This document shows positions 1 through 48,918 of a stretch of DNA of 48,918 bases, piece by piece. This DNA is from Calditrichota bacterium (GTDB taxonomy: Bacteria; Electryoneota; AABM5-125-24; Hatepunaeales; Hatepunaeaceae), in contig VGIQ01000007.1 of assembly GCA_016867835.1 (NCBI GenBank), forward strand, positions 1 to 48,918, given 5' to 3'. The notes under the pieces were generated by a model. The model ran no database searches and was not told the origin of the DNA. It was given only the letters and a program-made list of their open reading frames with translations. Each line of letters begins with the position of its first letter. Position 1 is the first letter of the stretch. Both the position numbers and the translations under genes were made by a program.

Positions 1-10
1 TATACCCCTG

Positions 11-213
11 ATGGGCACAACCTACACCGACGTCACCCTGCGCGCCTTTACCAACGGCGCCAAGGCTTACACCGACCGGTTCCTGGTGGACACCGGAGCG
101 ATCGACTGCGTCGCGCCGGGGGGGGGAGGCTAAGGGAAGTGGGTATCCTCAAGGTCAACCCCATCACCCAAGAACTGGAGAGACTTCCGGTCAGTTTGTT
201 GAAGGGGATGGAG
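11..213 (+). pseudogene. Clan AA (retropepsin-like) aspartyl protease, internally deleted remnant
   Basis: The ATG at 11 opens a 40-codon frame that starts MGTTYTDV and reaches the catalytic-type motif LVDTGA. It then runs into a G tract at about 118-126 and stops at 131-133. In another frame, from 136, the sequence reads EVGILKVNPITQELERLPV, which resembles the C-terminal end of bacterial clan AA aspartyl proteases. The central flap region is missing, so the gene appears to have lost its middle and shifted frame. The ATG overlaps a preceding TGA (9-11), as if an upstream partner gene ended just outside the window. Family assignment rests on the N-terminal DTG motif; the C-terminal match is weaker. 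Confidence 0.55.
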
Positions 214-257
214 GGATGCTTGACTTCCCTCGCCCAATTGTTTATGATATACTCGTG

Positions 258-377
258 ATGGGCACAGCATACACTGACGCCAGGAATTGCGCGGTCACCA
301 AATTGGCGAGAAGCTCTTTTCGCTGCGTTCTTCTCTGGCTACGAAAGTCACAAAGACTCAATCTGAGGTATACATGA
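258..377 (+). pseudogene. Second aspartyl-protease 5' fragment
   Basis: ATG at 258 overlaps a TGA (256-258) exactly as in the first copy. The first seven codons read MGTAYTD, against MGTTYTD in the upstream copy, and the flanking bases (tatac.c.tgATGGGCACA) also match. Similarity fades after about 30 bases and no DTG motif follows. The frame closes at 375-377, overlapping the ATG of the next gene. It reads as a tandem duplicate that has lost everything but its 5' end. Confidence 0.45.
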
Positions 378-1105
378 ATATCGCCTCTTTGTCAACAAAT
401 CTATCTTTCGGTACTATAATACTTTGCATTATAGTCACGCTATTGACTGGATGTACCACAGCCTACAATCTGTCGCCGATTATTAGCACAATTAATAGTC
501 AGGAGTTGTTCTATGCAGATGGAAAACAAGTAGCAATTTCAAGATTGAATCAAACTGAAGTTTGCATTTGGATCAATAAGACAGCGGATGATGAATTTCT
601 ACTGCACCTAGTTTATAGAAACAACTCTACTATCCCAATAAATGTCTTTCCAGAGCAAATTCACCTTGAGTGGCTAAGCAAGTATGAGGGGCCGAAGAGG
701 CAAGCTGTCTACAGTTCTGATAAATATTTAAGCCGACTTCGAAAGCAACAAGCATGGGCGAATGTCGCCTCTGCAATAGGTGCAGCTGCTGAGTCATATG
801 GGGCTGGACGTAGTAAGACATATGGAACTGTGTCAGGACAGCCCGTATATCTTGAAACTTATGACCCGGCCAAGAAAGCAATGGTTGACCAGAAGAATAG
901 CGAAGAAATGGCGAGACAAGTAACACAACAGAGCATTATTTATGCTGCAACTGAACAAGGCTTACTTAAGTCAAATACTCTATTGCCTGGCTACTATGTT
1001 GAAGGAAACGTGATGGCCAGATTCTCATATCAAAAACGTATCGCAATTGTTGTGCCATTTGGAGAAGTCGTTCATAGATTTGAATTTGTCGCACCTGCCC
1101 AATAG
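374..1105 (+). CDS. Predicted lipoprotein, unknown function, AT-rich
   Basis: The 243-residue protein begins with a hydrophobic signal segment (about residues 10-27) ending in the lipobox LLTGC, so it should be lipid-anchored. I chose ATG 374 because it carries an AGG ribosome site six bases upstream and gives a proper signal peptide; the open frame reaches back to 287. The mature part has no motif I recognise. A central stretch rich in Ala, Gly and Tyr (around residues 135-160) precedes a C-terminal beta-rich region. Base composition is clearly more AT-rich than the genes after 3500, and it sits among decayed genes, so it was probably acquired by transfer. Function unknown. Confidence 0.7.
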   Translation: MNIASLSTNLSFGTIILCIIVTLLTGCTTAYNLSPIISTINSQELFYADGKQVAISRLNQTEVCIWINKTADDEFLLHLVYRNNSTIPINVFPEQIHLEWLSKYEGPKRQAVYSSDKYLSRLRKQQAWANVASAIGAAAESYGAGRSKTYGTVSGQPVYLETYDPAKKAMVDQKNSEEMARQVTQQSIIYAATEQGLLKSNTLLPGYYVEGNVMARFSYQKRIAIVVPFGEVVHRFEFVAPAQ

Positions 1106-1223
1106 TAATTTATTGCTATGCACTTTGAAAATATTTCTCTGACTGTCCTTTACGTCGAGCAAAGGCTTAACCTCACAGATCAAATCCTTTCCACCACTTC
1201 AAGAGGAGGAGTCCTTGTGAGAT

Positions 1224-1352
1224 TTGTTGGATGTCCGTGAACTGCGCGAAGACTTGCTCGACTATGCGGCGATGCTGGAAGCGGAAGCCGAAGGTGGTGA
1301 GTCCGTGACCATAGAAGAGTTCCTCGCAGGCGAACGCACCTATGTAAACTGA
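1224..1352 (+). CDS. Small antitoxin-like ORF, possibly a remnant
   Basis: A 42-codon frame from TTG 1224 reads LLDVRELREDLLDYAAM and continues as an acidic helix ending ERTYVN. A purine-rich AGAGGAGGAG lies at 1202-1211, a little far from the TTG. The DVRELRE...L...GESVTI pattern is loosely like the first half of Phd/YefM-type antitoxins, but it stops before the usual DNA-binding or toxin-binding part is recognisable. It ends 13 bases before a hicB. It could be a truncated antitoxin or chance. Confidence 0.3.
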   Translation: MLDVRELREDLLDYAAMLEAEAEGGESVTIEEFLAGERTYVN

Positions 1353-1365
1353 GCTCTGTGCGGCT

Positions 1366-1578
1366 GTGCCTAAATACGAAATCATCATCCACTGGGACGA
1401 AATCGACCGGTGCTACATCGCCGATGTCCCGGAACTTCCCGGCTGTATTGCGCATGGCAGCACCTACGAACAGGCGCTAACCGAAGCCAAGGAGGCCATG
1501 GCGCTTTGGCTCGACACCGCAAAAGAGTTCGGCGATCCTATCCCGGAACCGAAGGGCAGACGCTTGCTATTTGCCTGA
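1366..1578 (+). CDS. hicB: HicB-family antitoxin (orphan)
   Basis: The 70-residue protein starts at GTG 1366 and shows the HicB fold signature: strand YEIIIHWDEIDRCYIADVPELPGC, then HGSTYEQALTEAKEAMALWL, then a Pro-rich tail ending PEPKGRRLLFA. HicB proteins normally neutralise the HicA mRNA interferase and repress their operon. No hicA follows directly; the next gene is an HNH protein, so this copy is orphaned or works in trans. There is no separate DNA-binding domain, as in short HicB proteins. The family is secure from the PELPGC motif and length; activity is unknown. Confidence 0.8.
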   Translation: MPKYEIIIHWDEIDRCYIADVPELPGCIAHGSTYEQALTEAKEAMALWLDTAKEFGDPIPEPKGRRLLFA

Positions 1579-1597
1579 ACTAATTACCCTTTCACCA

Positions 1598-1894
1598 ATG
1601 TCCATTTTCAATTTCTTTAAAAATCTCTTTTCTCCACCCAAAACTTACATCAACTCCCGCGGCTATCGGCGCTTCAAGGATTCCGGCAAGCCCGTTCATC
1701 GTTGGGTTGCAGAGAAGAAACTTGGCCGTCGTCTCCGGAAAGGCGAAGTCGTTCACCACAAAGACCGCAATAAGTCGAACAACAGCCCCTGGAATCTGTG
1801 GGTCTTTCGCAGCCAAAAGGAGCACGACCGAGCTCACCGCGCCGACGCCCGCCGCCACGGCAAGCGCGCCAGTTTCTGGGGATTTGGCAGGTAA
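1598..1894 (+). CDS. HNH endonuclease family protein (HNH_3-like)
   Basis: The 98-residue product carries the HNH_3 pattern: VHRWVAEKKLGRRLRKGE, then VVHHKDRNKSNNSPWNL, then a KEHDRAH helix. In the family the paired His (VVHH), Asp and the two Asn residues form the beta-beta-alpha metal site. Such proteins are typically homing-type or phage-associated nucleases. I used ATG 1598 (MSIFNFF); a TTG at 1571 overlapping the hicB stop would add nine residues. The C-terminal end recurs as a decayed copy at 2464-2538, so this gene was once duplicated here. Confidence 0.7.
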   Translation: MSIFNFFKNLFSPPKTYINSRGYRRFKDSGKPVHRWVAEKKLGRRLRKGEVVHHKDRNKSNNSPWNLWVFRSQKEHDRAHRADARRHGKRASFWGFGR

Positions 1895-1920
1895 TCCAGT
1901 TAGCTATACACATCTGCCGC

Positions 1921-1965
1921 ATCACTTGTTGTCCCAAAATCCCCGGCGCCAGCGGGCAGGGAAAG
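1921..1965 (+). pseudogene. hicB fragment
   Basis: The frame ITCCPKIPGASGQGK matches the core CPE(I/L)PGANGQG of a HicB subtype and the similar stretch CCPEISGANGQ at about 3103-3135. Nothing before or after continues the family, so only a short relic remains between the HNH gene and the next hicB. Confidence 0.4.
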
Positions 1966-2024
1966 TTGTCATATGTTATGCAAGCAAGGCTTCAGAACTA
2001 AATCCGTAAGAAAAGGGATCCCCA

Positions 2025-2231
2025 ATGCAATACACCATCGAAACCGAGCAAGAGACCGACGGCCGCTGGATCGCTGAAATTAGCGAACTGCCGGGAGTAA
2101 TGAAGTATGGCAAGAGTCGTTTGGACGCGATCGCGCAGGCTCAGGCTCTTGCTTTGCGGGTCGTCGCCGATCGGATTGAACAGGGCGACCAAATCACTGA
2201 GCCGATTAAGATCACTTTTGCAGCGGCATGA
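2025..2231 (+). CDS. hicB: HicB-family antitoxin
   Basis: The 68-residue protein begins MQYTIETEQETDGRWIAEI, continues SELPGVMKYGKS and has an Ala/Leu-rich helix, the compact HicB layout. The ATG follows an AAGGGATCC region. Its stop overlaps the start of the following hicA (ATGA, 2228-2231), so the two are translationally coupled. It should bind and neutralise that HicA and may autoregulate the pair. This is the only hicBA pair in the island that looks complete. Confidence 0.8.
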   Translation: MQYTIETEQETDGRWIAEISELPGVMKYGKSRLDAIAQAQALALRVVADRIEQGDQITEPIKITFAAA

Positions 2232-2440
2232 GCCAATGGCCAAGCCGAAGAGCCAGTCGGGTTTTGTCCGCTTTGCTTAAGATTGGCTGGACAATCAAAC
2301 GATCATCCGGGTCACATAAGACGCTTGTTAGGCCCGGCTATCCCAATTTTGTGTTTGCTTTTCATTCCGACGAGGAAATCGGCCCCAAAATGTTAGCCAG
2401 AATCGCCAAACACACGGGCTTGAAGCCGGACGACTTATGA
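2228..2440 (+). CDS. hicA: HicA-family mRNA interferase toxin
   Basis: The 70-residue protein has the HicA double-stranded-RNA-binding-like fold features: N-terminal SRRASRVLSALLKIGWTIKR, the catalytic SGSHKTLVRPG with its His, and FHSDEEIGPKMLARIAKHTG as the C-terminal helix. HicA toxins bind and cleave mRNA. The start overlaps the hicB stop by four bases. Length is slightly above the usual 60 or so. All expected elements are present, so it is likely functional. Confidence 0.82.
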   Translation: MSQWPSRRASRVLSALLKIGWTIKRSSGSHKTLVRPGYPNFVFAFHSDEEIGPKMLARIAKHTGLKPDDL

Positions 2441-2463
2441 ATCAACCTGCATCTGTTCGATAA

Positions 2464-2538
2464 CATCACGACCGCGCTCACCGCGCAGACGCCCGCCGCC
2501 ACAGCACCCACGCCAGTTACCGCGGCTTCGGGAAATGA
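2464..2538 (+). pseudogene. C-terminal fragment of a second HNH gene
   Basis: The frame HHDRAHRADARRHSTHASYR, ending GFGK and TGA at 2536-2538, aligns with the end of the intact HNH protein (EHDRAHRADARRHGKRASFW, then GFGR). Nucleotides also match closely around 2467-2510. No HNH core precedes it, so only the last 24 codons of a duplicate remain. Confidence 0.6.
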
Positions 2539-2593
2539 TTCCTTGTTGCCTTATCGTCAAACCAAAACCGAAATGTAGTTAGCATTTTCCCTT

Positions 2594-2812
2594 ATGATCA
2601 TCAATCCCAATGACACCCAACTTCGGAAAGACGAAGACGGAAACTGGATCGCGCTAAGCGATCAATTACCCGGCTGCCACGCTTCGGGGCAGTCCGAAAT
2701 AGAGGCTTATTTTGCCTTTCAGGATGCTGCCAAAGCCCATCTCGAAGCCCTTAAAGATACCGCGCGACCGATTCCCGAGGCATTTCGAGATAAATGCGTG
2801 CTGGTGGCTTAG
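2594..2812 (+). CDS. hicB: HicB-like antitoxin
   Basis: The 72-residue protein reads NPNDTQLRKDEDGNWIALSD, then QLPGCHASGQSEIEAYFAFQ, then a helix and a short tail KCVLVA. This matches the HicB beta-strand, LPGC loop and helix order. Its TAG stop (2810-2812) overlaps the GTG of a hicA relic by one base, the usual coupling for these pairs. Because that toxin has an in-frame stop, this antitoxin may now be unneeded or may act on another HicA. Confidence 0.7.
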   Translation: MIINPNDTQLRKDEDGNWIALSDQLPGCHASGQSEIEAYFAFQDAAKAHLEALKDTARPIPEAFRDKCVLVA

Positions 2813-3051
2813 TGGGAATACATTACCCAGGTTGGAATTCACAGCAGTTAGAGCGACGACTTCGTGAATTGGGATGTGAACTACTTCGCCAAAGGGGAAG
2901 CCATAAACACTTTTCGAACCCGTTTTAGCCTGAACAATTGATCACTTACCCTGACCATTCAGGAGATATTCCACGCGGAATCATCGAGGATATCATTCGG
3001 GATTTAGGCATGTCAAAAGAACAGTTCTATGACCTTAACTACATTCCTTAG
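2812..3051 (+). pseudogene. hicA: hicA toxin with an in-frame stop codon
   Basis: From GTG 2812 the frame reads QQLERRLRELGCELLRQRGS, then HKHFSNPF, TAG (2926-2928), then PEQLITYPDHSGDIPRGIIE and DIIRDLGMSKEQF to TAG at 3049-3051. This is a full-length HicA with the catalytic SHKH and the PDHSGDIPRG motif, interrupted by one stop at codon 39. Everything else is intact, so inactivation looks recent. It starts within the preceding hicB stop and is followed by a hicB relic. Confidence 0.75.
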
Positions 3052-3081
3052 CCCAACTCCGCCATAATTCATCTGGGAGTA

Positions 3082-3270
3082 GGTGGACCGGTGTTCATCG
3101 GCTGCTGTCCCGAAATCTCCGGTGCCAACGGGCAGTGCGTTACCCGGGAAGATTGCCGCGCCAACCTGCTCGAAGCAACCGATCTCGTGCTCGAAATGCG
3201 AGCCGAAGATGGGCAGCACGGAGTCCCGCAGGATGCTGAAGTCGAGCAAATCCCCTCCGGACTAACTTGA
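3082..3270 (+). pseudogene. hicB antitoxin lacking its N-terminus
   Basis: The frame GGPVFIGCCPEISGANGQCV, then TREDCRANLLEATDLVLEMR, then AEDG runs to TGA 3268-3270. It matches the HicB subtype with CPE(L/I)PGANGQ and EA..LVLE that usually follows hicA. The first 15-20 residues (first beta strand) and a start codon are missing, so it is probably the decayed partner of the hicA relic just upstream. Confidence 0.55.
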
Positions 3271-3350
3271 ACCCGCACCTCCCCCCTCCCTCATAGCCTG
3301 ACCTCAAGACCTCTTCATTTGCCGTCGATGCCATTCTCAGTCCCCAAGCC

Positions 3351-3379
3351 TTGAACTCCCGCTCCGGGTGGCTTATATT
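3351..3379 (+). promoter_or_regulatory. Sigma70-type promoter of tRNA-Arg
   Basis: TTGAAC (3351-3356) and TATATT (3374-3379) are separated by exactly 17 bp. The predicted start lies near 3386, about 19 bases before the tRNA. The same -10 hexamer and spacing recur before several other genes here. Confidence 0.75.
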
Positions 3380-3404
3380 AGGCGTTCGACCTTTCCCCAT
3401 CGAC

Positions 3405-3478
3405 GCGCCCGTAGCTCAGTTGGATAGAGCGCAAGCCTCCGGAGCTTGAGGTCGTGGGTTCGAATCCCTCCGGGCGTG
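3405..3478 (+). tRNA. tRNA-Arg (anticodon CCG)
   Basis: A cloverleaf forms: acceptor GCGCCCG with CGGGCGT, D arm GCTC/GAGC, anticodon stem CAAGC/GCTTG around loop CTCCGGA (anticodon CCG, reading CGG), and T arm GTGGG with TTCGAAT. One T-stem pair is mismatched and CCA is not encoded in full. It separates the decayed accessory island from the conserved genes, a typical integration boundary. Confidence 0.93.
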
Positions 3479-3539
3479 CATTACCTTCCAAACCAAGCGG
3501 CGGACCCCGCTCCGCCCATCTTCTAACGCGGAGGCTCCC

Positions 3540-6500
3540 ATGTCGTCCGTCCGTTCCAATCGCAACTTCATCCTCGTCTTCGGTGTCGTAGCCGTCCTGT
3601 TCCTCATTTACGGCGTCGTCAACTTCCACGAAGCCTTCCCCGAAATCGGCATCGACTTCAAGGTGCCGCGCGAGGAAGCGGTTACCCTCGCCGAGCAATT
3701 CCTTCAAGGTCGGGGCGTCGATCTGACCGGCTACCGCCGCATTGCCCTCTTCAACTACGCCGGCGGGACGAAAGTCTATCTCGAGCGTGAGTTAGGCGTC
3801 CCGCAACTGGTCAGCCTCGCCCAGGACACGATCGACGTCTGGCATTGGCGGGTGCGGTTCTATAAGACGCTCCAGAAACTGGAATACTCGGTCTATGTCG
3901 ATCCATCGGGACGGATTACCGGGTTTCAACGCAAACTCGAGGAGAACGCCGCCGGGCCGACGCTCGACAGCCTCGCCGCGCGAGCCCTTGCCGAAGCCTT
4001 CATTATCGGCCCCATGGGGGTCGATCTGGCGAAATGGGACCCGGCTTCGACCGGCTTCGAGGATCGCCCGGCGCGGCGCGACTGGTCGTTCGAATACGAA
4101 CTGCGCGGCTTTAAAGCCAAGGAGGCTCCCTACCGGATGCGGGTGCAGGTGCAGGGCGCCGAAGTCGGCTACTTCCAACGGCACCTTCGCGTCCCCGACG
4201 AGTGGTGGCGTGAGTGGGAAAACCAGCGGTCGCAGAACACCCTCTACCAGACCATCGACGAGGTGCTCGCCTTCCTGACGATGGTCTTGATCTTCATCTT
4301 TTTCCTGCGGCACATCAAAGCCGGGCAGATCACCTGGCGCTTCGCGATCTATCTGGCCGGAGCGCTCACCGTCGCCCTTTTCCTTGCCGGGTTCAACACC
4401 CTGCCTCTCTCTTATGGCTGGTATGAGACGACCGACTCCTTTGGTGCCCATGTCGGCGAGCAACTCCTCTTCAGCCTTCTCGGCGGGCTGGTGCAAGGTC
4501 TCCAACTGCTGCTCCTGATCGGCGCAGGGGAATGGCTTTACCGCCAGTATCATCCCGGCAAACTCTACCTTCCAGCACTCTTCACCAAGCGCGGCTTCCA
4601 GTCCCGCGAGATGTTTCAAGCGACGCTGGTCGGCTACCTTATGGCCGCCTTTCACATCGGCTTTGTGGTGCTCTTCTATGTCGTCGGGAAGGGGCTCGGC
4701 TTTTGGGCGCCTGCCGATGTGAAGTATAGCAACGCCGTATCAACCGCGATTCCGTGGATCTACCCGCTTGCCATATCGATGATGGCGGCGCTCTCGGAGG
4801 AATTCTGGTTCCGCCTCTGGGGCGTTCATTTCTTCAAGAAGTGGACCCACTCCACCGCCCTCGGAGTGATCATTCCGGCCTTCATCTGGGGTTTTCTACA
4901 TTCGGTCTATCCGCAACAGCCCGGTTTCGTGCGCGGGATCGAGGTCGGTCTGATCGGAATCGTCGCCGGGGTCGTGATGCTGCGCTTCGGGATCTGGGCG
5001 ACCCTCACCTGGCACTTCGTGATCGATGCAATCTTCATCGGCCTCTTTCTCTTTCAGTCGTCGAACGCCTACTTTTGGATCAGCGGCCTGATTGTCGTCG
5101 GTGTGCTGGCTATCCCGGCGATAGTCGCGGTGGTGGTCTATCTTCGCCGCCACGCCCTTGCGCCAGTCGATGACCTGCTCAATCAAGCCATCGAAACGCC
5201 TCCCCGACGGAAAGAACTTGAAGCCCCGGCAGCAGAGGAAGCAATAGCCGAACCGACCCGAGATCGATCCGCTGTTCATTATCAGGGACTTTCGCCGGCA
5301 GCCGTCAAGTGGGCTACGATTGTCGGTGTCATCGGGTTGCTGTTGATGGTAGCAGGACCTGCGCCGCGCGAGTTTGGAGACAAGTTCAAGCCGACTGTTG
5401 ACCGCGTCAAGGCTATAGAACTGGCTACCGCTGCATTAGTCGAGCGCTACCGGATCGATCCCGACACCTTACTGATTTCGGCGCGATTGCCTGCCTCTGA
5501 CGATGATGGCCCTGACTCCAGATCTTCCATCCAGAGCAACTCCCAACTCTCCTATGTGAAACGTCACGGAACGCTCGACGATGCCGAGCGGATATTTCTT
5601 TCAGACGACGGTGTAGGTAGATACTCCTGGTCGGTTGTCTTCAAGCGAGAGAAGAACGCCGAGTGGTATTCGGCAAGCGTCCGAATATTAGATGGCCGGG
5701 TGATACTTCACCATATCCTGCCGGACTCGGCGGCCGGTCCGATCTGGCCCGTCGATTCGGCACGGACGCTCGCGCAAGCGGCTTTTGAGCGCGAGTTCCC
5801 CGATCACGCCAACTGGCACATTCTCGAAGAGAATAGCCATAAATTGCCAAACCGCCTCGACTGGAACTTCACCTATGAGACTCTGAACCCGGTCGTCGGT
5901 GAAGCGCACTTTCGAGCAAACGTCTCAGTGCGCGGCAGCGAAGTGATCTCGGGCGGCAAGTGGCTCAAGGTGCCTGAAACCTGGGAACGTCACGAGGAAA
6001 AACGTGGCATCGGAAAGGTCGTCCTTGCGGCGCTGCTGGCGGTCATTATCATTGGCGCGCTGGTCTATGCCATAGCCGCCTTCGGTCGCCGGTTCAAACG
6101 GCAGGAGATAGAGTGGCGGACCGCGACCTGGTTCGGCGTCGCCACCGCGCTGCTGGCGCTAGTCGCGATGGTCAATGGTTGGGCCGACATCTGGAGCGAC
6201 TACCGGACGTCGATCCCTGTCGCGACCTTCCTGACTACCCGTATCGCGACGCTGCTGGTAGGACTGCTTTTGGGTGCCTTCCTGACGATTCCTGTCATCG
6301 CACTAGTTGAGGCACTGATACGGGAACGTCATCGCCATTCAGCCTGGTTCGGTCTTCGGCCGCTTCATCCAAATGCCACCGTAGACGGCATGGCTGTCGT
6401 CTTCGGAGTGATGGGGGTGATGCTCAGCATGAAGTATCTCTTCTCCGCCGCTGAAGGTTGGCTCGGGATGCCGGTGCACAGTTACGGACTAAACCTGACC

Positions 6501-6986
6501 GGGGAATTGGAGCACTTCATCCCGTGGCTCTCCGGTCTCACCAGCGGGCTTGGGAATTACCTTCAAGCCGCGGCGCTGCTCTTCGTGGTGATACTCTTTC
6601 AGGACGCGGTCAAAGCCGGCTGGCTGCGCGGACTTTTGATTGCAGTCATCGCGTCGGTCTTCTCGCTGCAGAACTTCGGCACGGGAGGCAACCTGACGAC
6701 CGGTGAAATGGTCTGGCAGGCGGTCCAGGGCGTGATCTGGGCCGGTGCTATCTACTATCTTGTCACCTACTGGGTCGGGGGACGCCTCTGGGCACTAATA
6801 GCCGGGATGATCGTCGTTGACTTCTACAAGATCGGCGGCGCGTTCACGGCTTGGGAAGGTGCGCCTTGGTTTGATCAGGGAGTGGTCCTCAAGTTCCTGG
6901 CTGCCGGAGTCTTCCTTTACGTCGTCATTTTAGGGAGCAAAGCGCGCAAGATTCGTGCTGAAGTCCCTTCCGGAGGTGACGCCTGA
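3540..6986 (+). CDS. Very large CPBP-family intramembrane metalloprotease
   Basis: The 1148-residue membrane protein has an N-terminal transmembrane helix (about 10-28), an extracytoplasmic region (about 40-230), and a membrane core. The core carries the CPBP (Rce1/Abi) motifs: EEFWFR with Glu420, Glu421 and Arg425, then FIWGFLH with His454, then TWHFVID with His492. These residues bind zinc and catalyse cleavage within membranes in the family. A linker (about 540-590), another helix, a second soluble region (about 615-820) and a final group of helices (830-1140) follow. The two soluble regions end alike (VPDEWWREWE near 218, VPETWERHEE near 811), suggesting internal duplication. The usual CPBP protein is 200-300 residues, so this is an unusually elaborate form. 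Substrate unknown. The start codon lies just after the tRNA. Confidence 0.8.
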   Translation: MSSVRSNRNFILVFGVVAVLFLIYGVVNFHEAFPEIGIDFKVPREEAVTLAEQFLQGRGVDLTGYRRIALFNYAGGTKVYLERELGVPQLVSLAQDTIDVWHWRVRFYKTLQKLEYSVYVDPSGRITGFQRKLEENAAGPTLDSLAARALAEAFIIGPMGVDLAKWDPASTGFEDRPARRDWSFEYELRGFKAKEAPYRMRVQVQGAEVGYFQRHLRVPDEWWREWENQRSQNTLYQTIDEVLAFLTMVLIFIFFLRHIKAGQITWRFAIYLAGALTVALFLAGFNTLPLSYGWYETTDSFGAHVGEQLLFSLLGGLVQGLQLLLLIGAGEWLYRQYHPGKLYLPALFTKRGFQSREMFQATLVGYLMAAFHIGFVVLFYVVGKGLGFWAPADVKYSNAVSTAIPWIYPLAISMMAALSEEFWFRLWGVHFFKKWTHSTALGVIIPAFIWGFLHSVYPQQPGFVRGIEVGLIGIVAGVVMLRFGIWATLTWHFVIDAIFIGLFLFQSSNAYFWISGLIVVGVLAIPAIVAVVVYLRRHALAPVDDLLNQAIETPPRRKELEAPAAEEAIAEPTRDRSAVHYQGLSPAAVKWATIVGVIGLLLMVAGPAPREFGDKFKPTVDRVKAIELATAALVERYRIDPDTLLISARLPASDDDGPDSRSSIQSNSQLSYVKRHGTLDDAERIFLSDDGVGRYSWSVVFKREKNAEWYSASVRILDGRVILHHILPDSAAGPIWPVDSARTLAQAAFEREFPDHANWHILEENSHKLPNRLDWNFTYETLNPVVGEAHFRANVSVRGSEVISGGKWLKVPETWERHEEKRGIGKVVLAALLAVIIIGALVYAIAAFGRRFKRQEIEWRTATWFGVATALLALVAMVNGWADIWSDYRTSIPVATFLTTRIATLLVGLLLGAFLTIPVIALVEALIRERHRHSAWFGLRPLHPNATVDGMAVVFGVMGVMLSMKYLFSAAEGWLGMPVHSYGLNLTGELEHFIPWLSGLTSGLGNYLQAAALLFVVILFQDAVKAGWLRGLLIAVIASVFSLQNFGTGGNLTTGEMVWQAVQGVIWAGAIYYLVTYWVGGRLWALIAGMIVVDFYKIGGAFTAWEGAPWFDQGVVLKFLAAGVFLYVVILGSKARKIRAEVPSGGDA

Positions 6987-7029
6987 CTGCTGCTCTTTTG
7001 GAGAATCAACGCAAGTTGCGCATTTTCGC

Positions 7030-7058
7030 TTGACAAAGGCGCATCTCCGCTTTATATT
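7030..7058 (+). promoter_or_regulatory. Consensus promoter for the RRM leader transcript
   Basis: TTGACA (7030-7035), a 17-bp spacer and TATATT (7053-7058) make the best sigma70-like promoter in the window. The predicted start near 7065 is almost 300 bases before the RRM gene, implying a long untranslated leader or a separate small RNA. Confidence 0.8.
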
Positions 7059-7064
7059 GGGACA

Positions 7065-7362
7065 TCCAATGGATAGCGCAGGTCGGATGCGCCTGGCGAA
7101 GCAGGTCACTGCTTCGGCGATGCTGAATGCGTGTTTCTCTATTGGAAACCGGTTGGGTGGGTGTCAGAGGGGGCGCCTCTGTTGGGTTACCTGCCTGCCG
7201 GACGACGCGTCGGATCGAGTTCGAGGTGTGAAGTTTGGGCGGAATGACGAGACTGGAGAGGACGGGATTTATCCCGCCCTTTGAATATGCTTGTCTGCCG
7301 GAAGAGTCGAAGGCCACCAGCGTGCTCGTGCGACGGCAATGAACAATGTGTAAAGGAAGTCA
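7065..7362 (+). ncRNA. Candidate structured leader RNA upstream of the RRM gene
   Basis: About 298 bases follow the promoter without a credible coding frame. Several local hairpins are visible: GCGCA/TGCGC near 7078, CGAAGCA/TGCTTCG near 7098, CAGAGG/CCTCTG near 7166, and CGGGA/TCCCG near 7263. The last has an alternative partner (GGGCGG near 7238 with CCGCCC near 7275). The bases CCAAT (7066) and ATTGG (7140) could close the first domain. This could be a cis-regulator of the RNA-binding protein (autoregulation or cold-dependent folding) or an independent RNA. I do not recognise a known riboswitch, 6S, RNase P or SRP signature. Confidence 0.4.
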
Positions 7363-7644
7363 ATGAAGAAACGGCTCTACGTAGGGAATCTGGCTTACAC
7401 GGTCTCTTCCGATCAATTGCGGGAGATGTTCTCGGCTCACGGCGAAGTGAGCGATGCCGCAGTCATCAGCGATCGGGACACCGGTCGTTCGAAGGGTTTC
7501 GGCTTTGTCGAGATGGCGACCGAGGAAGGTGCGCGCAAGGCGATCGAGGCGCTTCACGATCTGAAGATCGGCGGACGCAACATCGTCGTCAATGAGGCCC
7601 GGGAGCGCGATGCGCGGCCCGCCGCCGGCGGCAGGATGCGGTAG
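7363..7644 (+). CDS. RNA-binding protein with a single RRM domain
   Basis: The 93-residue protein is almost entirely one RNA recognition motif: RNP2 is LYVGNL (residues 5-10) and RNP1 is KGFGFVEM (about 44-51), with the aromatic residues that stack on RNA present. A short Arg/Gly-rich tail follows. Bacterial RRM proteins of this size are often abundant and cold- or stress-induced. A GGAAG ribosome site lies seven bases before ATG 7363. It has its own promoter, a long leader and a strong terminator, so it is monocistronic. Confidence 0.92.
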   Translation: MKKRLYVGNLAYTVSSDQLREMFSAHGEVSDAAVISDRDTGRSKGFGFVEMATEEGARKAIEALHDLKIGGRNIVVNEARERDARPAAGGRMR

Positions 7645-7671
7645 GTTCCCCGCTTACAGCGGAAAACGAAA

Positions 7672-7709
7672 CGCCCGCAACTCGAAAGGGTTGCGGGCGG
7701 GTCGTTTTT
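7672..7709 (+). terminator. Rho-independent terminator of the RRM gene
   Basis: A 10-bp perfect stem, CGCCCGCAAC with GTTGCGGGCG, encloses an eight-base loop and is followed by GGTCGTTTTT. It lies 28 bases after the stop codon. Confidence 0.9.
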
Positions 7710-7979
7710 GAACCACAAGTCTATAACAGAAACACTTGGGATTCGCCTTGTCGCAGTGCGACGAAGTGCCTATATTGAGTTCGTTGGAATCTCGCATCGT
7801 GCATGCCGGACGCCATCGTCCGAAATGCATCGGGGAGATGTGGTGCGGGTGGTCGATGGCGTCCACCCGGCACTTGAAAGAGCCTTTATTGACTACACCC
7901 TATCACGAGAAGTCGCTTTGACCAAACTTAAGTCTTTACTTCTCATCCTCAGCCTGCGGCGGAGTCGGTCTTTGCCGGT
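7710..7979 (+). other. Gene-free stretch upstream of the ZIP-like transporter
   Basis: I see no convincing gene, RNA or strong promoter here. Open frames exist but lack family features and ribosome sites. A TTGACC at 7918 has no good -10 partner. Confidence 0.4.
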
Positions 7980-9395
7980 ATGACACTTGTTAGCCAGGAT
8001 CTTATATCCGGCGGTTACTTCACCTGGATGCATGCCTGGTGGGCGGTAGCCCTTGGAGCGCTCTCGGCGGCATCACTGCCGCTCGGATCGCTCGCCGGCA
8101 TCCGGTTTAAGCCTTCGCCGGGGATAACCGGTGCGGCAGCCGCCTTCGGAGCGGGAGCACTTTTCGCTGCGCTCAGCGTCGAACTCGTCGCCCCGACCAT
8201 GACCACTTCGGTGCAGACGCATCTTGCCAGCCCGGGCAGCCGCGATTACTTGTTGCCGCCGCTGGCGATGATTTTCGGCTGCATAGCGGGTGGACTCCTC
8301 TTCGTCTTCCTCGACCAGATCGTCAACCGCCATGGCGGCTACCTCCGCAAAACCGCCACCGCCATCACCTACCTCGGCGAGCGTCGCGAAAAGCGCAATC
8401 GCCGAATGCTCGAGATCATCTCCCGCAGCCATTATCTAATGACGCTCAGTCCCTCGGAAGTGAGACCGCTGGTCGATCTGATGCGGCCGATCGTCTTCAC
8501 ACCTTCCGAGTGGCTCTTTCAAGCCGGTGATCCGGCCGACCGGGTGTTTCTGGTCGAAGAGGGCGAAGTGGACTTAATTCGCGACGGCCGACAGTTCCAA
8601 CGTCTCGGTGCCGGGGAGATCATCGGCGAGGTGGCGGTCCTACTCAACTCGCCGAGACATGTCAGCGCCCGGGCATCCGGGGTCGTCAAAGCCTGGATGC
8701 TGAACAAGGCCGACTTCGAGCGGATAAGAGCCGTTTCGCCTGGACTTGCAGAGATTACCAGTCGCATCGCCGCCGACCGTCTGGTCGATTGGGCGAAGAA
8801 AGAGCGCAGGATGGGGCGGGAATCGGTAGAGTGGGCTTCTGCCGCTGCGAAAGCGGTGGGAGGTGCAAGCCGGCTGGTTCCCGATCCGATGGAGATTCGC
8901 AAGGCAGCCGAGAGCCATTCAGGTGCGCCTCTGGCGATTTGGCTCGGGATATTTCTTGACGGGATACCTGAAAGTTTCGTCATCGGTATGACCTTCCTTG
9001 CCTCGCTGACGGCAAAAATGCATACCGGCGTGCCGACCTTCCTCGACGTGGTTCCCTATACCCTTATCGCGGGTCTTTTCCTCTCCAATTTTCCAGAAGC
9101 GATGTCGGCTTCGGTCGGGATGCGGCATCAAGGCTGGTCTGTGCTGCGGGTCCTCTGGCTCTGGACCAGTCTGATGCTGATGACGGGACTTGGCGCGGGA
9201 CTCGGCTACGCCATCGGCGCCGATGTTCCGCATGCGGTGACGGTCCTGATCGAAGGTGTGGCGGCGGGGGCAATGTTGACGATGATCGCGCAGACGATGA
9301 TCCCGGAAGCGGTTCACCTCGGCGGACCGAACGTTACCGGTCTGGCGACGCTCTTCGGCTTCCTTGGCGCGGTAGCCTTCAAGTTGCTGGAATGA
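7980..9395 (+). CDS. ZIP-like membrane transporter with an inserted cyclic-nucleotide-binding domain
   Basis: The 471-residue protein opens with three hydrophobic segments (about 18-118) that include a ZIP-like ALSVELVAP stretch. A soluble insert (about 150-270) is a cyclic-nucleotide-binding domain: FQAGDPADRVFLVEEGEVDL, then GEIIGEVAVLLNSPRHVSA, which is the phosphate-binding cassette. The C-terminal part (about 310-471) has DGIPESFVIG, comparable to the metal-binding HNIPEG of ZIP proteins, and further helices. I infer divalent-metal transport gated by a cytoplasmic ligand-binding domain. The canonical His of ZIP is replaced by Asp, so metal specificity is uncertain. It is flanked by a terminator and a convergent metH, so it stands alone. 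Confidence 0.72.
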   Translation: MTLVSQDLISGGYFTWMHAWWAVALGALSAASLPLGSLAGIRFKPSPGITGAAAAFGAGALFAALSVELVAPTMTTSVQTHLASPGSRDYLLPPLAMIFGCIAGGLLFVFLDQIVNRHGGYLRKTATAITYLGERREKRNRRMLEIISRSHYLMTLSPSEVRPLVDLMRPIVFTPSEWLFQAGDPADRVFLVEEGEVDLIRDGRQFQRLGAGEIIGEVAVLLNSPRHVSARASGVVKAWMLNKADFERIRAVSPGLAEITSRIAADRLVDWAKKERRMGRESVEWASAAAKAVGGASRLVPDPMEIRKAAESHSGAPLAIWLGIFLDGIPESFVIGMTFLASLTAKMHTGVPTFLDVVPYTLIAGLFLSNFPEAMSASVGMRHQGWSVLRVLWLWTSLMLMTGLGAGLGYAIGADVPHAVTVLIEGVAAGAMLTMIAQTMIPEAVHLGGPNVTGLATLFGFLGAVAFKLLE

Positions 9396-9411
9396 TACAA
9401 GACACTTTGAG

Positions 9412-9429
9412 GGCGGAATTCCTACCGCC
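9412..9429. repeat. Hairpin between convergent genes
   Basis: Arms GGCGG and CCGCC enclose AATTCCTA, with AAAAA just beyond on the plus strand. It may serve as a weak terminator in the convergent gap between the transporter and metH. Confidence 0.35.
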
Positions 9430-9468
9430 ATCAAAAACTCGTCATCCCACCCTAAACTTTAGATTCAC

Positions 9469-12400
9469 CTACAGCGCATAATACTGCCCGGCCGGGTGGT
9501 GGAAGACGACCGCAGTAACCGATCCCTCCGGATGCATCATGTAGCCCTCGGTCAATTCGACGCCGATCCGCTCCGGCTTCAGCAACTCGAAGAGAGGTGC
9601 TTGGTCTTCAAGTTGCGGGCAGGCAGGATAGCCGAAGGATAGCCTTATGCCCCGGTATTTCGTCCGGAAGAGATCGGCAACCGATAGTGCCGGGTCATCG
9701 GGAAATCCCCACTCGGTCCGGATACGGCGGTGAACCCATTCGGCAGTTGCTTCGGCCAATTCGATAGCCACCGCTTGAAGGATCAGCGACGCCAGGAGAC
9801 GCCCCTCCTTGCGCATCTGCGCCGCTTTGGTGCTGGTCTCGATACCGGCCGTAGTTACGAAGAGGCAGACGTGGTCGCCGCCCTCGTCCGGCGGGCGGAT
9901 CCAGTCAACCGCGCTGATGCCGGCCCGGCCCTGCTGTCGCGGGAAGGAAAAACTTCTCAATAGAGAGATCACAGAGGATTCGGCGGTATCCTTTTCGGTG
10001 TTCTCCGGGTCCTCTCTGTTGAGAATGATCTGCTCCCCGTCCGGGACCGCACGGAACCACTGATAGACTGCCTTTGGCGCATAAATCCCCTCCGCCGCAG
10101 CCACTTTCACCACCTCTTCGACATGCTCCCTTAGTTTCAGCAACTTCGGGTCGCGGCCCTCAAGTAGTTTGCGCGTAATCCCCTTGACCCCAAGGTGTTT
10201 GCCATAGAGCATCTGCTCGTTCAAATAGGGCCAGACATCGTCAATAGTGATATTTGTCAGGATGTGCTCGCCCTTGTCCGGCGGAACCGGAACATCGGTG
10301 GGAAGCCAACGACTCTGGACGGCCGATCCTGTCCCTGGCGATTCGCGTCCATTCCGAGCTAACGCATCAACATTGACTTTAGCATTAGCATTGGCATTAA
10401 CTTCGTTGTCCCTAAGTCGCTTCCACTCCGCTTCAAGCACCCTGCGCCGCGCCGGTTCGACAATCTGGTTGGCGAGCGCCAGCCCGTCCATCGCTTCATC
10501 GGCATAGAAGACCGGCCCGCCGTAGGCCGGAGCGATCCGCGCCAGGGTGAACTTCTTCGACAGTGCTGCGCCGCCGACCAGAACCGGCAGATCAATCCCG
10601 GCTACGCGCAAGTCCGACGCGGTATCGACCATCTGCTGAGCGCTCCGGACCAGCAGCCCCGAGAGACCGATGATGTCGGGTTGATGCTCGCGGGCGGCCT
10701 CGATCAATGTCTCCGGGGGAACCTTGATGCCCAGATTGATCACTTCGAAGCCGTTGTTCGAGAGGATCATATCGACGAGGTTCTTGCCGATGTCGTGAAC
10801 GTCGCCCTTTACCGTCGCGAGGATCACCCGGCCCTTGACTGCCCCCGAAGCGCCCGGCGGGAAATGCGGCTTAAGGAACTCGACAGCCGTCTTCATCACC
10901 TCGGCCGATTCGAGCACTTCGGCGACAATGAGACGATTGTCGGCGAAGAGCCGTCCGACCTCGTCCATGCCCTTAAGGAGCGGCCCGTTGATCACCTCGA
11001 GCGGCCCCATCCGGGTCAGGAGTTCGGTCAGGTTGGCTTCCAGCCCCGTCTTGCGAGCTTCGACGACGGCCCGCGAGACTTGCTCATCAGCCGAGAGTCC
11101 AGCCCATTCGTCTGCCGATGAAGAGACCTTGGCAGTGCGAAAGTGCGCTGTGAACTCGGCGATTGCCTCGCTCGAGCCGGTCATTAACAAGCGCGCTGCC
11201 AGTTCAACCTCCTCGGGCGGGATCGTCGGATACCTCTTTAAGCCTTGAGTATTGACAATCGCCATGTCAAGTCCGGCCTTGGCGCAAAGATAGAGAAAGA
11301 CCGAGTTGACGACTTCGCGCCCCGCCGGTGGCAAACCGAAAGAGACGTTCGAGATGCCGAGTATCGTAAGGCAGTGCGGGAAGCGCTCCTTGACGGCGCG
11401 GACGCCGTCGATCGTAGCCTCAGCCGAGCCGAGGTAGTTTGGATCACCGGTTCCGGCAGGAAAGACGAGCGGATCGAAGATGATGTCTGCTTCGGGGAGG
11501 CCGAACCCGCCGCACAGGATGTTGTGAATTTTCCCTGCAATCTCGAGTTTTCTCGGCACCGTAACGGCCATTCCTTGCACCGGGTCGTCGTCGATGAGGC
11601 CGCATATCAGTGACGCGCCGTAGTCTCTTGCGAGTGAAGCAACCTTGCGGAGCCGGGCTCCGCCGTCTTCGAGGTTGACCGAGTTGATCGCCGGTTTGCC
11701 GCCGATGGTCTTCAGTGCGGCTTCGACAATGGCAGTGTCGGTGGTATCGATAAGGAGCGGCACCCGGACTTTGCGCAAGAGCGGCCGAAGGACTGCAAGG
11801 AAGTCGGTTAGTTCTTCGCGGTCGGGATCGGCGGTGCAGAGGTCGATGGCGAGCGCGCCGCTGCGCTGCTGTTCGCGCCCGATCTCGGCGGCTTCGTCGA
11901 TCCTTCCTTCGCCGATCAGCCGTTTGAACTTGCGGCTGCCAATGGTGTTGGTGCGCTCGCCGATATAGACCGGTTTGTTGTCGGGCTCGACGACGAGCGC
12001 TTCGGCACCCGCCAGAGCCGGATAGTGCCCGGCGAGGCCGTTCCCAGCGCTCGCCGCATTATCGGTCTCTTCAGCGTTCTGCGATCCTCCCACCGGCACC
12101 CTCACCTTCACCTCCGGCCGGCTGACGGCTTCCTTAAGCGCTCGGATATGGTCCGGCGTTGTGCCGCAACAGCCGCCGACGATGTTGACCCAGCCTTCGC
12201 GGGCAAACCGGCCGATCGCATCGAGGAAGACGTCGGGGCCGTCGCAGTAGTGGCCATCGACGTCGGGCAGTCCGGCGTTGGGCCAGACCGAGACCGGGAA
12301 CCGGCTGATGCGGGCGAGCGCGCGGATATGGTCGGTCATTGCGGCCGGCCCGGTGGCGCAGTTGAGGCCGAGGAAGGCGAGGTCGAAGCCGCTGAAGGTG

Positions 12401-13071
12401 TGGTAAAGTGCTTCGATGGTCTGCCCGGCGAGCATCGAGCCGGAAGGTTCAATCGTTACTGAGAGGCCCACCGGCAACGTCCGGCGCAGGTCCCGCATTG
12501 CGCGGCGGATGCCCGCAAGCGAGGCTTTGACGTTGACGGTATCCTGCTGGGTTTCAAGGACGAGCAGATCGGCGCCGCCTTCGATCAGACCGGCGGAATA
12601 ATCGTAGTAAGCGGCTTCGATCTCGTCGAAGGTTACACCGCCGGTTACCGAAATCGACCTTGTCCCCGGCCCCATCGAGCCCATAACAAGAGGGCGGAAA
12701 TCATTGCCACCTCCTTCCCTTACCTTTTCGCCTCTCCACTCTTCAATCGCCTCCTTTGCCAACTCGGCGGATCGTCGCGCCAGTGCGCGCGCGCGTTGCC
12801 GGATGCCATACTCTTCGAGGACGATGGGGGAGCCATTGAAGGAGTTGGTCTCGATGATGTCGGCTCCAGCCTCGAGATAAGCGCGGTGGACGGCTTTGAC
12901 GATTTGAGGCGCGAAGTCATTCAGCATCTCGTTGCAGCCAAAAAACGCCGCACCGCCAAAGTCGTCGTTGGTCGGCTTCAGCCGTTCGAGCGCCGTCCCG
13001 GTGGCTCCATCCGTAACGAGGATGCGGGAGGCAAGGGGGATGCTAAGGTTAGTGCTAATGCTAATGCTAAT
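9469..13071 (-). CDS. metH: Cobalamin-dependent methionine synthase
   Basis: MetH transfers methyl from methyl-tetrahydrofolate to homocysteine via methylcobalamin. Domains in order: homocysteine barrel (LNCATGP and zinc-binding GGCCGT), pterin-binding barrel ([18 protein letters not shown]), cobalamin cap and Rossmann domain with DVHDIG (His711 counting from the first ATG), and the C-terminal reactivation domain with GYPACP. The first in-frame ATG is at 12925-12927, but the preceding frame to 13071 encodes conserved [18 protein letters not shown], so true translation must begin upstream. No ATG, GTG or TTG lies in frame between the stop (13072-13074) and that motif; only ATT or other rare starts are available, within an AGCATT repeat. 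A linker near residue 840 has an Asn-Ala repeat encoded by a similar hexamer. Total length is about 1200 residues, normal for MetH. Confidence 0.95.
13042..13071. repeat. GCTAAT hexamer repeat at the 5' end of metH
   Basis: Plus-strand GCTAAGGTTAGT followed by three GCTAAT units. It occupies the place where the metH start codon and ribosome site should be. Similar units appear inside metH (about 10377-10400) and near 26895. Confidence 0.7.
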
Positions 13072-13148
13072 TTAAACTTGCCTAGTCAGGGAGGCTCAGA
13101 CGATGGAGTGGTCTGGGTGATGTTGATCTTGCGATTTGTTTGAGGCTG

Positions 13149-13166
13149 GCGGACGCCCTCGTCTGC
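13149..13166. repeat. Short dispersed hairpin, GCCCTC loop
   Basis: Arms GCGGAC and GTCTGC (one wobble) around the loop GCCCTC. The same element with perfect arms is at 44431-44448. It lies between ftsK and metH. Confidence 0.6.
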
Positions 13167-13172
13167 CTCTTC

Positions 13173-15410
13173 CTACTCAATCCCCCATCTCGCCTTCAAC
13201 TCCTCCGGCGTGACTAACACTTCCCGGGCTTTCGAGCCGTCGAACGGCCCGACGATGCCGGCGCGCTCGAGTTCGTCTATCAGTCGTGCCGCGCGGGCAT
13301 AGCCGACTCTAAGTCTTCGCTGCAAAATCGAGACTGATCCCTGATCGACGCCGACCACAATTCGCGCCGCCTCCTTGAAGAGTTCATCCACATCGGTCAG
13401 TTCCGCATCGCCCATCCCGGACGGCACCCGGATCTTCCCGGCGTCGGGCGACGGCAGTGAGAACGACGACAGATTGACCGGCTGTGAACGGATGTAGTCA
13501 ACCACCCGCTCGACTTCGCCGGTGGTAACGAGCGCTCCATGGAGACGCTGCAACTTGGCTGTTCCGGGACCTTGATAGAGCATATCGCCGCGCCCGAGCA
13601 GCGCCTCGGCGCCGTTGCCGTCGAGAATCGTCCGCGAATCGGCTCGCGACGCCACCTGAAACGCGATCCGCACCGGGAAGTTGGCCTTGATCAGGCCGGT
13701 GACGACATCGACCGAAGGCCGCTGGGTCGCCACTATCAGGTGAATCCCTGCCGCCCGCGCCTTCTGCGCCAGGCGGACGATAAGGTCTTCGAACTCCCTC
13801 CGCGCCGTCAGCATCAAGTCGGCAAGTTCGTCGATCACTACGACGATATAGGGAAGATGTTCGCCGGTCGCACTTTCCGGTTCTCCGGCTTCCCGGCGAC
13901 GTTCCTGCAAGCGGTGATACTCGTCAAGCCCCCGGACGCCGGCATCGGCGAGGATAGTATAACGTCGCTCCATTTCAAACGCCACCGATGTGAGCGCGGC
14001 GACGGCGTTCTCCGGCGTCGTTACGACCGCTTCGCCCAGTCCGGGCGGCGCCAGAAGGTGTTGATACTCGAGCCGGCCATAGAGCGACAATTCAATCTTC
14101 TTCGGATCGATCAGGAGAATCCGCAGGCTCAGCGGATCGTTCCGGAAGAGCAGGCTCAGGAGCAGCCCATTGATGCAGACCGACTTGCCCGACCCGGTCG
14201 CGCCGGCGATTAGTAAGTGCGGCATCCGGGCTAGATCGGTCAGAAATATCTGTCCTGCAGCATCCTTCCCGAGTCCCAGAATGAGCGGCGACTTGGCAGT
14301 ATTGAACTCCTGAGAACCGAGCACTTCCCGAATGAAGACCGTCTCCGGGGCGCGGTTGGGGATTTCGACGCCGACGGCGTTTTCGCCCGGAATCGGCGCC
14401 AGAATCCGTATCCCGGGGGCCCGCAAAGCCATTGCGATGTCGTCGGAAAGCCCGGCGATGCGAGCGATCTTCACGTCCGCCGACGGTTCAAGGTCGTAGC
14501 GGGTGATGACCGGCCCCGGATTGGTCCGGATCACCTGCGCTTCAACGCCGAGACTGGCTAGTTTCGACTCGAGACGCCGCGAGTTTTCTTCGAGTTCTCC
14601 CCGATCGATGCGCGAGTTCTGCGCGGGAACCGGGTCGAGCAGCGCCAGCGGAGGCAGTTCATGCACTCCGGAACCGGACGCCGTCGCCAGAGGAACGATG
14701 CGGACCGGCACTTCCGGACGATGCTCACCTCGCACTACCTGCCGGCGATGGCTGCTCTCGCGATCATCGGTTTCGGGATAGGCATCGTCCTCATCCTTAT
14801 CACCTTCGACATTCGCATCGCGCCTCAACTTGCCGGTCAGATAGAGTGGGAAGCGGTAGAAGAGTGCTTCCATTATTGCCATTGGCCGCAGGTCGAAGAG
14901 AAGAATGGAGGTCGCTATCAGGAGCGTCGCCCAGATTAGTATCGCGCCGGTGCGGTAGAAGAAGAAAATGGTGATGTCGGAGGCGAAGAGCGGAAGATAG
15001 CCGGAGTAGATAAGATCTGCAGGAAGGCTGCGCACAGCCCGGACGAGGGCGACGCCGATGCCGGTGAACCACCCGGCCAGAAGGACTATGCCTATGAACT
15101 TGCCAGGCCTGAACTTCCCCCCCGTGACCCGACCTGCAAGAGTCAACAGCAACACCAGCGGAATCGCGAATGCCCCGTAGCATCCGAAGGTGTTCTCAAT
15201 GATGAAATGGCCGGCCGCGGCTCCGGCCTGGCCGACCCAGCCGCGAGTGCGTCCAGCACGGTCGCTACCTGGCGACTCGGAGACGTCGTAGGAAACAAGC
15301 GCGAGAGTCAGAAAGAGCGCGACGAATGCAATGGCCAGATAGAAGAGTTCGCTGCTCTTGCGGGACGATGCGGCTTTCGGCTTGGGGCTCAAGGCCGACC
15401 TGGGGCTCAA
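13173..15410 (-). CDS. ftsK: DNA translocase FtsK/SpoIIIE
   Basis: The 745-residue protein pumps DNA during chromosome segregation at the division septum. Four N-terminal membrane segments (about 24-44, 70-95, 105-125, 135-170) precede an alpha/beta motor with Walker A GATGSGKS (Lys near 409) and Walker B IVVVIDELADL. The C-terminal gamma winged helix (about 675-745: SVSILQRRLRVGYARAARLI) would read polar DNA motifs. The usual long Pro/Gln linker is short, making this a compact FtsK. The start is uncertain: the frame opens with TTG codons at 15410 and 15392 inside a degenerate TTGAGC repeat, without a clear ribosome site. Downstream metH follows in the same direction. Confidence 0.95.
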   Translation of the reverse strand: MSPRSALSPKPKAASSRKSSELFYLAIAFVALFLTLALVSYDVSESPGSDRAGRTRGWVGQAGAAAGHFIIENTFGCYGAFAIPLVLLLTLAGRVTGGKFRPGKFIGIVLLAGWFTGIGVALVRAVRSLPADLIYSGYLPLFASDITIFFFYRTGAILIWATLLIATSILLFDLRPMAIMEALFYRFPLYLTGKLRRDANVEGDKDEDDAYPETDDRESSHRRQVVRGEHRPEVPVRIVPLATASGSGVHELPPLALLDPVPAQNSRIDRGELEENSRRLESKLASLGVEAQVIRTNPGPVITRYDLEPSADVKIARIAGLSDDIAMALRAPGIRILAPIPGENAVGVEIPNRAPETVFIREVLGSQEFNTAKSPLILGLGKDAAGQIFLTDLARMPHLLIAGATGSGKSVCINGLLLSLLFRNDPLSLRILLIDPKKIELSLYGRLEYQHLLAPPGLGEAVVTTPENAVAALTSVAFEMERRYTILADAGVRGLDEYHRLQERRREAGEPESATGEHLPYIVVVIDELADLMLTARREFEDLIVRLAQKARAAGIHLIVATQRPSVDVVTGLIKANFPVRIAFQVASRADSRTILDGNGAEALLGRGDMLYQGPGTAKLQRLHGALVTTGEVERVVDYIRSQPVNLSSFSLPSPDAGKIRVPSGMGDAELTDVDELFKEAARIVVGVDQGSVSILQRRLRVGYARAARLIDELERAGIVGPFDGSKAREVLVTPEELKARWGIE

Positions 15411-15531
15411 GGCTCAGGGCTCAGGGGGAATCGGGCACAATTCTTTAGATCGGCCTCTGCGCGAACCGAGCGGAGTGCAGACTCGAATGCTTGAGCACTG
15501 AGCCCTGGAGCACTTGAGCAGTTGAGCACTC
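15381..15531. repeat. Degenerate GCTCAAG/TTGAGCA tandem repeats
   Basis: Variants of GGGGCTCAAGG, GGCTCAGG, TTGAGCACTGAGC and TTGAGCAGTTGAGCAC occur repeatedly between ftsK and the lipoprotein gene and extend into the first codons of ftsK. Comparable heptamer/octamer repeats occur near 26098 and 30160-30296. Confidence 0.6.
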
Positions 15532-15536
15532 CGGCG

Positions 15537-16121
15537 CTACTTCCCTTCCTTCCACTTGTCGAAGGCCTCGGTCTCCTTCGAGAGTTCATCGAAAACCTGC
15601 GACGAACGAAATCGGGTGTAAAGTTGTTCCTGCTTCTTGATCTTGTCAAGCAGCGCCTGCGAGGTCGCGCCGAGCGGCATCTTCATCAGAACATAGCAGC
15701 GATAGACGCCGCCCTCAGCGGCCAGTTCCGACTGATCGGTAATGACTCCCGACAGAACGGTCGAAACGACCGCTTTCGTCGCCTGCGTGAACATGTCGAG
15801 ATACTGGGCATCCTCGGCAGTGCCGACCTCTTCCTGAAACCTCTTGGAGAGGCCGTCGAAGCGCGTCTCGACCGATTTGGCGATCTCCATCCGCGCGGCA
15901 TCGGAAGCCTTGTCGCGCGCCAGTTGCATATCGCGCGATGTGGCGGTTCCGGTGCCAAAGAGGAACTGGGAGTCCTGTGGCGGACTCAGAAACCACTTGG
16001 GAGCGGCTTTGATGGTCTCGCTTGCCGCCGGGGGCGTGATGCCGGTCTTGGTTCCGCCGCAACCGACTAAAGCGAGCAGCGTCAGGGACGCCGCAACCGA
16101 GGTGAGTGTTGATGTGCGCAT
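15537..16121 (-). CDS. LPP20-like lipoprotein
   Basis: The 194-residue protein has a signal sequence with lipobox LVGC (Cys near 21). The mature region WFLSPPQDSQFLFGTGTATS, then ARDKASDAARMEIAKSVETR, matches the LPP20/FlgP-type layout in which a short strand-helix unit follows a PxW or KPxW motif. Such proteins sit at the outer membrane; their role varies. The C-terminal third is a charged helix (KIKKQEQLYTRFRSSQVFDE). It lies between the barrel-SppA gene and ftsK on the same strand. Confidence 0.7.
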   Translation of the reverse strand: MRTSTLTSVAASLTLLALVGCGGTKTGITPPAASETIKAAPKWFLSPPQDSQFLFGTGTATSRDMQLARDKASDAARMEIAKSVETRFDGLSKRFQEEVGTAEDAQYLDMFTQATKAVVSTVLSGVITDQSELAAEGGVYRCYVLMKMPLGATSQALLDKIKKQEQLYTRFRSSQVFDELSKETEAFDKWKEGK

Positions 16122-16179
16122 AGTGCTTAAGCGAAGGACAAGAAATGATAAACGATGAACGGATAACCGATAACTAATA

Positions 16180-16217
16180 TAGCAAGCCCACCCTGCAGTT
16201 GCAAGGTGGGCTTGCTA
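16180..16217. repeat. Long perfect inverted repeat
   Basis: Thirteen-base arms TAGCAAGCCCACC and GGTGGGCTTGCTA match perfectly around a 12-base centre. It lies after the sppA-like gene and before the lipoprotein gene. There is no T run on the minus strand, so it is not a standard intrinsic terminator; it could stabilise mRNA or be a dispersed palindrome. Confidence 0.7.
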
Positions 16218-16258
16218 AAGTCAACTCTTCCACACCCAACCGACTATAGTGAGTGCCG

Positions 16259-16305
16259 TCGGGTGTCGCACCCGAAGGTCTGTGTCAGGTGAAGACACCT
16301 GACAC
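16259..16305. repeat. Two adjacent small hairpins
   Basis: First arms TCGGGTG and CACCCGA with loop TCG (16259-16275). Second arms GTGTCAGGTG and CACCTGACAC with loop AAGA (16282-16305). They resemble the pair at 26319-26373 in stem length, loop size and proximity. Confidence 0.65.
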
Positions 16306-16330
16306 CACAACCCGGCAGGACGTGTATTCG

Positions 16331-18877
16331 TCACTCTACCTTCAAAGTAACCGGCATCAGCATCAGGATTTCGCCATCCTTCCAGCGTGAATCGTCAGCG
16401 ACCCGGTCGGCTAACGTTACGAGCGGCTCGGGCAGCGCCGCGCGGATGCGCGTATCGACCCAATCCGAGGCGATGCTGAAGCCCATCTTTGGTCGCGGAT
16501 AGATGGCGATTTCATAGTGATCGCCCGGTCGGATGCCGCCCAGTTTGGCTGCCAATTCGATAGCCATATCGAGCCCGCCGGTAAGATCGACAAGGCCGTT
16601 CGATTTGCCATCGGTGCCGCTCCAGATGCGCCCCTGCCCAATGGCGTTGACGGCGGAGGTATCCATTCCCCGGCCCTCGGCGACGTGATTCACGAAGAGT
16701 TGGTAGAATTGGTTGATGTGCACACGCAGTTTTTCCCACTCCTCGTCGGTAAAGGGCCGCGACGCCCAATACATATCGGCGAATTTGCCGCGCTTGATGG
16801 TCTCCTGGTTCAGCGCGATCTTGCGATAGAGCCCGTCCACCGCAAACTTGCCCGAGATGACACCGATCGAGCCGGTTATTGTGTTGGGCAGCGCGATGAT
16901 GGTGTCGGCGTGGCAGGCGATGTAGTAGCCTCCCGACCCAGCGACGTCAGACATCGAGACGATGATCGGCTTCTTGTTATCGCCCTCGTGATAACGTTTC
17001 ACTTCGCGCAGAATGACGTCCGACGCCAGCCCCGATCCGCCGGGCGAGTCGATCCGGAAGACGACCGCAGCGACGTCGTCATCCTCACGAGCGTTCTTCA
17101 GCGCTCTGGCAACGGTGGCGCTGCCCATCGACTCCCCTCCGAAGAGCCCGCCGGATGACGACTCGCCGGAGGTGATTCCGCCGACCCCATAGACAATTGC
17201 GACCTTCCTGCCCCGGGCGTCACCCCACTCGGCGGGATAGGCTTTTCGTAAAGCATATTTCTTCTCGCTGGTGAATTTCGGCTTACGGTCATCCACCTTG
17301 AGCAAATCTTCGATCTGATCTTCATAGACGAGGCTGTCCACGAGTCCGTTCTTCAACGCCTCGGCGGCGCTAAAGGGACCCTTGTCGATCAGTTCTCGCA
17401 TGTCGTCCTCGCTCATGGCGCGTCCGGCGGCGGCGGCCTTGACATACTCTTCGAAGAGGTCGTCAAGGATAGCATTAGTCGCTTCGCGCTGCCCGTCGGA
17501 CATGTCTTCGCGGGTGAACATCTCGGATGCCGACTTATACTTGCCGATATGCTCGAGTTGCGGTTCGATGCCGATCTTCGCCAGTGTGCCTTTGACAAAG
17601 ATGCCCTGGGCGGCAATGCCGTCGATCATCAAGCCGCCGCCGGGAGCCAGATAGATTTTATCTGCCACCGATGCAAGGTAATAGGCGCCGTCGCTGCCGT
17701 CTTCGAGGTAAGCCACGACCTTCTTGCCGGAGGCTTTGAACTTTTCGAGCGAGTTGCGCATCTCCTGTAACTTTGCCCACCCGGCTTCAACGCTCCAGAT
17801 CTTGAGGACGACGCCTTCGGTATCGGGGTCTTTTTCATAGCGGGAGAGACTCTTCTGAAAGCCGAAGATTGTCCGGTGGCGGCTCGCGAATAGGAAGCCG
17901 CCCGTCGGGTTCATTTCGACAACCGGACCGCGCAAGTTGACGACGACGTACCGGCGCTCTTTCTTACGCAGAACGGTCGGATGATGAAAGTGGCTGCTAT
18001 AGATGTAACTAACCCCGGCTAGGCGCCCGTTTTGCGACTCCTGCTGATAGTTGCCGAGTCCGGCGTGTCCGAAACTGAGTTCCAGTCCGCCTGAAAGCCG
18101 CGCGTCGTGCGCTAAAAAACCTTTGCGTTCGGGCGAGAAATCGATCTTTACCGCAATTCCGGGGACGACCTTCCAGGCCGCGCCGAAAGTGAGGTCGAGG
18201 TTGTCAAGGTAGGCTTCCTTATCGATTCCGGCAGTCGGATTGGCATCGACCTTCTCGGCACGGGCATCGGCGAAGATCGTCAGTCGGTCGCCGGTTCCAT
18301 ACCTGGCCATCCCGGGCAGAGCCAGGGGCCGGAAGGAAATCCCGGCATCATAGACGACCGGCTGCTTTTGACCATTTAGGCGCGGTTCATTAACCCCCCG
18401 CGCTACAAAGCCGTAGGATAGATACCGGAGCGGCCGCCCGAGGTATCCGAGATCCCAGGTGTTCTGTCGGTCGATGCGGGTGGTCCAACTGTAGGCAAAT
18501 CCAAAGTAATTACCGTCATCGCCCGTGCCCAGACCCCAGGTGTAGCGCCGTCGGTTGCCGTCAAGCCGGATGCCGTTCCAGTCGAGGGTGTCGGGAAGCA
18601 CCTCCATCGCAAAGCCAAAGCCGGTTCCGCCTGTGACGTAACCCCAGTTGCCGTAGATTCCCCGCTCGCGGTAGGGAAGCAGGAAGTAATCGGTCCAACC
18701 ATTCTGAACGCCGAGCCCGGCAGGATTGACGAGGATCGAGAGGGCGTCATCGGTCATTGCGACCGACTTTTGCGGCAATGCGAGCCAGCCCGGTTGAAGA
18801 CCCTGCGTAAACCCCGGTGACGACACCAGGAATAGCAGCGCAGAAGTTGGCAGTATCCATTTGAGAGCGCGGAACAT
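16331..18877 (-). CDS. sppA: Signal peptide peptidase SppA fused to an outer-membrane-barrel-like domain
   Basis: The 848-residue protein begins with a signal peptide (FRALKWILPTSALLFLVSSP). Residues about 25-320 are beta-rich with alternating aromatic and polar residues (NPAGLG near the start, as in PorV/UPF0164-type barrels). Residues about 340-830 form two ClpP-like SppA domains. The Lys/Ser dyad is present: Lys448 in GKYKSASEMF and Ser648 in DVAGSGGYY, equivalent to E. coli Lys209 and Ser409. SppA normally degrades cleaved signal peptides in the inner membrane; the barrel-like part is not part of standard SppA. Start ATG 18877 has GGAG seven bases upstream and gives the signal peptide; the open frame reaches 19021. 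Confidence 0.85.
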   Translation of the reverse strand: MFRALKWILPTSALLFLVSSPGFTQGLQPGWLALPQKSVAMTDDALSILVNPAGLGVQNGWTDYFLLPYRERGIYGNWGYVTGGTGFGFAMEVLPDTLDWNGIRLDGNRRRYTWGLGTGDDGNYFGFAYSWTTRIDRQNTWDLGYLGRPLRYLSYGFVARGVNEPRLNGQKQPVVYDAGISFRPLALPGMARYGTGDRLTIFADARAEKVDANPTAGIDKEAYLDNLDLTFGAAWKVVPGIAVKIDFSPERKGFLAHDARLSGGLELSFGHAGLGNYQQESQNGRLAGVSYIYSSHFHHPTVLRKKERRYVVVNLRGPVVEMNPTGGFLFASRHRTIFGFQKSLSRYEKDPDTEGVVLKIWSVEAGWAKLQEMRNSLEKFKASGKKVVAYLEDGSDGAYYLASVADKIYLAPGGGLMIDGIAAQGIFVKGTLAKIGIEPQLEHIGKYKSASEMFTREDMSDGQREATNAILDDLFEEYVKAAAAGRAMSEDDMRELIDKGPFSAAEALKNGLVDSLVYEDQIEDLLKVDDRKPKFTSEKKYALRKAYPAEWGDARGRKVAIVYGVGGITSGESSSGGLFGGESMGSATVARALKNAREDDDVAAVVFRIDSPGGSGLASDVILREVKRYHEGDNKKPIIVSMSDVAGSGGYYIACHADTIIALPNTITGSIGVISGKFAVDGLYRKIALNQETIKRGKFADMYWASRPFTDEEWEKLRVHINQFYQLFVNHVAEGRGMDTSAVNAIGQGRIWSGTDGKSNGLVDLTGGLDMAIELAAKLGGIRPGDHYEIAIYPRPKMGFSIASDWVDTRIRAALPEPLVTLADRVADDSRWKDGEILMLMPVTLKVE

Positions 18878-19027
18878 AAGGGAACTCCAGATAATAAGAT
18901 GTGGCACTCGGCCTTGTTCAGACCGGCTTACGGCAGGTGGAAGTCGACTGCCCGCCTGCTTATCAAACATTATAGACAGGGCTAACGGGCGAATGGTTAC
19001 ACCAGTGGCGGGCAACTGCAATCCGAT

Positions 19028-19046
19028 CGACAGATAGCGCCTGTCG
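19028..19046. repeat. Hairpin downstream of purB
   Basis: CGACAG and CTGTCG enclose ATAGCGC between the purB stop and the sppA start region. No T run follows on the minus strand; terminator role uncertain. Confidence 0.35.
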
Positions 19047-19056
19047 TCGTCACTGG

Positions 19057-20352
19057 TCAGATTTGAATGCCGAGCCTTTCGAAGGGCAGGCTCGAGCGCT
19101 TTAGCACAGCCATATCGTCGAAGACCTCGCTCAGCCGGTCGCCTAGCGCGGCGCGGATGGCGTCGTCGGAGGCGGCTCGCTCGGCAAGGGTCGGGCCGCC
19201 CTCCCGGGCGGCGAGAGCATGCTTCTGAACGCGAGCGTAGATATCGTCATCGTCGATCCCAGTGATCCGGAGGGCGGTCATTAGCGCGCCCGAGCCCATC
19301 AGCCCCCGATCGCGCTCGACATCAGCGCCCATTTTCGCAGTATCGACCTTCCAGTTTTGCACCAGATAGACAGCTTTGTCGAGCATATACCAAAGGAGCG
19401 AGGTCGCATCGGGCAGGATCACGCGTTCGACTGAGGAATGGCTGATGTCCCGCTCGTGCCAAAGCGCGACGTCTTCAAGCGAAGCACCGGCATAACCCCG
19501 CAGGAGCCGCGAGAGTCCGCAAAGTTGTTCGGCGGTTACCGGGTTCTTCTTGTGCGGCATCGCCGACGACCCGCGCTGGCCTTCGGCGAAATGCTCCTGC
19601 AATTCCTCGACCTCGCTATGCGCCAGAAGCCTGAGGTTTAGCGCGAGCCGTTCGACCAGCGTCCCGACGATAGCGATGCGGCAGACGACGACGGTGTGCC
19701 GGTCGCGTGGAATAACCTGCGTAGCAACCGGTTCGGGGCGAAGGCCGAGGCGGCTCAGGACGCGCCCCTCCTGCTCCGGTGTAATTGCCGGGAAGGTTCC
19801 CGCCGCACCCGAGAGTTTGCCGGTCGTGATCTCCTCGACTGCGGCTTCAAGACGCGAAACATCCCGGTCGCACTCGGCGACATAGCCGCAGAGGACCCAG
19901 CCGAAGGTGATCGGCTCAGCATGGACTCCATGCGTCCGCCCCGGCATCAAGGTCAGGCGGTGCTTGATCGCCTCCGCAACAAGGGCTTCGCGAAGCGCTT
20001 TCAACCGCTCGAGGATCAACCGGCCGGCTTCCACCAGAGCCATTGAGAGTGCGGTATCGACGACGTCGTAGGAGGTCAATCCGAGGTGGAAATAGCGTTT
20101 ATCGGGGCCGAGCGAATCGCCGACAGACTGGGTGAAGGCGATCACGTCGTGGCGCGCGACGGCTTCATAGCGGGCAACAGCCTCGAGGTCGAAGCGGGCA
20201 TTCAGGCGCATGCGGTCAGCCGCTTCCTTCGGAACGATGCCATCCTCGGCGAGGACGTCGGTTACGGCAAGTTCTACCGCGAGCCATCGCTGAAGGCGGG
20301 CTTCGTCGGACCAGAGCACGGCCATTTCTGGTGGTGTGTAGCGGGGGATCAC
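19057..20352 (-). CDS. purB: Adenylosuccinate lyase
   Basis: PurB cleaves SAICAR and adenylosuccinate, releasing fumarate in purine synthesis. The 431-residue length equals that of the Bacillus-type enzyme, and the start VIPRYTPPEMAVLWSDEARL matches its N-terminus. The fumarase/aspartase signature GSSAMPHKKNP and an upstream TSYDVVDTA segment are present. GTG 20352 is preferred because AAAGGA lies just upstream and the conserved N-terminus begins there; the open frame extends to 20439. Divergent from the desulfhydrase gene. Confidence 0.96.
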   Translation of the reverse strand: MIPRYTPPEMAVLWSDEARLQRWLAVELAVTDVLAEDGIVPKEAADRMRLNARFDLEAVARYEAVARHDVIAFTQSVGDSLGPDKRYFHLGLTSYDVVDTALSMALVEAGRLILERLKALREALVAEAIKHRLTLMPGRTHGVHAEPITFGWVLCGYVAECDRDVSRLEAAVEEITTGKLSGAAGTFPAITPEQEGRVLSRLGLRPEPVATQVIPRDRHTVVVCRIAIVGTLVERLALNLRLLAHSEVEELQEHFAEGQRGSSAMPHKKNPVTAEQLCGLSRLLRGYAGASLEDVALWHERDISHSSVERVILPDATSLLWYMLDKAVYLVQNWKVDTAKMGADVERDRGLMGSGALMTALRITGIDDDDIYARVQKHALAAREGGPTLAERAASDDAIRAALGDRLSEVFDDMAVLKRSSLPFERLGIQI

Positions 20353-20558
20353 TGAGTCCTTTATACGAGTGAGACGGAACAGAAGCCTTATCGGTGGTGC
20401 AGGATGCCATAATTTAGCAATTTCATCTTGGAGTGGCAAGATTGTGGACGATGCCTCACCGGTTAACTGAGTGTAGATCTTGACTCATGATGGAATGATG
20501 TGGCAGGTTTGTCAGTCCTTCAACCCTTAAGCCCTCCGTCTTGCGATGCCAATGAGCA

Positions 20559-20587
20559 TTGTCCGTGCCGGGGCGGGAGCGTATATT
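20559..20587 (+). promoter_or_regulatory. Promoter overlapping the apparent start of the desulfhydrase gene
   Basis: TTGTCC (20559-20564), 17 bp, TATATT (20582-20587). The predicted start near 20594 lies downstream of the first two possible ATG codons (20546 and 20588), so translation probably begins at ATG 20603 on a very short leader. Confidence 0.55.
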
Positions 20588-20602
20588 ATGCCTTCATCAA
20601 TG

Positions 20603-21595
20603 GGAGCAAGACCAATCATCACGCCGTTGAAACTGGCACTTGCGCCGACTCCGGTGCACCGTCTAACTCGACTTTCGTCCTTATGGGGAGGGGATTTTTG
20701 GGTCAAGCGGGACGACCTGACCGGCACCGAACTCTCCGGCAGCAAAGTGCGCAAACTGGAATATCTGGTCGCCGATGCACTCGCCTCGAACGCCGACACC
20801 TTGATAACCTGTGGCGGCGTTCAGTCGAATCATAGTCGCGCAACGGCAGCCGTTGCGGCAAGATTAGGCCTTAGGTGCCGGCTGCTATTGCGCGGCACTG
20901 AACCTTCAGCGTGGGAAGGCAATTACCTCCTCGACCGCCTCTTCGGCGCTGAGACGGTCTTTCTCAGTGCTGCAGATTACTATGACAACCTTGACGCCCG
21001 ACTTGAGGATCAAGCCGACGCCGTCCGCAAGGCTGGAGGCCGTCCCTACGCCATCACCGAGGGCGGATCCAATGCCCTGGGAGCGATGGGGATGGTGGCA
21101 GGACTGCGAGAACTGAAGACACAGTGCGATGCCGAAGGAATCCGCCCCGACCGGATCGTCGCTGCTGCCGGTTCAGGCGGCACTCACGCCGGGCTCTTCG
21201 TCGGAACTAAACTGACCAACTGGCCGGTCGAGATCGTCTCGGCGGCAGTCAGTTATGATCGCAACGAGACCATCCACCGGATAGCCGGCGTCGTTCGTGA
21301 TATGCAGATCAGGTTCGACCTTGGGTTCGACTTCGACGAATCGGAGATCGTAGTGAACGACCGTTATCTCGGTCCCGGCTATGCGCTGTCGGATCCGGAG
21401 GAATGGGTGGTCATCAAGGAGGTAGCCCGGGCGGAAGGCATCGCCCTCGATCCGGTCTATACTGGGAAAGCGCTCTGGCTGATTCATGAAGAGACGACAG
21501 CCGGACGAATGCCGGGTACAACGCTCTACTGGCACACCGGCGGCGTCTTCGGGCTCTTCCCTTTCGCCAACGAACTGGTTGGAGCCTTCAAATGA
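20603..21595 (+). CDS. D-cysteine desulfhydrase / ACC deaminase family PLP enzyme
   Basis: The protein belongs to the fold-type II pyridoxal-phosphate enzymes that split D-cysteine or 1-aminocyclopropane-1-carboxylate. Visible features are FWVKRDDLTGTELSGSKVRK with the PLP-binding Lys in SKVRKLEYL, GGVQSNHSRA and the phosphate-binding AGSGGTHAG. The sequence alone does not separate desulfhydrase from deaminase. I chose ATG 20603 (330 residues) because a promoter lies at 20559-20587; earlier ATGs at 20546 and 20588 keep the same frame. The stop overlaps the panB start (ATGA), so the pair is co-translated. Confidence 0.85.
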   Translation, partial: GARPIITPLKLALAPTPVHRLTRLSSLWGGDFWVKRDDLTGTELSGSKVRKLEYLVADALASNADTLITCGGVQSNHSRATAAVAARLGLRCRLLLRGTEPSAWEGNYLLDRLFGAETVFLSAADYYDNLDARLEDQADAVRKAGGRPYAITEGGSNALGAMGMVAGLRELKTQCDAEGIRPDRIVAAAGSGGTHAGLFVGTKLTNWPVEIVSAAVSYDRNETIHRIAGVVRDMQIRFDLGFDFDESEIVVNDRYLGPGYALSDPEEWVVIKEVARAEGIALDPVYTGKALWLIHEETTAGRMPGTTLYWHTGGVFGLFPFANELVGAFK

Positions 21596-22401
21596 ACGGC
21601 GTCTCGAAACCGGTTACCATCCAGGATATCCTGAAGATGAAGGGCGTCACGAAAATCGCCGCGCTGACCGCCTACGATGCGACCTTCGCCCGGCTCTTCG
21701 ACGAAGCCGGCCTCGATGTGATTCTGGTCGGCGACTCGCTCGGAATGGTGATTCAAGGACACGACACGACCCTGCCGGTGACGCTCGATGAGATGATCTA
21801 TCACACCCGCATCTGTTCGCGCGGCGTCAAGCGGGCGCTGCTAATCAGCGATATGCCGTTCATGACATATCAGGCGTCCGTCGAACAGGCCCTGGTCAAT
21901 TGTGCGCGATGTATCAAGGAAGGCGGAGCGCGGGCAGTCAAGTTAGAGGGTGGTGAAGAGATCGCACCGACCATTCACCGGCTCGTTGTCAGCGGCATAC
22001 CGGTGATGGGGCATATCGGAATGCAGCCCCAGCGGGTGAATGAATATGGCGGCTATTCGCTCCAGGGCAGGAATCCGGATGAAGCCGAGCATATCATGCG
22101 CGACGCGCTCGCGGTTCAGGCTGCGGGGGCTTTCGCGATAGTGCTCGAGAAGATCCCGACTTCACTGGCAGGGCAAATCACCCGCGACCTGCGCATCCCG
22201 ACCATTGGAATCGCGTCCGGACCGGAGTGTGACGGTCAGATTCTCGTCTCCTATGACATGCTCGGACTCGCCGACCAATTCAAATTTCGCTTCGTCCGGA
22301 GATACCTCGAAGGAGCCCAACTGATCCGCGATGCGGTGAAGGCATACGCCGGCGACATTCGGGCCGGCAAGTTTCCGAGTGCGGAAGAGTCGTTTGAGTA
22401 A
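21592..22401 (+). CDS. panB: 3-methyl-2-oxobutanoate hydroxymethyltransferase
   Basis: PanB makes ketopantoate for pantothenate and coenzyme A from alpha-ketoisovalerate and methylene-tetrahydrofolate. The 269-residue length and the motifs KIAALTAYDATFARLFDEAG, DSLGMVIQGHDTTLPVT and GHIGMQPQ are typical, including the magnesium-binding Asp residues. It overlaps the preceding gene by four bases. No panC or panD is nearby. Confidence 0.97.
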   Translation: MNGVSKPVTIQDILKMKGVTKIAALTAYDATFARLFDEAGLDVILVGDSLGMVIQGHDTTLPVTLDEMIYHTRICSRGVKRALLISDMPFMTYQASVEQALVNCARCIKEGGARAVKLEGGEEIAPTIHRLVVSGIPVMGHIGMQPQRVNEYGGYSLQGRNPDEAEHIMRDALAVQAAGAFAIVLEKIPTSLAGQITRDLRIPTIGIASGPECDGQILVSYDMLGLADQFKFRFVRRYLEGAQLIRDAVKAYAGDIRAGKFPSAEESFE

Positions 22402-22434
22402 GGTGCTTTGCGCCAATTTGCAAAGTCCAAACAA

Positions 22435-23073
22435 TCATGACTGTTCCACCGATCGACCTACCTGCTCTTCGACAAGCAACTCCCGGAATCGGTCGGCTGA
22501 TTCGTAGGGAAGGGTGAGTTTGACGAAGACACCAGACTCGCAGTAGGAGCAGTCGCCAAGACGTCCACCGACCTTGCCGGCGATGCGTTCGATCCGGCCG
22601 ATATGATCGAAGTCGGCTTCGACGACAAGGGAAGTCACTCTTTCGACCGCTCGCTTTGGCAGCAACTCGATAGCCCCGGCGGTTGCAGCGCTGTAGGCTC
22701 GAATCAACCTGGCGGTCTCCAGTTTCGTCCCGCCGAACCAACGACTCACCACTACCAAGACCTGCCTCATTTTCGCCTTCTGCAGTTCATGCAGGATAGG
22801 CCGCCCCGCGGTGCCGGACGGCTCGCCCTCGTCGGAGCAGCGTTCGACCGGATCGGCACCATCGCCAACGAAATAAGCCCAGCAGTTATGTGTCGCGTCG
22901 TGATGGCGTCGGGAGCGGGCCGCAAGAGCGGTCTTTGCTTCGTCTTCGCTGCCTACTCCTATCGCCCAGGCGAGAAACTTCGACCCCCGCAACGACAGCC
23001 TGAATTCGCTTTCGCCGTCCGGAACGAGGATTCCTAATGTCTTGCTAACCGGAGGGATTATCTTGGAGGGCAT
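22435..23073 (-). CDS. yigZ: YigZ/IMPACT-family protein
   Basis: The 212-residue protein shows the IMPACT (UPF0029) N-terminal domain: SKFLAWAIGVGSEDEAKTAL, DATHNCWAYF, and DEGEPSGTAGRPILHELQ, then VVVSRWFGGTKL. The C-terminal half is the UPF0029 ferredoxin-like domain. Family members are linked to translation control and nucleotide or peptide binding; the bacterial role is unclear. Its ATG (23073) lies 17 bases from the divergent arsC start, so each promoter must sit in the other gene's 5' region. Confidence 0.88.
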   Translation of the reverse strand: MPSKIIPPVSKTLGILVPDGESEFRLSLRGSKFLAWAIGVGSEDEAKTALAARSRRHHDATHNCWAYFVGDGADPVERCSDEGEPSGTAGRPILHELQKAKMRQVLVVVSRWFGGTKLETARLIRAYSAATAGAIELLPKRAVERVTSLVVEADFDHIGRIERIAGKVGGRLGDCSYCESGVFVKLTLPYESADRFRELLVEEQVGRSVEQS

Positions 23074-23089
23074 TGGAAGGAAGGTTCAA

Positions 23090-23554
23090 GTGGGTAGAAT
23101 AGACGTGTCCAAGATAGAGAATGTATCAGAGCAGGGGCGGCGGGTGCTGATCCTCTGCACCGGAAACAGTTGCCGCAGCCAGATCGCCGAAGGGCTGATC
23201 AATTATTATCGGTCGCCCGGTTGGCAGGCATTCTCGGCCGGGATCAAGCCGTCGCGGCTTAATCCTCGCGCGGTTGAAGCGATGCAGGAGATCGGCATCG
23301 ACATCTCGGCGCAACGCTCCAAGTCGCTCTACGAGTTCACAGAGCAGCCGTTCGACCTCGTGATCACGGTCTGCGATGATGCAGCAGAGAACTGTCCGGT
23401 TTTCCCCGGAAACAGGGAACGTTTGCATATTTCGATCCCCGATCCGGCACCCTTCACCAGTCTTCCCCGCGCCCGGGCGATGCAACACTTTCGCCTCACG
23501 CGGGACATGATCAAGGAGAAGGTGTTTGAAGCCTTGGACCGCTATTCGGACTGA
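23090..23554 (+). CDS. arsC: Thioredoxin-type arsenate reductase
   Basis: Low-molecular-weight phosphatase fold with the CX5R loop CTGNSCR (Cys23 to Arg29) and the extra cysteines of thioredoxin-linked ArsC in VCDDAAENCPVFPG (equivalent to Cys82 and Cys89). It should reduce arsenate to arsenite. GTG 23090 follows a strong GGAAGGAAGG site; the open frame extends to 23042. Length is 154 residues, slightly longer than usual because of the N-terminus. The 3' end overlaps the convergent pfkA by 13 bases. No arsenite exporter or regulator is adjacent. Confidence 0.88.
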   Translation: MGRIDVSKIENVSEQGRRVLILCTGNSCRSQIAEGLINYYRSPGWQAFSAGIKPSRLNPRAVEAMQEIGIDISAQRSKSLYEFTEQPFDLVITVCDDAAENCPVFPGNRERLHISIPDPAPFTSLPRARAMQHFRLTRDMIKEKVFEALDRYSD

Positions 23555-24651
23555 TTCGAGTCGGGTCGGCCGAACTCCGTGCCGAGTCGTTCGGCAGCGA
23601 GGACAACCTGACCATCGGGATCGACGCGCTTCATTTGGCCGATAGCCTTTTCGATTTCGACTTCCTCGATCGCGCGTCCTCGCAAGGCTACCATATAGCC
23701 AAACTTCTCCTGGGCGATAAGTTCGACCGCAGCCACGCCGTAGCGAGTGCCGAGGATGCGGTCGAAGGCGTTTGGCGATCCGCCGCGCTGCAAGTGTCCC
23801 AACACGACGACCCGGGTTTCGATGCCGGTCTGCTCTTCTACCTGATGAGCGACGGAGTGGCCGATTCCGCCGAGCCGGACGTTCTGATAGCCGGCCTTGG
23901 CTTCGGCCTGGATAATCCGATCGCCTCCTAACTGGGTCGCGCCCTCGGCGGCGACGATTATGCTGAACCGTCGGCCGGTCAGCCGCCGCTGCTTTACTTT
24001 GTTGCAGACCCTGCGGATGTCGAAGGGGATTTCCGGAATCAGGATGACGTCGGCGGCGCCGGCGATGCCCGACTCGAGGGCGATCCAGCCGGCATCGCGG
24101 CCCATCACCTCGACCACCATTACCCGGTTGTGGGATTCGGCCGTCGTCTGCAGTCGGTCGAGCGCATCGGTGGCGGTATCGACAGCCGTAGAAAAGCCAA
24201 AGGTCACATCGGTCGCGGAGAGGTCGTTGTCGATGGTCTTAGGGACGCCGACGACGGGCACTCCGAGGCGGTGCAGTTCACTGGCGATGGCGAGGGTTCC
24301 ATCGCCGCCGATGCAGACTACGGCGTCAAGGCCGAGCACCCGGATGTTCTCGACGACCAGCGGGCTCATGTCCTTGACCACCTGCTGCCCGTTTTCGACG
24401 ACGACGTGCTTGAAGGGGTTGCCGCGGTTGGTGGTGCCGAGGATCGTCCCGCCGCGCGACAGGATGCCGTGAACGTCGTCGATCGACATATAGCGGAGGT
24501 TGCGGGCGTAGATCAGCCCGTCGAATCCGTCTTCGATGCCGACAACGTCCCACTGGTGGTGCAGTTTCGCCGTCCGGACGACAGCCCGGATGACGGCGTT
24601 GAGGCCGGGGCAGTCGCCCCCCCCGGTCGAGATACCGATCTTGCGGATCAA
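23542..24651 (-). CDS. pfkA: 6-phosphofructokinase
   Basis: The 369-residue enzyme phosphorylates fructose 6-phosphate. It shows GISTGGGDCPGLNAVIR, GGDGTL (115-120) and PKTIDNDL (137-144), plus the effector-side segment HLQRGGSPNAFDRILG. Gly118 at the nucleotide site is the ATP-type residue (PPi enzymes have Asp), while Lys138 in PKTIDND is the residue typical of PPi or mixed-group enzymes. This is the pattern of group III ATP-using PFKs. ABC ATPase and pfkA genes are 38 bases apart and likely co-transcribed. Confidence 0.93.
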   Translation of the reverse strand: MIRKIGISTGGGDCPGLNAVIRAVVRTAKLHHQWDVVGIEDGFDGLIYARNLRYMSIDDVHGILSRGGTILGTTNRGNPFKHVVVENGQQVVKDMSPLVVENIRVLGLDAVVCIGGDGTLAIASELHRLGVPVVGVPKTIDNDLSATDVTFGFSTAVDTATDALDRLQTTAESHNRVMVVEVMGRDAGWIALESGIAGAADVILIPEIPFDIRRVCNKVKQRRLTGRRFSIIVAAEGATQLGGDRIIQAEAKAGYQNVRLGGIGHSVAHQVEEQTGIETRVVVLGHLQRGGSPNAFDRILGTRYGVAAVELIAQEKFGYMVALRGRAIEEVEIEKAIGQMKRVDPDGQVVLAAERLGTEFGRPDSNQSE

Positions 24652-24689
24652 GTTTGCCTCCTGTTGTCGACGCTTGTTGCGCCGAAGGT

Positions 24690-25460
24690 CTATTCTCCCG
24701 AACCTGACGTAAGTTCAATGAAGGCGTCCTCCAGCCGGCCGGCTTCACGGCGGATTTCTGCTACCGGCCCGCAGGCGATCAGTTCGCCCCGATGGATGAT
24801 CCCCACCCGGTCGCAAAGTTCCTCGGCATCGGCAAGCGTGTGGGTGGAGAGCATCACCGTGCCACCCGCTTCTACGAAATCTCTCAGGATGCGCTTGACC
24901 AATCGCATTCCGGCTGGATCGAGACCGACCATCGGCTCGTCGATCAGGATCACCTGTGGGCGATGCAGAAAGGCCGAAGCCATCACCAGCCGCTGCCGCA
25001 TGCCGTGTGAGTAGCCGGCGCAACGGCGGTCCGCCCAATCCCGCACCTCGAACCGGTCGAGCAACTCGCGGACGACCTCCACGGTGGCATTGCCGTTCAA
25101 CTTGTGCAGACCGGCGCAGTAGTGCAGAAACTCCCGACCGGTAAGGCTATCGTAAATATAGGAATTATCCGGAATGAATCCGATGCACTGCTTGGCAGGT
25201 ATCGGGTCGGTTTGAATGTCATGGCTGCAGACGAGCACCCGTCCGGAGGTCGGTATCACCAGGCCGACAGCCAGTTTCATGGCGGTCGTCTTGCCGGCGC
25301 CATTGGGGCCGAGGCAGCCGAAGAGTTCGCCGCGCTGCACTTCAAGATTAAGCGCCTTTAGCGCTACAACCTCACCATAGGTCTTGGCGGCGTCGATATA
25401 GACCAGACCGGGTGATGCGGCAGTAGTGTCAGCGGGATGGTGGACTATGGTGCTTTCCAT
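24690..25460 (-). CDS. ABC transporter ATP-binding protein (ABC-2 type)
   Basis: The roughly 256-residue ATPase has Walker A GPNGAGKTT, the signature YSHGMRQRL, Walker B VILIDEPMVGLDP and the switch His in STHTLADAEELCDR. A single nucleotide-binding domain of this kind usually pairs with an ABC-2 permease for drug, polysaccharide or membrane-component export, but no permease is adjacent. I used ATG 25460; a GTG at 25481 is also in frame. It lies upstream of pfkA on the same strand. Confidence 0.9.
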   Translation of the reverse strand: MESTIVHHPADTTAASPGLVYIDAAKTYGEVVALKALNLEVQRGELFGCLGPNGAGKTTAMKLAVGLVIPTSGRVLVCSHDIQTDPIPAKQCIGFIPDNSYIYDSLTGREFLHYCAGLHKLNGNATVEVVRELLDRFEVRDWADRRCAGYSHGMRQRLVMASAFLHRPQVILIDEPMVGLDPAGMRLVKRILRDFVEAGGTVMLSTHTLADAEELCDRVGIIHRGELIACGPVAEIRREAGRLEDAFIELTSGSGE

Positions 25461-25552
25461 CTGCCCAATAATATACCGCACCTTAGGCTTTCAGTCAACC
25501 GGGTTCAAGGCTCCCAAAATTGGCAGCCAGCGACGAGCCATCGCCCACTGCC

Positions 25553-25581
25553 TTGACGACCGAAGAGGCAGGCATTATATT
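25553..25581 (+). promoter_or_regulatory. Promoter of the tRNA-His/tRNA-Glu transcript
   Basis: TTGACG (25553-25558), 17 bp, TATATT (25576-25581), with the tRNA-His gene starting 25 bases later. Confidence 0.75.
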
Positions 25582-25605
25582 GCTTGGATATAGAGAATGG
25601 GGAAT

Positions 25606-25681
25606 GGTGGGTGTAGCTCAGTCTGGTTAGAGCGCCAGGTTGTGGCCCTGGAGGCCGTGGGTTCAAGTCCCATCACTCACC
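25606..25681 (+). tRNA. tRNA-His (anticodon GTG)
   Basis: Acceptor GTGGGTG with CACTCAC, preceded by G at -1 opposite C73, the identity element of tRNA-His. The anticodon stem CCAGG/CCTGG holds loop TTGTGGC (anticodon GTG). D arm and T arm are regular. Confidence 0.95.
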
Positions 25682-25682
25682 C

Positions 25683-25800
25683 AAATGCCGAATTAAGAAT
25701 GTAGAATGCTGAATGAAAAATGAACCAATCCCACTGTGAGTAGCACCCCATAGGAATTGTCGTTCATTCTGCACTATGATTCTACGTTCTAAATTAGATC
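25683..25800. repeat. Degenerate inverted AATGTAGAATGCTGAATG repeats between tRNAs
   Basis: AT-rich repeats of the type GAATGTAGAATGCTGAATG near 25695 face their rough complement (CATTCTGC, GATTCTACGTTCTAAATT) near 25765-25795. No gene is visible. Confidence 0.4.
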
Positions 25801-25801
25801 T

Positions 25802-25872
25802 GGCCTCATCGTTCAGTGGTAGGACACGAGGTTTTCGACCTTGCGACGGGAGTTCGATTCTCCCTGGGGCCA
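25802..25872 (+). tRNA. tRNA-Glu (anticodon TTC)
   Basis: Acceptor GGCCTCA with TGGGGCC, D stem GTTC/GGAC, anticodon stem CGAGG/CCTTG around loop TTTTCGA (anticodon TTC), T stem GGGAG/CTCCC around TTCGATT. CCA is not encoded in full. Confidence 0.92.
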
Positions 25873-25928
25873 CTTTGGAAGGTTGATGACGAGGTAATGG
25901 TGTAGTGTAGTCTGGTAGAAACAGGAAG

Positions 25929-25974
25929 TGCCGGGAACGGAGGTCTATGGACGCCGGTCCCGGCAAGTTCTTTT
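25929..25974 (+). terminator. Probable terminator after the tRNAs
   Basis: Outer stem TGCCGGGA with TCCCGGCA, an inner interrupted stem (CGG-GGTC with GGAC-CCG), then AGTTCTTTT. Confidence 0.6.
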
Positions 25975-26402
25975 GGGGAGTCCGCTAACTGGCAACGACC
26001 ATTCGATCCCTGGTGTGGGAGCTGTCCCGCCCCCTAAGCCGCATCGTGTCATACCGCCTTCTTCTCTATTTGATCATACTTATGCGCGCTTGATTACTAG
26101 AGCACTTGAACACTTGATCACTTCTTATAAAAGATCGCCCCCCGGCCAAGAGGGAGTGAGACCGGGGGGCGTGGCACTACCAATCAGCGGTTGGTAGCCC
26201 GACAATCCATATTTCACAATCGAATGAAGTCATCCGTTTGGTGATAACCTTGATCCAGCGATAGGCGTTTGCTGTTTTCACCTCTGGGGTGGAAGCCAAT
26301 GGTGTGGAAGCCAATTGTGCGGTCAGATGTCCTCATCTGACCGCTCCGCCGTCGGATGTCCCCATCCGACGGCACACTTACCGCCGGATTAGGGTGATAA
26401 CT
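25975..26402. other. Repeat-rich intergenic stretch
   Basis: No gene is supported. It contains TTGAACACTTGATCAC-type tandem repeats (26098-26122), a 10-bp stem CGCCCCCCGG/CCGGGGGGCG (26136-26171), a 7-bp stem CTACCAA/TTGGTAG (26177-26197) and the two hairpins listed separately. Duplicated phrases (GGTGTGGAAGCCAAT and GGTGGAAGCCAAT) occur near 26288-26315. Confidence 0.5.
26319..26373. repeat. Pair of hairpins with TCCY loops
   Basis: First arms GCGGTCAGATG and CATCTGACCGC, loop TCCT (26319-26344). Second arms GCCGTCGGATG and CATCCGACGGC, loop TCCC (26348-26373). Stems differ in compensating pairs while loops are nearly the same. Confidence 0.75.
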
Positions 26403-26774
26403 TCACTGAACTGACTCCATCAAATGATTCACCTTGCCGATCAACTCCTCTGGATCGCAAGGCAGTTCAATCTGATCAAGCCATTCTCCCGGAACCGACA
26501 CTGGCGGGCTGTTGCGTCGTCCCAACAACAACACCGGAAGGCGCAGATTACTTTCGTGCATACGCTGCAAAGTCTGCAAGAGGGGGGTATCATGACCGGG
26601 CGACCCAAGCACAGCCAGATCGAATGGCGTCTCGGTGCCCTGGAACGTGGAGAGCAGATAGAGGAAACGCTCATCATCCTCGACCGCGGTTACCCCGTGG
26701 CCGGCGGTTGACATAAGGAACGTCAGAGCCGTGCGTGTGATTGGCTCTTCTGTGAGCAGGAGGACTCGCTTCAT
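26403..26774 (-). CDS. Degenerate receiver-domain protein
   Basis: The 123-residue protein follows the CheY-like alternation: MKRVLLLTEEP, then FDLAVLGSPGHD, then LPVLLLGRR, then ELPCDPEELIGKVNHLM. The phospho-acceptor Asp expected after DLAVL is Gly, the conserved Lys before Pro in the last strand is Leu, and the acidic pair is Glu-Glu. It therefore cannot be a normal phospho-switch and may work by protein contact only. ATG 26774 was chosen over the upstream 26789 because the first strand begins at once. It stands alone, without a kinase. Confidence 0.65.
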   Translation of the reverse strand: MKRVLLLTEEPITRTALTFLMSTAGHGVTAVEDDERFLYLLSTFQGTETPFDLAVLGSPGHDTPLLQTLQRMHESNLRLPVLLLGRRNSPPVSVPGEWLDQIELPCDPEELIGKVNHLMESVQ

Positions 26775-26789
26775 GATCCAACTTCTCAA

Positions 26790-27080
26790 TGGTGGATTCG
26801 AATACGTGCATGCTGAACTTCCCTCAGGAATCCGCTTCCAACCTCCACTAATTCTTTAAGCAATCTCCCTGCCAAGTCAGTATAGTGTTAATATTATGAT
26901 AATGCTAATGTTAATGTCACACTGGAAAGTCTAACCCTGCTCATATTATGGGCAACTGGAGATGATGCCGGAAGGGATCATCTTGATGTTTGATAATGAT
27001 TATTAGGAAGTTACGATATTGACTTCAGCGCTTATTGTGCAAGTGATGTGGATCACAAAAAACGAACAATGTTTGGAGAT
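26790..27080. other. Gene-free region with a TAATGY-rich microsatellite
   Basis: No gene is supported. From 26886 to 26917 it reads GTGTTAATATTATGATAATG followed by CTAATGTTAATG, related to the GCTAAT repeat at metH. The rest has no clear promoter, although TTGATG/TTATTAG sequences near 26980-27005 are AT-rich. Confidence 0.45.
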
Positions 27081-27129
27081 GAAAGGCGGAAGGAACCCAA
27101 GGCTATTGCCCCTGTTCCTTCCGCCTTTC
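27081..27129 (-). terminator. Long hairpin downstream of the acyl-CoA mutase
   Basis: Perfect 16-base arms GAAAGGCGGAAGGAAC and GTTCCTTCCGCCTTTC flank a 17-base loop, 25 bases after the mutase stop. On the minus strand the 3' arm ends in TTTC followed by ATC, so termination is plausible but the T run is short. Confidence 0.6.
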
Positions 27130-27154
27130 GCATTCTTCCAACTATCTATGTCGC

Positions 27155-28807
27155 TTAGAAGAAGGCGGCCTCGCGATATTCGCCAAAGGCTTCGCGGAGC
27201 ACTCCGATCATTTCGCCGAGGGTGCAGTAGTCATGGGCGCACTCAATCAAGACCGGCATGGTATTCTCGTTCGAGCGTGCCGCATCAGCAAGCCGCCCCA
27301 GCGACCGGCGGACGGCAGAGTCGTCGCGACGCTGCCGAACCTCTTGCAAACGTTCGAGTTGATGCCGTTGATCCTCTTGGGTGATCTTGAGAATCGGAAT
27401 GTCGATCACCTCATCGGATTCAGTATAACCGTTGACGCCGACCATCACGCGCTTGCCCGATTCGAGTTCCATCTGGTGGCGGTATGCCGCCCGGGCGATC
27501 TCGCGCTGGAAGAAACCGGCTTCGATCCCGGCAATGACCCCACCGATCTCGTCGATCTTCTCAAAGTAAGCCTCCGCTTCTGCCTCCATCCGGTCGGTCA
27601 TCGCTTCGATGAAATATGAGCCGCCGAGCGGGTCGATGGTGTTGGCAACGCCGGTCTCGCAGGCGATCACCTGCTGGGTCCGGAGGGCGATCTTGGCAGC
27701 TCTGTCGGAAGGCAGGGCGAGGGTCTCGTCCATGGAGTTGGTGTGGAGCGATTGCGTCCCGCCGAGGACTCCGGCAAGGGCTTCGATCGCGGTGCGGACG
27801 ATGTTGTTCTCGGGCTGCTGAGCGGTGAGGCTGCAGCCGGCGGTTTGGGTGTGAAAGCGGAGCATCCAACTGCGCGGCGACTGAGCCTTATACCTGTCGT
27901 GCATCTTGTGCGCCCAGATGCGTCGCGCCGCGCGGTATTTGGCGATTTCCTCGAAGAAGTCGATATGGGCGTTGAAAAAGAAACTGAGCCGGGGAGCAAA
28001 CTCATCGACAGCAAGACCGCGTTCGAGGGCCGCCTCGACATAAGCCATCCCGTCGGCGAGGGTGAAGGCGAGTTCCTGGGCGGCGGTCGAGCCGGCTTCG
28101 CGAATATGATAGCCGGAGATGGAAATGGTGTTCCATTCAGGCATTTCACGAGTGCCAAACTCAATGGTGTCGGTCACCAGACGCATCGATTCGCGCGGCG
28201 GGAAGATGTATTCCTTTTGCGCGATGTATTCCTTCAGAATGTCGTTCTGGATGGTGCCGCGGAGTTTTCGCCTCGTGGCGCCCTGCTTTTCGGCGGCGGC
28301 GATGAACATCGCCCAGATGATCGAGGCGGGGCTGTTGATGGTCATCGAGGTCGAGACTTTTTCGAGCGGGATACCGTCGAAGAGGACTTCCATATCGCGC
28401 AGCGATGAGACAGCGACACCGCACTTGCCAACTTCGCCTTCCGACCAGGGATCGTCGGAGTCGCGGCCCATCAGGGTTGGCAGGTCGAAGGCGACCGAGA
28501 GACCGGTTCCCCCCTCTGCGAGGAGATACTTGTAGCGGCGGTTGGTCGCTTCGGGCGTGGCGAACCCGCTGAACATCCGCATCGTCCAGAGTTTACCGCG
28601 GTAGTGGGTGGGATGGACGCCGCGGGTGTAGGGAAACTGGCCGGGATAGCCGAGTTTCGTCTCCGGCGACCAGCCCGGGAGGTCGTCCCAACCGACCAGC
28701 GGCGGGACCTCGGCCGACGAAACGGTAGTGAAGAGCGTATCGTCGCGCTTAACGCCGGCATCGAATGCGGCTTGCCAGCGGGCACGGGGGGTGGATGTAT
28801 CGGACAT
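27155..28807 (-). CDS. Coenzyme B12-dependent acyl-CoA mutase large subunit, predicted isobutyryl-CoA type
   Basis: The 550-residue protein is the catalytic barrel of the methylmalonyl-CoA mutase family ([20 protein letters not shown]; His234 in SGYHIREAG). It has no cobalamin-binding domain, so it needs a separate small subunit, not in this window. The residues that set substrate choice are unlike methylmalonyl-CoA mutase: the Tyr of QYAGF is Phe79 (MFSGF), and the Arg of KEYMVRNTYIFPP is Gln197 ([13 protein letters not shown]). Phe/Gln is the isobutyryl-CoA mutase pair, so interconversion of isobutyryl- and butyryl-CoA is predicted. ATG 28807 has no clear ribosome site and sits after an AGCAT/CATCAT repeat. 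Many annotations would call this mutA. Confidence 0.85.
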
Positions 28808-28840
28808 GGGATGCTGATGATAATGCTGATGATGATCCAA
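28805..28840. repeat. GATGAT/GCTGAT trinucleotide-type repeat before the mutase gene
   Basis: Plus strand GGGATGCTGATGATAATG followed by CTGATGATGATCC overlaps the ribosome-site region of the mutase, much as GCTAAT repeats overlap the 5' end of metH. Confidence 0.5.
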
Positions 28841-28966
28841 GAGCGACTTTACTGTTCGCCTATGCTCGCTGAAGCGGATTGCAGCTATCTCCGGCAAATC
28901 AAGACGAACCTTAATTACCCTTAAGATAATATTCAGGGTGTTCGTATCCAAACCGACCGGGTTTGC

Positions 28967-29074
28967 CTACCGCAGCACGACCGCCTTGGTGCGCAGGATC
29001 TGTCCACCGGTGCGCACCTCCACCAGATAAATCCCCGGCACGCCCCAGACGTGCCGGTATAAAGCCGTAGGGGC
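28967..29074 (-). pseudogene. C-terminal T9SS sorting-domain fragment
   Basis: The minus-strand frame ends LYRHVWGVPGIYLVEVRTGG, then QILRTKAVVLR and TAG. GIYLV.V...G....K.V.LR is the final strand pair of type A T9SS sorting domains, as in the intact protein at 44556-48128. Nothing upstream resembles a passenger, so only the tail of a former cargo gene remains. Confidence 0.55.
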
Positions 29075-29140
29075 AAGAAGCGTTGCATATTGCAATATAC
29101 GACCCAGTTGGGCGTCGTCATAGGGTAGTTGGAGGGCTAT

Positions 29141-29236
29141 ATGGCAAGAGTGTGGCACGTGGACGGGAAGGGAAGATTCCGGAGGAAGTCCCAAGCTTTT
29201 TTGGTTGGTGGCAACAATGCAACGTCAAAGGCTTGA
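29141..29236 (+). CDS. Possible 31-residue basic small protein
   Basis: ATG 29141 follows GGAGGG by four bases. The product MARVWHVDGKGRFRRKSQAF, then LVGGNNATSKA, is basic and has no recognised domain. It could be chance in a 660-base region without larger genes, but the ribosome site is strong. Confidence 0.3.
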   Translation: MARVWHVDGKGRFRRKSQAFLVGGNNATSKA

Positions 29237-29266
29237 TTTTTGCGATAGATCACTGTATGATTGCAC

Positions 29267-29400
29267 TGTCTTACGCAAGCGCCGCCCGACATTCTGGCGG
29301 ACGCATCTCACCTAAGATCCTGGCGCGGGTAGCCTGCACCCTCCTACGGGTGTAGGCCTCTGGTGCTAATGGTGTGATATGCGTCTGCTTGCGTAAGACA
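29267..29400. repeat. 134-bp structured inverted-repeat element
   Basis: Perfect 14-base terminal arms TGTCTTACGCAAGC and GCTTGCGTAAGACA enclose further matched pairs: ACGCAT with ATGCGT next inside, a small CGCC/GGCG hairpin on the left, and a central hairpin GCCTGCACCC with GGGTGTAGGC. The whole can fold as one branched structure. It could be a non-autonomous mobile element or a structured RNA. No target-site duplication is evident. Confidence 0.6.
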
Positions 29401-29469
29401 CAAGGACAGGCTATCGGCGCCCTTGCGCCGGAGGCCTCTTTCTCAGTGTCTCACCTGCAAGGAGGTCGT

Positions 29470-29949
29470 ATGCGAAGGCTTCTTCCGTTTGTAGCCCTCC
29501 CGATGGCGCTTCTCTTTGGCTGTGCCACCATCCTCACCGGAACCAGCCAAAATGTCAACATCTCCAGTGCGCCCGCCAAAGCGAGAGTCACAATCGACAC
29601 GCGGTATATGGGCGAAACTCCGGTTGTGGCGGAACTCAAGAAAGGCGAGAATCACACGATTCTTGTTGAGATGGAAGGATATGAAACTGCAGCAATTGCG
29701 GTTTCAAAATCTGTGAATGGCTGGTGGATTGTCGGAGATGTCGTGCTTATGTCCTACCTCTTCTGGCTTGGGCTGGGCATCGACTTCGCGACCGGCGCAA
29801 TCTACAAACTTACGCCGGACAATATCGACGTGAACCTCCGAAAAACTATCGGCGCAAGCATGGAAGGAGGTTCTTTAACCATCTGTGTCATCATGAACCC
29901 GGATCCGTCTTGGGTCTCAATCGGACAACTGAAACCACTTAAGCACTGA
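29470..29949 (+). CDS. PEGA-domain lipoprotein
   Basis: The 159-residue protein has a signal peptide with lipobox LLFGC (Cys18). A PEGA domain follows (about residues 30-72: SAPAKARVTIDTRYMGETPV, then the ENHTILVEMEGYE strand), and a hydrophobic segment with Gly and Trp residues (WWIVGDVVLMSYLFWLGLGI). PEGA domains are surface or periplasmic beta-units of unclear binding role. A strong AAGGAGGTCGT ribosome site precedes ATG 29470. The layout resembles the small envelope lipoproteins with PEGA plus a glycine-zipper-like helix. Confidence 0.8.
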   Translation: MRRLLPFVALPMALLFGCATILTGTSQNVNISSAPAKARVTIDTRYMGETPVVAELKKGENHTILVEMEGYETAAIAVSKSVNGWWIVGDVVLMSYLFWLGLGIDFATGAIYKLTPDNIDVNLRKTIGASMEGGSLTICVIMNPDPSWVSIGQLKPLKH

Positions 29950-30081
29950 AGTATCTCAGCCGCACCGCCCTCTCCGCTCGTCCGGAGGGGGCGGCTGCGC
30001 AAGTAGTACTACCGAATTGACCGGTCGGGATACCGAACCTGTCAATTAAGGCGGACAAGATTGGTTTGACCCCCCCTTTCG

Positions 30082-30154
30082 AGCCACCGATAGGAATCGA
30101 ACCTACGACCTGATCATTACGAATGACCTGCTCTACCGACTGAGCTACGGTGGC
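30082..30154 (-). tRNA. tRNA-Thr (anticodon CGT)
   Basis: On the minus strand: acceptor GCCACCG with CGGTGGC, D arm GCTC/GAGC, anticodon stem GGTCA/TGATC around TTCGTAA (anticodon CGT), T arm GTAGG/CCTAT around TTCGATT. A possible promoter (TTGATT, 17 bp, TACTTT) lies within the octamer repeats upstream. Confidence 0.94.
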
Positions 30155-30159
30155 TGAAC

Positions 30160-30296
30160 AAAGTGAGCAAGTGAGAAAGTAAGCAAGTGAGCAAGTCCAA
30201 TCAAGCCCGGTGCGGGCCGAGAGGGCTTTCCCCTGCACTTTCGCACTCGCCTACTCACTCACTCGCTTACTCGCCCACTCGCTTACCTCAATCTAC
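30160..30296. repeat. Octamer-like tandem repeats on both sides of a short spacer
   Basis: The left block has AAGTGAGC, AAGTGAGA, AAGTAAGC, AAGTGAGC and AAGTCC in succession. The right block has ACTCGCCT, ACTCACTC, ACTCGCTT, ACTCGCCC and ACTCGCTT. The blocks are roughly complementary, so together they form a large imperfect inverted repeat between tRNA-Thr and fabL. Confidence 0.65.
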
Positions 30297-31045
30297 GCCA
30301 CAATGGAATAACCTCCATCGACCACAATCGACTGTCCCTGAATCATCCGTGCCCGGTCGCTGCAGAGGAGGATCACCACATCGGCCACGTCATCGGGTGT
30401 CAGAAGCCGTCGCGCCGGGACCCTAAGGCGGGTGTTTTCGAGAATCTCCTCGCGGTTGGGGAAGTGCTTTAAGGCCTCGGTATCGACGGCTCCAGCCTGA
30501 ACGGTGTTGACATTGATGCCGCAAGGCGCCATTTCGACTGCCAGATGCCGCACCAGCGATTCGAGAGCGGCTTTGGAAGCGCCTACCGCGGCGTAGTTCT
30601 CAATCGCCCGCACCGCGCCGAGGCTCGAGACCGCTATGATATGCCCTCCCGTTTTCATTAGTCGTGCGGCCCCTTGAGCCAACGGCAGCAGGGCTCGCGC
30701 ATTGATGTTCATCGCCCAATCGAAGTGTCGCGTGGTCAACTGATACGATGGCTTGAGAACCCCCGAAGCGGCATTGGATACAAGGATGTCGAGCCGGCCA
30801 TATTCCTGTTCGATCTGATCGAAGAGCACTTCGATTTCGGCATCCTCGGCAACATTCGCTTTCACCACCAGGCAGCGGACGCCCCGCGACCGAATCGACT
30901 TGGCCGTCGCTTCAGCCTCGGATTTTTTGCGCAGGTAGTTGATCACGAGATGGACGCCGCAGTCGGCCAGGGCCAGCGAGATTGCCTTGCCGATGCCGCG
31001 CGACGACCCGGTTACAAGTGCTACCCGGTTATGGAGTTCATGCAT
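30293..31045 (-). CDS. fabL: Enoyl-[acyl-carrier-protein] reductase III (NADPH)
   Basis: The 250-residue short-chain dehydrogenase has the cofactor loop TGSSRGIGKA, NAASGVL, and the catalytic Tyr-x6-Lys in NYAAVGASKAALE. Unlike ordinary FabG it shares the FabL hallmarks DWAMNINARALL and DTEALKHFPNREEILE, and the end QSIVVDGGYSIV. FabL reduces the enoyl-ACP double bond in the last step of fatty acid elongation. Its ATG directly abuts the stop of the methyltransferase-nuclease gene (TAGATG), so the two are translationally coupled. Other SDR roles are possible but the FabL-like stretches are specific. Confidence 0.85.
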   Translation of the reverse strand: MHELHNRVALVTGSSRGIGKAISLALADCGVHLVINYLRKKSEAEATAKSIRSRGVRCLVVKANVAEDAEIEVLFDQIEQEYGRLDILVSNAASGVLKPSYQLTTRHFDWAMNINARALLPLAQGAARLMKTGGHIIAVSSLGAVRAIENYAAVGASKAALESLVRHLAVEMAPCGINVNTVQAGAVDTEALKHFPNREEILENTRLRVPARRLLTPDDVADVVILLCSDRARMIQGQSIVVDGGYSIVA

Positions 31046-32602
31046 CTAATCCGCCCAGTTGATGGAGGTAGTGATTTCACGTTCGGCGAGTTGGAGACCT
31101 GCCGACCTATGAGTTACGCTTGTGTCGGGCAGTCGCGGCAGGCGTCCGGAAAAGTAATCCTCAATCGAGAGAATTTGCAGGACCGGATAGTCCGCCGCGC
31201 CGCCAGGGAGTTTCCACTTGCCCAAGGCGGCGGATTCGGTGAGCATGCCCTTGGTCGGTTCTTCGAGCACAATCATCAAGCCCAGCGGTGCGCCGTCGCG
31301 ATCCATCACCGCCTTCAATGCCCGGACATCCTTCGGTTGGTAACCGCCGCCCTTCACTTCGATAATGATCTTGTGATACTTGTGATCGAAATCCCGAAAA
31401 AAGAGCACTCCATCCACACCGCGGTCTCCTCCGCCGCGGCTGGCTCGCGACTGTCCGCCGACCAGCGAAACCGCCCACTTTTGAAACTCTATCGGGGACT
31501 GCTGAAAGAGAATCCGCGCATCGGCAATCGAACGCGGTATGCCGAATTCGCGATACTTCGCCTGCGGGAACTCCCCGGCCAGTCGTTCCTTGATCTTGCC
31601 GACAGCGAGGTATGTAATATCGATACCGATCCATCGGCGGCCCAATTTCTCGGCCGCAACAACTGCCGTTCCGCAGCCGCAGAACGGATCCAACACCATA
31701 TCGCCCGAGTTGGACGAGGCCTTGATTATGCGCTCAAGAAGTGCAAGCGGCTTCTGCGTAGGGTAGCCGAGACGCTCCTTGGCTTGGGAATTGAGATAGT
31801 CAATGATCCAAACGTCCGGAGCGATAGTCATCTCGGTCTTCGGTTCGACAATTCGGGCGAATTCGTTCAATTTTAGCCGACCGTCATTGACTGCTGCATC
31901 GACTTTATCTTGATCATAGATAATAAGTTGCGGTTTGCGCACCCCGTCGATAGGGACCGTGTTCCGATCCCATCCCCGCTTGTGCTTGCGCAATTGACCT
32001 TCGGTAGGTAAAACCTCAATCTGGTTGATGCTGTGATCATCAGAGTGAGAATAGAAGAGCAGCACGTCGTGCATTCTTTGAAAGCGTTTTGAAGATGCCG
32101 TCCATCGCCTGTAGTGCCAGATTATCTCATTGCGAAACGACCGCTTCCCGAACACATGGTCGAGCACAATCTTCAAGTAATGGCTTGCGGTCGGGTCGCA
32201 GTGCAGATAGAGCGCGCCGGTCGGCTTCAGGACGCGGTGCATTTCGACCAGCCGGATTGCCATCATCGCGAGGTAAGCCATCAGGTCGGTCTCGTCGAGG
32301 AATGACTTGAAAGCGCGCATCGTCTCCTTTAGCGACGCCGGAGCCGCCGGACTCCGCATCAGGTCGTCGTAGGCGTCCTGGGCGGTTTCACCCCAACTCC
32401 AGGTGTCGTTGAAGGCCTCGATCTGCGACGCCGGTTCGCGGCCCGTCTTGTCGTGAAAGATGACATTATAGACGCGCTTCGAGTTGAACGGAGGATCGAG
32501 GTAGATCAGATCGACCGATTCGTCGGCGATGCACCTTCGAAGGATGTCGAGATTGTCCCCGTAGTAGAGTTCGTTGTCGGGCAGTCTATCCTCCTTATCC
32601 AT
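31046..32602 (-). CDS. DNA methyltransferase fused to an Mrr-like restriction nuclease
   Basis: The 518-residue protein has a beta-order amino-methyltransferase: motif IV DPPFNSKRVYN (about residues 36-46) comes before motif I DPFCGCGTAVVAAEKL (about 310-325), giving N6-adenine or N4-cytosine methylation. The C-terminal part (about 370-500) reads GGGDRGVDGVLFF, then KIIIEVKGGG, the Asp...Glu-x-Lys core of Mrr/PD-(D/E)xK nucleases. Cleavage and modification would thus lie on one chain, as in compact type IIG-like systems, but no separate specificity domain is obvious. ATG 32602 overlaps the preceding stop by eight bases (ATGGATAA); an earlier ATG at 32626 is possible. It ends directly at fabL. 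Confidence 0.85.
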   Translation of the reverse strand: MDKEDRLPDNELYYGDNLDILRRCIADESVDLIYLDPPFNSKRVYNVIFHDKTGREPASQIEAFNDTWSWGETAQDAYDDLMRSPAAPASLKETMRAFKSFLDETDLMAYLAMMAIRLVEMHRVLKPTGALYLHCDPTASHYLKIVLDHVFGKRSFRNEIIWHYRRWTASSKRFQRMHDVLLFYSHSDDHSINQIEVLPTEGQLRKHKRGWDRNTVPIDGVRKPQLIIYDQDKVDAAVNDGRLKLNEFARIVEPKTEMTIAPDVWIIDYLNSQAKERLGYPTQKPLALLERIIKASSNSGDMVLDPFCGCGTAVVAAEKLGRRWIGIDITYLAVGKIKERLAGEFPQAKYREFGIPRSIADARILFQQSPIEFQKWAVSLVGGQSRASRGGGDRGVDGVLFFRDFDHKYHKIIIEVKGGGYQPKDVRALKAVMDRDGAPLGLMIVLEEPTKGMLTESAALGKWKLPGGAADYPVLQILSIEDYFSGRLPRLPDTSVTHRSAGLQLAEREITTSINWAD

Positions 32603-33026
32603 TGATAGGATCCCGCACCCGGACATTTATGGTGTCGCTGAAGGAGTCGCGATTCTGCGCGTCCCGGAGGGCGCCCTTGATGACGCAATTGCCCTCCTTG
32701 CGCCCGATGAAGATCACCTGCGTCGCAAAGCCGGTCGCCGAGTCGGGCTCGGTTACCGCGGTCGATGTAACCTGCCCGACCGAATCGGGCGTTACCGAGA
32801 ACCAGACGCGCACCCCGCGCTGGATCTCTCCGACCCCGTCGCGCACTTCACCCCGCAGCGGGATGTTGGTGTTGATGTCGACCTCGGGAGGAAAACCGTG
32901 AAGGGCGATATCGATGCCGTAGAGCGGACCGGTCGGCGGCGGTCTGCGCGTATTGCACTCTGAACCGCTCAGGACAGCAAGTCCAATACCCGCCACGATA
33001 GTCATTATGAGAACTCGACGAACCAT
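32595..33026 (-). CDS. Secreted protein with a bacterial Ig-like domain
   Basis: The 143-residue protein has a signal segment (LIMTIVAGIGLAVLSGSEC) without a clean lipobox. The mature part DINTNIPLRGEVRDGVGEIQ, then VRVWFSVTPDSVGQVTSTAV, then a GNCVIKGALRD strand resembles one Big_1/invasin-type Ig fold. The role is probably surface or periplasmic; no partner is known. It overlaps the methyltransferase start and follows the NAD(P)-binding gene by 23 bases. Confidence 0.6.
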   Translation of the reverse strand: MVRRVLIMTIVAGIGLAVLSGSECNTRRPPPTGPLYGIDIALHGFPPEVDINTNIPLRGEVRDGVGEIQRGVRVWFSVTPDSVGQVTSTAVTEPDSATGFATQVIFIGRKEGNCVIKGALRDAQNRDSFSDTINVRVRDPING

Positions 33027-33049
33027 TGTGAGTTGTTCTTATGATGCTG

Positions 33050-33721
33050 TTAACGACACGCTTCCATCGCCGCTGACAATTGCACAATGTCGCGGCTGGA
33101 GAGTATCTGGCGATCGGACTTACCCAAAGCTGCCGCGATCATTGCCCGGCCGATCTGAGAGGTTGTGCATACCCATCGGGGCATAAGCAGGCGAAGAAGC
33201 GGATAGAACAGATCGCTAAATTGATAAATGAAATAGGATGGACGAACGCCTTTTTCGGGGTGTATGTAGCCGGGCCGAAAGATGTGAAGCCGCTCGAAAG
33301 GCAGGGTGCTCATCAATTGTTCAGCCTCGCCTTTCACCCGCACCCACATCAGGCGACTCGGCCGGGTCGGATCGACCCCTTCACCGGAAAGGAAGCACAT
33401 CGCCAGACCGGGCGAACGTCTCACGAGGATTGCTCCCAGTGCGGCGGCATACTCGACCGTGATCCGTCGGTAGTTGGCTTCCCTCATCATACCCACCTTG
33501 ACGCCGAGGCAGTAGAAGCAGGCATCGAGGCCGGTCAGTTCACGCTCCAGCGGTGAAAAGTCGAGAAAGTCCCGGTGCAGGATTTCGGTGATCTTCGGAT
33601 GCTGCTTCCCGCACGACCGCCGTCCGACGATAAGGACGCTTTCGACGAAATCGCTCTCGAGGCATTCGATCAGAACCCCGCTGCCGATCATGCCGGTTGC
33701 GCCGGTAATGAGGACTCTCAT
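33050..33721 (-). CDS. NAD(P)-binding atypical SDR / epimerase-like protein
   Basis: The 223-residue protein starts with the Rossmann loop LITGATGMIGSGV and continues CFYCLGVKVG, like the small NAD(P)H-binding oxidoreductases related to HTATIP2/YwnB. A C-terminal segment RLHIFRPGYIHPEKG is typical of the group. The classical Tyr-x3-Lys dyad is not obvious. Substrate unknown. It is part of the minus-strand run from the permease to fabL. Confidence 0.75.
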   Translation of the reverse strand: MRVLITGATGMIGSGVLIECLESDFVESVLIVGRRSCGKQHPKITEILHRDFLDFSPLERELTGLDACFYCLGVKVGMMREANYRRITVEYAAALGAILVRRSPGLAMCFLSGEGVDPTRPSRLMWVRVKGEAEQLMSTLPFERLHIFRPGYIHPEKGVRPSYFIYQFSDLFYPLLRLLMPRWVCTTSQIGRAMIAAALGKSDRQILSSRDIVQLSAAMEACR

Positions 33722-33755
33722 CGGGGATCATGATCGAGGGCGGGCAACTCCGGTC

Positions 33756-34157
33756 CTATATCGCTTCGCCAACTGCGACGACATGCCCGTCGGGATCGAG
33801 CAGATAACCGGCTCTATGCCCCCAATCGCGTTCTTCGACGGGGAGCACCGCCCGGGCGCCAGCTTCCCGAGCGCGCGTGAAATATGCTGCCGCATCCGAT
33901 ACAGTCAAATAGAGTTCACAGCGCGGCGTCTGAGTCTCCCAATCTTCACCCGGCAGAGCATCACCAAGCAGTCTTCGTATGCCTCGAATTGGCATCAAGC
34001 CGAGCACGGCGCCGCCCGGCAGGGTGAATTCGGTCATACCGGGAACATCCAACGTCGGTGCAGAATCAAGAAAACGGGCATAGAAATCCGCACTCGCCTT
34101 CTGATCGGCTACATAGATGATGAAGTTCACACCCATCACCACCGGGGGGAGCGACAA
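33756..34157 (-). CDS. VOC (glyoxalase/bleomycin-resistance fold) protein
   Basis: The 133-residue protein has two beta-alpha-beta-beta-beta units: MGVNFIIYVADQKASADFYA and CELYLTVSDAAAYFTRAREA, ending DPDGHVVAVGEAI. The HRAGYLLDPDGH stretch is the usual metal-side strand. Such proteins act as lyases, dioxygenases or antibiotic-binding proteins; the specific role is not visible. TTG 34157 has GGAGATAGGGC upstream; ATG 34136 is an alternative. Only five bases separate it from the permease stop. Confidence 0.8.
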   Translation of the reverse strand: MSLPPVVMGVNFIIYVADQKASADFYARFLDSAPTLDVPGMTEFTLPGGAVLGLMPIRGIRRLLGDALPGEDWETQTPRCELYLTVSDAAAYFTRAREAGARAVLPVEERDWGHRAGYLLDPDGHVVAVGEAI

Positions 34158-34162
34158 AAGCC

Positions 34163-35260
34163 CTATCTCCGTGCCAGACGCGGGTCCATGGCATCGCGAA
34201 GGCCCTCACCGACTAAATTTAGCGCGGTCACGGTGATGAATATGGCTCCACCGGGAAAGAGCGTCATCCACCACCCGGCGGGTAACGTCTCGCGAGCCTT
34301 GGCGAGGATGGCTCCCCAGGATGCGACATTGGGAGGAACTCCAAATCCGAGAAACGAAAGACTCGATTCGACGAGGATGGCAACTGCAACACCGAAGGTT
34401 GCCGAGACGAAGACCGGCGCCAAAGCATTTGGCAGAACATGCCGGAAGATGATCCGGGTCGTGCGGAAGCCCAGCGCCCGCGCAGCAGTTACATAATCTA
34501 TGGCAGCAAGCCGCAGGAACTCGCCGCGCACCAGGCGCGCTACGCCGGCCCAGCCGGTGATGCCGATGACGATCATGATGTTATAGATCGACTGAGGCAG
34601 GTATGCCACGATGGCAATGATTAGAAAGAAGACCGGAAAGCAGATCATCAACTCAATCAGCCGCGAAACCATAAGATCGACGCCACCGCGGAAATAACCG
34701 GCAAGTGCGCCGAGGATAACGCCAATGGTGATATAGATCGATACCGCCACCAGCCCGATCGAGAGCGATATGCGCGTCCCGTGGATGAGCCGGCTGGCGA
34801 TGTCGCGTCCGGTATCGTCAGTGCCGAGCAGATGCGCTCCCGACGGAGGGGTAATGACGTAATTCAGGTCGAAGTCATTGGGGGAAAATGGGATCGGCGG
34901 GAAGAGCACCCATCCGACGCGACGCTCCCCGGGGGGCAACAGCCGGTCGAAGGCGACGAGATGCTTGAATTTCCGATTGCGAAACTCGGCCGGCCAGGAT
35001 GCCAGCCCCAGATCGACAAAGTAGCCCTTGGCGGCCGGCAAGGTGATCCGTCCGTCGTAAACCATAGCCAGCGGCCGGTCGCCGGCAATGAAGTCTGCCA
35101 AAATCGCCGTAACCGCCAGTAGCGCCACCACCGCCAGGCCGACCATCGCCAGTCGGTTGCGACGGAATTGCCGGGCGACGAGCGCGAAGTAGGAAGCACG
35201 CCTGTGACGGCGACCGGGGCTTGATGCTGCCGGGGCGGGTGCAGGTGCGAGTGAGGTCAT
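34163..35260 (-). CDS. Oligopeptide/dipeptide-type ABC permease (OppC/DppC family)
   Basis: The 365-residue inner-membrane protein has an N-terminal helix (about 39-58), a large periplasmic loop (60-155), and five further helices. The cytoplasmic EAA loop is DYVTAARALGFRTTRIIFRH, followed by LPNALAP. The loop contains LLGTDDTGRDIASRLIHGTR, the OppC family signature. Peptide or nickel import would need an OppB partner, ATPases and a binding protein, none of which is nearby, so partners must be elsewhere. The long Ala/Pro-rich N-terminus is unusual. Confidence 0.9.
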   Translation of the reverse strand: MTSLAPAPAPAASSPGRRHRRASYFALVARQFRRNRLAMVGLAVVALLAVTAILADFIAGDRPLAMVYDGRITLPAAKGYFVDLGLASWPAEFRNRKFKHLVAFDRLLPPGERRVGWVLFPPIPFSPNDFDLNYVITPPSGAHLLGTDDTGRDIASRLIHGTRISLSIGLVAVSIYITIGVILGALAGYFRGGVDLMVSRLIELMICFPVFFLIIAIVAYLPQSIYNIMIVIGITGWAGVARLVRGEFLRLAAIDYVTAARALGFRTTRIIFRHVLPNALAPVFVSATFGVAVAILVESSLSFLGFGVPPNVASWGAILAKARETLPAGWWMTLFPGGAIFITVTALNLVGEGLRDAMDPRLARR

Positions 35261-35350
35261 AGCAAGTCAAGATAATCATCAAGTCCTCGCCTTGCAAGCG
35301 GGCGGATCCCAATTCAGACGCATCGATCCTGCCGAATTCTACAAATAGCA

Positions 35351-35375
35351 AAGGCTGGTGTTGACCGCCAGCCCT
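35351..35375 (-). terminator. Probable terminator of htrA
   Basis: Arms AAGGCTGG and CCAGCC(C)TT enclose about nine bases between the htrA stop and the permease gene. On the minus strand the 3' side continues TTTGCTATTTG, moderately T-rich. Confidence 0.55.
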
Positions 35376-35414
35376 TGTGCATACCAAGAACCCCTATCTG
35401 CGAGAGGTCTCCTT

Positions 35415-36935
35415 TTACCCCGGTCGGACCGGAACAAACGTTCGACGCCCCTCGCGCAGGACCCAGAACGGAATCGCCTTCTTACGCTCCTTCAGTTTCT
35501 CGACTGCAGCCTTGTAGTCCTCGAGCGAGGCGATCTCCATTCCACCTACTTCGACAATGACATCGCCGGGCGCGATCAAGCCGTCGGCGGGCGAATCTTC
35601 CAGGACTCCGGTAACGCGGACTCCTTTGGTCTGGTCCGGTTCCCAGGATTCATCGTCGCCGTCAGACTTGAGTGGCGCAACCTCGATGCCGAGCCAGTAC
35701 CGGTCGCCGCGCAAGGCAGGGGGCGTTGCTGCGGCAATGTAGTCCCTCCGGTCGGCAAGTTTAATGCTCAGACTCTTTTCCCGGCCGCCTCGCAGGACGA
35801 TGATGTCGAGGTTGTCGCCCGGAGGGTGATCGGCGATGCGGAATCGGAAGTCGGTTACATCCTCCACCGGCCGGCCGTCGAGCGCGATGATGATATCCCC
35901 GCCCTTCAGGCCGCCCTTGTCGGCAGGCGTCCCGACCTGAACGTCATCTACCATCACCCCTTTCACTTTCGCATCGACACCGAGCGCTTCCCGTTTCAGA
36001 TCGTCCAGTTCGTTCGGCACTACGCCGAGATAACCGCGCTTTACTTCACCCGAAGCGATCAACTGGTTCATCACCTTACGGGCGAGGTTGATCGGAATCG
36101 CGAAGCCGATGCCCTGTCCTTGTGCATTGATAGCGGTATTGATGCCGACCACTCGTCCCTGAATATCGACCAGCGGTCCGCCCGAGTTGCCAAAGTTGAT
36201 CGAGGCGTCGGTCTGGATAAAGTCCTGATACGACGGCCCGCCTTCGCCGCTGATGTTTAGCCCCGAGCGGCCTCGCGCCGAAATGACGCCGACCGTCACC
36301 GTCCAGTCGAGTCCGAAGGGGTTGCCCACCGCGATAGCCCAGTCGCCGATCCGGATGTCGTCGCTGTTGCCAAGATTGGCTACCATTTCGGATGGAATCG
36401 AGCCCTCGACCTTTATCAGCGCAACGTCGGTTTCGCGGTCGTTGCCGATCACCTTGGCCGGCATCGAGGTCTTATCGGAAAACTTCACTGTGATCGATGT
36501 CGCGTCGGAGATGACGTGGTTGTTGGTGAGGATGTAGCCTTCCGCGGAGACGATGATGCCCGAGCCGCCGCTCGTAACCTGAGGCACCCGTCCACGCGAA
36601 CGTCCGCGCGGCGGTTGATTGAAGAATGGCCCCCAGTCGAACATGTCGAACGGCACGGCGGGATGTCCCGCAAGGGTCTTCTCGGCGGTGATGTTGACGA
36701 CCGTCGGCTTGACGATCTCCGCAACCCGGACGAAGGGGCTTTCACCGTTTGCATTGACCAGCGGCGCAAGGCTGCTGCCGGACGCTGCTGGAAGCGCCGT
36801 CGGAGTCGTCGGTCCGGCGGTCAACCGGGTCGGTGTCTCCCACCCGGTAGCAAGCATGAATCCCGCGCCGAAGCAGACTGCAGCGAAGAGAAGTGTATAG
36901 AGTAACCGGCGAGGACCGGATTGACGGTAGATCAT
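35415..36935 (-). CDS. htrA: HtrA/Do-family periplasmic serine protease
   Basis: The 506-residue protease has a signal anchor (LLYTLLFAAVCFGAGFMLAT), a trypsin-like domain with the triad His140 (TNNHVI), Asp170 (ETDVALI) and Ser251 (GNSGGPL), and two PDZ domains (about 315-400 and 415-500). It degrades or refolds damaged envelope proteins. The Q-linker near residues 100-115 (PPRGRSRGRVPQV) resembles the regulatory LA-loop region. An imperfect palindrome lies just upstream (36954-36980). Length and order match DegP/DegQ/MucD proteins. Confidence 0.96.
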   Translation of the reverse strand: MIYRQSGPRRLLYTLLFAAVCFGAGFMLATGWETPTRLTAGPTTPTALPAASGSSLAPLVNANGESPFVRVAEIVKPTVVNITAEKTLAGHPAVPFDMFDWGPFFNQPPRGRSRGRVPQVTSGGSGIIVSAEGYILTNNHVISDATSITVKFSDKTSMPAKVIGNDRETDVALIKVEGSIPSEMVANLGNSDDIRIGDWAIAVGNPFGLDWTVTVGVISARGRSGLNISGEGGPSYQDFIQTDASINFGNSGGPLVDIQGRVVGINTAINAQGQGIGFAIPINLARKVMNQLIASGEVKRGYLGVVPNELDDLKREALGVDAKVKGVMVDDVQVGTPADKGGLKGGDIIIALDGRPVEDVTDFRFRIADHPPGDNLDIIVLRGGREKSLSIKLADRRDYIAAATPPALRGDRYWLGIEVAPLKSDGDDESWEPDQTKGVRVTGVLEDSPADGLIAPGDVIVEVGGMEIASLEDYKAAVEKLKERKKAIPFWVLREGRRTFVPVRPG

Positions 36936-36953
36936 AGTCGTTCAAACTCGTGA

Positions 36954-36980
36954 TTGAAGCGTGATGCGCAGTCACTTCAA
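36954..36980. promoter_or_regulatory. Imperfect palindrome upstream of htrA
   Basis: TTGAAGCGTGA and TCACTTCAA face each other around TGCGCAG, about 20-45 bases before the htrA ATG. It could be an operator for envelope-stress control, but no known site is matched. Confidence 0.3.
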
Positions 36981-37099
36981 ATGGAAAAGTGCGCCTGCCT
37001 ATACTTGGACGCTATAGAACTTGGTCGGTTCCCGCATCAAAGGGGGCAGTCGTCAACGCTCGCATCGAACGGGTTGTCTGTCGCCATCACATCCGGTGA

Positions 37100-37549
37100 C
37101 TACCCTTGAGGCGTCTTGGACGTGCCGCCCTTGGCACCGCCCGGCTTGGGAGAGCTCTTCGGTTTGGCGGAGGATTTGACAGCCTTTTTCTTGACGGCAG
37201 CGCGGGGTGAGGCTTTGGCCGGTGCCTTGTCGCTGATGCGGGCGATAGCGGCGCGCTTGCTCTCGATCCCTTTCTCAAGTCCGGCGATGTCGCGCATCGC
37301 CTTCTGGATCGCTTTGTCGGAAAGGGGATTGCCTGGCGATGCCGAGTTTGCCATCGCAATGACCCGATCCCCGATCTCTTGCTTCAGGCGGTCGATCTGC
37401 CGCTTGAGCGACAGGATATCGAACTTCAACTTCCCAATCTTGGCCTGCTCTTCGATGAAGTCCGCGGCAACTGCACCCAGTTCCGTCGCCCGGGCGCCCA
37501 ACTTCTTCAGGCCTTCGGAAACCGCTGCTTTGAGATCTTTCTTCGGCAT
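37100..37549 (-). CDS. Coiled-coil protein with a Lys/Ala/Pro-rich basic tail
   Basis: The 149-residue protein starts at ATG 37549 after a strong AAGGAGG site. Residues about 5-95 form long amphipathic helices (KKLGARATELGAVAADFIEE, then KRQIDRLKQEIGDRV), and residues 105-149 are a low-complexity basic tail (KAPAKASPRAAVKKKAVKSS, then PKPGGAKGG) like histone H1-type bacterial tails. It may bind DNA or polyphosphate, or act as a phasin-like structural protein; no domain is assigned. A promoter with TATATT lies upstream. Confidence 0.7.
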   Translation of the reverse strand: MPKKDLKAAVSEGLKKLGARATELGAVAADFIEEQAKIGKLKFDILSLKRQIDRLKQEIGDRVIAMANSASPGNPLSDKAIQKAMRDIAGLEKGIESKRAAIARISDKAPAKASPRAAVKKKAVKSSAKPKSSPKPGGAKGGTSKTPQG

Positions 37550-37590
37550 AATTCCTCCTTTATAGTGGGAGCCAGTGCGCTCCTCTGCAC

Positions 37591-37619
37591 AATATAACCT
37601 CACGCCTGCGTCAACGCAA
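37591..37619 (-). promoter_or_regulatory. Promoter of the coiled-coil basic protein
   Basis: On the minus strand TTGCGT (37619-37614), 17 bp and TATATT (37596-37591). Transcription should start near 37584, giving a leader of about 35 bases. Confidence 0.55.
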
Positions 37620-37639
37620 CCGACCTGCACCGGACGGAC

Positions 37640-37668
37640 TTGGCAAATGAAGCCCAATAGCGTATATT
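37640..37668 (+). promoter_or_regulatory. Promoter of the YfhO-family gene
   Basis: TTGGCA (37640-37645), 17 bp, TATATT (37663-37668). It is divergent from, and about 20 bases from, the minus-strand promoter. Confidence 0.6.
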
Positions 37669-37756
37669 GCGTTGCGGCAGGAACAGAACCATTAACCTGC
37701 ATACATAGACGATCAGCCGTCTTTAACCTGCAACCGACTGAGCCGACAGGAGACGA

Positions 37757-40339
37757 TTGAAAAGCGAGCGCGAACGTCCATCGGAAAATTCCGGAATGAC
37801 CACCAAATCCTTCCCTCCCCCGCGTGAGCCTTTATCAATAGGCGCGATCTGGGATCGCTGCCGTCGCGACCTGCCGGCGATAGGGGGGGTCTATCTCCTG
37901 TTAGCGCTCTTCTTCGCTCCGGTTATATTCGAAGGCAAGGGTCTCTCTCCGGCGGCAGATATGGTCGCATCGGCGGGGATGTATCGGATGGGGGAGGAGG
38001 CGATTGCCGGCGGACGCTTCCCACTCTGGAATCCGACCCTCTTCTGCGGTTTGCCGATGTTCGCGAGTCTCCAATATGCACTCTTCGTCTATCCGCCGGA
38101 ATACGTGATACGCGCACTCTCGTTCGTCTTCGGCAGCAGCGACTATCGCATCTGGCTCTTTCATTATCTGATAGCGGCGACTCTGGCATATCTTCTGGCG
38201 CGCCATTTCGGAGCCGGACGGGCTGCTGCCTGGCTCGCCGGTGCGGCGTTCGGATACTCGCCGCAACTTATCGTCCTGGCGGATGTCGGACATGGCTCGA
38301 AACTGATGGCTATGACCTGGCTTCCGCTTATCTACCTGCTGATGGACCGGCTGCGGCTTAGACCTACTCCCGGGCGCGCAGCAGCGCTCGGACTCGCTTT
38401 CGCGGTGCAGGTGCTGGCGCTTCATCCGCAAGTCGCCGCTTATGGCGCACTCCTGATGGGGGTCTATATCCTCTATCACCTGGCTGCCGGTTTTATCGGC
38501 AAAGAAAGGACGCCGCTTCCGGTGAAGCTTCTGGGCTGGTGGTCGGGAGCGATGGTAATAGCCTTGGGCGTATCTGCGATTCTTTGGGTTTCGGTGCTCG
38601 ATTATGCGCGCTTTTCGATGCGCGGAGCCGCCGCTGCGGCGACCGGCGCAACCGGCGGCGGCGTATCATGGGATTATGCAACCGGTTGGTCTTTTCACCC
38701 CATCGAATCGATCACCTACTTCTTCCCCGGCTTCTTCGGCTTCGGCAACGAGACCTATTGGGGCACGGTCGGCACCCCCGACGGGACGCCTTTCACCCAC
38801 AACCCGATGTATTTCGGGGTAACAGTGCTCTTTCTTGCAGTGATAGGAATGATCCTAAGGCCAAAGCGGATATGGGGACCGCTCCTGACCCTGGCGCTGG
38901 TGGCCTGGGTTCTCTCCTTCGGACGGTATCTGCCGGTCCTCTACGGGCCATTCTACCACCTCCTGCCGCTCTTCAACAAGTTCCGTGCGCCGGTTATGGG
39001 CCAGGTGCTGCTTTTGCTGCCCATGACGGCGTTAGCCGGAATCGGTCTTCAGGCCCTTCTGGAGCAATTGAAAGGCGACTCCGGGAGATTCAAGTCACCC
39101 GGCTCGACGACCGTCCGACCCTTGCTGCCGAAGATACTGACGATTCTGGCGGTCATCGCGGGCGCGAAGATTTTCCTCATGCTGCTGAGTGACGGCCTTT
39201 TTCGGTCGATTTACACCGGTCTGGCCCGGATCATCCAACCAAAGGCTAATCCTCAGGTCCTTGCTGCAGCGCTTGAGGTTGCCCGATCGGACGCGCTGGT
39301 GCAACTCCTATTGATAGGACTGCTCTGCCTGTTGACCGCGCTCGCCTGGCGCCGTAAAGTGGCTGCGCTGCCCTTCACAATTGCGATCTGCGCCCTGTTC
39401 CTGCTTGACCTCTACCTCGTCGATCGCAAACTTGTAACGTTTACGCCGCGGGGCACAAAGAGCGACATTTTTAGAGCCGAGGGCGTTGCCAGCCACCTCC
39501 TGAAACAGCCCGGCTACTTCCGGCTTCATCCGCTCGATACCCGCTACCGTGCGGCGAATTGGTGGAGTTACCACGGTATCGCCACGACGAATGGCTATTT
39601 TGGCGCGAAGATGGCGAACTATCAAGCCTTTATGAACGAGTTCGGCATCGACGCGACGCCGCCTCACAACTGGCTTACCCTGCACCGCCGGCCGCAGGTG
39701 CTCGATGCGCTTAATGTCCGCTATATTATCAGTTCCTATCCGCTGGAGCAGATATTCGAGGAACTGAAACGGCAGGGGCAGGGCGATCCGGTCCGTCCGG
39801 CATCAGCCTATTTGCTTGAAGTTGTCGGGCGGGATGTCCGGCCGGGCGCCGGTCCGTTCGTCTATCGCAACCCGGGCGAATTGCCTCGGGCGCGTCTAAC
39901 CGGCGAGTTTCAGGTTATCCCCGACTTGACGGCGACCTATGCTGCGATGCAGGGGCGAACGTGGGATCCGCGAGCCTTGACGTTGGTCGACCGCAAGCCC
40001 GTTCCCGAGCCTATCCCCGGTGCCCCGGGCCGGGCCGAAATCGTCTCCTTTACCAATGAGCGAATCGAGATTTCGACCGCAGCGGACGACCCGCGACTCC
40101 TGGTGCTTGCCGAGACCTATTACCCGTCGGGTTGGACGGCAACGATAAATGGAAAAGACGCAGAGATTTTGCGTGCCGATGGGGTCTTGCGCGCGGTTGC
40201 CTTGCCGGCCGGCGAGCACAAGGTGGTCTTTACCTTCCGGCCGCGCCTTTTCTATGCCGGGTTGACGGTATCGCTGATAACACTGTTCGCCATTGCCGGG
40301 CTCGGAATTGGCGTTATCGTTCGCCGGCGTCGGAGTTAG
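37757..40339 (+). CDS. YfhO-family membrane protein
   Basis: The 860-residue protein has about a dozen membrane segments in its first 540 residues. It carries the YfhO hallmark region LSPAADMVASAGMYRMGEEA, then RFPLWNPTLFCGLPMFASLQ, which resembles the first loop of GT-C glycosyltransferases. A soluble C-terminal domain (about 555-825) is periplasmic, and a final helix (835-855) follows. Family members act in cell-wall or lipid-linked glycosylation. TTG 37757 is supported by AGGAG five bases upstream; ATG 37796 is an in-frame alternative without a good site. Confidence 0.85.
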   Translation: MKSERERPSENSGMTTKSFPPPREPLSIGAIWDRCRRDLPAIGGVYLLLALFFAPVIFEGKGLSPAADMVASAGMYRMGEEAIAGGRFPLWNPTLFCGLPMFASLQYALFVYPPEYVIRALSFVFGSSDYRIWLFHYLIAATLAYLLARHFGAGRAAAWLAGAAFGYSPQLIVLADVGHGSKLMAMTWLPLIYLLMDRLRLRPTPGRAAALGLAFAVQVLALHPQVAAYGALLMGVYILYHLAAGFIGKERTPLPVKLLGWWSGAMVIALGVSAILWVSVLDYARFSMRGAAAAATGATGGGVSWDYATGWSFHPIESITYFFPGFFGFGNETYWGTVGTPDGTPFTHNPMYFGVTVLFLAVIGMILRPKRIWGPLLTLALVAWVLSFGRYLPVLYGPFYHLLPLFNKFRAPVMGQVLLLLPMTALAGIGLQALLEQLKGDSGRFKSPGSTTVRPLLPKILTILAVIAGAKIFLMLLSDGLFRSIYTGLARIIQPKANPQVLAAALEVARSDALVQLLLIGLLCLLTALAWRRKVAALPFTIAICALFLLDLYLVDRKLVTFTPRGTKSDIFRAEGVASHLLKQPGYFRLHPLDTRYRAANWWSYHGIATTNGYFGAKMANYQAFMNEFGIDATPPHNWLTLHRRPQVLDALNVRYIISSYPLEQIFEELKRQGQGDPVRPASAYLLEVVGRDVRPGAGPFVYRNPGELPRARLTGEFQVIPDLTATYAAMQGRTWDPRALTLVDRKPVPEPIPGAPGRAEIVSFTNERIEISTAADDPRLLVLAETYYPSGWTATINGKDAEILRADGVLRAVALPAGEHKVVFTFRPRLFYAGLTVSLITLFAIAGLGIGVIVRRRRS

Positions 40340-40417
40340 TTCAAGACTTGGCGATGAGCGGAATCCCGCTCGTCAAGTCACCTTTATACTACTTAATGCA
40401 GTTAGTTCTTGTCTTCT

Positions 40418-40507
40418 CCCCCCTGCTTTGCGGGGGGGGTATAAAAGGGGGGGCAATATGGAGTTGCACTTCTACCCTCCTGTAGTCCCCCCGCAGAGCG
40501 GGGGGAC
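40418..40507. repeat. Two C/G-tract hairpins
   Basis: First: CCCCCC and GGGGGG around TGCTTTGC (40418-40439). Second: GTCCCCCCGC and GCGGGGGGAC around AGA (40485-40507). Between them is ATAAAAGGGGGGG. They follow the YfhO stop and may terminate transcription or belong to a dispersed palindrome family. Confidence 0.6.
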
Positions 40508-40546
40508 GGGACAAGATGATATGCACCCAATTATAACGGATGCCGA

Positions 40547-40993
40547 ATGTTCAAACGGATCGTCTGTCCGGTCGGACTCGCACCGGACACTTACTACGCG
40601 GTGCCAACCGCGGCACAACTTGCCGACCTCTATGGAGCCGAACTGATCCTGCTCCATCTTGACGACCGGTTTCTGTCGGAGACGGAAATGGTGATGCTGC
40701 GAACCAGCGTTGCCGATAAACAGGAGGAATTTCGCCTCCGGGCGGTCGAGGAGAAGGCCAGCATTGAGGCTATTGCAAATGGAATGGACCTAAAGACTGC
40801 GGTTACCAGGGTGGTGCTAAGAGAAGGCTTCCGGGAGCGCGACATTCCCCGCGAAGCCGAAGACCTCGGCGCGGATCTCATCGTCGTCCATTCATCCGGC
40901 CGTAACACCATGGTGGAGCACGTCGTAGGTTCGACGTCGGAGTCGATCCTGAAGCATGCTCGGATTTCGGTGTTGGTGTTGTTCAGGAAGTAG
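40547..40993 (+). CDS. Universal stress protein (UspA family)
   Basis: The 148-residue protein has the UspA fold: KRIVCPVGLAPDTYYAVPTA at the start, a central charged helix, and DLIVVHSSGRNTMVEHVVGS, then TSESILKHARISVLV. The nucleotide-binding motif G-2x-G-9x-G(S/T) is only partly kept (SSGRN...VGST), so ATP binding is uncertain. Usp proteins support survival under stress. No partner gene is adjacent. Confidence 0.88.
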   Translation: MFKRIVCPVGLAPDTYYAVPTAAQLADLYGAELILLHLDDRFLSETEMVMLRTSVADKQEEFRLRAVEEKASIEAIANGMDLKTAVTRVVLREGFRERDIPREAEDLGADLIVVHSSGRNTMVEHVVGSTSESILKHARISVLVLFRK

Positions 40994-41009
40994 TTGCAAT
41001 TAATGGAGG

Positions 41010-41071
41010 GTGGACATTCCTGTCCGCACTAACTTGAACCACTTTCAGAAGGACAGACAGGAATGTCCGCC
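41010..41071. repeat. Inverted pair of GGACATTCC hairpins
   Basis: GTGGACA and TGTCCGC enclose TTCC at 41010-41027; a reversed copy (GACAGGAATGTCCGCC) lies at 41056-41071. The two copies can also pair with each other over 13 bases. Confidence 0.6.
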
Positions 41072-41134
41072 ATGCAAGGCAACTGTTTGTTGCGCTGATA
41101 TATTAGCAAATATCCCCATTCACAAGACATCAAT

Positions 41135-41638
41135 ATGAATAGCGGAACTCCCCTAACCTGGACGTCCGTGGCAACCCGATTCGGGACGTTCTTTGTTGTC
41201 GCGACGGACAAGGTTGTCGTCGAGATCATTCTACCGGGAAGTTCGGTACGCCCGTCGTCAGCGGCGGTTATGGTCGAATCTCCATCCGTCGGTCACCCGC
41301 TTGCCGAGGGTGTCGCTCTCATTCGGAAATGGGAAGATGGTGAAGACGTCCGTATCACGGCTCGCTTCAAGCCGCAGGGAACGCCGTTTCAGCAAGAAGT
41401 CTGGAAGGCGCTTGCCAAAGTGCCGCGCGGCACGGTCGTCACCTATGGCGAACTGGCGCAAATGATAGGGCGTCCCGGCGCAGCCCGGGCAGTCGGGCGC
41501 GCCATGGCGACCAACCCGATACCACTCCTAATCCCCTGCCACCGGGTGATCGCCGCCGGAGGACGAGTGGGAGGCTACGGCGGCTCCGAGGGTCTCAAGC
41601 GCAAACTGCTCTCCGCTGAGGGAGTCGAGGTCCGGTGA
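41135..41638 (+). CDS. ogt: Methylated-DNA-protein-cysteine methyltransferase
   Basis: The 167-residue suicide enzyme removes methyl groups from O6-methylguanine. Its C-terminal domain has FQQEVWKALAKVPRGTVVTY, the RAVGRAMATNP helix and the active-site PCHRV with the acceptor Cys. The N-terminal domain is short. A TATATT hexamer lies at 41099-41104, but no good -35 or ribosome site is visible. It overlaps the DUF362 gene by four bases (GTGA). Confidence 0.95.
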   Translation: MNSGTPLTWTSVATRFGTFFVVATDKVVVEIILPGSSVRPSSAAVMVESPSVGHPLAEGVALIRKWEDGEDVRITARFKPQGTPFQQEVWKALAKVPRGTVVTYGELAQMIGRPGAARAVGRAMATNPIPLLIPCHRVIAAGGRVGGYGGSEGLKRKLLSAEGVEVR

Positions 41639-42744
41639 CCCGCTCCCGCGTCGCGGTCATTCGGACGCAGCCCGACCGGGTGCTCGACGACGTTACGCGG
41701 GTGATGGAATTGGGTGGCCTTCGGGAGGCGTTCGACCCCGCTGCCCGAACGCTCATCAAAGACAACATCTCGTGGCACTATTTCTTTCCCGCGGCTAACA
41801 CCACCCCCTGGCAGTTGGAAGGAGCGATCCGGACGTTAAAGGGAGCCGGCTATGACAATCTGGCAGCCGTTCACAACCGGACTGTCGTTACCCATTCAGG
41901 TAAGGGCGAACGACTCAACCGCCTCGACCCGGTCTTCGAGCACTTCAACATCCCGCGCCTTCACAACTTCGATCCGGTTCAGGTTACCTGGGAGGTCTAT
42001 AAGCCGCGCGCGCGAACTCCGGCTCTAAGTCATGTCTATCCCGACGGCATCCGCATCCCGAGCCTCTTCAAGGGGACGAATATCCTGCATCTCCCGACTG
42101 TCAAGTGCCACATCTACACCACGACCACCGGCGCGATGAAGAACGCCTTCGGCGGATTGCTCAACACCCGACGTCACTATACCCACAGTTACATCCACCG
42201 GACGCTGGTCGATCTGCTCGCAATCCAGAAGGAGATCCACACCGGCCTCTTTGCGCTGATGGACGGGACTCACGCCGGCGACGGCCCGGGGCCGCGAACG
42301 ATGCGGCCGGTAGAGAAGAACATCATCCTTGCATCGGCCGATCAGGTCGCCATCGATGCGGTTTCCGCGAAGTTGATGGGATTCGATCCGCTGGAGATTG
42401 ATTATATTAAAATGGCGCAGGAGGAGGGACTCGGCACCGGCAACCCCCGCGATATCGAACTGGTCGGCGACGATGTATCGAGCGAAAACTGGCACTTTAG
42501 GGTCGGCGACAACGCCGCCAGCCGGGTGGGGGATCTGCTCTGGTTTGGCCCTTTGAAGGGCCTTCAGAAAATGCTCTTCCACACACCGATGGTAGGTATC
42601 TTCATCCTCGGTTCGTATCTTTATCATGACTACCTATGGTACCCCCTCTTCAGCGGGCCTGCGTTAAAGGCTTTCCGTCAGACGGGCTGGGGACGGCTGT
42701 TCGACGAACGCTACGGCCCCGAAGGGACAATTCATAAGACGTAA
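41635..42744 (+). CDS. DUF362-domain protein
   Basis: The 369-residue protein matches DUF362: KDNISWHYFFPAANTTPWQL, then LPTVKCHIYTTTTGAMKNAF, then LFALMDGTHAGDGPGPRTMR. The Lys, His and Cys of VKCHIYTTTTGAMKN are conserved in the family. Some members carry iron-sulfur clusters, but no CxxC ferredoxin motif is visible here. Biochemical function unknown. GTG 41635 overlaps the ogt stop, so they are co-translated; a repair link is possible but unproven. Confidence 0.85.
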   Translation: MTRSRVAVIRTQPDRVLDDVTRVMELGGLREAFDPAARTLIKDNISWHYFFPAANTTPWQLEGAIRTLKGAGYDNLAAVHNRTVVTHSGKGERLNRLDPVFEHFNIPRLHNFDPVQVTWEVYKPRARTPALSHVYPDGIRIPSLFKGTNILHLPTVKCHIYTTTTGAMKNAFGGLLNTRRHYTHSYIHRTLVDLLAIQKEIHTGLFALMDGTHAGDGPGPRTMRPVEKNIILASADQVAIDAVSAKLMGFDPLEIDYIKMAQEEGLGTGNPRDIELVGDDVSSENWHFRVGDNAASRVGDLLWFGPLKGLQKMLFHTPMVGIFILGSYLYHDYLWYPLFSGPALKAFRQTGWGRLFDERYGPEGTIHKT

Positions 42745-42799
42745 CGCCGCCTTCCAGGCGGCAAATGAGGTAGGCTGCCGTCAGGATGACGGCGTTACG
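42740..42799. repeat. Cruciform-like inverted repeat after the DUF362 gene
   Basis: Outer arms CGTAACGCCG and CGGCGTTACG enclose two hairpins: GCCGCC/GGCGGC with loop TTCCA, and GCCGTCA/TGACGGC with loop GGA. It starts within the stop codon region of the DUF362 gene. Confidence 0.65.
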
Positions 42800-42923
42800 A
42801 CAGAGCCTTAGTATCTCCGGGATAGGCGTTTGCATCAGGGACGACTTCCCGCCAATAGGCGGTTCCGGGTTCAACAAGCGAACGATCCGGTCGGTTTAAA
42901 GTCCAAAGTCAAGGAGACGTCCT

Positions 42924-43345
42924 ATGAACGTCAAGAAGTATCTGATCGCCAGTGTCGTGGTCGCCGTCGCTGCGTGGGTGCTCGACTTCATCCTACACGG
43001 CGTGATCCTGATGCCCTACTACGAGAAATACGCCCACCTCTTCGGACGATGGAACAGATGGGAAAGTATATGTTCCTTATCCCGGTGATGTATTTCTCGC
43101 TCGCCTTCGGGCTCGGCTACATCTTCATCAAGGGCTATGAAAACCGGGGCTTGATGGAAGGCCTACGTTTCGGCCTGATCATCTGGGTGATGATGAGCAT
43201 CCCGCGGTTCTGCGCCGAGGTGATTTATTACCGGATTCCCAAGGTATTCGACATCACCAATCTGGTGGCCGGGCTGGTGATCTTCCCGATTCTTGGAATC
43301 CTCTTCGCGCTGATCTACAAGCCGGCGGAGAAGCCGGCCGGGTAG
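42924..43345 (+). pseudogene. Small membrane protein with a frameshift
   Basis: ATG 42924 follows AAGGAG (seven bases). The frame reads NVKKYLIASVVVAVAAWVLD, then FILHGVILMPYYEKYAHLF, and then breaks near 43041-43047. One base back, the frame continues RTMEQMGKYMFLIPVMYFSL through three more membrane helices to the stop at 43343-43345. Restoring one base gives a four-helix protein of about 140 residues. I recognise no function. Either a real one-base deletion or a sequencing error; ATG 43049 could start a shorter product. Confidence 0.65.
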
Positions 43346-43535
43346 GCTTGGGGCTTTAGGCTTCAGGTCAGGCTTCGGGTCTGGCGACCTGTCCGGCCAT
43401 CCCCAAGGTCCGCCGTTACAAGCGAGGTGAATCTATCTGATGGCTTCGCCCTCTTGCGGCAGGCTCGCATTGACGGATCCTTTCGCCCTGCGACTTGAGT
43501 CATAATTCAATTTCCTGAATCTTAAAGCCTATCCC

Positions 43536-44366
43536 ATGTCCTCCTCGCACGCCCTGAAGTGGGTAGTCATCTGGTTTCTCCTCGCGATGGCAACGGCTGG
43601 TGGAGTCTTCTACTTTGCCGGCCGACAGCACGGCATCGAGTTCCTCACCTGCTATCTGATCGAGTGGACGCTCTCGATCGACAACCTCTTCGTCTTTCTG
43701 ATGATCTTCCGCGCGTTCGGGGTGGACGACCACCGTCAGTTGCGAGCACTCGAGTGGGGGATCATCGGCGCGATCGTGATGCGGATCGTCTTCATCATGC
43801 TGGGGCTGGCGCTCGTATCACTCTTTGAGCCGGTGCTTTACGTCTTCGGCGCATTGCTCATCTACAGCGCGGTGAAGATGGCGCTGGAGAAGCGCGATCA
43901 GGCTGTCGATGTGAGTCACAACGTCCTGGTGCGCTGGGCGCAGAAAGCGTTTCGGATCACGCCGGGGTTCGTCGGCGACCGGTTCTTTGTGCGCGACCTG
44001 CAGGGCGGACTGATGGCGACGCCGATGCTACTGGTTGTGCTGGTGATCGAGAGTTCGGACATCATGTTCGCCATCGACTCGATCCCGGCGGCGTTTGCAA
44101 TCACCCGACAGCCCCTCATCATCTTCGTCGCCAATATGCTGGCAATCCTCGGTCTTCGGTCGCTATATTTTCTTCTTGCCCATGCCGACCGGTCATTCCG
44201 CTATCTGCGGCTGGGTGTCTCATTCATTCTGGCTTTCGTCGGCTTCAAGATGATCGTCGAGAAGGTGTTCCATGTCAACGTCTATCTCTCATTAGGAGTG
44301 GTTATAGGCACCCTGGCGATCTCGGTCCTGGCTTCGATGATACCGGAGAAGGCGAAGTCGAGTTGA
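43536..44366 (+). CDS. TerC/Alx-family membrane protein
   Basis: The 276-residue protein has seven or so helices with TerC signatures: EWTLSIDNLFVFLMIF (acidic residues in the second helix) and ESSDIMFAIDSIPA, the symmetric repeat of the same motif. TerC/Alx proteins export or balance manganese, or are linked to tellurite resistance. No ykoY/yybP-type riboswitch could be recognised in the upstream 190 bases. It stands alone. Confidence 0.9.
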   Translation: MSSSHALKWVVIWFLLAMATAGGVFYFAGRQHGIEFLTCYLIEWTLSIDNLFVFLMIFRAFGVDDHRQLRALEWGIIGAIVMRIVFIMLGLALVSLFEPVLYVFGALLIYSAVKMALEKRDQAVDVSHNVLVRWAQKAFRITPGFVGDRFFVRDLQGGLMATPMLLVVLVIESSDIMFAIDSIPAAFAITRQPLIIFVANMLAILGLRSLYFLLAHADRSFRYLRLGVSFILAFVGFKMIVEKVFHVNVYLSLGVVIGTLAISVLASMIPEKAKSS

Positions 44367-44375
44367 ACGATTCTG

Positions 44376-44448
44376 TGTCACCCTGAACGAAGTGAAAGAT
44401 CTCGTTTTGGATGTGGTATTCAAGTGGCGGGCGGACGCCCTCGTCCGC
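44376..44448. repeat. Dispersed intergenic repeats upstream of the T9SS protein
   Basis: 44376-44404 reads TGTCACCCTGAACGAAGTGA then AAGATCTCG, like an intergenic repeat I recall from many bacterial genomes. 44431-44448 is the hairpin GCGGAC/GTCCGC with loop GCCCTC, also at 13149. Confidence 0.5.
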
Positions 44449-44555
44449 TTGCACTAAAACCACTGACTTTCTCCCCCATAGAAGGGGATTGACAAATTTT
44501 TTCCTGCCTCCGAGCACTGCACCGCGATAGGGATTTCTATCAATTAGGAGTCACA

Positions 44556-47500
44556 ATGCTCAACCAACGCACCCTTCGCAGCGCTACGGCGATTCTGCTT
44601 CCCGCACTCCTGACGCTGATCTTGCCGGGCCTGATCTTTGCCGCGGACGACAAGCCGTTGACCGGCTACTTGCCCGACGCGGCACAACTGCCACTCGTGA
44701 AATCGCTGGAAGCGATCCCGATCGCTCCCGGTCTCGACGACCCTCCCGACCGTGACCGCCGCGGCGGCCCCGACAACTTCGGCTACCGCTGGCGGGACAC
44801 GGAGGAGCAGGGTGTCCAATATCAGTGGATCGACATCACCCAGGGCGATATGCGGGGGAATCAATTCCAGAATGTTGGAGACGATTGGAACAGCGGTCAA
44901 CTCGACCTTGGATGGACTTTCAATTTCTATGGACGTGAGTTCCGCAACTTCTTCGTCTGCTCAAATGGCTGGTTATCGTTCACCAGCAATTCAAACGACC
45001 TCGCAGCAAACGACAACTTCCCGAACCAGGGCGACCCTGAAAACCTGATTGCCCCGTTCATGTCCGATCTATTTCCAGGGACGATCTGGTGGTATACAAA
45101 CGCGCAAAATCGTATCGCCATCGTAACCTGGAATGTGATCCACTATGGGGATCGGAACCGCAACTACATCTTTCAGGTGATTCTGACCGGCAACGGGCGA
45201 ATCAAGTTTCAGTACCAGACCAATCAGAGAGTACCGGACAACTACTTTGTCGGCATTGGGATACAGAATGCGGAGCGCAACGTTGGTCTGACCGCCTACC
45301 GACAGCAGGGAGGTGGTGCACCATCCAATCAGTATGCCATCGACATCTCCAAAGCCCTCGGCTGGGTAACCGGGACGGTGAGCGACCTCGCGACCGGCGA
45401 TCCGGTCGAAGGAGCCCGTGTCCGGCTCTCGGATGGGACCGCCGCCGATACCGATGACGAAGGCATCTATTGGATGGACGAAGTCCTCGCCGATCCCTAT
45501 ACCGCCACAGCCTCGAAGTTCGGCTACAACACAGTGCTAAGCGACGAGTTCGAGGTTGCCGACCAGGAGACGACGGTCGTCGATTTCGCGCTGCCGCATC
45601 CCGAAATCGATGTCGATACCGATGGCTTTGAGGTGGAACTTCCCCGCCAGGGCGTCCGTCGCGACGGCTTCACCATCGCCAACGCCGGCAACGGCCCGCT
45701 CGACTTCGCCATGCGGTTCACGGTTCCTGTACGGCGGGACGATCCAGGAGACGTCATCTTCGACTGGAACGCCAATGAACTGACCGGCGACGGCCGGATG
45801 CGAGGCGTTACGACCGACGGCGACAACTACTACCTCACCGGCTCGAACAATCAGGAGGAACCGAACTACATCTACGTCGTCAACCGCAACGGCGAGTTGG
45901 TTCGTCGTATGGAACAGCCCCACCAGAACCCGAGCAGCATCGGTCTGAAGGGCATCACCACCGACGGCGAGTTCCTCTACAGCGCCGACGCGCGCGAGAT
46001 CAACCAAATCAGTTTCGATGGCGAATTGATTCGCGCCTTCCCGGGACCCTTCAATCCGACGCGCTACATCGTCTATGTGCCCGAAACGAACCACTTCTGG
46101 GTCTGCGAAATCGGCTCCCGGGTCGCTGAAATCGACCGCGACGGCAACGTCATCCGGCAATTTGACAAGCCTCAGCGTGCCGCCGGTCTGGCCTGGCATC
46201 CCGACGATCCGGACGGCTTCAACCTCTATATCTTCCACCGGATTCCGAACGGCTCGCAACTGGCGCTTGCCAAGATGAACCCCGCCAACGGGCAGCACCG
46301 GCCGGTAATGGAGTTCAACATCCAGCAAGGCGACGGCGCGCTCGACTGCGCCATCACCAACGGCTTCAACCCGCTGATATGGCTCTTCGTTGCGCTGGTG
46401 GAGAACAACGTCCCGGACCGGGTCGTCGGCATCGAACTGGCTCTCAACACTTCATGGGTGCAGATCGATCCGATGACCGGAACCGTCGAACCGGAATCGA
46501 CAACCGAAATCGAAGCCCGCTTCGACGCCGGCGACTGGCTCCCCGGCACCTATGAACTGGAACTCGAGATCAACCATAATGCCGCGACCGAGCCGGTCGT
46601 TCTGCCGCTCACGCTCATCGTCACCAATGAGGGCCTCGAACCGCAGTTCTACGAGTTCGTCGCCACCGATATCCGGCACAATTTCGCGATCACCTCGGTA
46701 ATGTTGCGCGGCGAGCGAGCCGTCTTCGAGGACGAAATCGGCGTCTTCACAGCAGGTGGTCTCTGCATCGGAGGGTCGCTCTGGTTCGACCGGCTGACGA
46801 CGGTAACCGCTTACGGCGATAACCCTGACACCGACGTCCTCGACGGCTTCGAGGAAGGTCAGGCTTACGCCTTCCGGGTCTGGGATCACGCTGCGGACCG
46901 AGACTTTGCAGCCGACTTCACCTGGTCTTCGGGAGCCCGGGTCTTCGCGGCGGGTGGCTCGAGCCGCGGATCGCTTGAGGTGCCGGGTCAGGTGCGGGAG
47001 AATGTCTGGTCGCTTCCGCTCGGCTGGAGCCTCATATCGAGTAATGTGATGCCTGACGATGACGGCATCGCGGGGCTGTTCGCAGCGCTCGTCGAAACCG
47101 GCCGGCTCGAAATGGTAAAGAACGGACGAGGCCAGTTCTACCGGCCCGGATTCGGTTTCGATAACATCGAACATTGGGTTTCGAGCGAAGGCTATCTGGT
47201 GAAGGTCAACGCCGCGTCCGAGTGGCGGATGCGTGGTGACCTGATCGACCCGACGACGCCGATCGACCTTGTCGAAGGCTGGAACTTCGTCGCCTACTTC
47301 CCGCGGCGGGCGTTCGATGCTCCGACCGCGTTTCAGTCGCTCGGCGAAGCGTTGACCATCGCCAAGGACGGCACCGGTCGCTTCTACCTCCCGGCCTGGG
47401 ACTACAACGGCATCGGCAACTGCGTCGAATTGATGGGCTATCAGGTGCGGCTCGCCGAAGCGGCCCAACTGCGCTATCCGCTCGCTGGAAATGCGGCTAT

Positions 47501-48128
47501 GGCTTTGCCCATAGCCGTTCCACGGTGGTCGAAGGCGCCGTCACCGACCAGCCGGAATATGTCGCTGCTCGTGATAGGTAAGGGACTCGACGCCGGGATG
47601 GAGATCGTTGTGAGGACCTCCTTGGATCAGATGGTTGGATCCGGAGTCATCGACGCGGAGGGGCGAGCCGGACTTGCCTTGTGGGGGAATGATCCGGAAA
47701 CTGAGGTGGCCGAGGGCGCGGTGGAAGGCGAGCCTCTCACATTTACGATCCTAACCGGCCCGGGCGAAGTGCGTCCGGCTTCAGCGCGTCTGCTCGAAGG
47801 CGAAACGACCTATCGCACCGACGGATGGGCGGTGATCGAGTTAGGTATGGGAACATCGACGCCGTTTGAGTTCGCCCTTTTCGGCGTCCGTCCCAATCCC
47901 TTCAACGACCGATCGACCGTCGCGTTTGCCCTGGCTGAAGCCGGAGTTGCGCGTCTGGCGCTCTACGACCTCGCCGGGCGGGAGGTGCGGGAGATTGCCT
48001 CCGGCCGGTGGAATGCCGGACGGCACGAGGTTGGTTTAGCGGCAGGTGACCTCGCGAGCGGCACTTATATCCTGCGTCTCGAGACGCCGGCGTCGTCGCG
48101 AGCCGCGAAGGTGCTCCTGTTGAGGTAG
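44556..48128 (+). CDS. Large secreted protein with a C-terminal T9SS sorting domain
   Basis: The 1190-residue protein has a signal peptide (ILLPALLTLILPGLIFAADD). A beta-sandwich follows (about 75-275) containing FNFYGREFRNFFVCSNGWLS. Next is a carboxypeptidase-regulatory-like domain (about 278-345: TGTVSDLATGDPVEGARVRL), a beta-propeller-like region (about 390-620 with repeated DGxxLY/IxxxDxxG turns), and Ig-like modules. The type A sorting domain begins FGVRPNPFNDRSTV (about 1105) and ends ASSRAAKVLLLR. It would be exported by the type IX system and anchored or released. A gaggagtc ribosome site precedes ATG 44556. Enzymatic activity is not evident. Confidence 0.85.
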   Translation: MLNQRTLRSATAILLPALLTLILPGLIFAADDKPLTGYLPDAAQLPLVKSLEAIPIAPGLDDPPDRDRRGGPDNFGYRWRDTEEQGVQYQWIDITQGDMRGNQFQNVGDDWNSGQLDLGWTFNFYGREFRNFFVCSNGWLSFTSNSNDLAANDNFPNQGDPENLIAPFMSDLFPGTIWWYTNAQNRIAIVTWNVIHYGDRNRNYIFQVILTGNGRIKFQYQTNQRVPDNYFVGIGIQNAERNVGLTAYRQQGGGAPSNQYAIDISKALGWVTGTVSDLATGDPVEGARVRLSDGTAADTDDEGIYWMDEVLADPYTATASKFGYNTVLSDEFEVADQETTVVDFALPHPEIDVDTDGFEVELPRQGVRRDGFTIANAGNGPLDFAMRFTVPVRRDDPGDVIFDWNANELTGDGRMRGVTTDGDNYYLTGSNNQEEPNYIYVVNRNGELVRRMEQPHQNPSSIGLKGITTDGEFLYSADAREINQISFDGELIRAFPGPFNPTRYIVYVPETNHFWVCEIGSRVAEIDRDGNVIRQFDKPQRAAGLAWHPDDPDGFNLYIFHRIPNGSQLALAKMNPANGQHRPVMEFNIQQGDGALDCAITNGFNPLIWLFVALVENNVPDRVVGIELALNTSWVQIDPMTGTVEPESTTEIEARFDAGDWLPGTYELELEINHNAATEPVVLPLTLIVTNEGLEPQFYEFVATDIRHNFAITSVMLRGERAVFEDEIGVFTAGGLCIGGSLWFDRLTTVTAYGDNPDTDVLDGFEEGQAYAFRVWDHAADRDFAADFTWSSGARVFAAGGSSRGSLEVPGQVRENVWSLPLGWSLISSNVMPDDDGIAGLFAALVETGRLEMVKNGRGQFYRPGFGFDNIEHWVSSEGYLVKVNAASEWRMRGDLIDPTTPIDLVEGWNFVAYFPRRAFDAPTAFQSLGEALTIAKDGTGRFYLPAWDYNGIGNCVELMGYQVRLAEAAQLRYPLAGNAAMALPIAVPRWSKAPSPTSRNMSLLVIGKGLDAGMEIVVRTSLDQMVGSGVIDAEGRAGLALWGNDPETEVAEGAVEGEPLTFTILTGPGEVRPASARLLEGETTYRTDGWAVIELGMGTSTPFEFALFGVRPNPFNDRSTVAFALAEAGVARLALYDLAGREVREIASGRWNAGRHEVGLAAGDLASGTYILRLETPASSRAAKVLLLR

Positions 48129-48178
48129 GTTCAGCCGGTCAGATGCTTCACCTCGTCAGGAAGCCACGATGATAAGGG

Positions 48179-48223
48179 AGCGCCCGGTTCAGGTGCCAAG
48201 GTCTGAACCGGGCGCTTCGTTTA
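48179..48223 (+). terminator. Terminator of the T9SS-sorted protein
   Basis: Perfect 14-base arms AGCGCCCGGTTCAG and CTGAACCGGGCGCT with a 10-base loop, followed by TCGTTTAT, 50 bases after the stop. Confidence 0.85.
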
Positions 48224-48351
48224 TCGAAAAATGAGCACTTCCGCTGCTGTGAACCTCCGGTGAGCCAACGAACAGCGTTCAGACTCGTCCTAACTGCAGG
48301 CCTTCGCCGATAGGGCGGGCTTCACAACATCATTAACCGATCCCCACATCC

Positions 48352-48708
48352 ATGCCGCACATCGTTACGCGCCTCTGCCGGGACTGCAAGCATACCGCCT
48401 GTGTGACGGTCTGCCCGGTCGATTGCTTCTACGTCGTCAAGACACCGACCGCGGAATTACCCGACCAACTCTACATCTCGCCTGAGGAGTGTATCGACTG
48501 CCGGGCTTGCATCCCGGAGTGCCCGTGGGAAGCTATCTACGAAGACGTCGATCTGCCCGAAATCTTCAAGGACGACGTCGCGCTTAACCAGCGGAGCGAC
48601 AGCGACCGGGTCCTCTTTCAGCCGGCGGAGGAGATTCCCAACGAGAACCCGACTGAGGACGAGGTGGCCGCCAACAAGCGGAAGTGGGGCTTTGAAGGAG
48701 AAGGGTGA
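48352..48708 (+). CDS. fdxA: Seven-iron ferredoxin
   Basis: The 118-residue ferredoxin has the FdxA cysteine pattern: [18 protein letters not shown] (Cys9, 12, 17, 21, 25) and [12 protein letters not shown] (Cys47, 50, 53, 57 region), binding one [3Fe-4S] and one [4Fe-4S] cluster. PVDCFY and the acidic linker SPEECIDC are typical. The C-terminal tail (about 75-118) is acidic. It serves as a low-potential electron carrier. The ATG lies 11 bases after TTAACCGATCC; no SD is strong. Confidence 0.93.
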
Positions 48709-48808
48709 GGGGGACTGAACGCGATTACGACAGGCGGGTCGTTAGAGGCTGATACGCCTCCACCAGCCGCCTAACGGCTTCAGCGAGGGGAGGAGGGGAG
48801 GGAGGGGG

Positions 48809-48918
48809 TCATACGCGCAAATCAAAGGGCATTAGCCAATAGACCTCCGGGTTTCGGTTGATCTTCTCAATCAGATCATCAGTGAATGTAATTGTGTCAT
48901 CTATACCATTCAAGAAGC
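48809..48918 (-). CDS. 3' end of an unrecognised gene (cut by the window edge)
   Basis: The minus-strand frame reads FLNGIDDTITFTDDLIEKIN, then RNPEVYWLMPFDLRV and TGA (48811-48809). Thirty-six codons are visible and open to the window edge. No family is recognised. It converges on fdxA with a 100-base purine-rich gap. Confidence 0.5.
   Translation of the reverse strand, partial: FLNGIDDTITFTDDLIEKINRNPEVYWLMPFDLRV

Follow-up and report, generated by a model that had tools for sequence, protein, structure and literature searches.

A FadL/PorV-type barrel joined to a complete SppA 67K peptidase, a candidate outer-membrane-anchored enzyme of Candidatus Electryoneota and other phyla

The stretch of DNA analysed here, referred to as the window, covers 48,918 nucleotides of a Calditrichota bacterium genome (contig VGIQ01000007.1, GenBank assembly GCA_016867835.1; Electryoneota in GTDB). 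It was found to carry a single unbroken open reading frame on the minus strand (16331-18877) that encodes one protein of 848 aa, in which a signal peptide, a FadL/PorV-type barrel, a 9-residue linker and a complete SppA of the 67K type follow one another. The start codon was assigned to the ATG at 18877; homologues begin at the matching position in the alignment, and a GGAG read from the sequence as the probable ribosome-binding site (18885-18888) lies 7 bases upstream. All features below are on the same strand. Residues 1-25 (18803-18877) are the presumed Sec signal peptide, with an approximate cleavage point and a hydrophobic start common to the homologues. Alignment and the AF2 model place an N-terminal segment (residues 26-61, 18695-18802) ahead of the first strand. 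It contains N51-P52-A53 (18719-18727), the counterpart of the FadL NPA motif, which is invariant in both alignments (A1 and A2), and, judging by FadL, the segment would sit inside the barrel. The barrel strands span residues 62-299 (17981-18694), and the linker, delimited by the AF2 secondary structure, residues 300-308 (17954-17980). Pfam, TIGR00705 and structure alignment divide the SppA part into an N-terminal half (residues 309-550, 17228-17953; its boundary with the second half is approximate), which bears the general-base lysine K448 (17534-17536), and a C-terminal half (residues 551-800, 16478-17227), which bears the nucleophile S648 (16934-16936). The tail (residues 801-848, 16334-16477) is poorly modelled by AF2 and ends in an LMP motif shared with the aligned homologues.

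The adjoining gene on the 3' side (15537-16121, minus strand) encodes a 194-aa probable lipoprotein with a lipobox-like LVGCGG; no family match was found for it, and it is not beside the fusion in relatives. Elsewhere in the window, a 1148-aa open reading frame (3540-6986, plus strand) has no Pfam or NCBIfam match, and a DNA methylase (N6_N4_Mtase) occurs in one protein with a weak C-terminal restriction-endonuclease-like match (31046-32626, minus strand). Comparison of the surroundings of the fusion disclosed no conserved neighbours or operon partner, with only scattered metH and ABC matches recurring, and it is therefore the fusion itself that is conserved.

The original prediction had proposed complete SppA domains with an intact Lys/Ser dyad, and this was borne out. 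Pfam gave a Peptidase_S49 match in two stretches (E 1.8e-77), and the NCBIfam model TIGR00705 (SppA_67K) scored 347.8 bits over residues 338-801, above its cut-off of 311.45. In the full-length AF2 model (pLDDT 83.7), residues 307-795 align to residues 55-551 of E. coli SppA with Z 41.3, an rmsd of 2.4 over 458 residues and 32% identity. The catalytic K448 and S648 are identical in 84/84 fused and 20/20 canonical SppA sequences of the alignment.

SppA is an inner-membrane enzyme that clears the remnants of signal peptides, and the 67K type typically has an N-terminal transmembrane anchor, which is absent from the fused protein. The match to TIGR00705 begins at profile position 79, and the structural alignment begins at position 55 of E. 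coli SppA, which we take to be just past its membrane anchor. A hidden inner-membrane helix was ruled out, as the fused proteins showed none beyond the signal peptide; in this check one frame (L053) was begun too far upstream, hence its late-appearing signal peptide. All 20 of the canonical SppA proteins checked have a strongly hydrophobic helix ahead of the domain and no barrel. Homologues are of two kinds. Canonical ones measure about 570-650 aa, and in many of them the match to the family model starts at position 5-16; fused ones measure about 770-950 aa, lack the anchor part of the profile and mostly match from about 73-85. The barrel occupies the place of the transmembrane anchor of canonical SppA, and with no anchor helix and a profile match starting only at position 79 the protein is an SppA by its enzyme part and not by canonical architecture.

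Neither Pfam nor NCBIfam matched the first 300 residues (Pfam not even at E 10), and the barrel profile had no match among the sequences of solved structures, so that the relatives of the barrel among these were found by fold comparison only. An AF2 model built on the aligned N-terminal domains of 25 homologues (mean pLDDT 85.1, pTM 0.81) displays strands from residue 62 to 299, numbering 14 when, as we do, one counts the long 260-280 strand as a hairpin; the predicted barrel at residues 25-320 is thus recovered in the model at residues 26-299. By our reading of the same model the extracellular loops are short, about 2-19 residues. Foldseek ranked FadL first. VIA-align gave Z 23.8 to FadL (3pgr), 23.8 and 23.7 to PorV from type IX secretion system (T9SS) structures (8gl6_F and 6h3i_F, respectively), and 20.8 to BamG (9n2d_B). 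OmpG and other barrels reached no more than about 16, and values above 20 were confined to outer-membrane proteins of the FadL family. The features of the FadL superfamily are present: a barrel of 14 strands by the above count, an N-terminal plug segment and the NPA motif. Profile-profile comparison (hhalign) also related the barrel to the stand-alone PorV proteins of the phylum (probability 97.9%, E 4.4e-13), and yet PF19572 and NF033709, the PorV and PorV-PorQ models, do not match it, and nor does the Toluene_X/FadL model of Pfam. The assignment of the barrel to a PorV/UPF0164 type therefore holds as fold and remote homology and fails as a family match. The window's genome also encodes a separate PorV-family protein (L077, 290 bits to NF033709), which makes the fused barrel related to PorV but distinct from it.

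The likeness to FadL raises the question of transport. FadL-family barrels classically import hydrophobic molecules (PMC12611786), and as the N-terminal segment with its NPA motif is retained, the fused barrel could be an uptake channel for hydrophobic peptides that the attached peptidase cuts on arrival. Neither an open path nor a binding site is indicated in the fused barrel, however, and PorV and BamG, both FadL relatives, no longer transport and work instead as parts of machines, BamG in one of the outer membrane (PMC12611786); uptake thus seems very unlikely.

The nearest named relatives are in Candidatus Electryoneota (FCB group), where the barrel profile matches 38 of 39 genomes and the barrel and S49 domains share one frame in 34 of 39, 30 of them read directly and four (G005, G022, G028 and G033) by matching contig and frame. 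Among the 386 genomes searched, the fusion was also found in 51 genomes from 36 families outside this phylum. An Eisenbacteria record (L066) has the fusion as well. A scan with a 10-row alignment gave 11 loci, of which a Coatesbacteria one (L067), matched over residues 5-60 only, was left out. The expected presence of the fusion in close relatives was therefore confirmed, and its conservation extends well past them, into genomes of which 47 of 51 encode SprA, the translocon of the T9SS. Because the window comes from a draft genome of 214 contigs, an assembly chimera or a chance read-through of two genes might be suspected, but the same fusion recurs in many independent genomes, including the single-contig G178; the recurrence refutes a chimera and leaves such an artefact hardly credible. 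With high confidence, then, the barrel-SppA fusion is a real and widely conserved architecture, and no earlier description of one was found in the open-access literature.

Nearly all of the stronger matches to the barrel profile are fused frames, which suggests that barrel and SppA travelled together. Two barrels without SppA were observed. In G005 a stand-alone copy (L024:7761-8690, minus strand) ends just past the first SppA strand with an acidic tail, and the sole full fusion of that genome belongs to the other paralogue type; given this copy, the barrel may also serve a purpose independent of SppA. In G131 the same HMM matched a 330-aa stand-alone barrel (L176:1070-2059) with no SppA nearby within the 5 kb locus, and the fused barrel may derive from relatives of this kind. 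Variants of the fusion locus were also seen. The window's family includes three genomes where the fusion is followed closely, on its own strand, by a single-domain SppA about 365 aa long (L027:3521-4651, L029:9183-10280 and L030:3925-5019). G212, a genome where SprA was not detected, carries a longer fused frame (L165:1004-4459, 1152 aa), in which some 300 additional residues precede the barrel.

Several genomes of the window's family have two fused paralogues each, and the canonical transmembrane-anchored SppA, a separate paralogue, is also present in many of the genomes with the fusion. When 104 SppA halves were placed in a tree, the fused and the canonical sequences clustered strongly (5 changes, where shuffles gave 18.6), and the supported branches force one change only; three divergent fused rows (L133, L137 and L165) are placed weakly among the canonical ones. 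In an AU test covering 56 rows under a simpler model, a topology with all fused rows in a single clade fitted no worse than the unconstrained tree (p-AU 0.676). A single origin of the fusion is possible.

These data bear on whether the barrel is merely a different anchor, from which SppA would do its ordinary job and clear inner-membrane signal-peptide remnants from a new place. The SppA part is of the full 67K type, and no S49 protein besides the fusion was found in the window's genome, G002 or G006, so that in these the fused form might perform the ordinary SppA job. Elsewhere the canonical enzyme stands beside the fusion in many genomes, which points to different jobs there, and the two forms fall in separate groups of the tree; a mere change of anchor is judged unlikely. 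As so many genomes have kept canonical SppA as well, the fused form likely has its own job.

The reading preferred here, with somewhat better than even confidence, is that the fusion is an outer-membrane-anchored SppA that faces the periplasm and clears, or controls the quality of, peptides there. The protein would be exported by Sec and its signal peptide removed, after which the FadL/PorV-type barrel (residues 26-299) would insert into the outer membrane. A barrel of FadL topology has both its termini in the periplasm; the peptidase should hence face the periplasm, where the short linker would keep it at the inner face of the outer membrane. The SppA part presumably forms the usual SppA tetramer and would work as a Lys-Ser peptidase, with K448 as the general base and S648 as the nucleophile. 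Location, orientation, oligomeric state and activity are here proposed from knowledge of the families. As for the substrates, our guess is that short, hydrophobic or unfolded peptides collecting on the inner leaflet of the outer membrane would be cut. The fusion would thereby provide clearance or quality control for traffic at the outer membrane and in secretion, as a counterpart of the transmembrane-anchored SppA at the inner membrane. SppA has probably moved to the second membrane in the bacteria that bear the fusion, and if so many lineages would run a second peptidase station there. The widely kept barrel-SppA paralogue would then be a testable candidate for a factor linked to outer-membrane traffic or type IX secretion in phyla that have received little study.

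A link to type IX secretion had been part of the original prediction, which envisaged the possible processing of T9SS cargo or of surface lipoprotein precursors. Outside the phylum SprA was detected in 91 of 347 genomes overall, and among the 51 that carry the fusion, in 47. The Fisher p-values of this association treat genomes as independent and are not for reading at face value. By family, SprA occurs in 33 of the 36 fusion-bearing ones. Possession of an outer membrane was ruled out as the cause, since Omp85 is present in 364 of the 386 genomes. That the barrel fold is nearest to FadL and PorV is consistent with coupling to the T9SS, as is the contact that the periplasmic SkpA makes with the base of PorV (PMC10994853). 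In Flavobacterium columnare, deletion of canonical sppA stops gliding and raises vesicle release, which its authors explain via Sec (PMC13236525); by analogy, this phenotype hints that loss of SppA can affect such systems. Against coupling, common descent can yield the same association, the counts having been taken without a species tree, and shared inheritance of the fusion and SprA may be the explanation of their co-occurrence. Exceptions occur both ways, with SprA but no detected fusion in 44 genomes, and the fusion but no detected SprA in four outside the phylum as well as in G008 and G020, although any of the drafts may be incomplete. Neighbour comparison showed no linkage of the fusion to T9SS genes, and the extracellular loops are short, unlike those of a cargo shuttle. 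Coupling of the fusion to the T9SS is a possible but less likely reading. The T9SS idea draws indirect support from the co-occurrence with SprA, for which shared ancestry can also account, and the processing of exported cargo is unsupported in the form proposed: PorV binds cargo through its extracellular loops (PMC10994853), those of the fused barrel are short, and the peptidase should face the periplasm, so that on topology the cutting of exported cargo outside the cell is unlikely. The window itself encodes a likely T9SS cargo protein (44556-48128, plus strand; 1190 aa) with a carboxypeptidase-regulatory-like domain and a weak terminal Por_Secre_tail match.

Set beside known systems, the outer-membrane-anchored, periplasm-facing SppA proposed here combines parts of several. 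With SppA 67K (protease IV, E. coli SppA, MEROPS S49) it shares the two-half fold, the Lys-Ser dyad and a score over the TIGR00705 cut-off, and it differs in having a 14-strand barrel instead of the transmembrane anchor. It resembles FadL (OmpP1/TodX) in fold (Z 23.8) and in the NPA motif, but only 11-13% of the approximately 240-265 aligned residues are identical, Toluene_X does not match, and transport is without support in the fused barrel. Its likeness to the PorV and PorV-PorQ family of the T9SS consists of the FadL-type fold (Z 23.8) and remote sequence homology, whereas the fused barrel is shorter, has short extracellular loops, goes unmatched by the PorV models and carries a peptidase. 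BamG of the Bacteroidota BAM complex is likewise a FadL-family barrel (Z 20.8); the fusion shows no sign of a BAM link, and BamG, unlike it, carries no enzyme.
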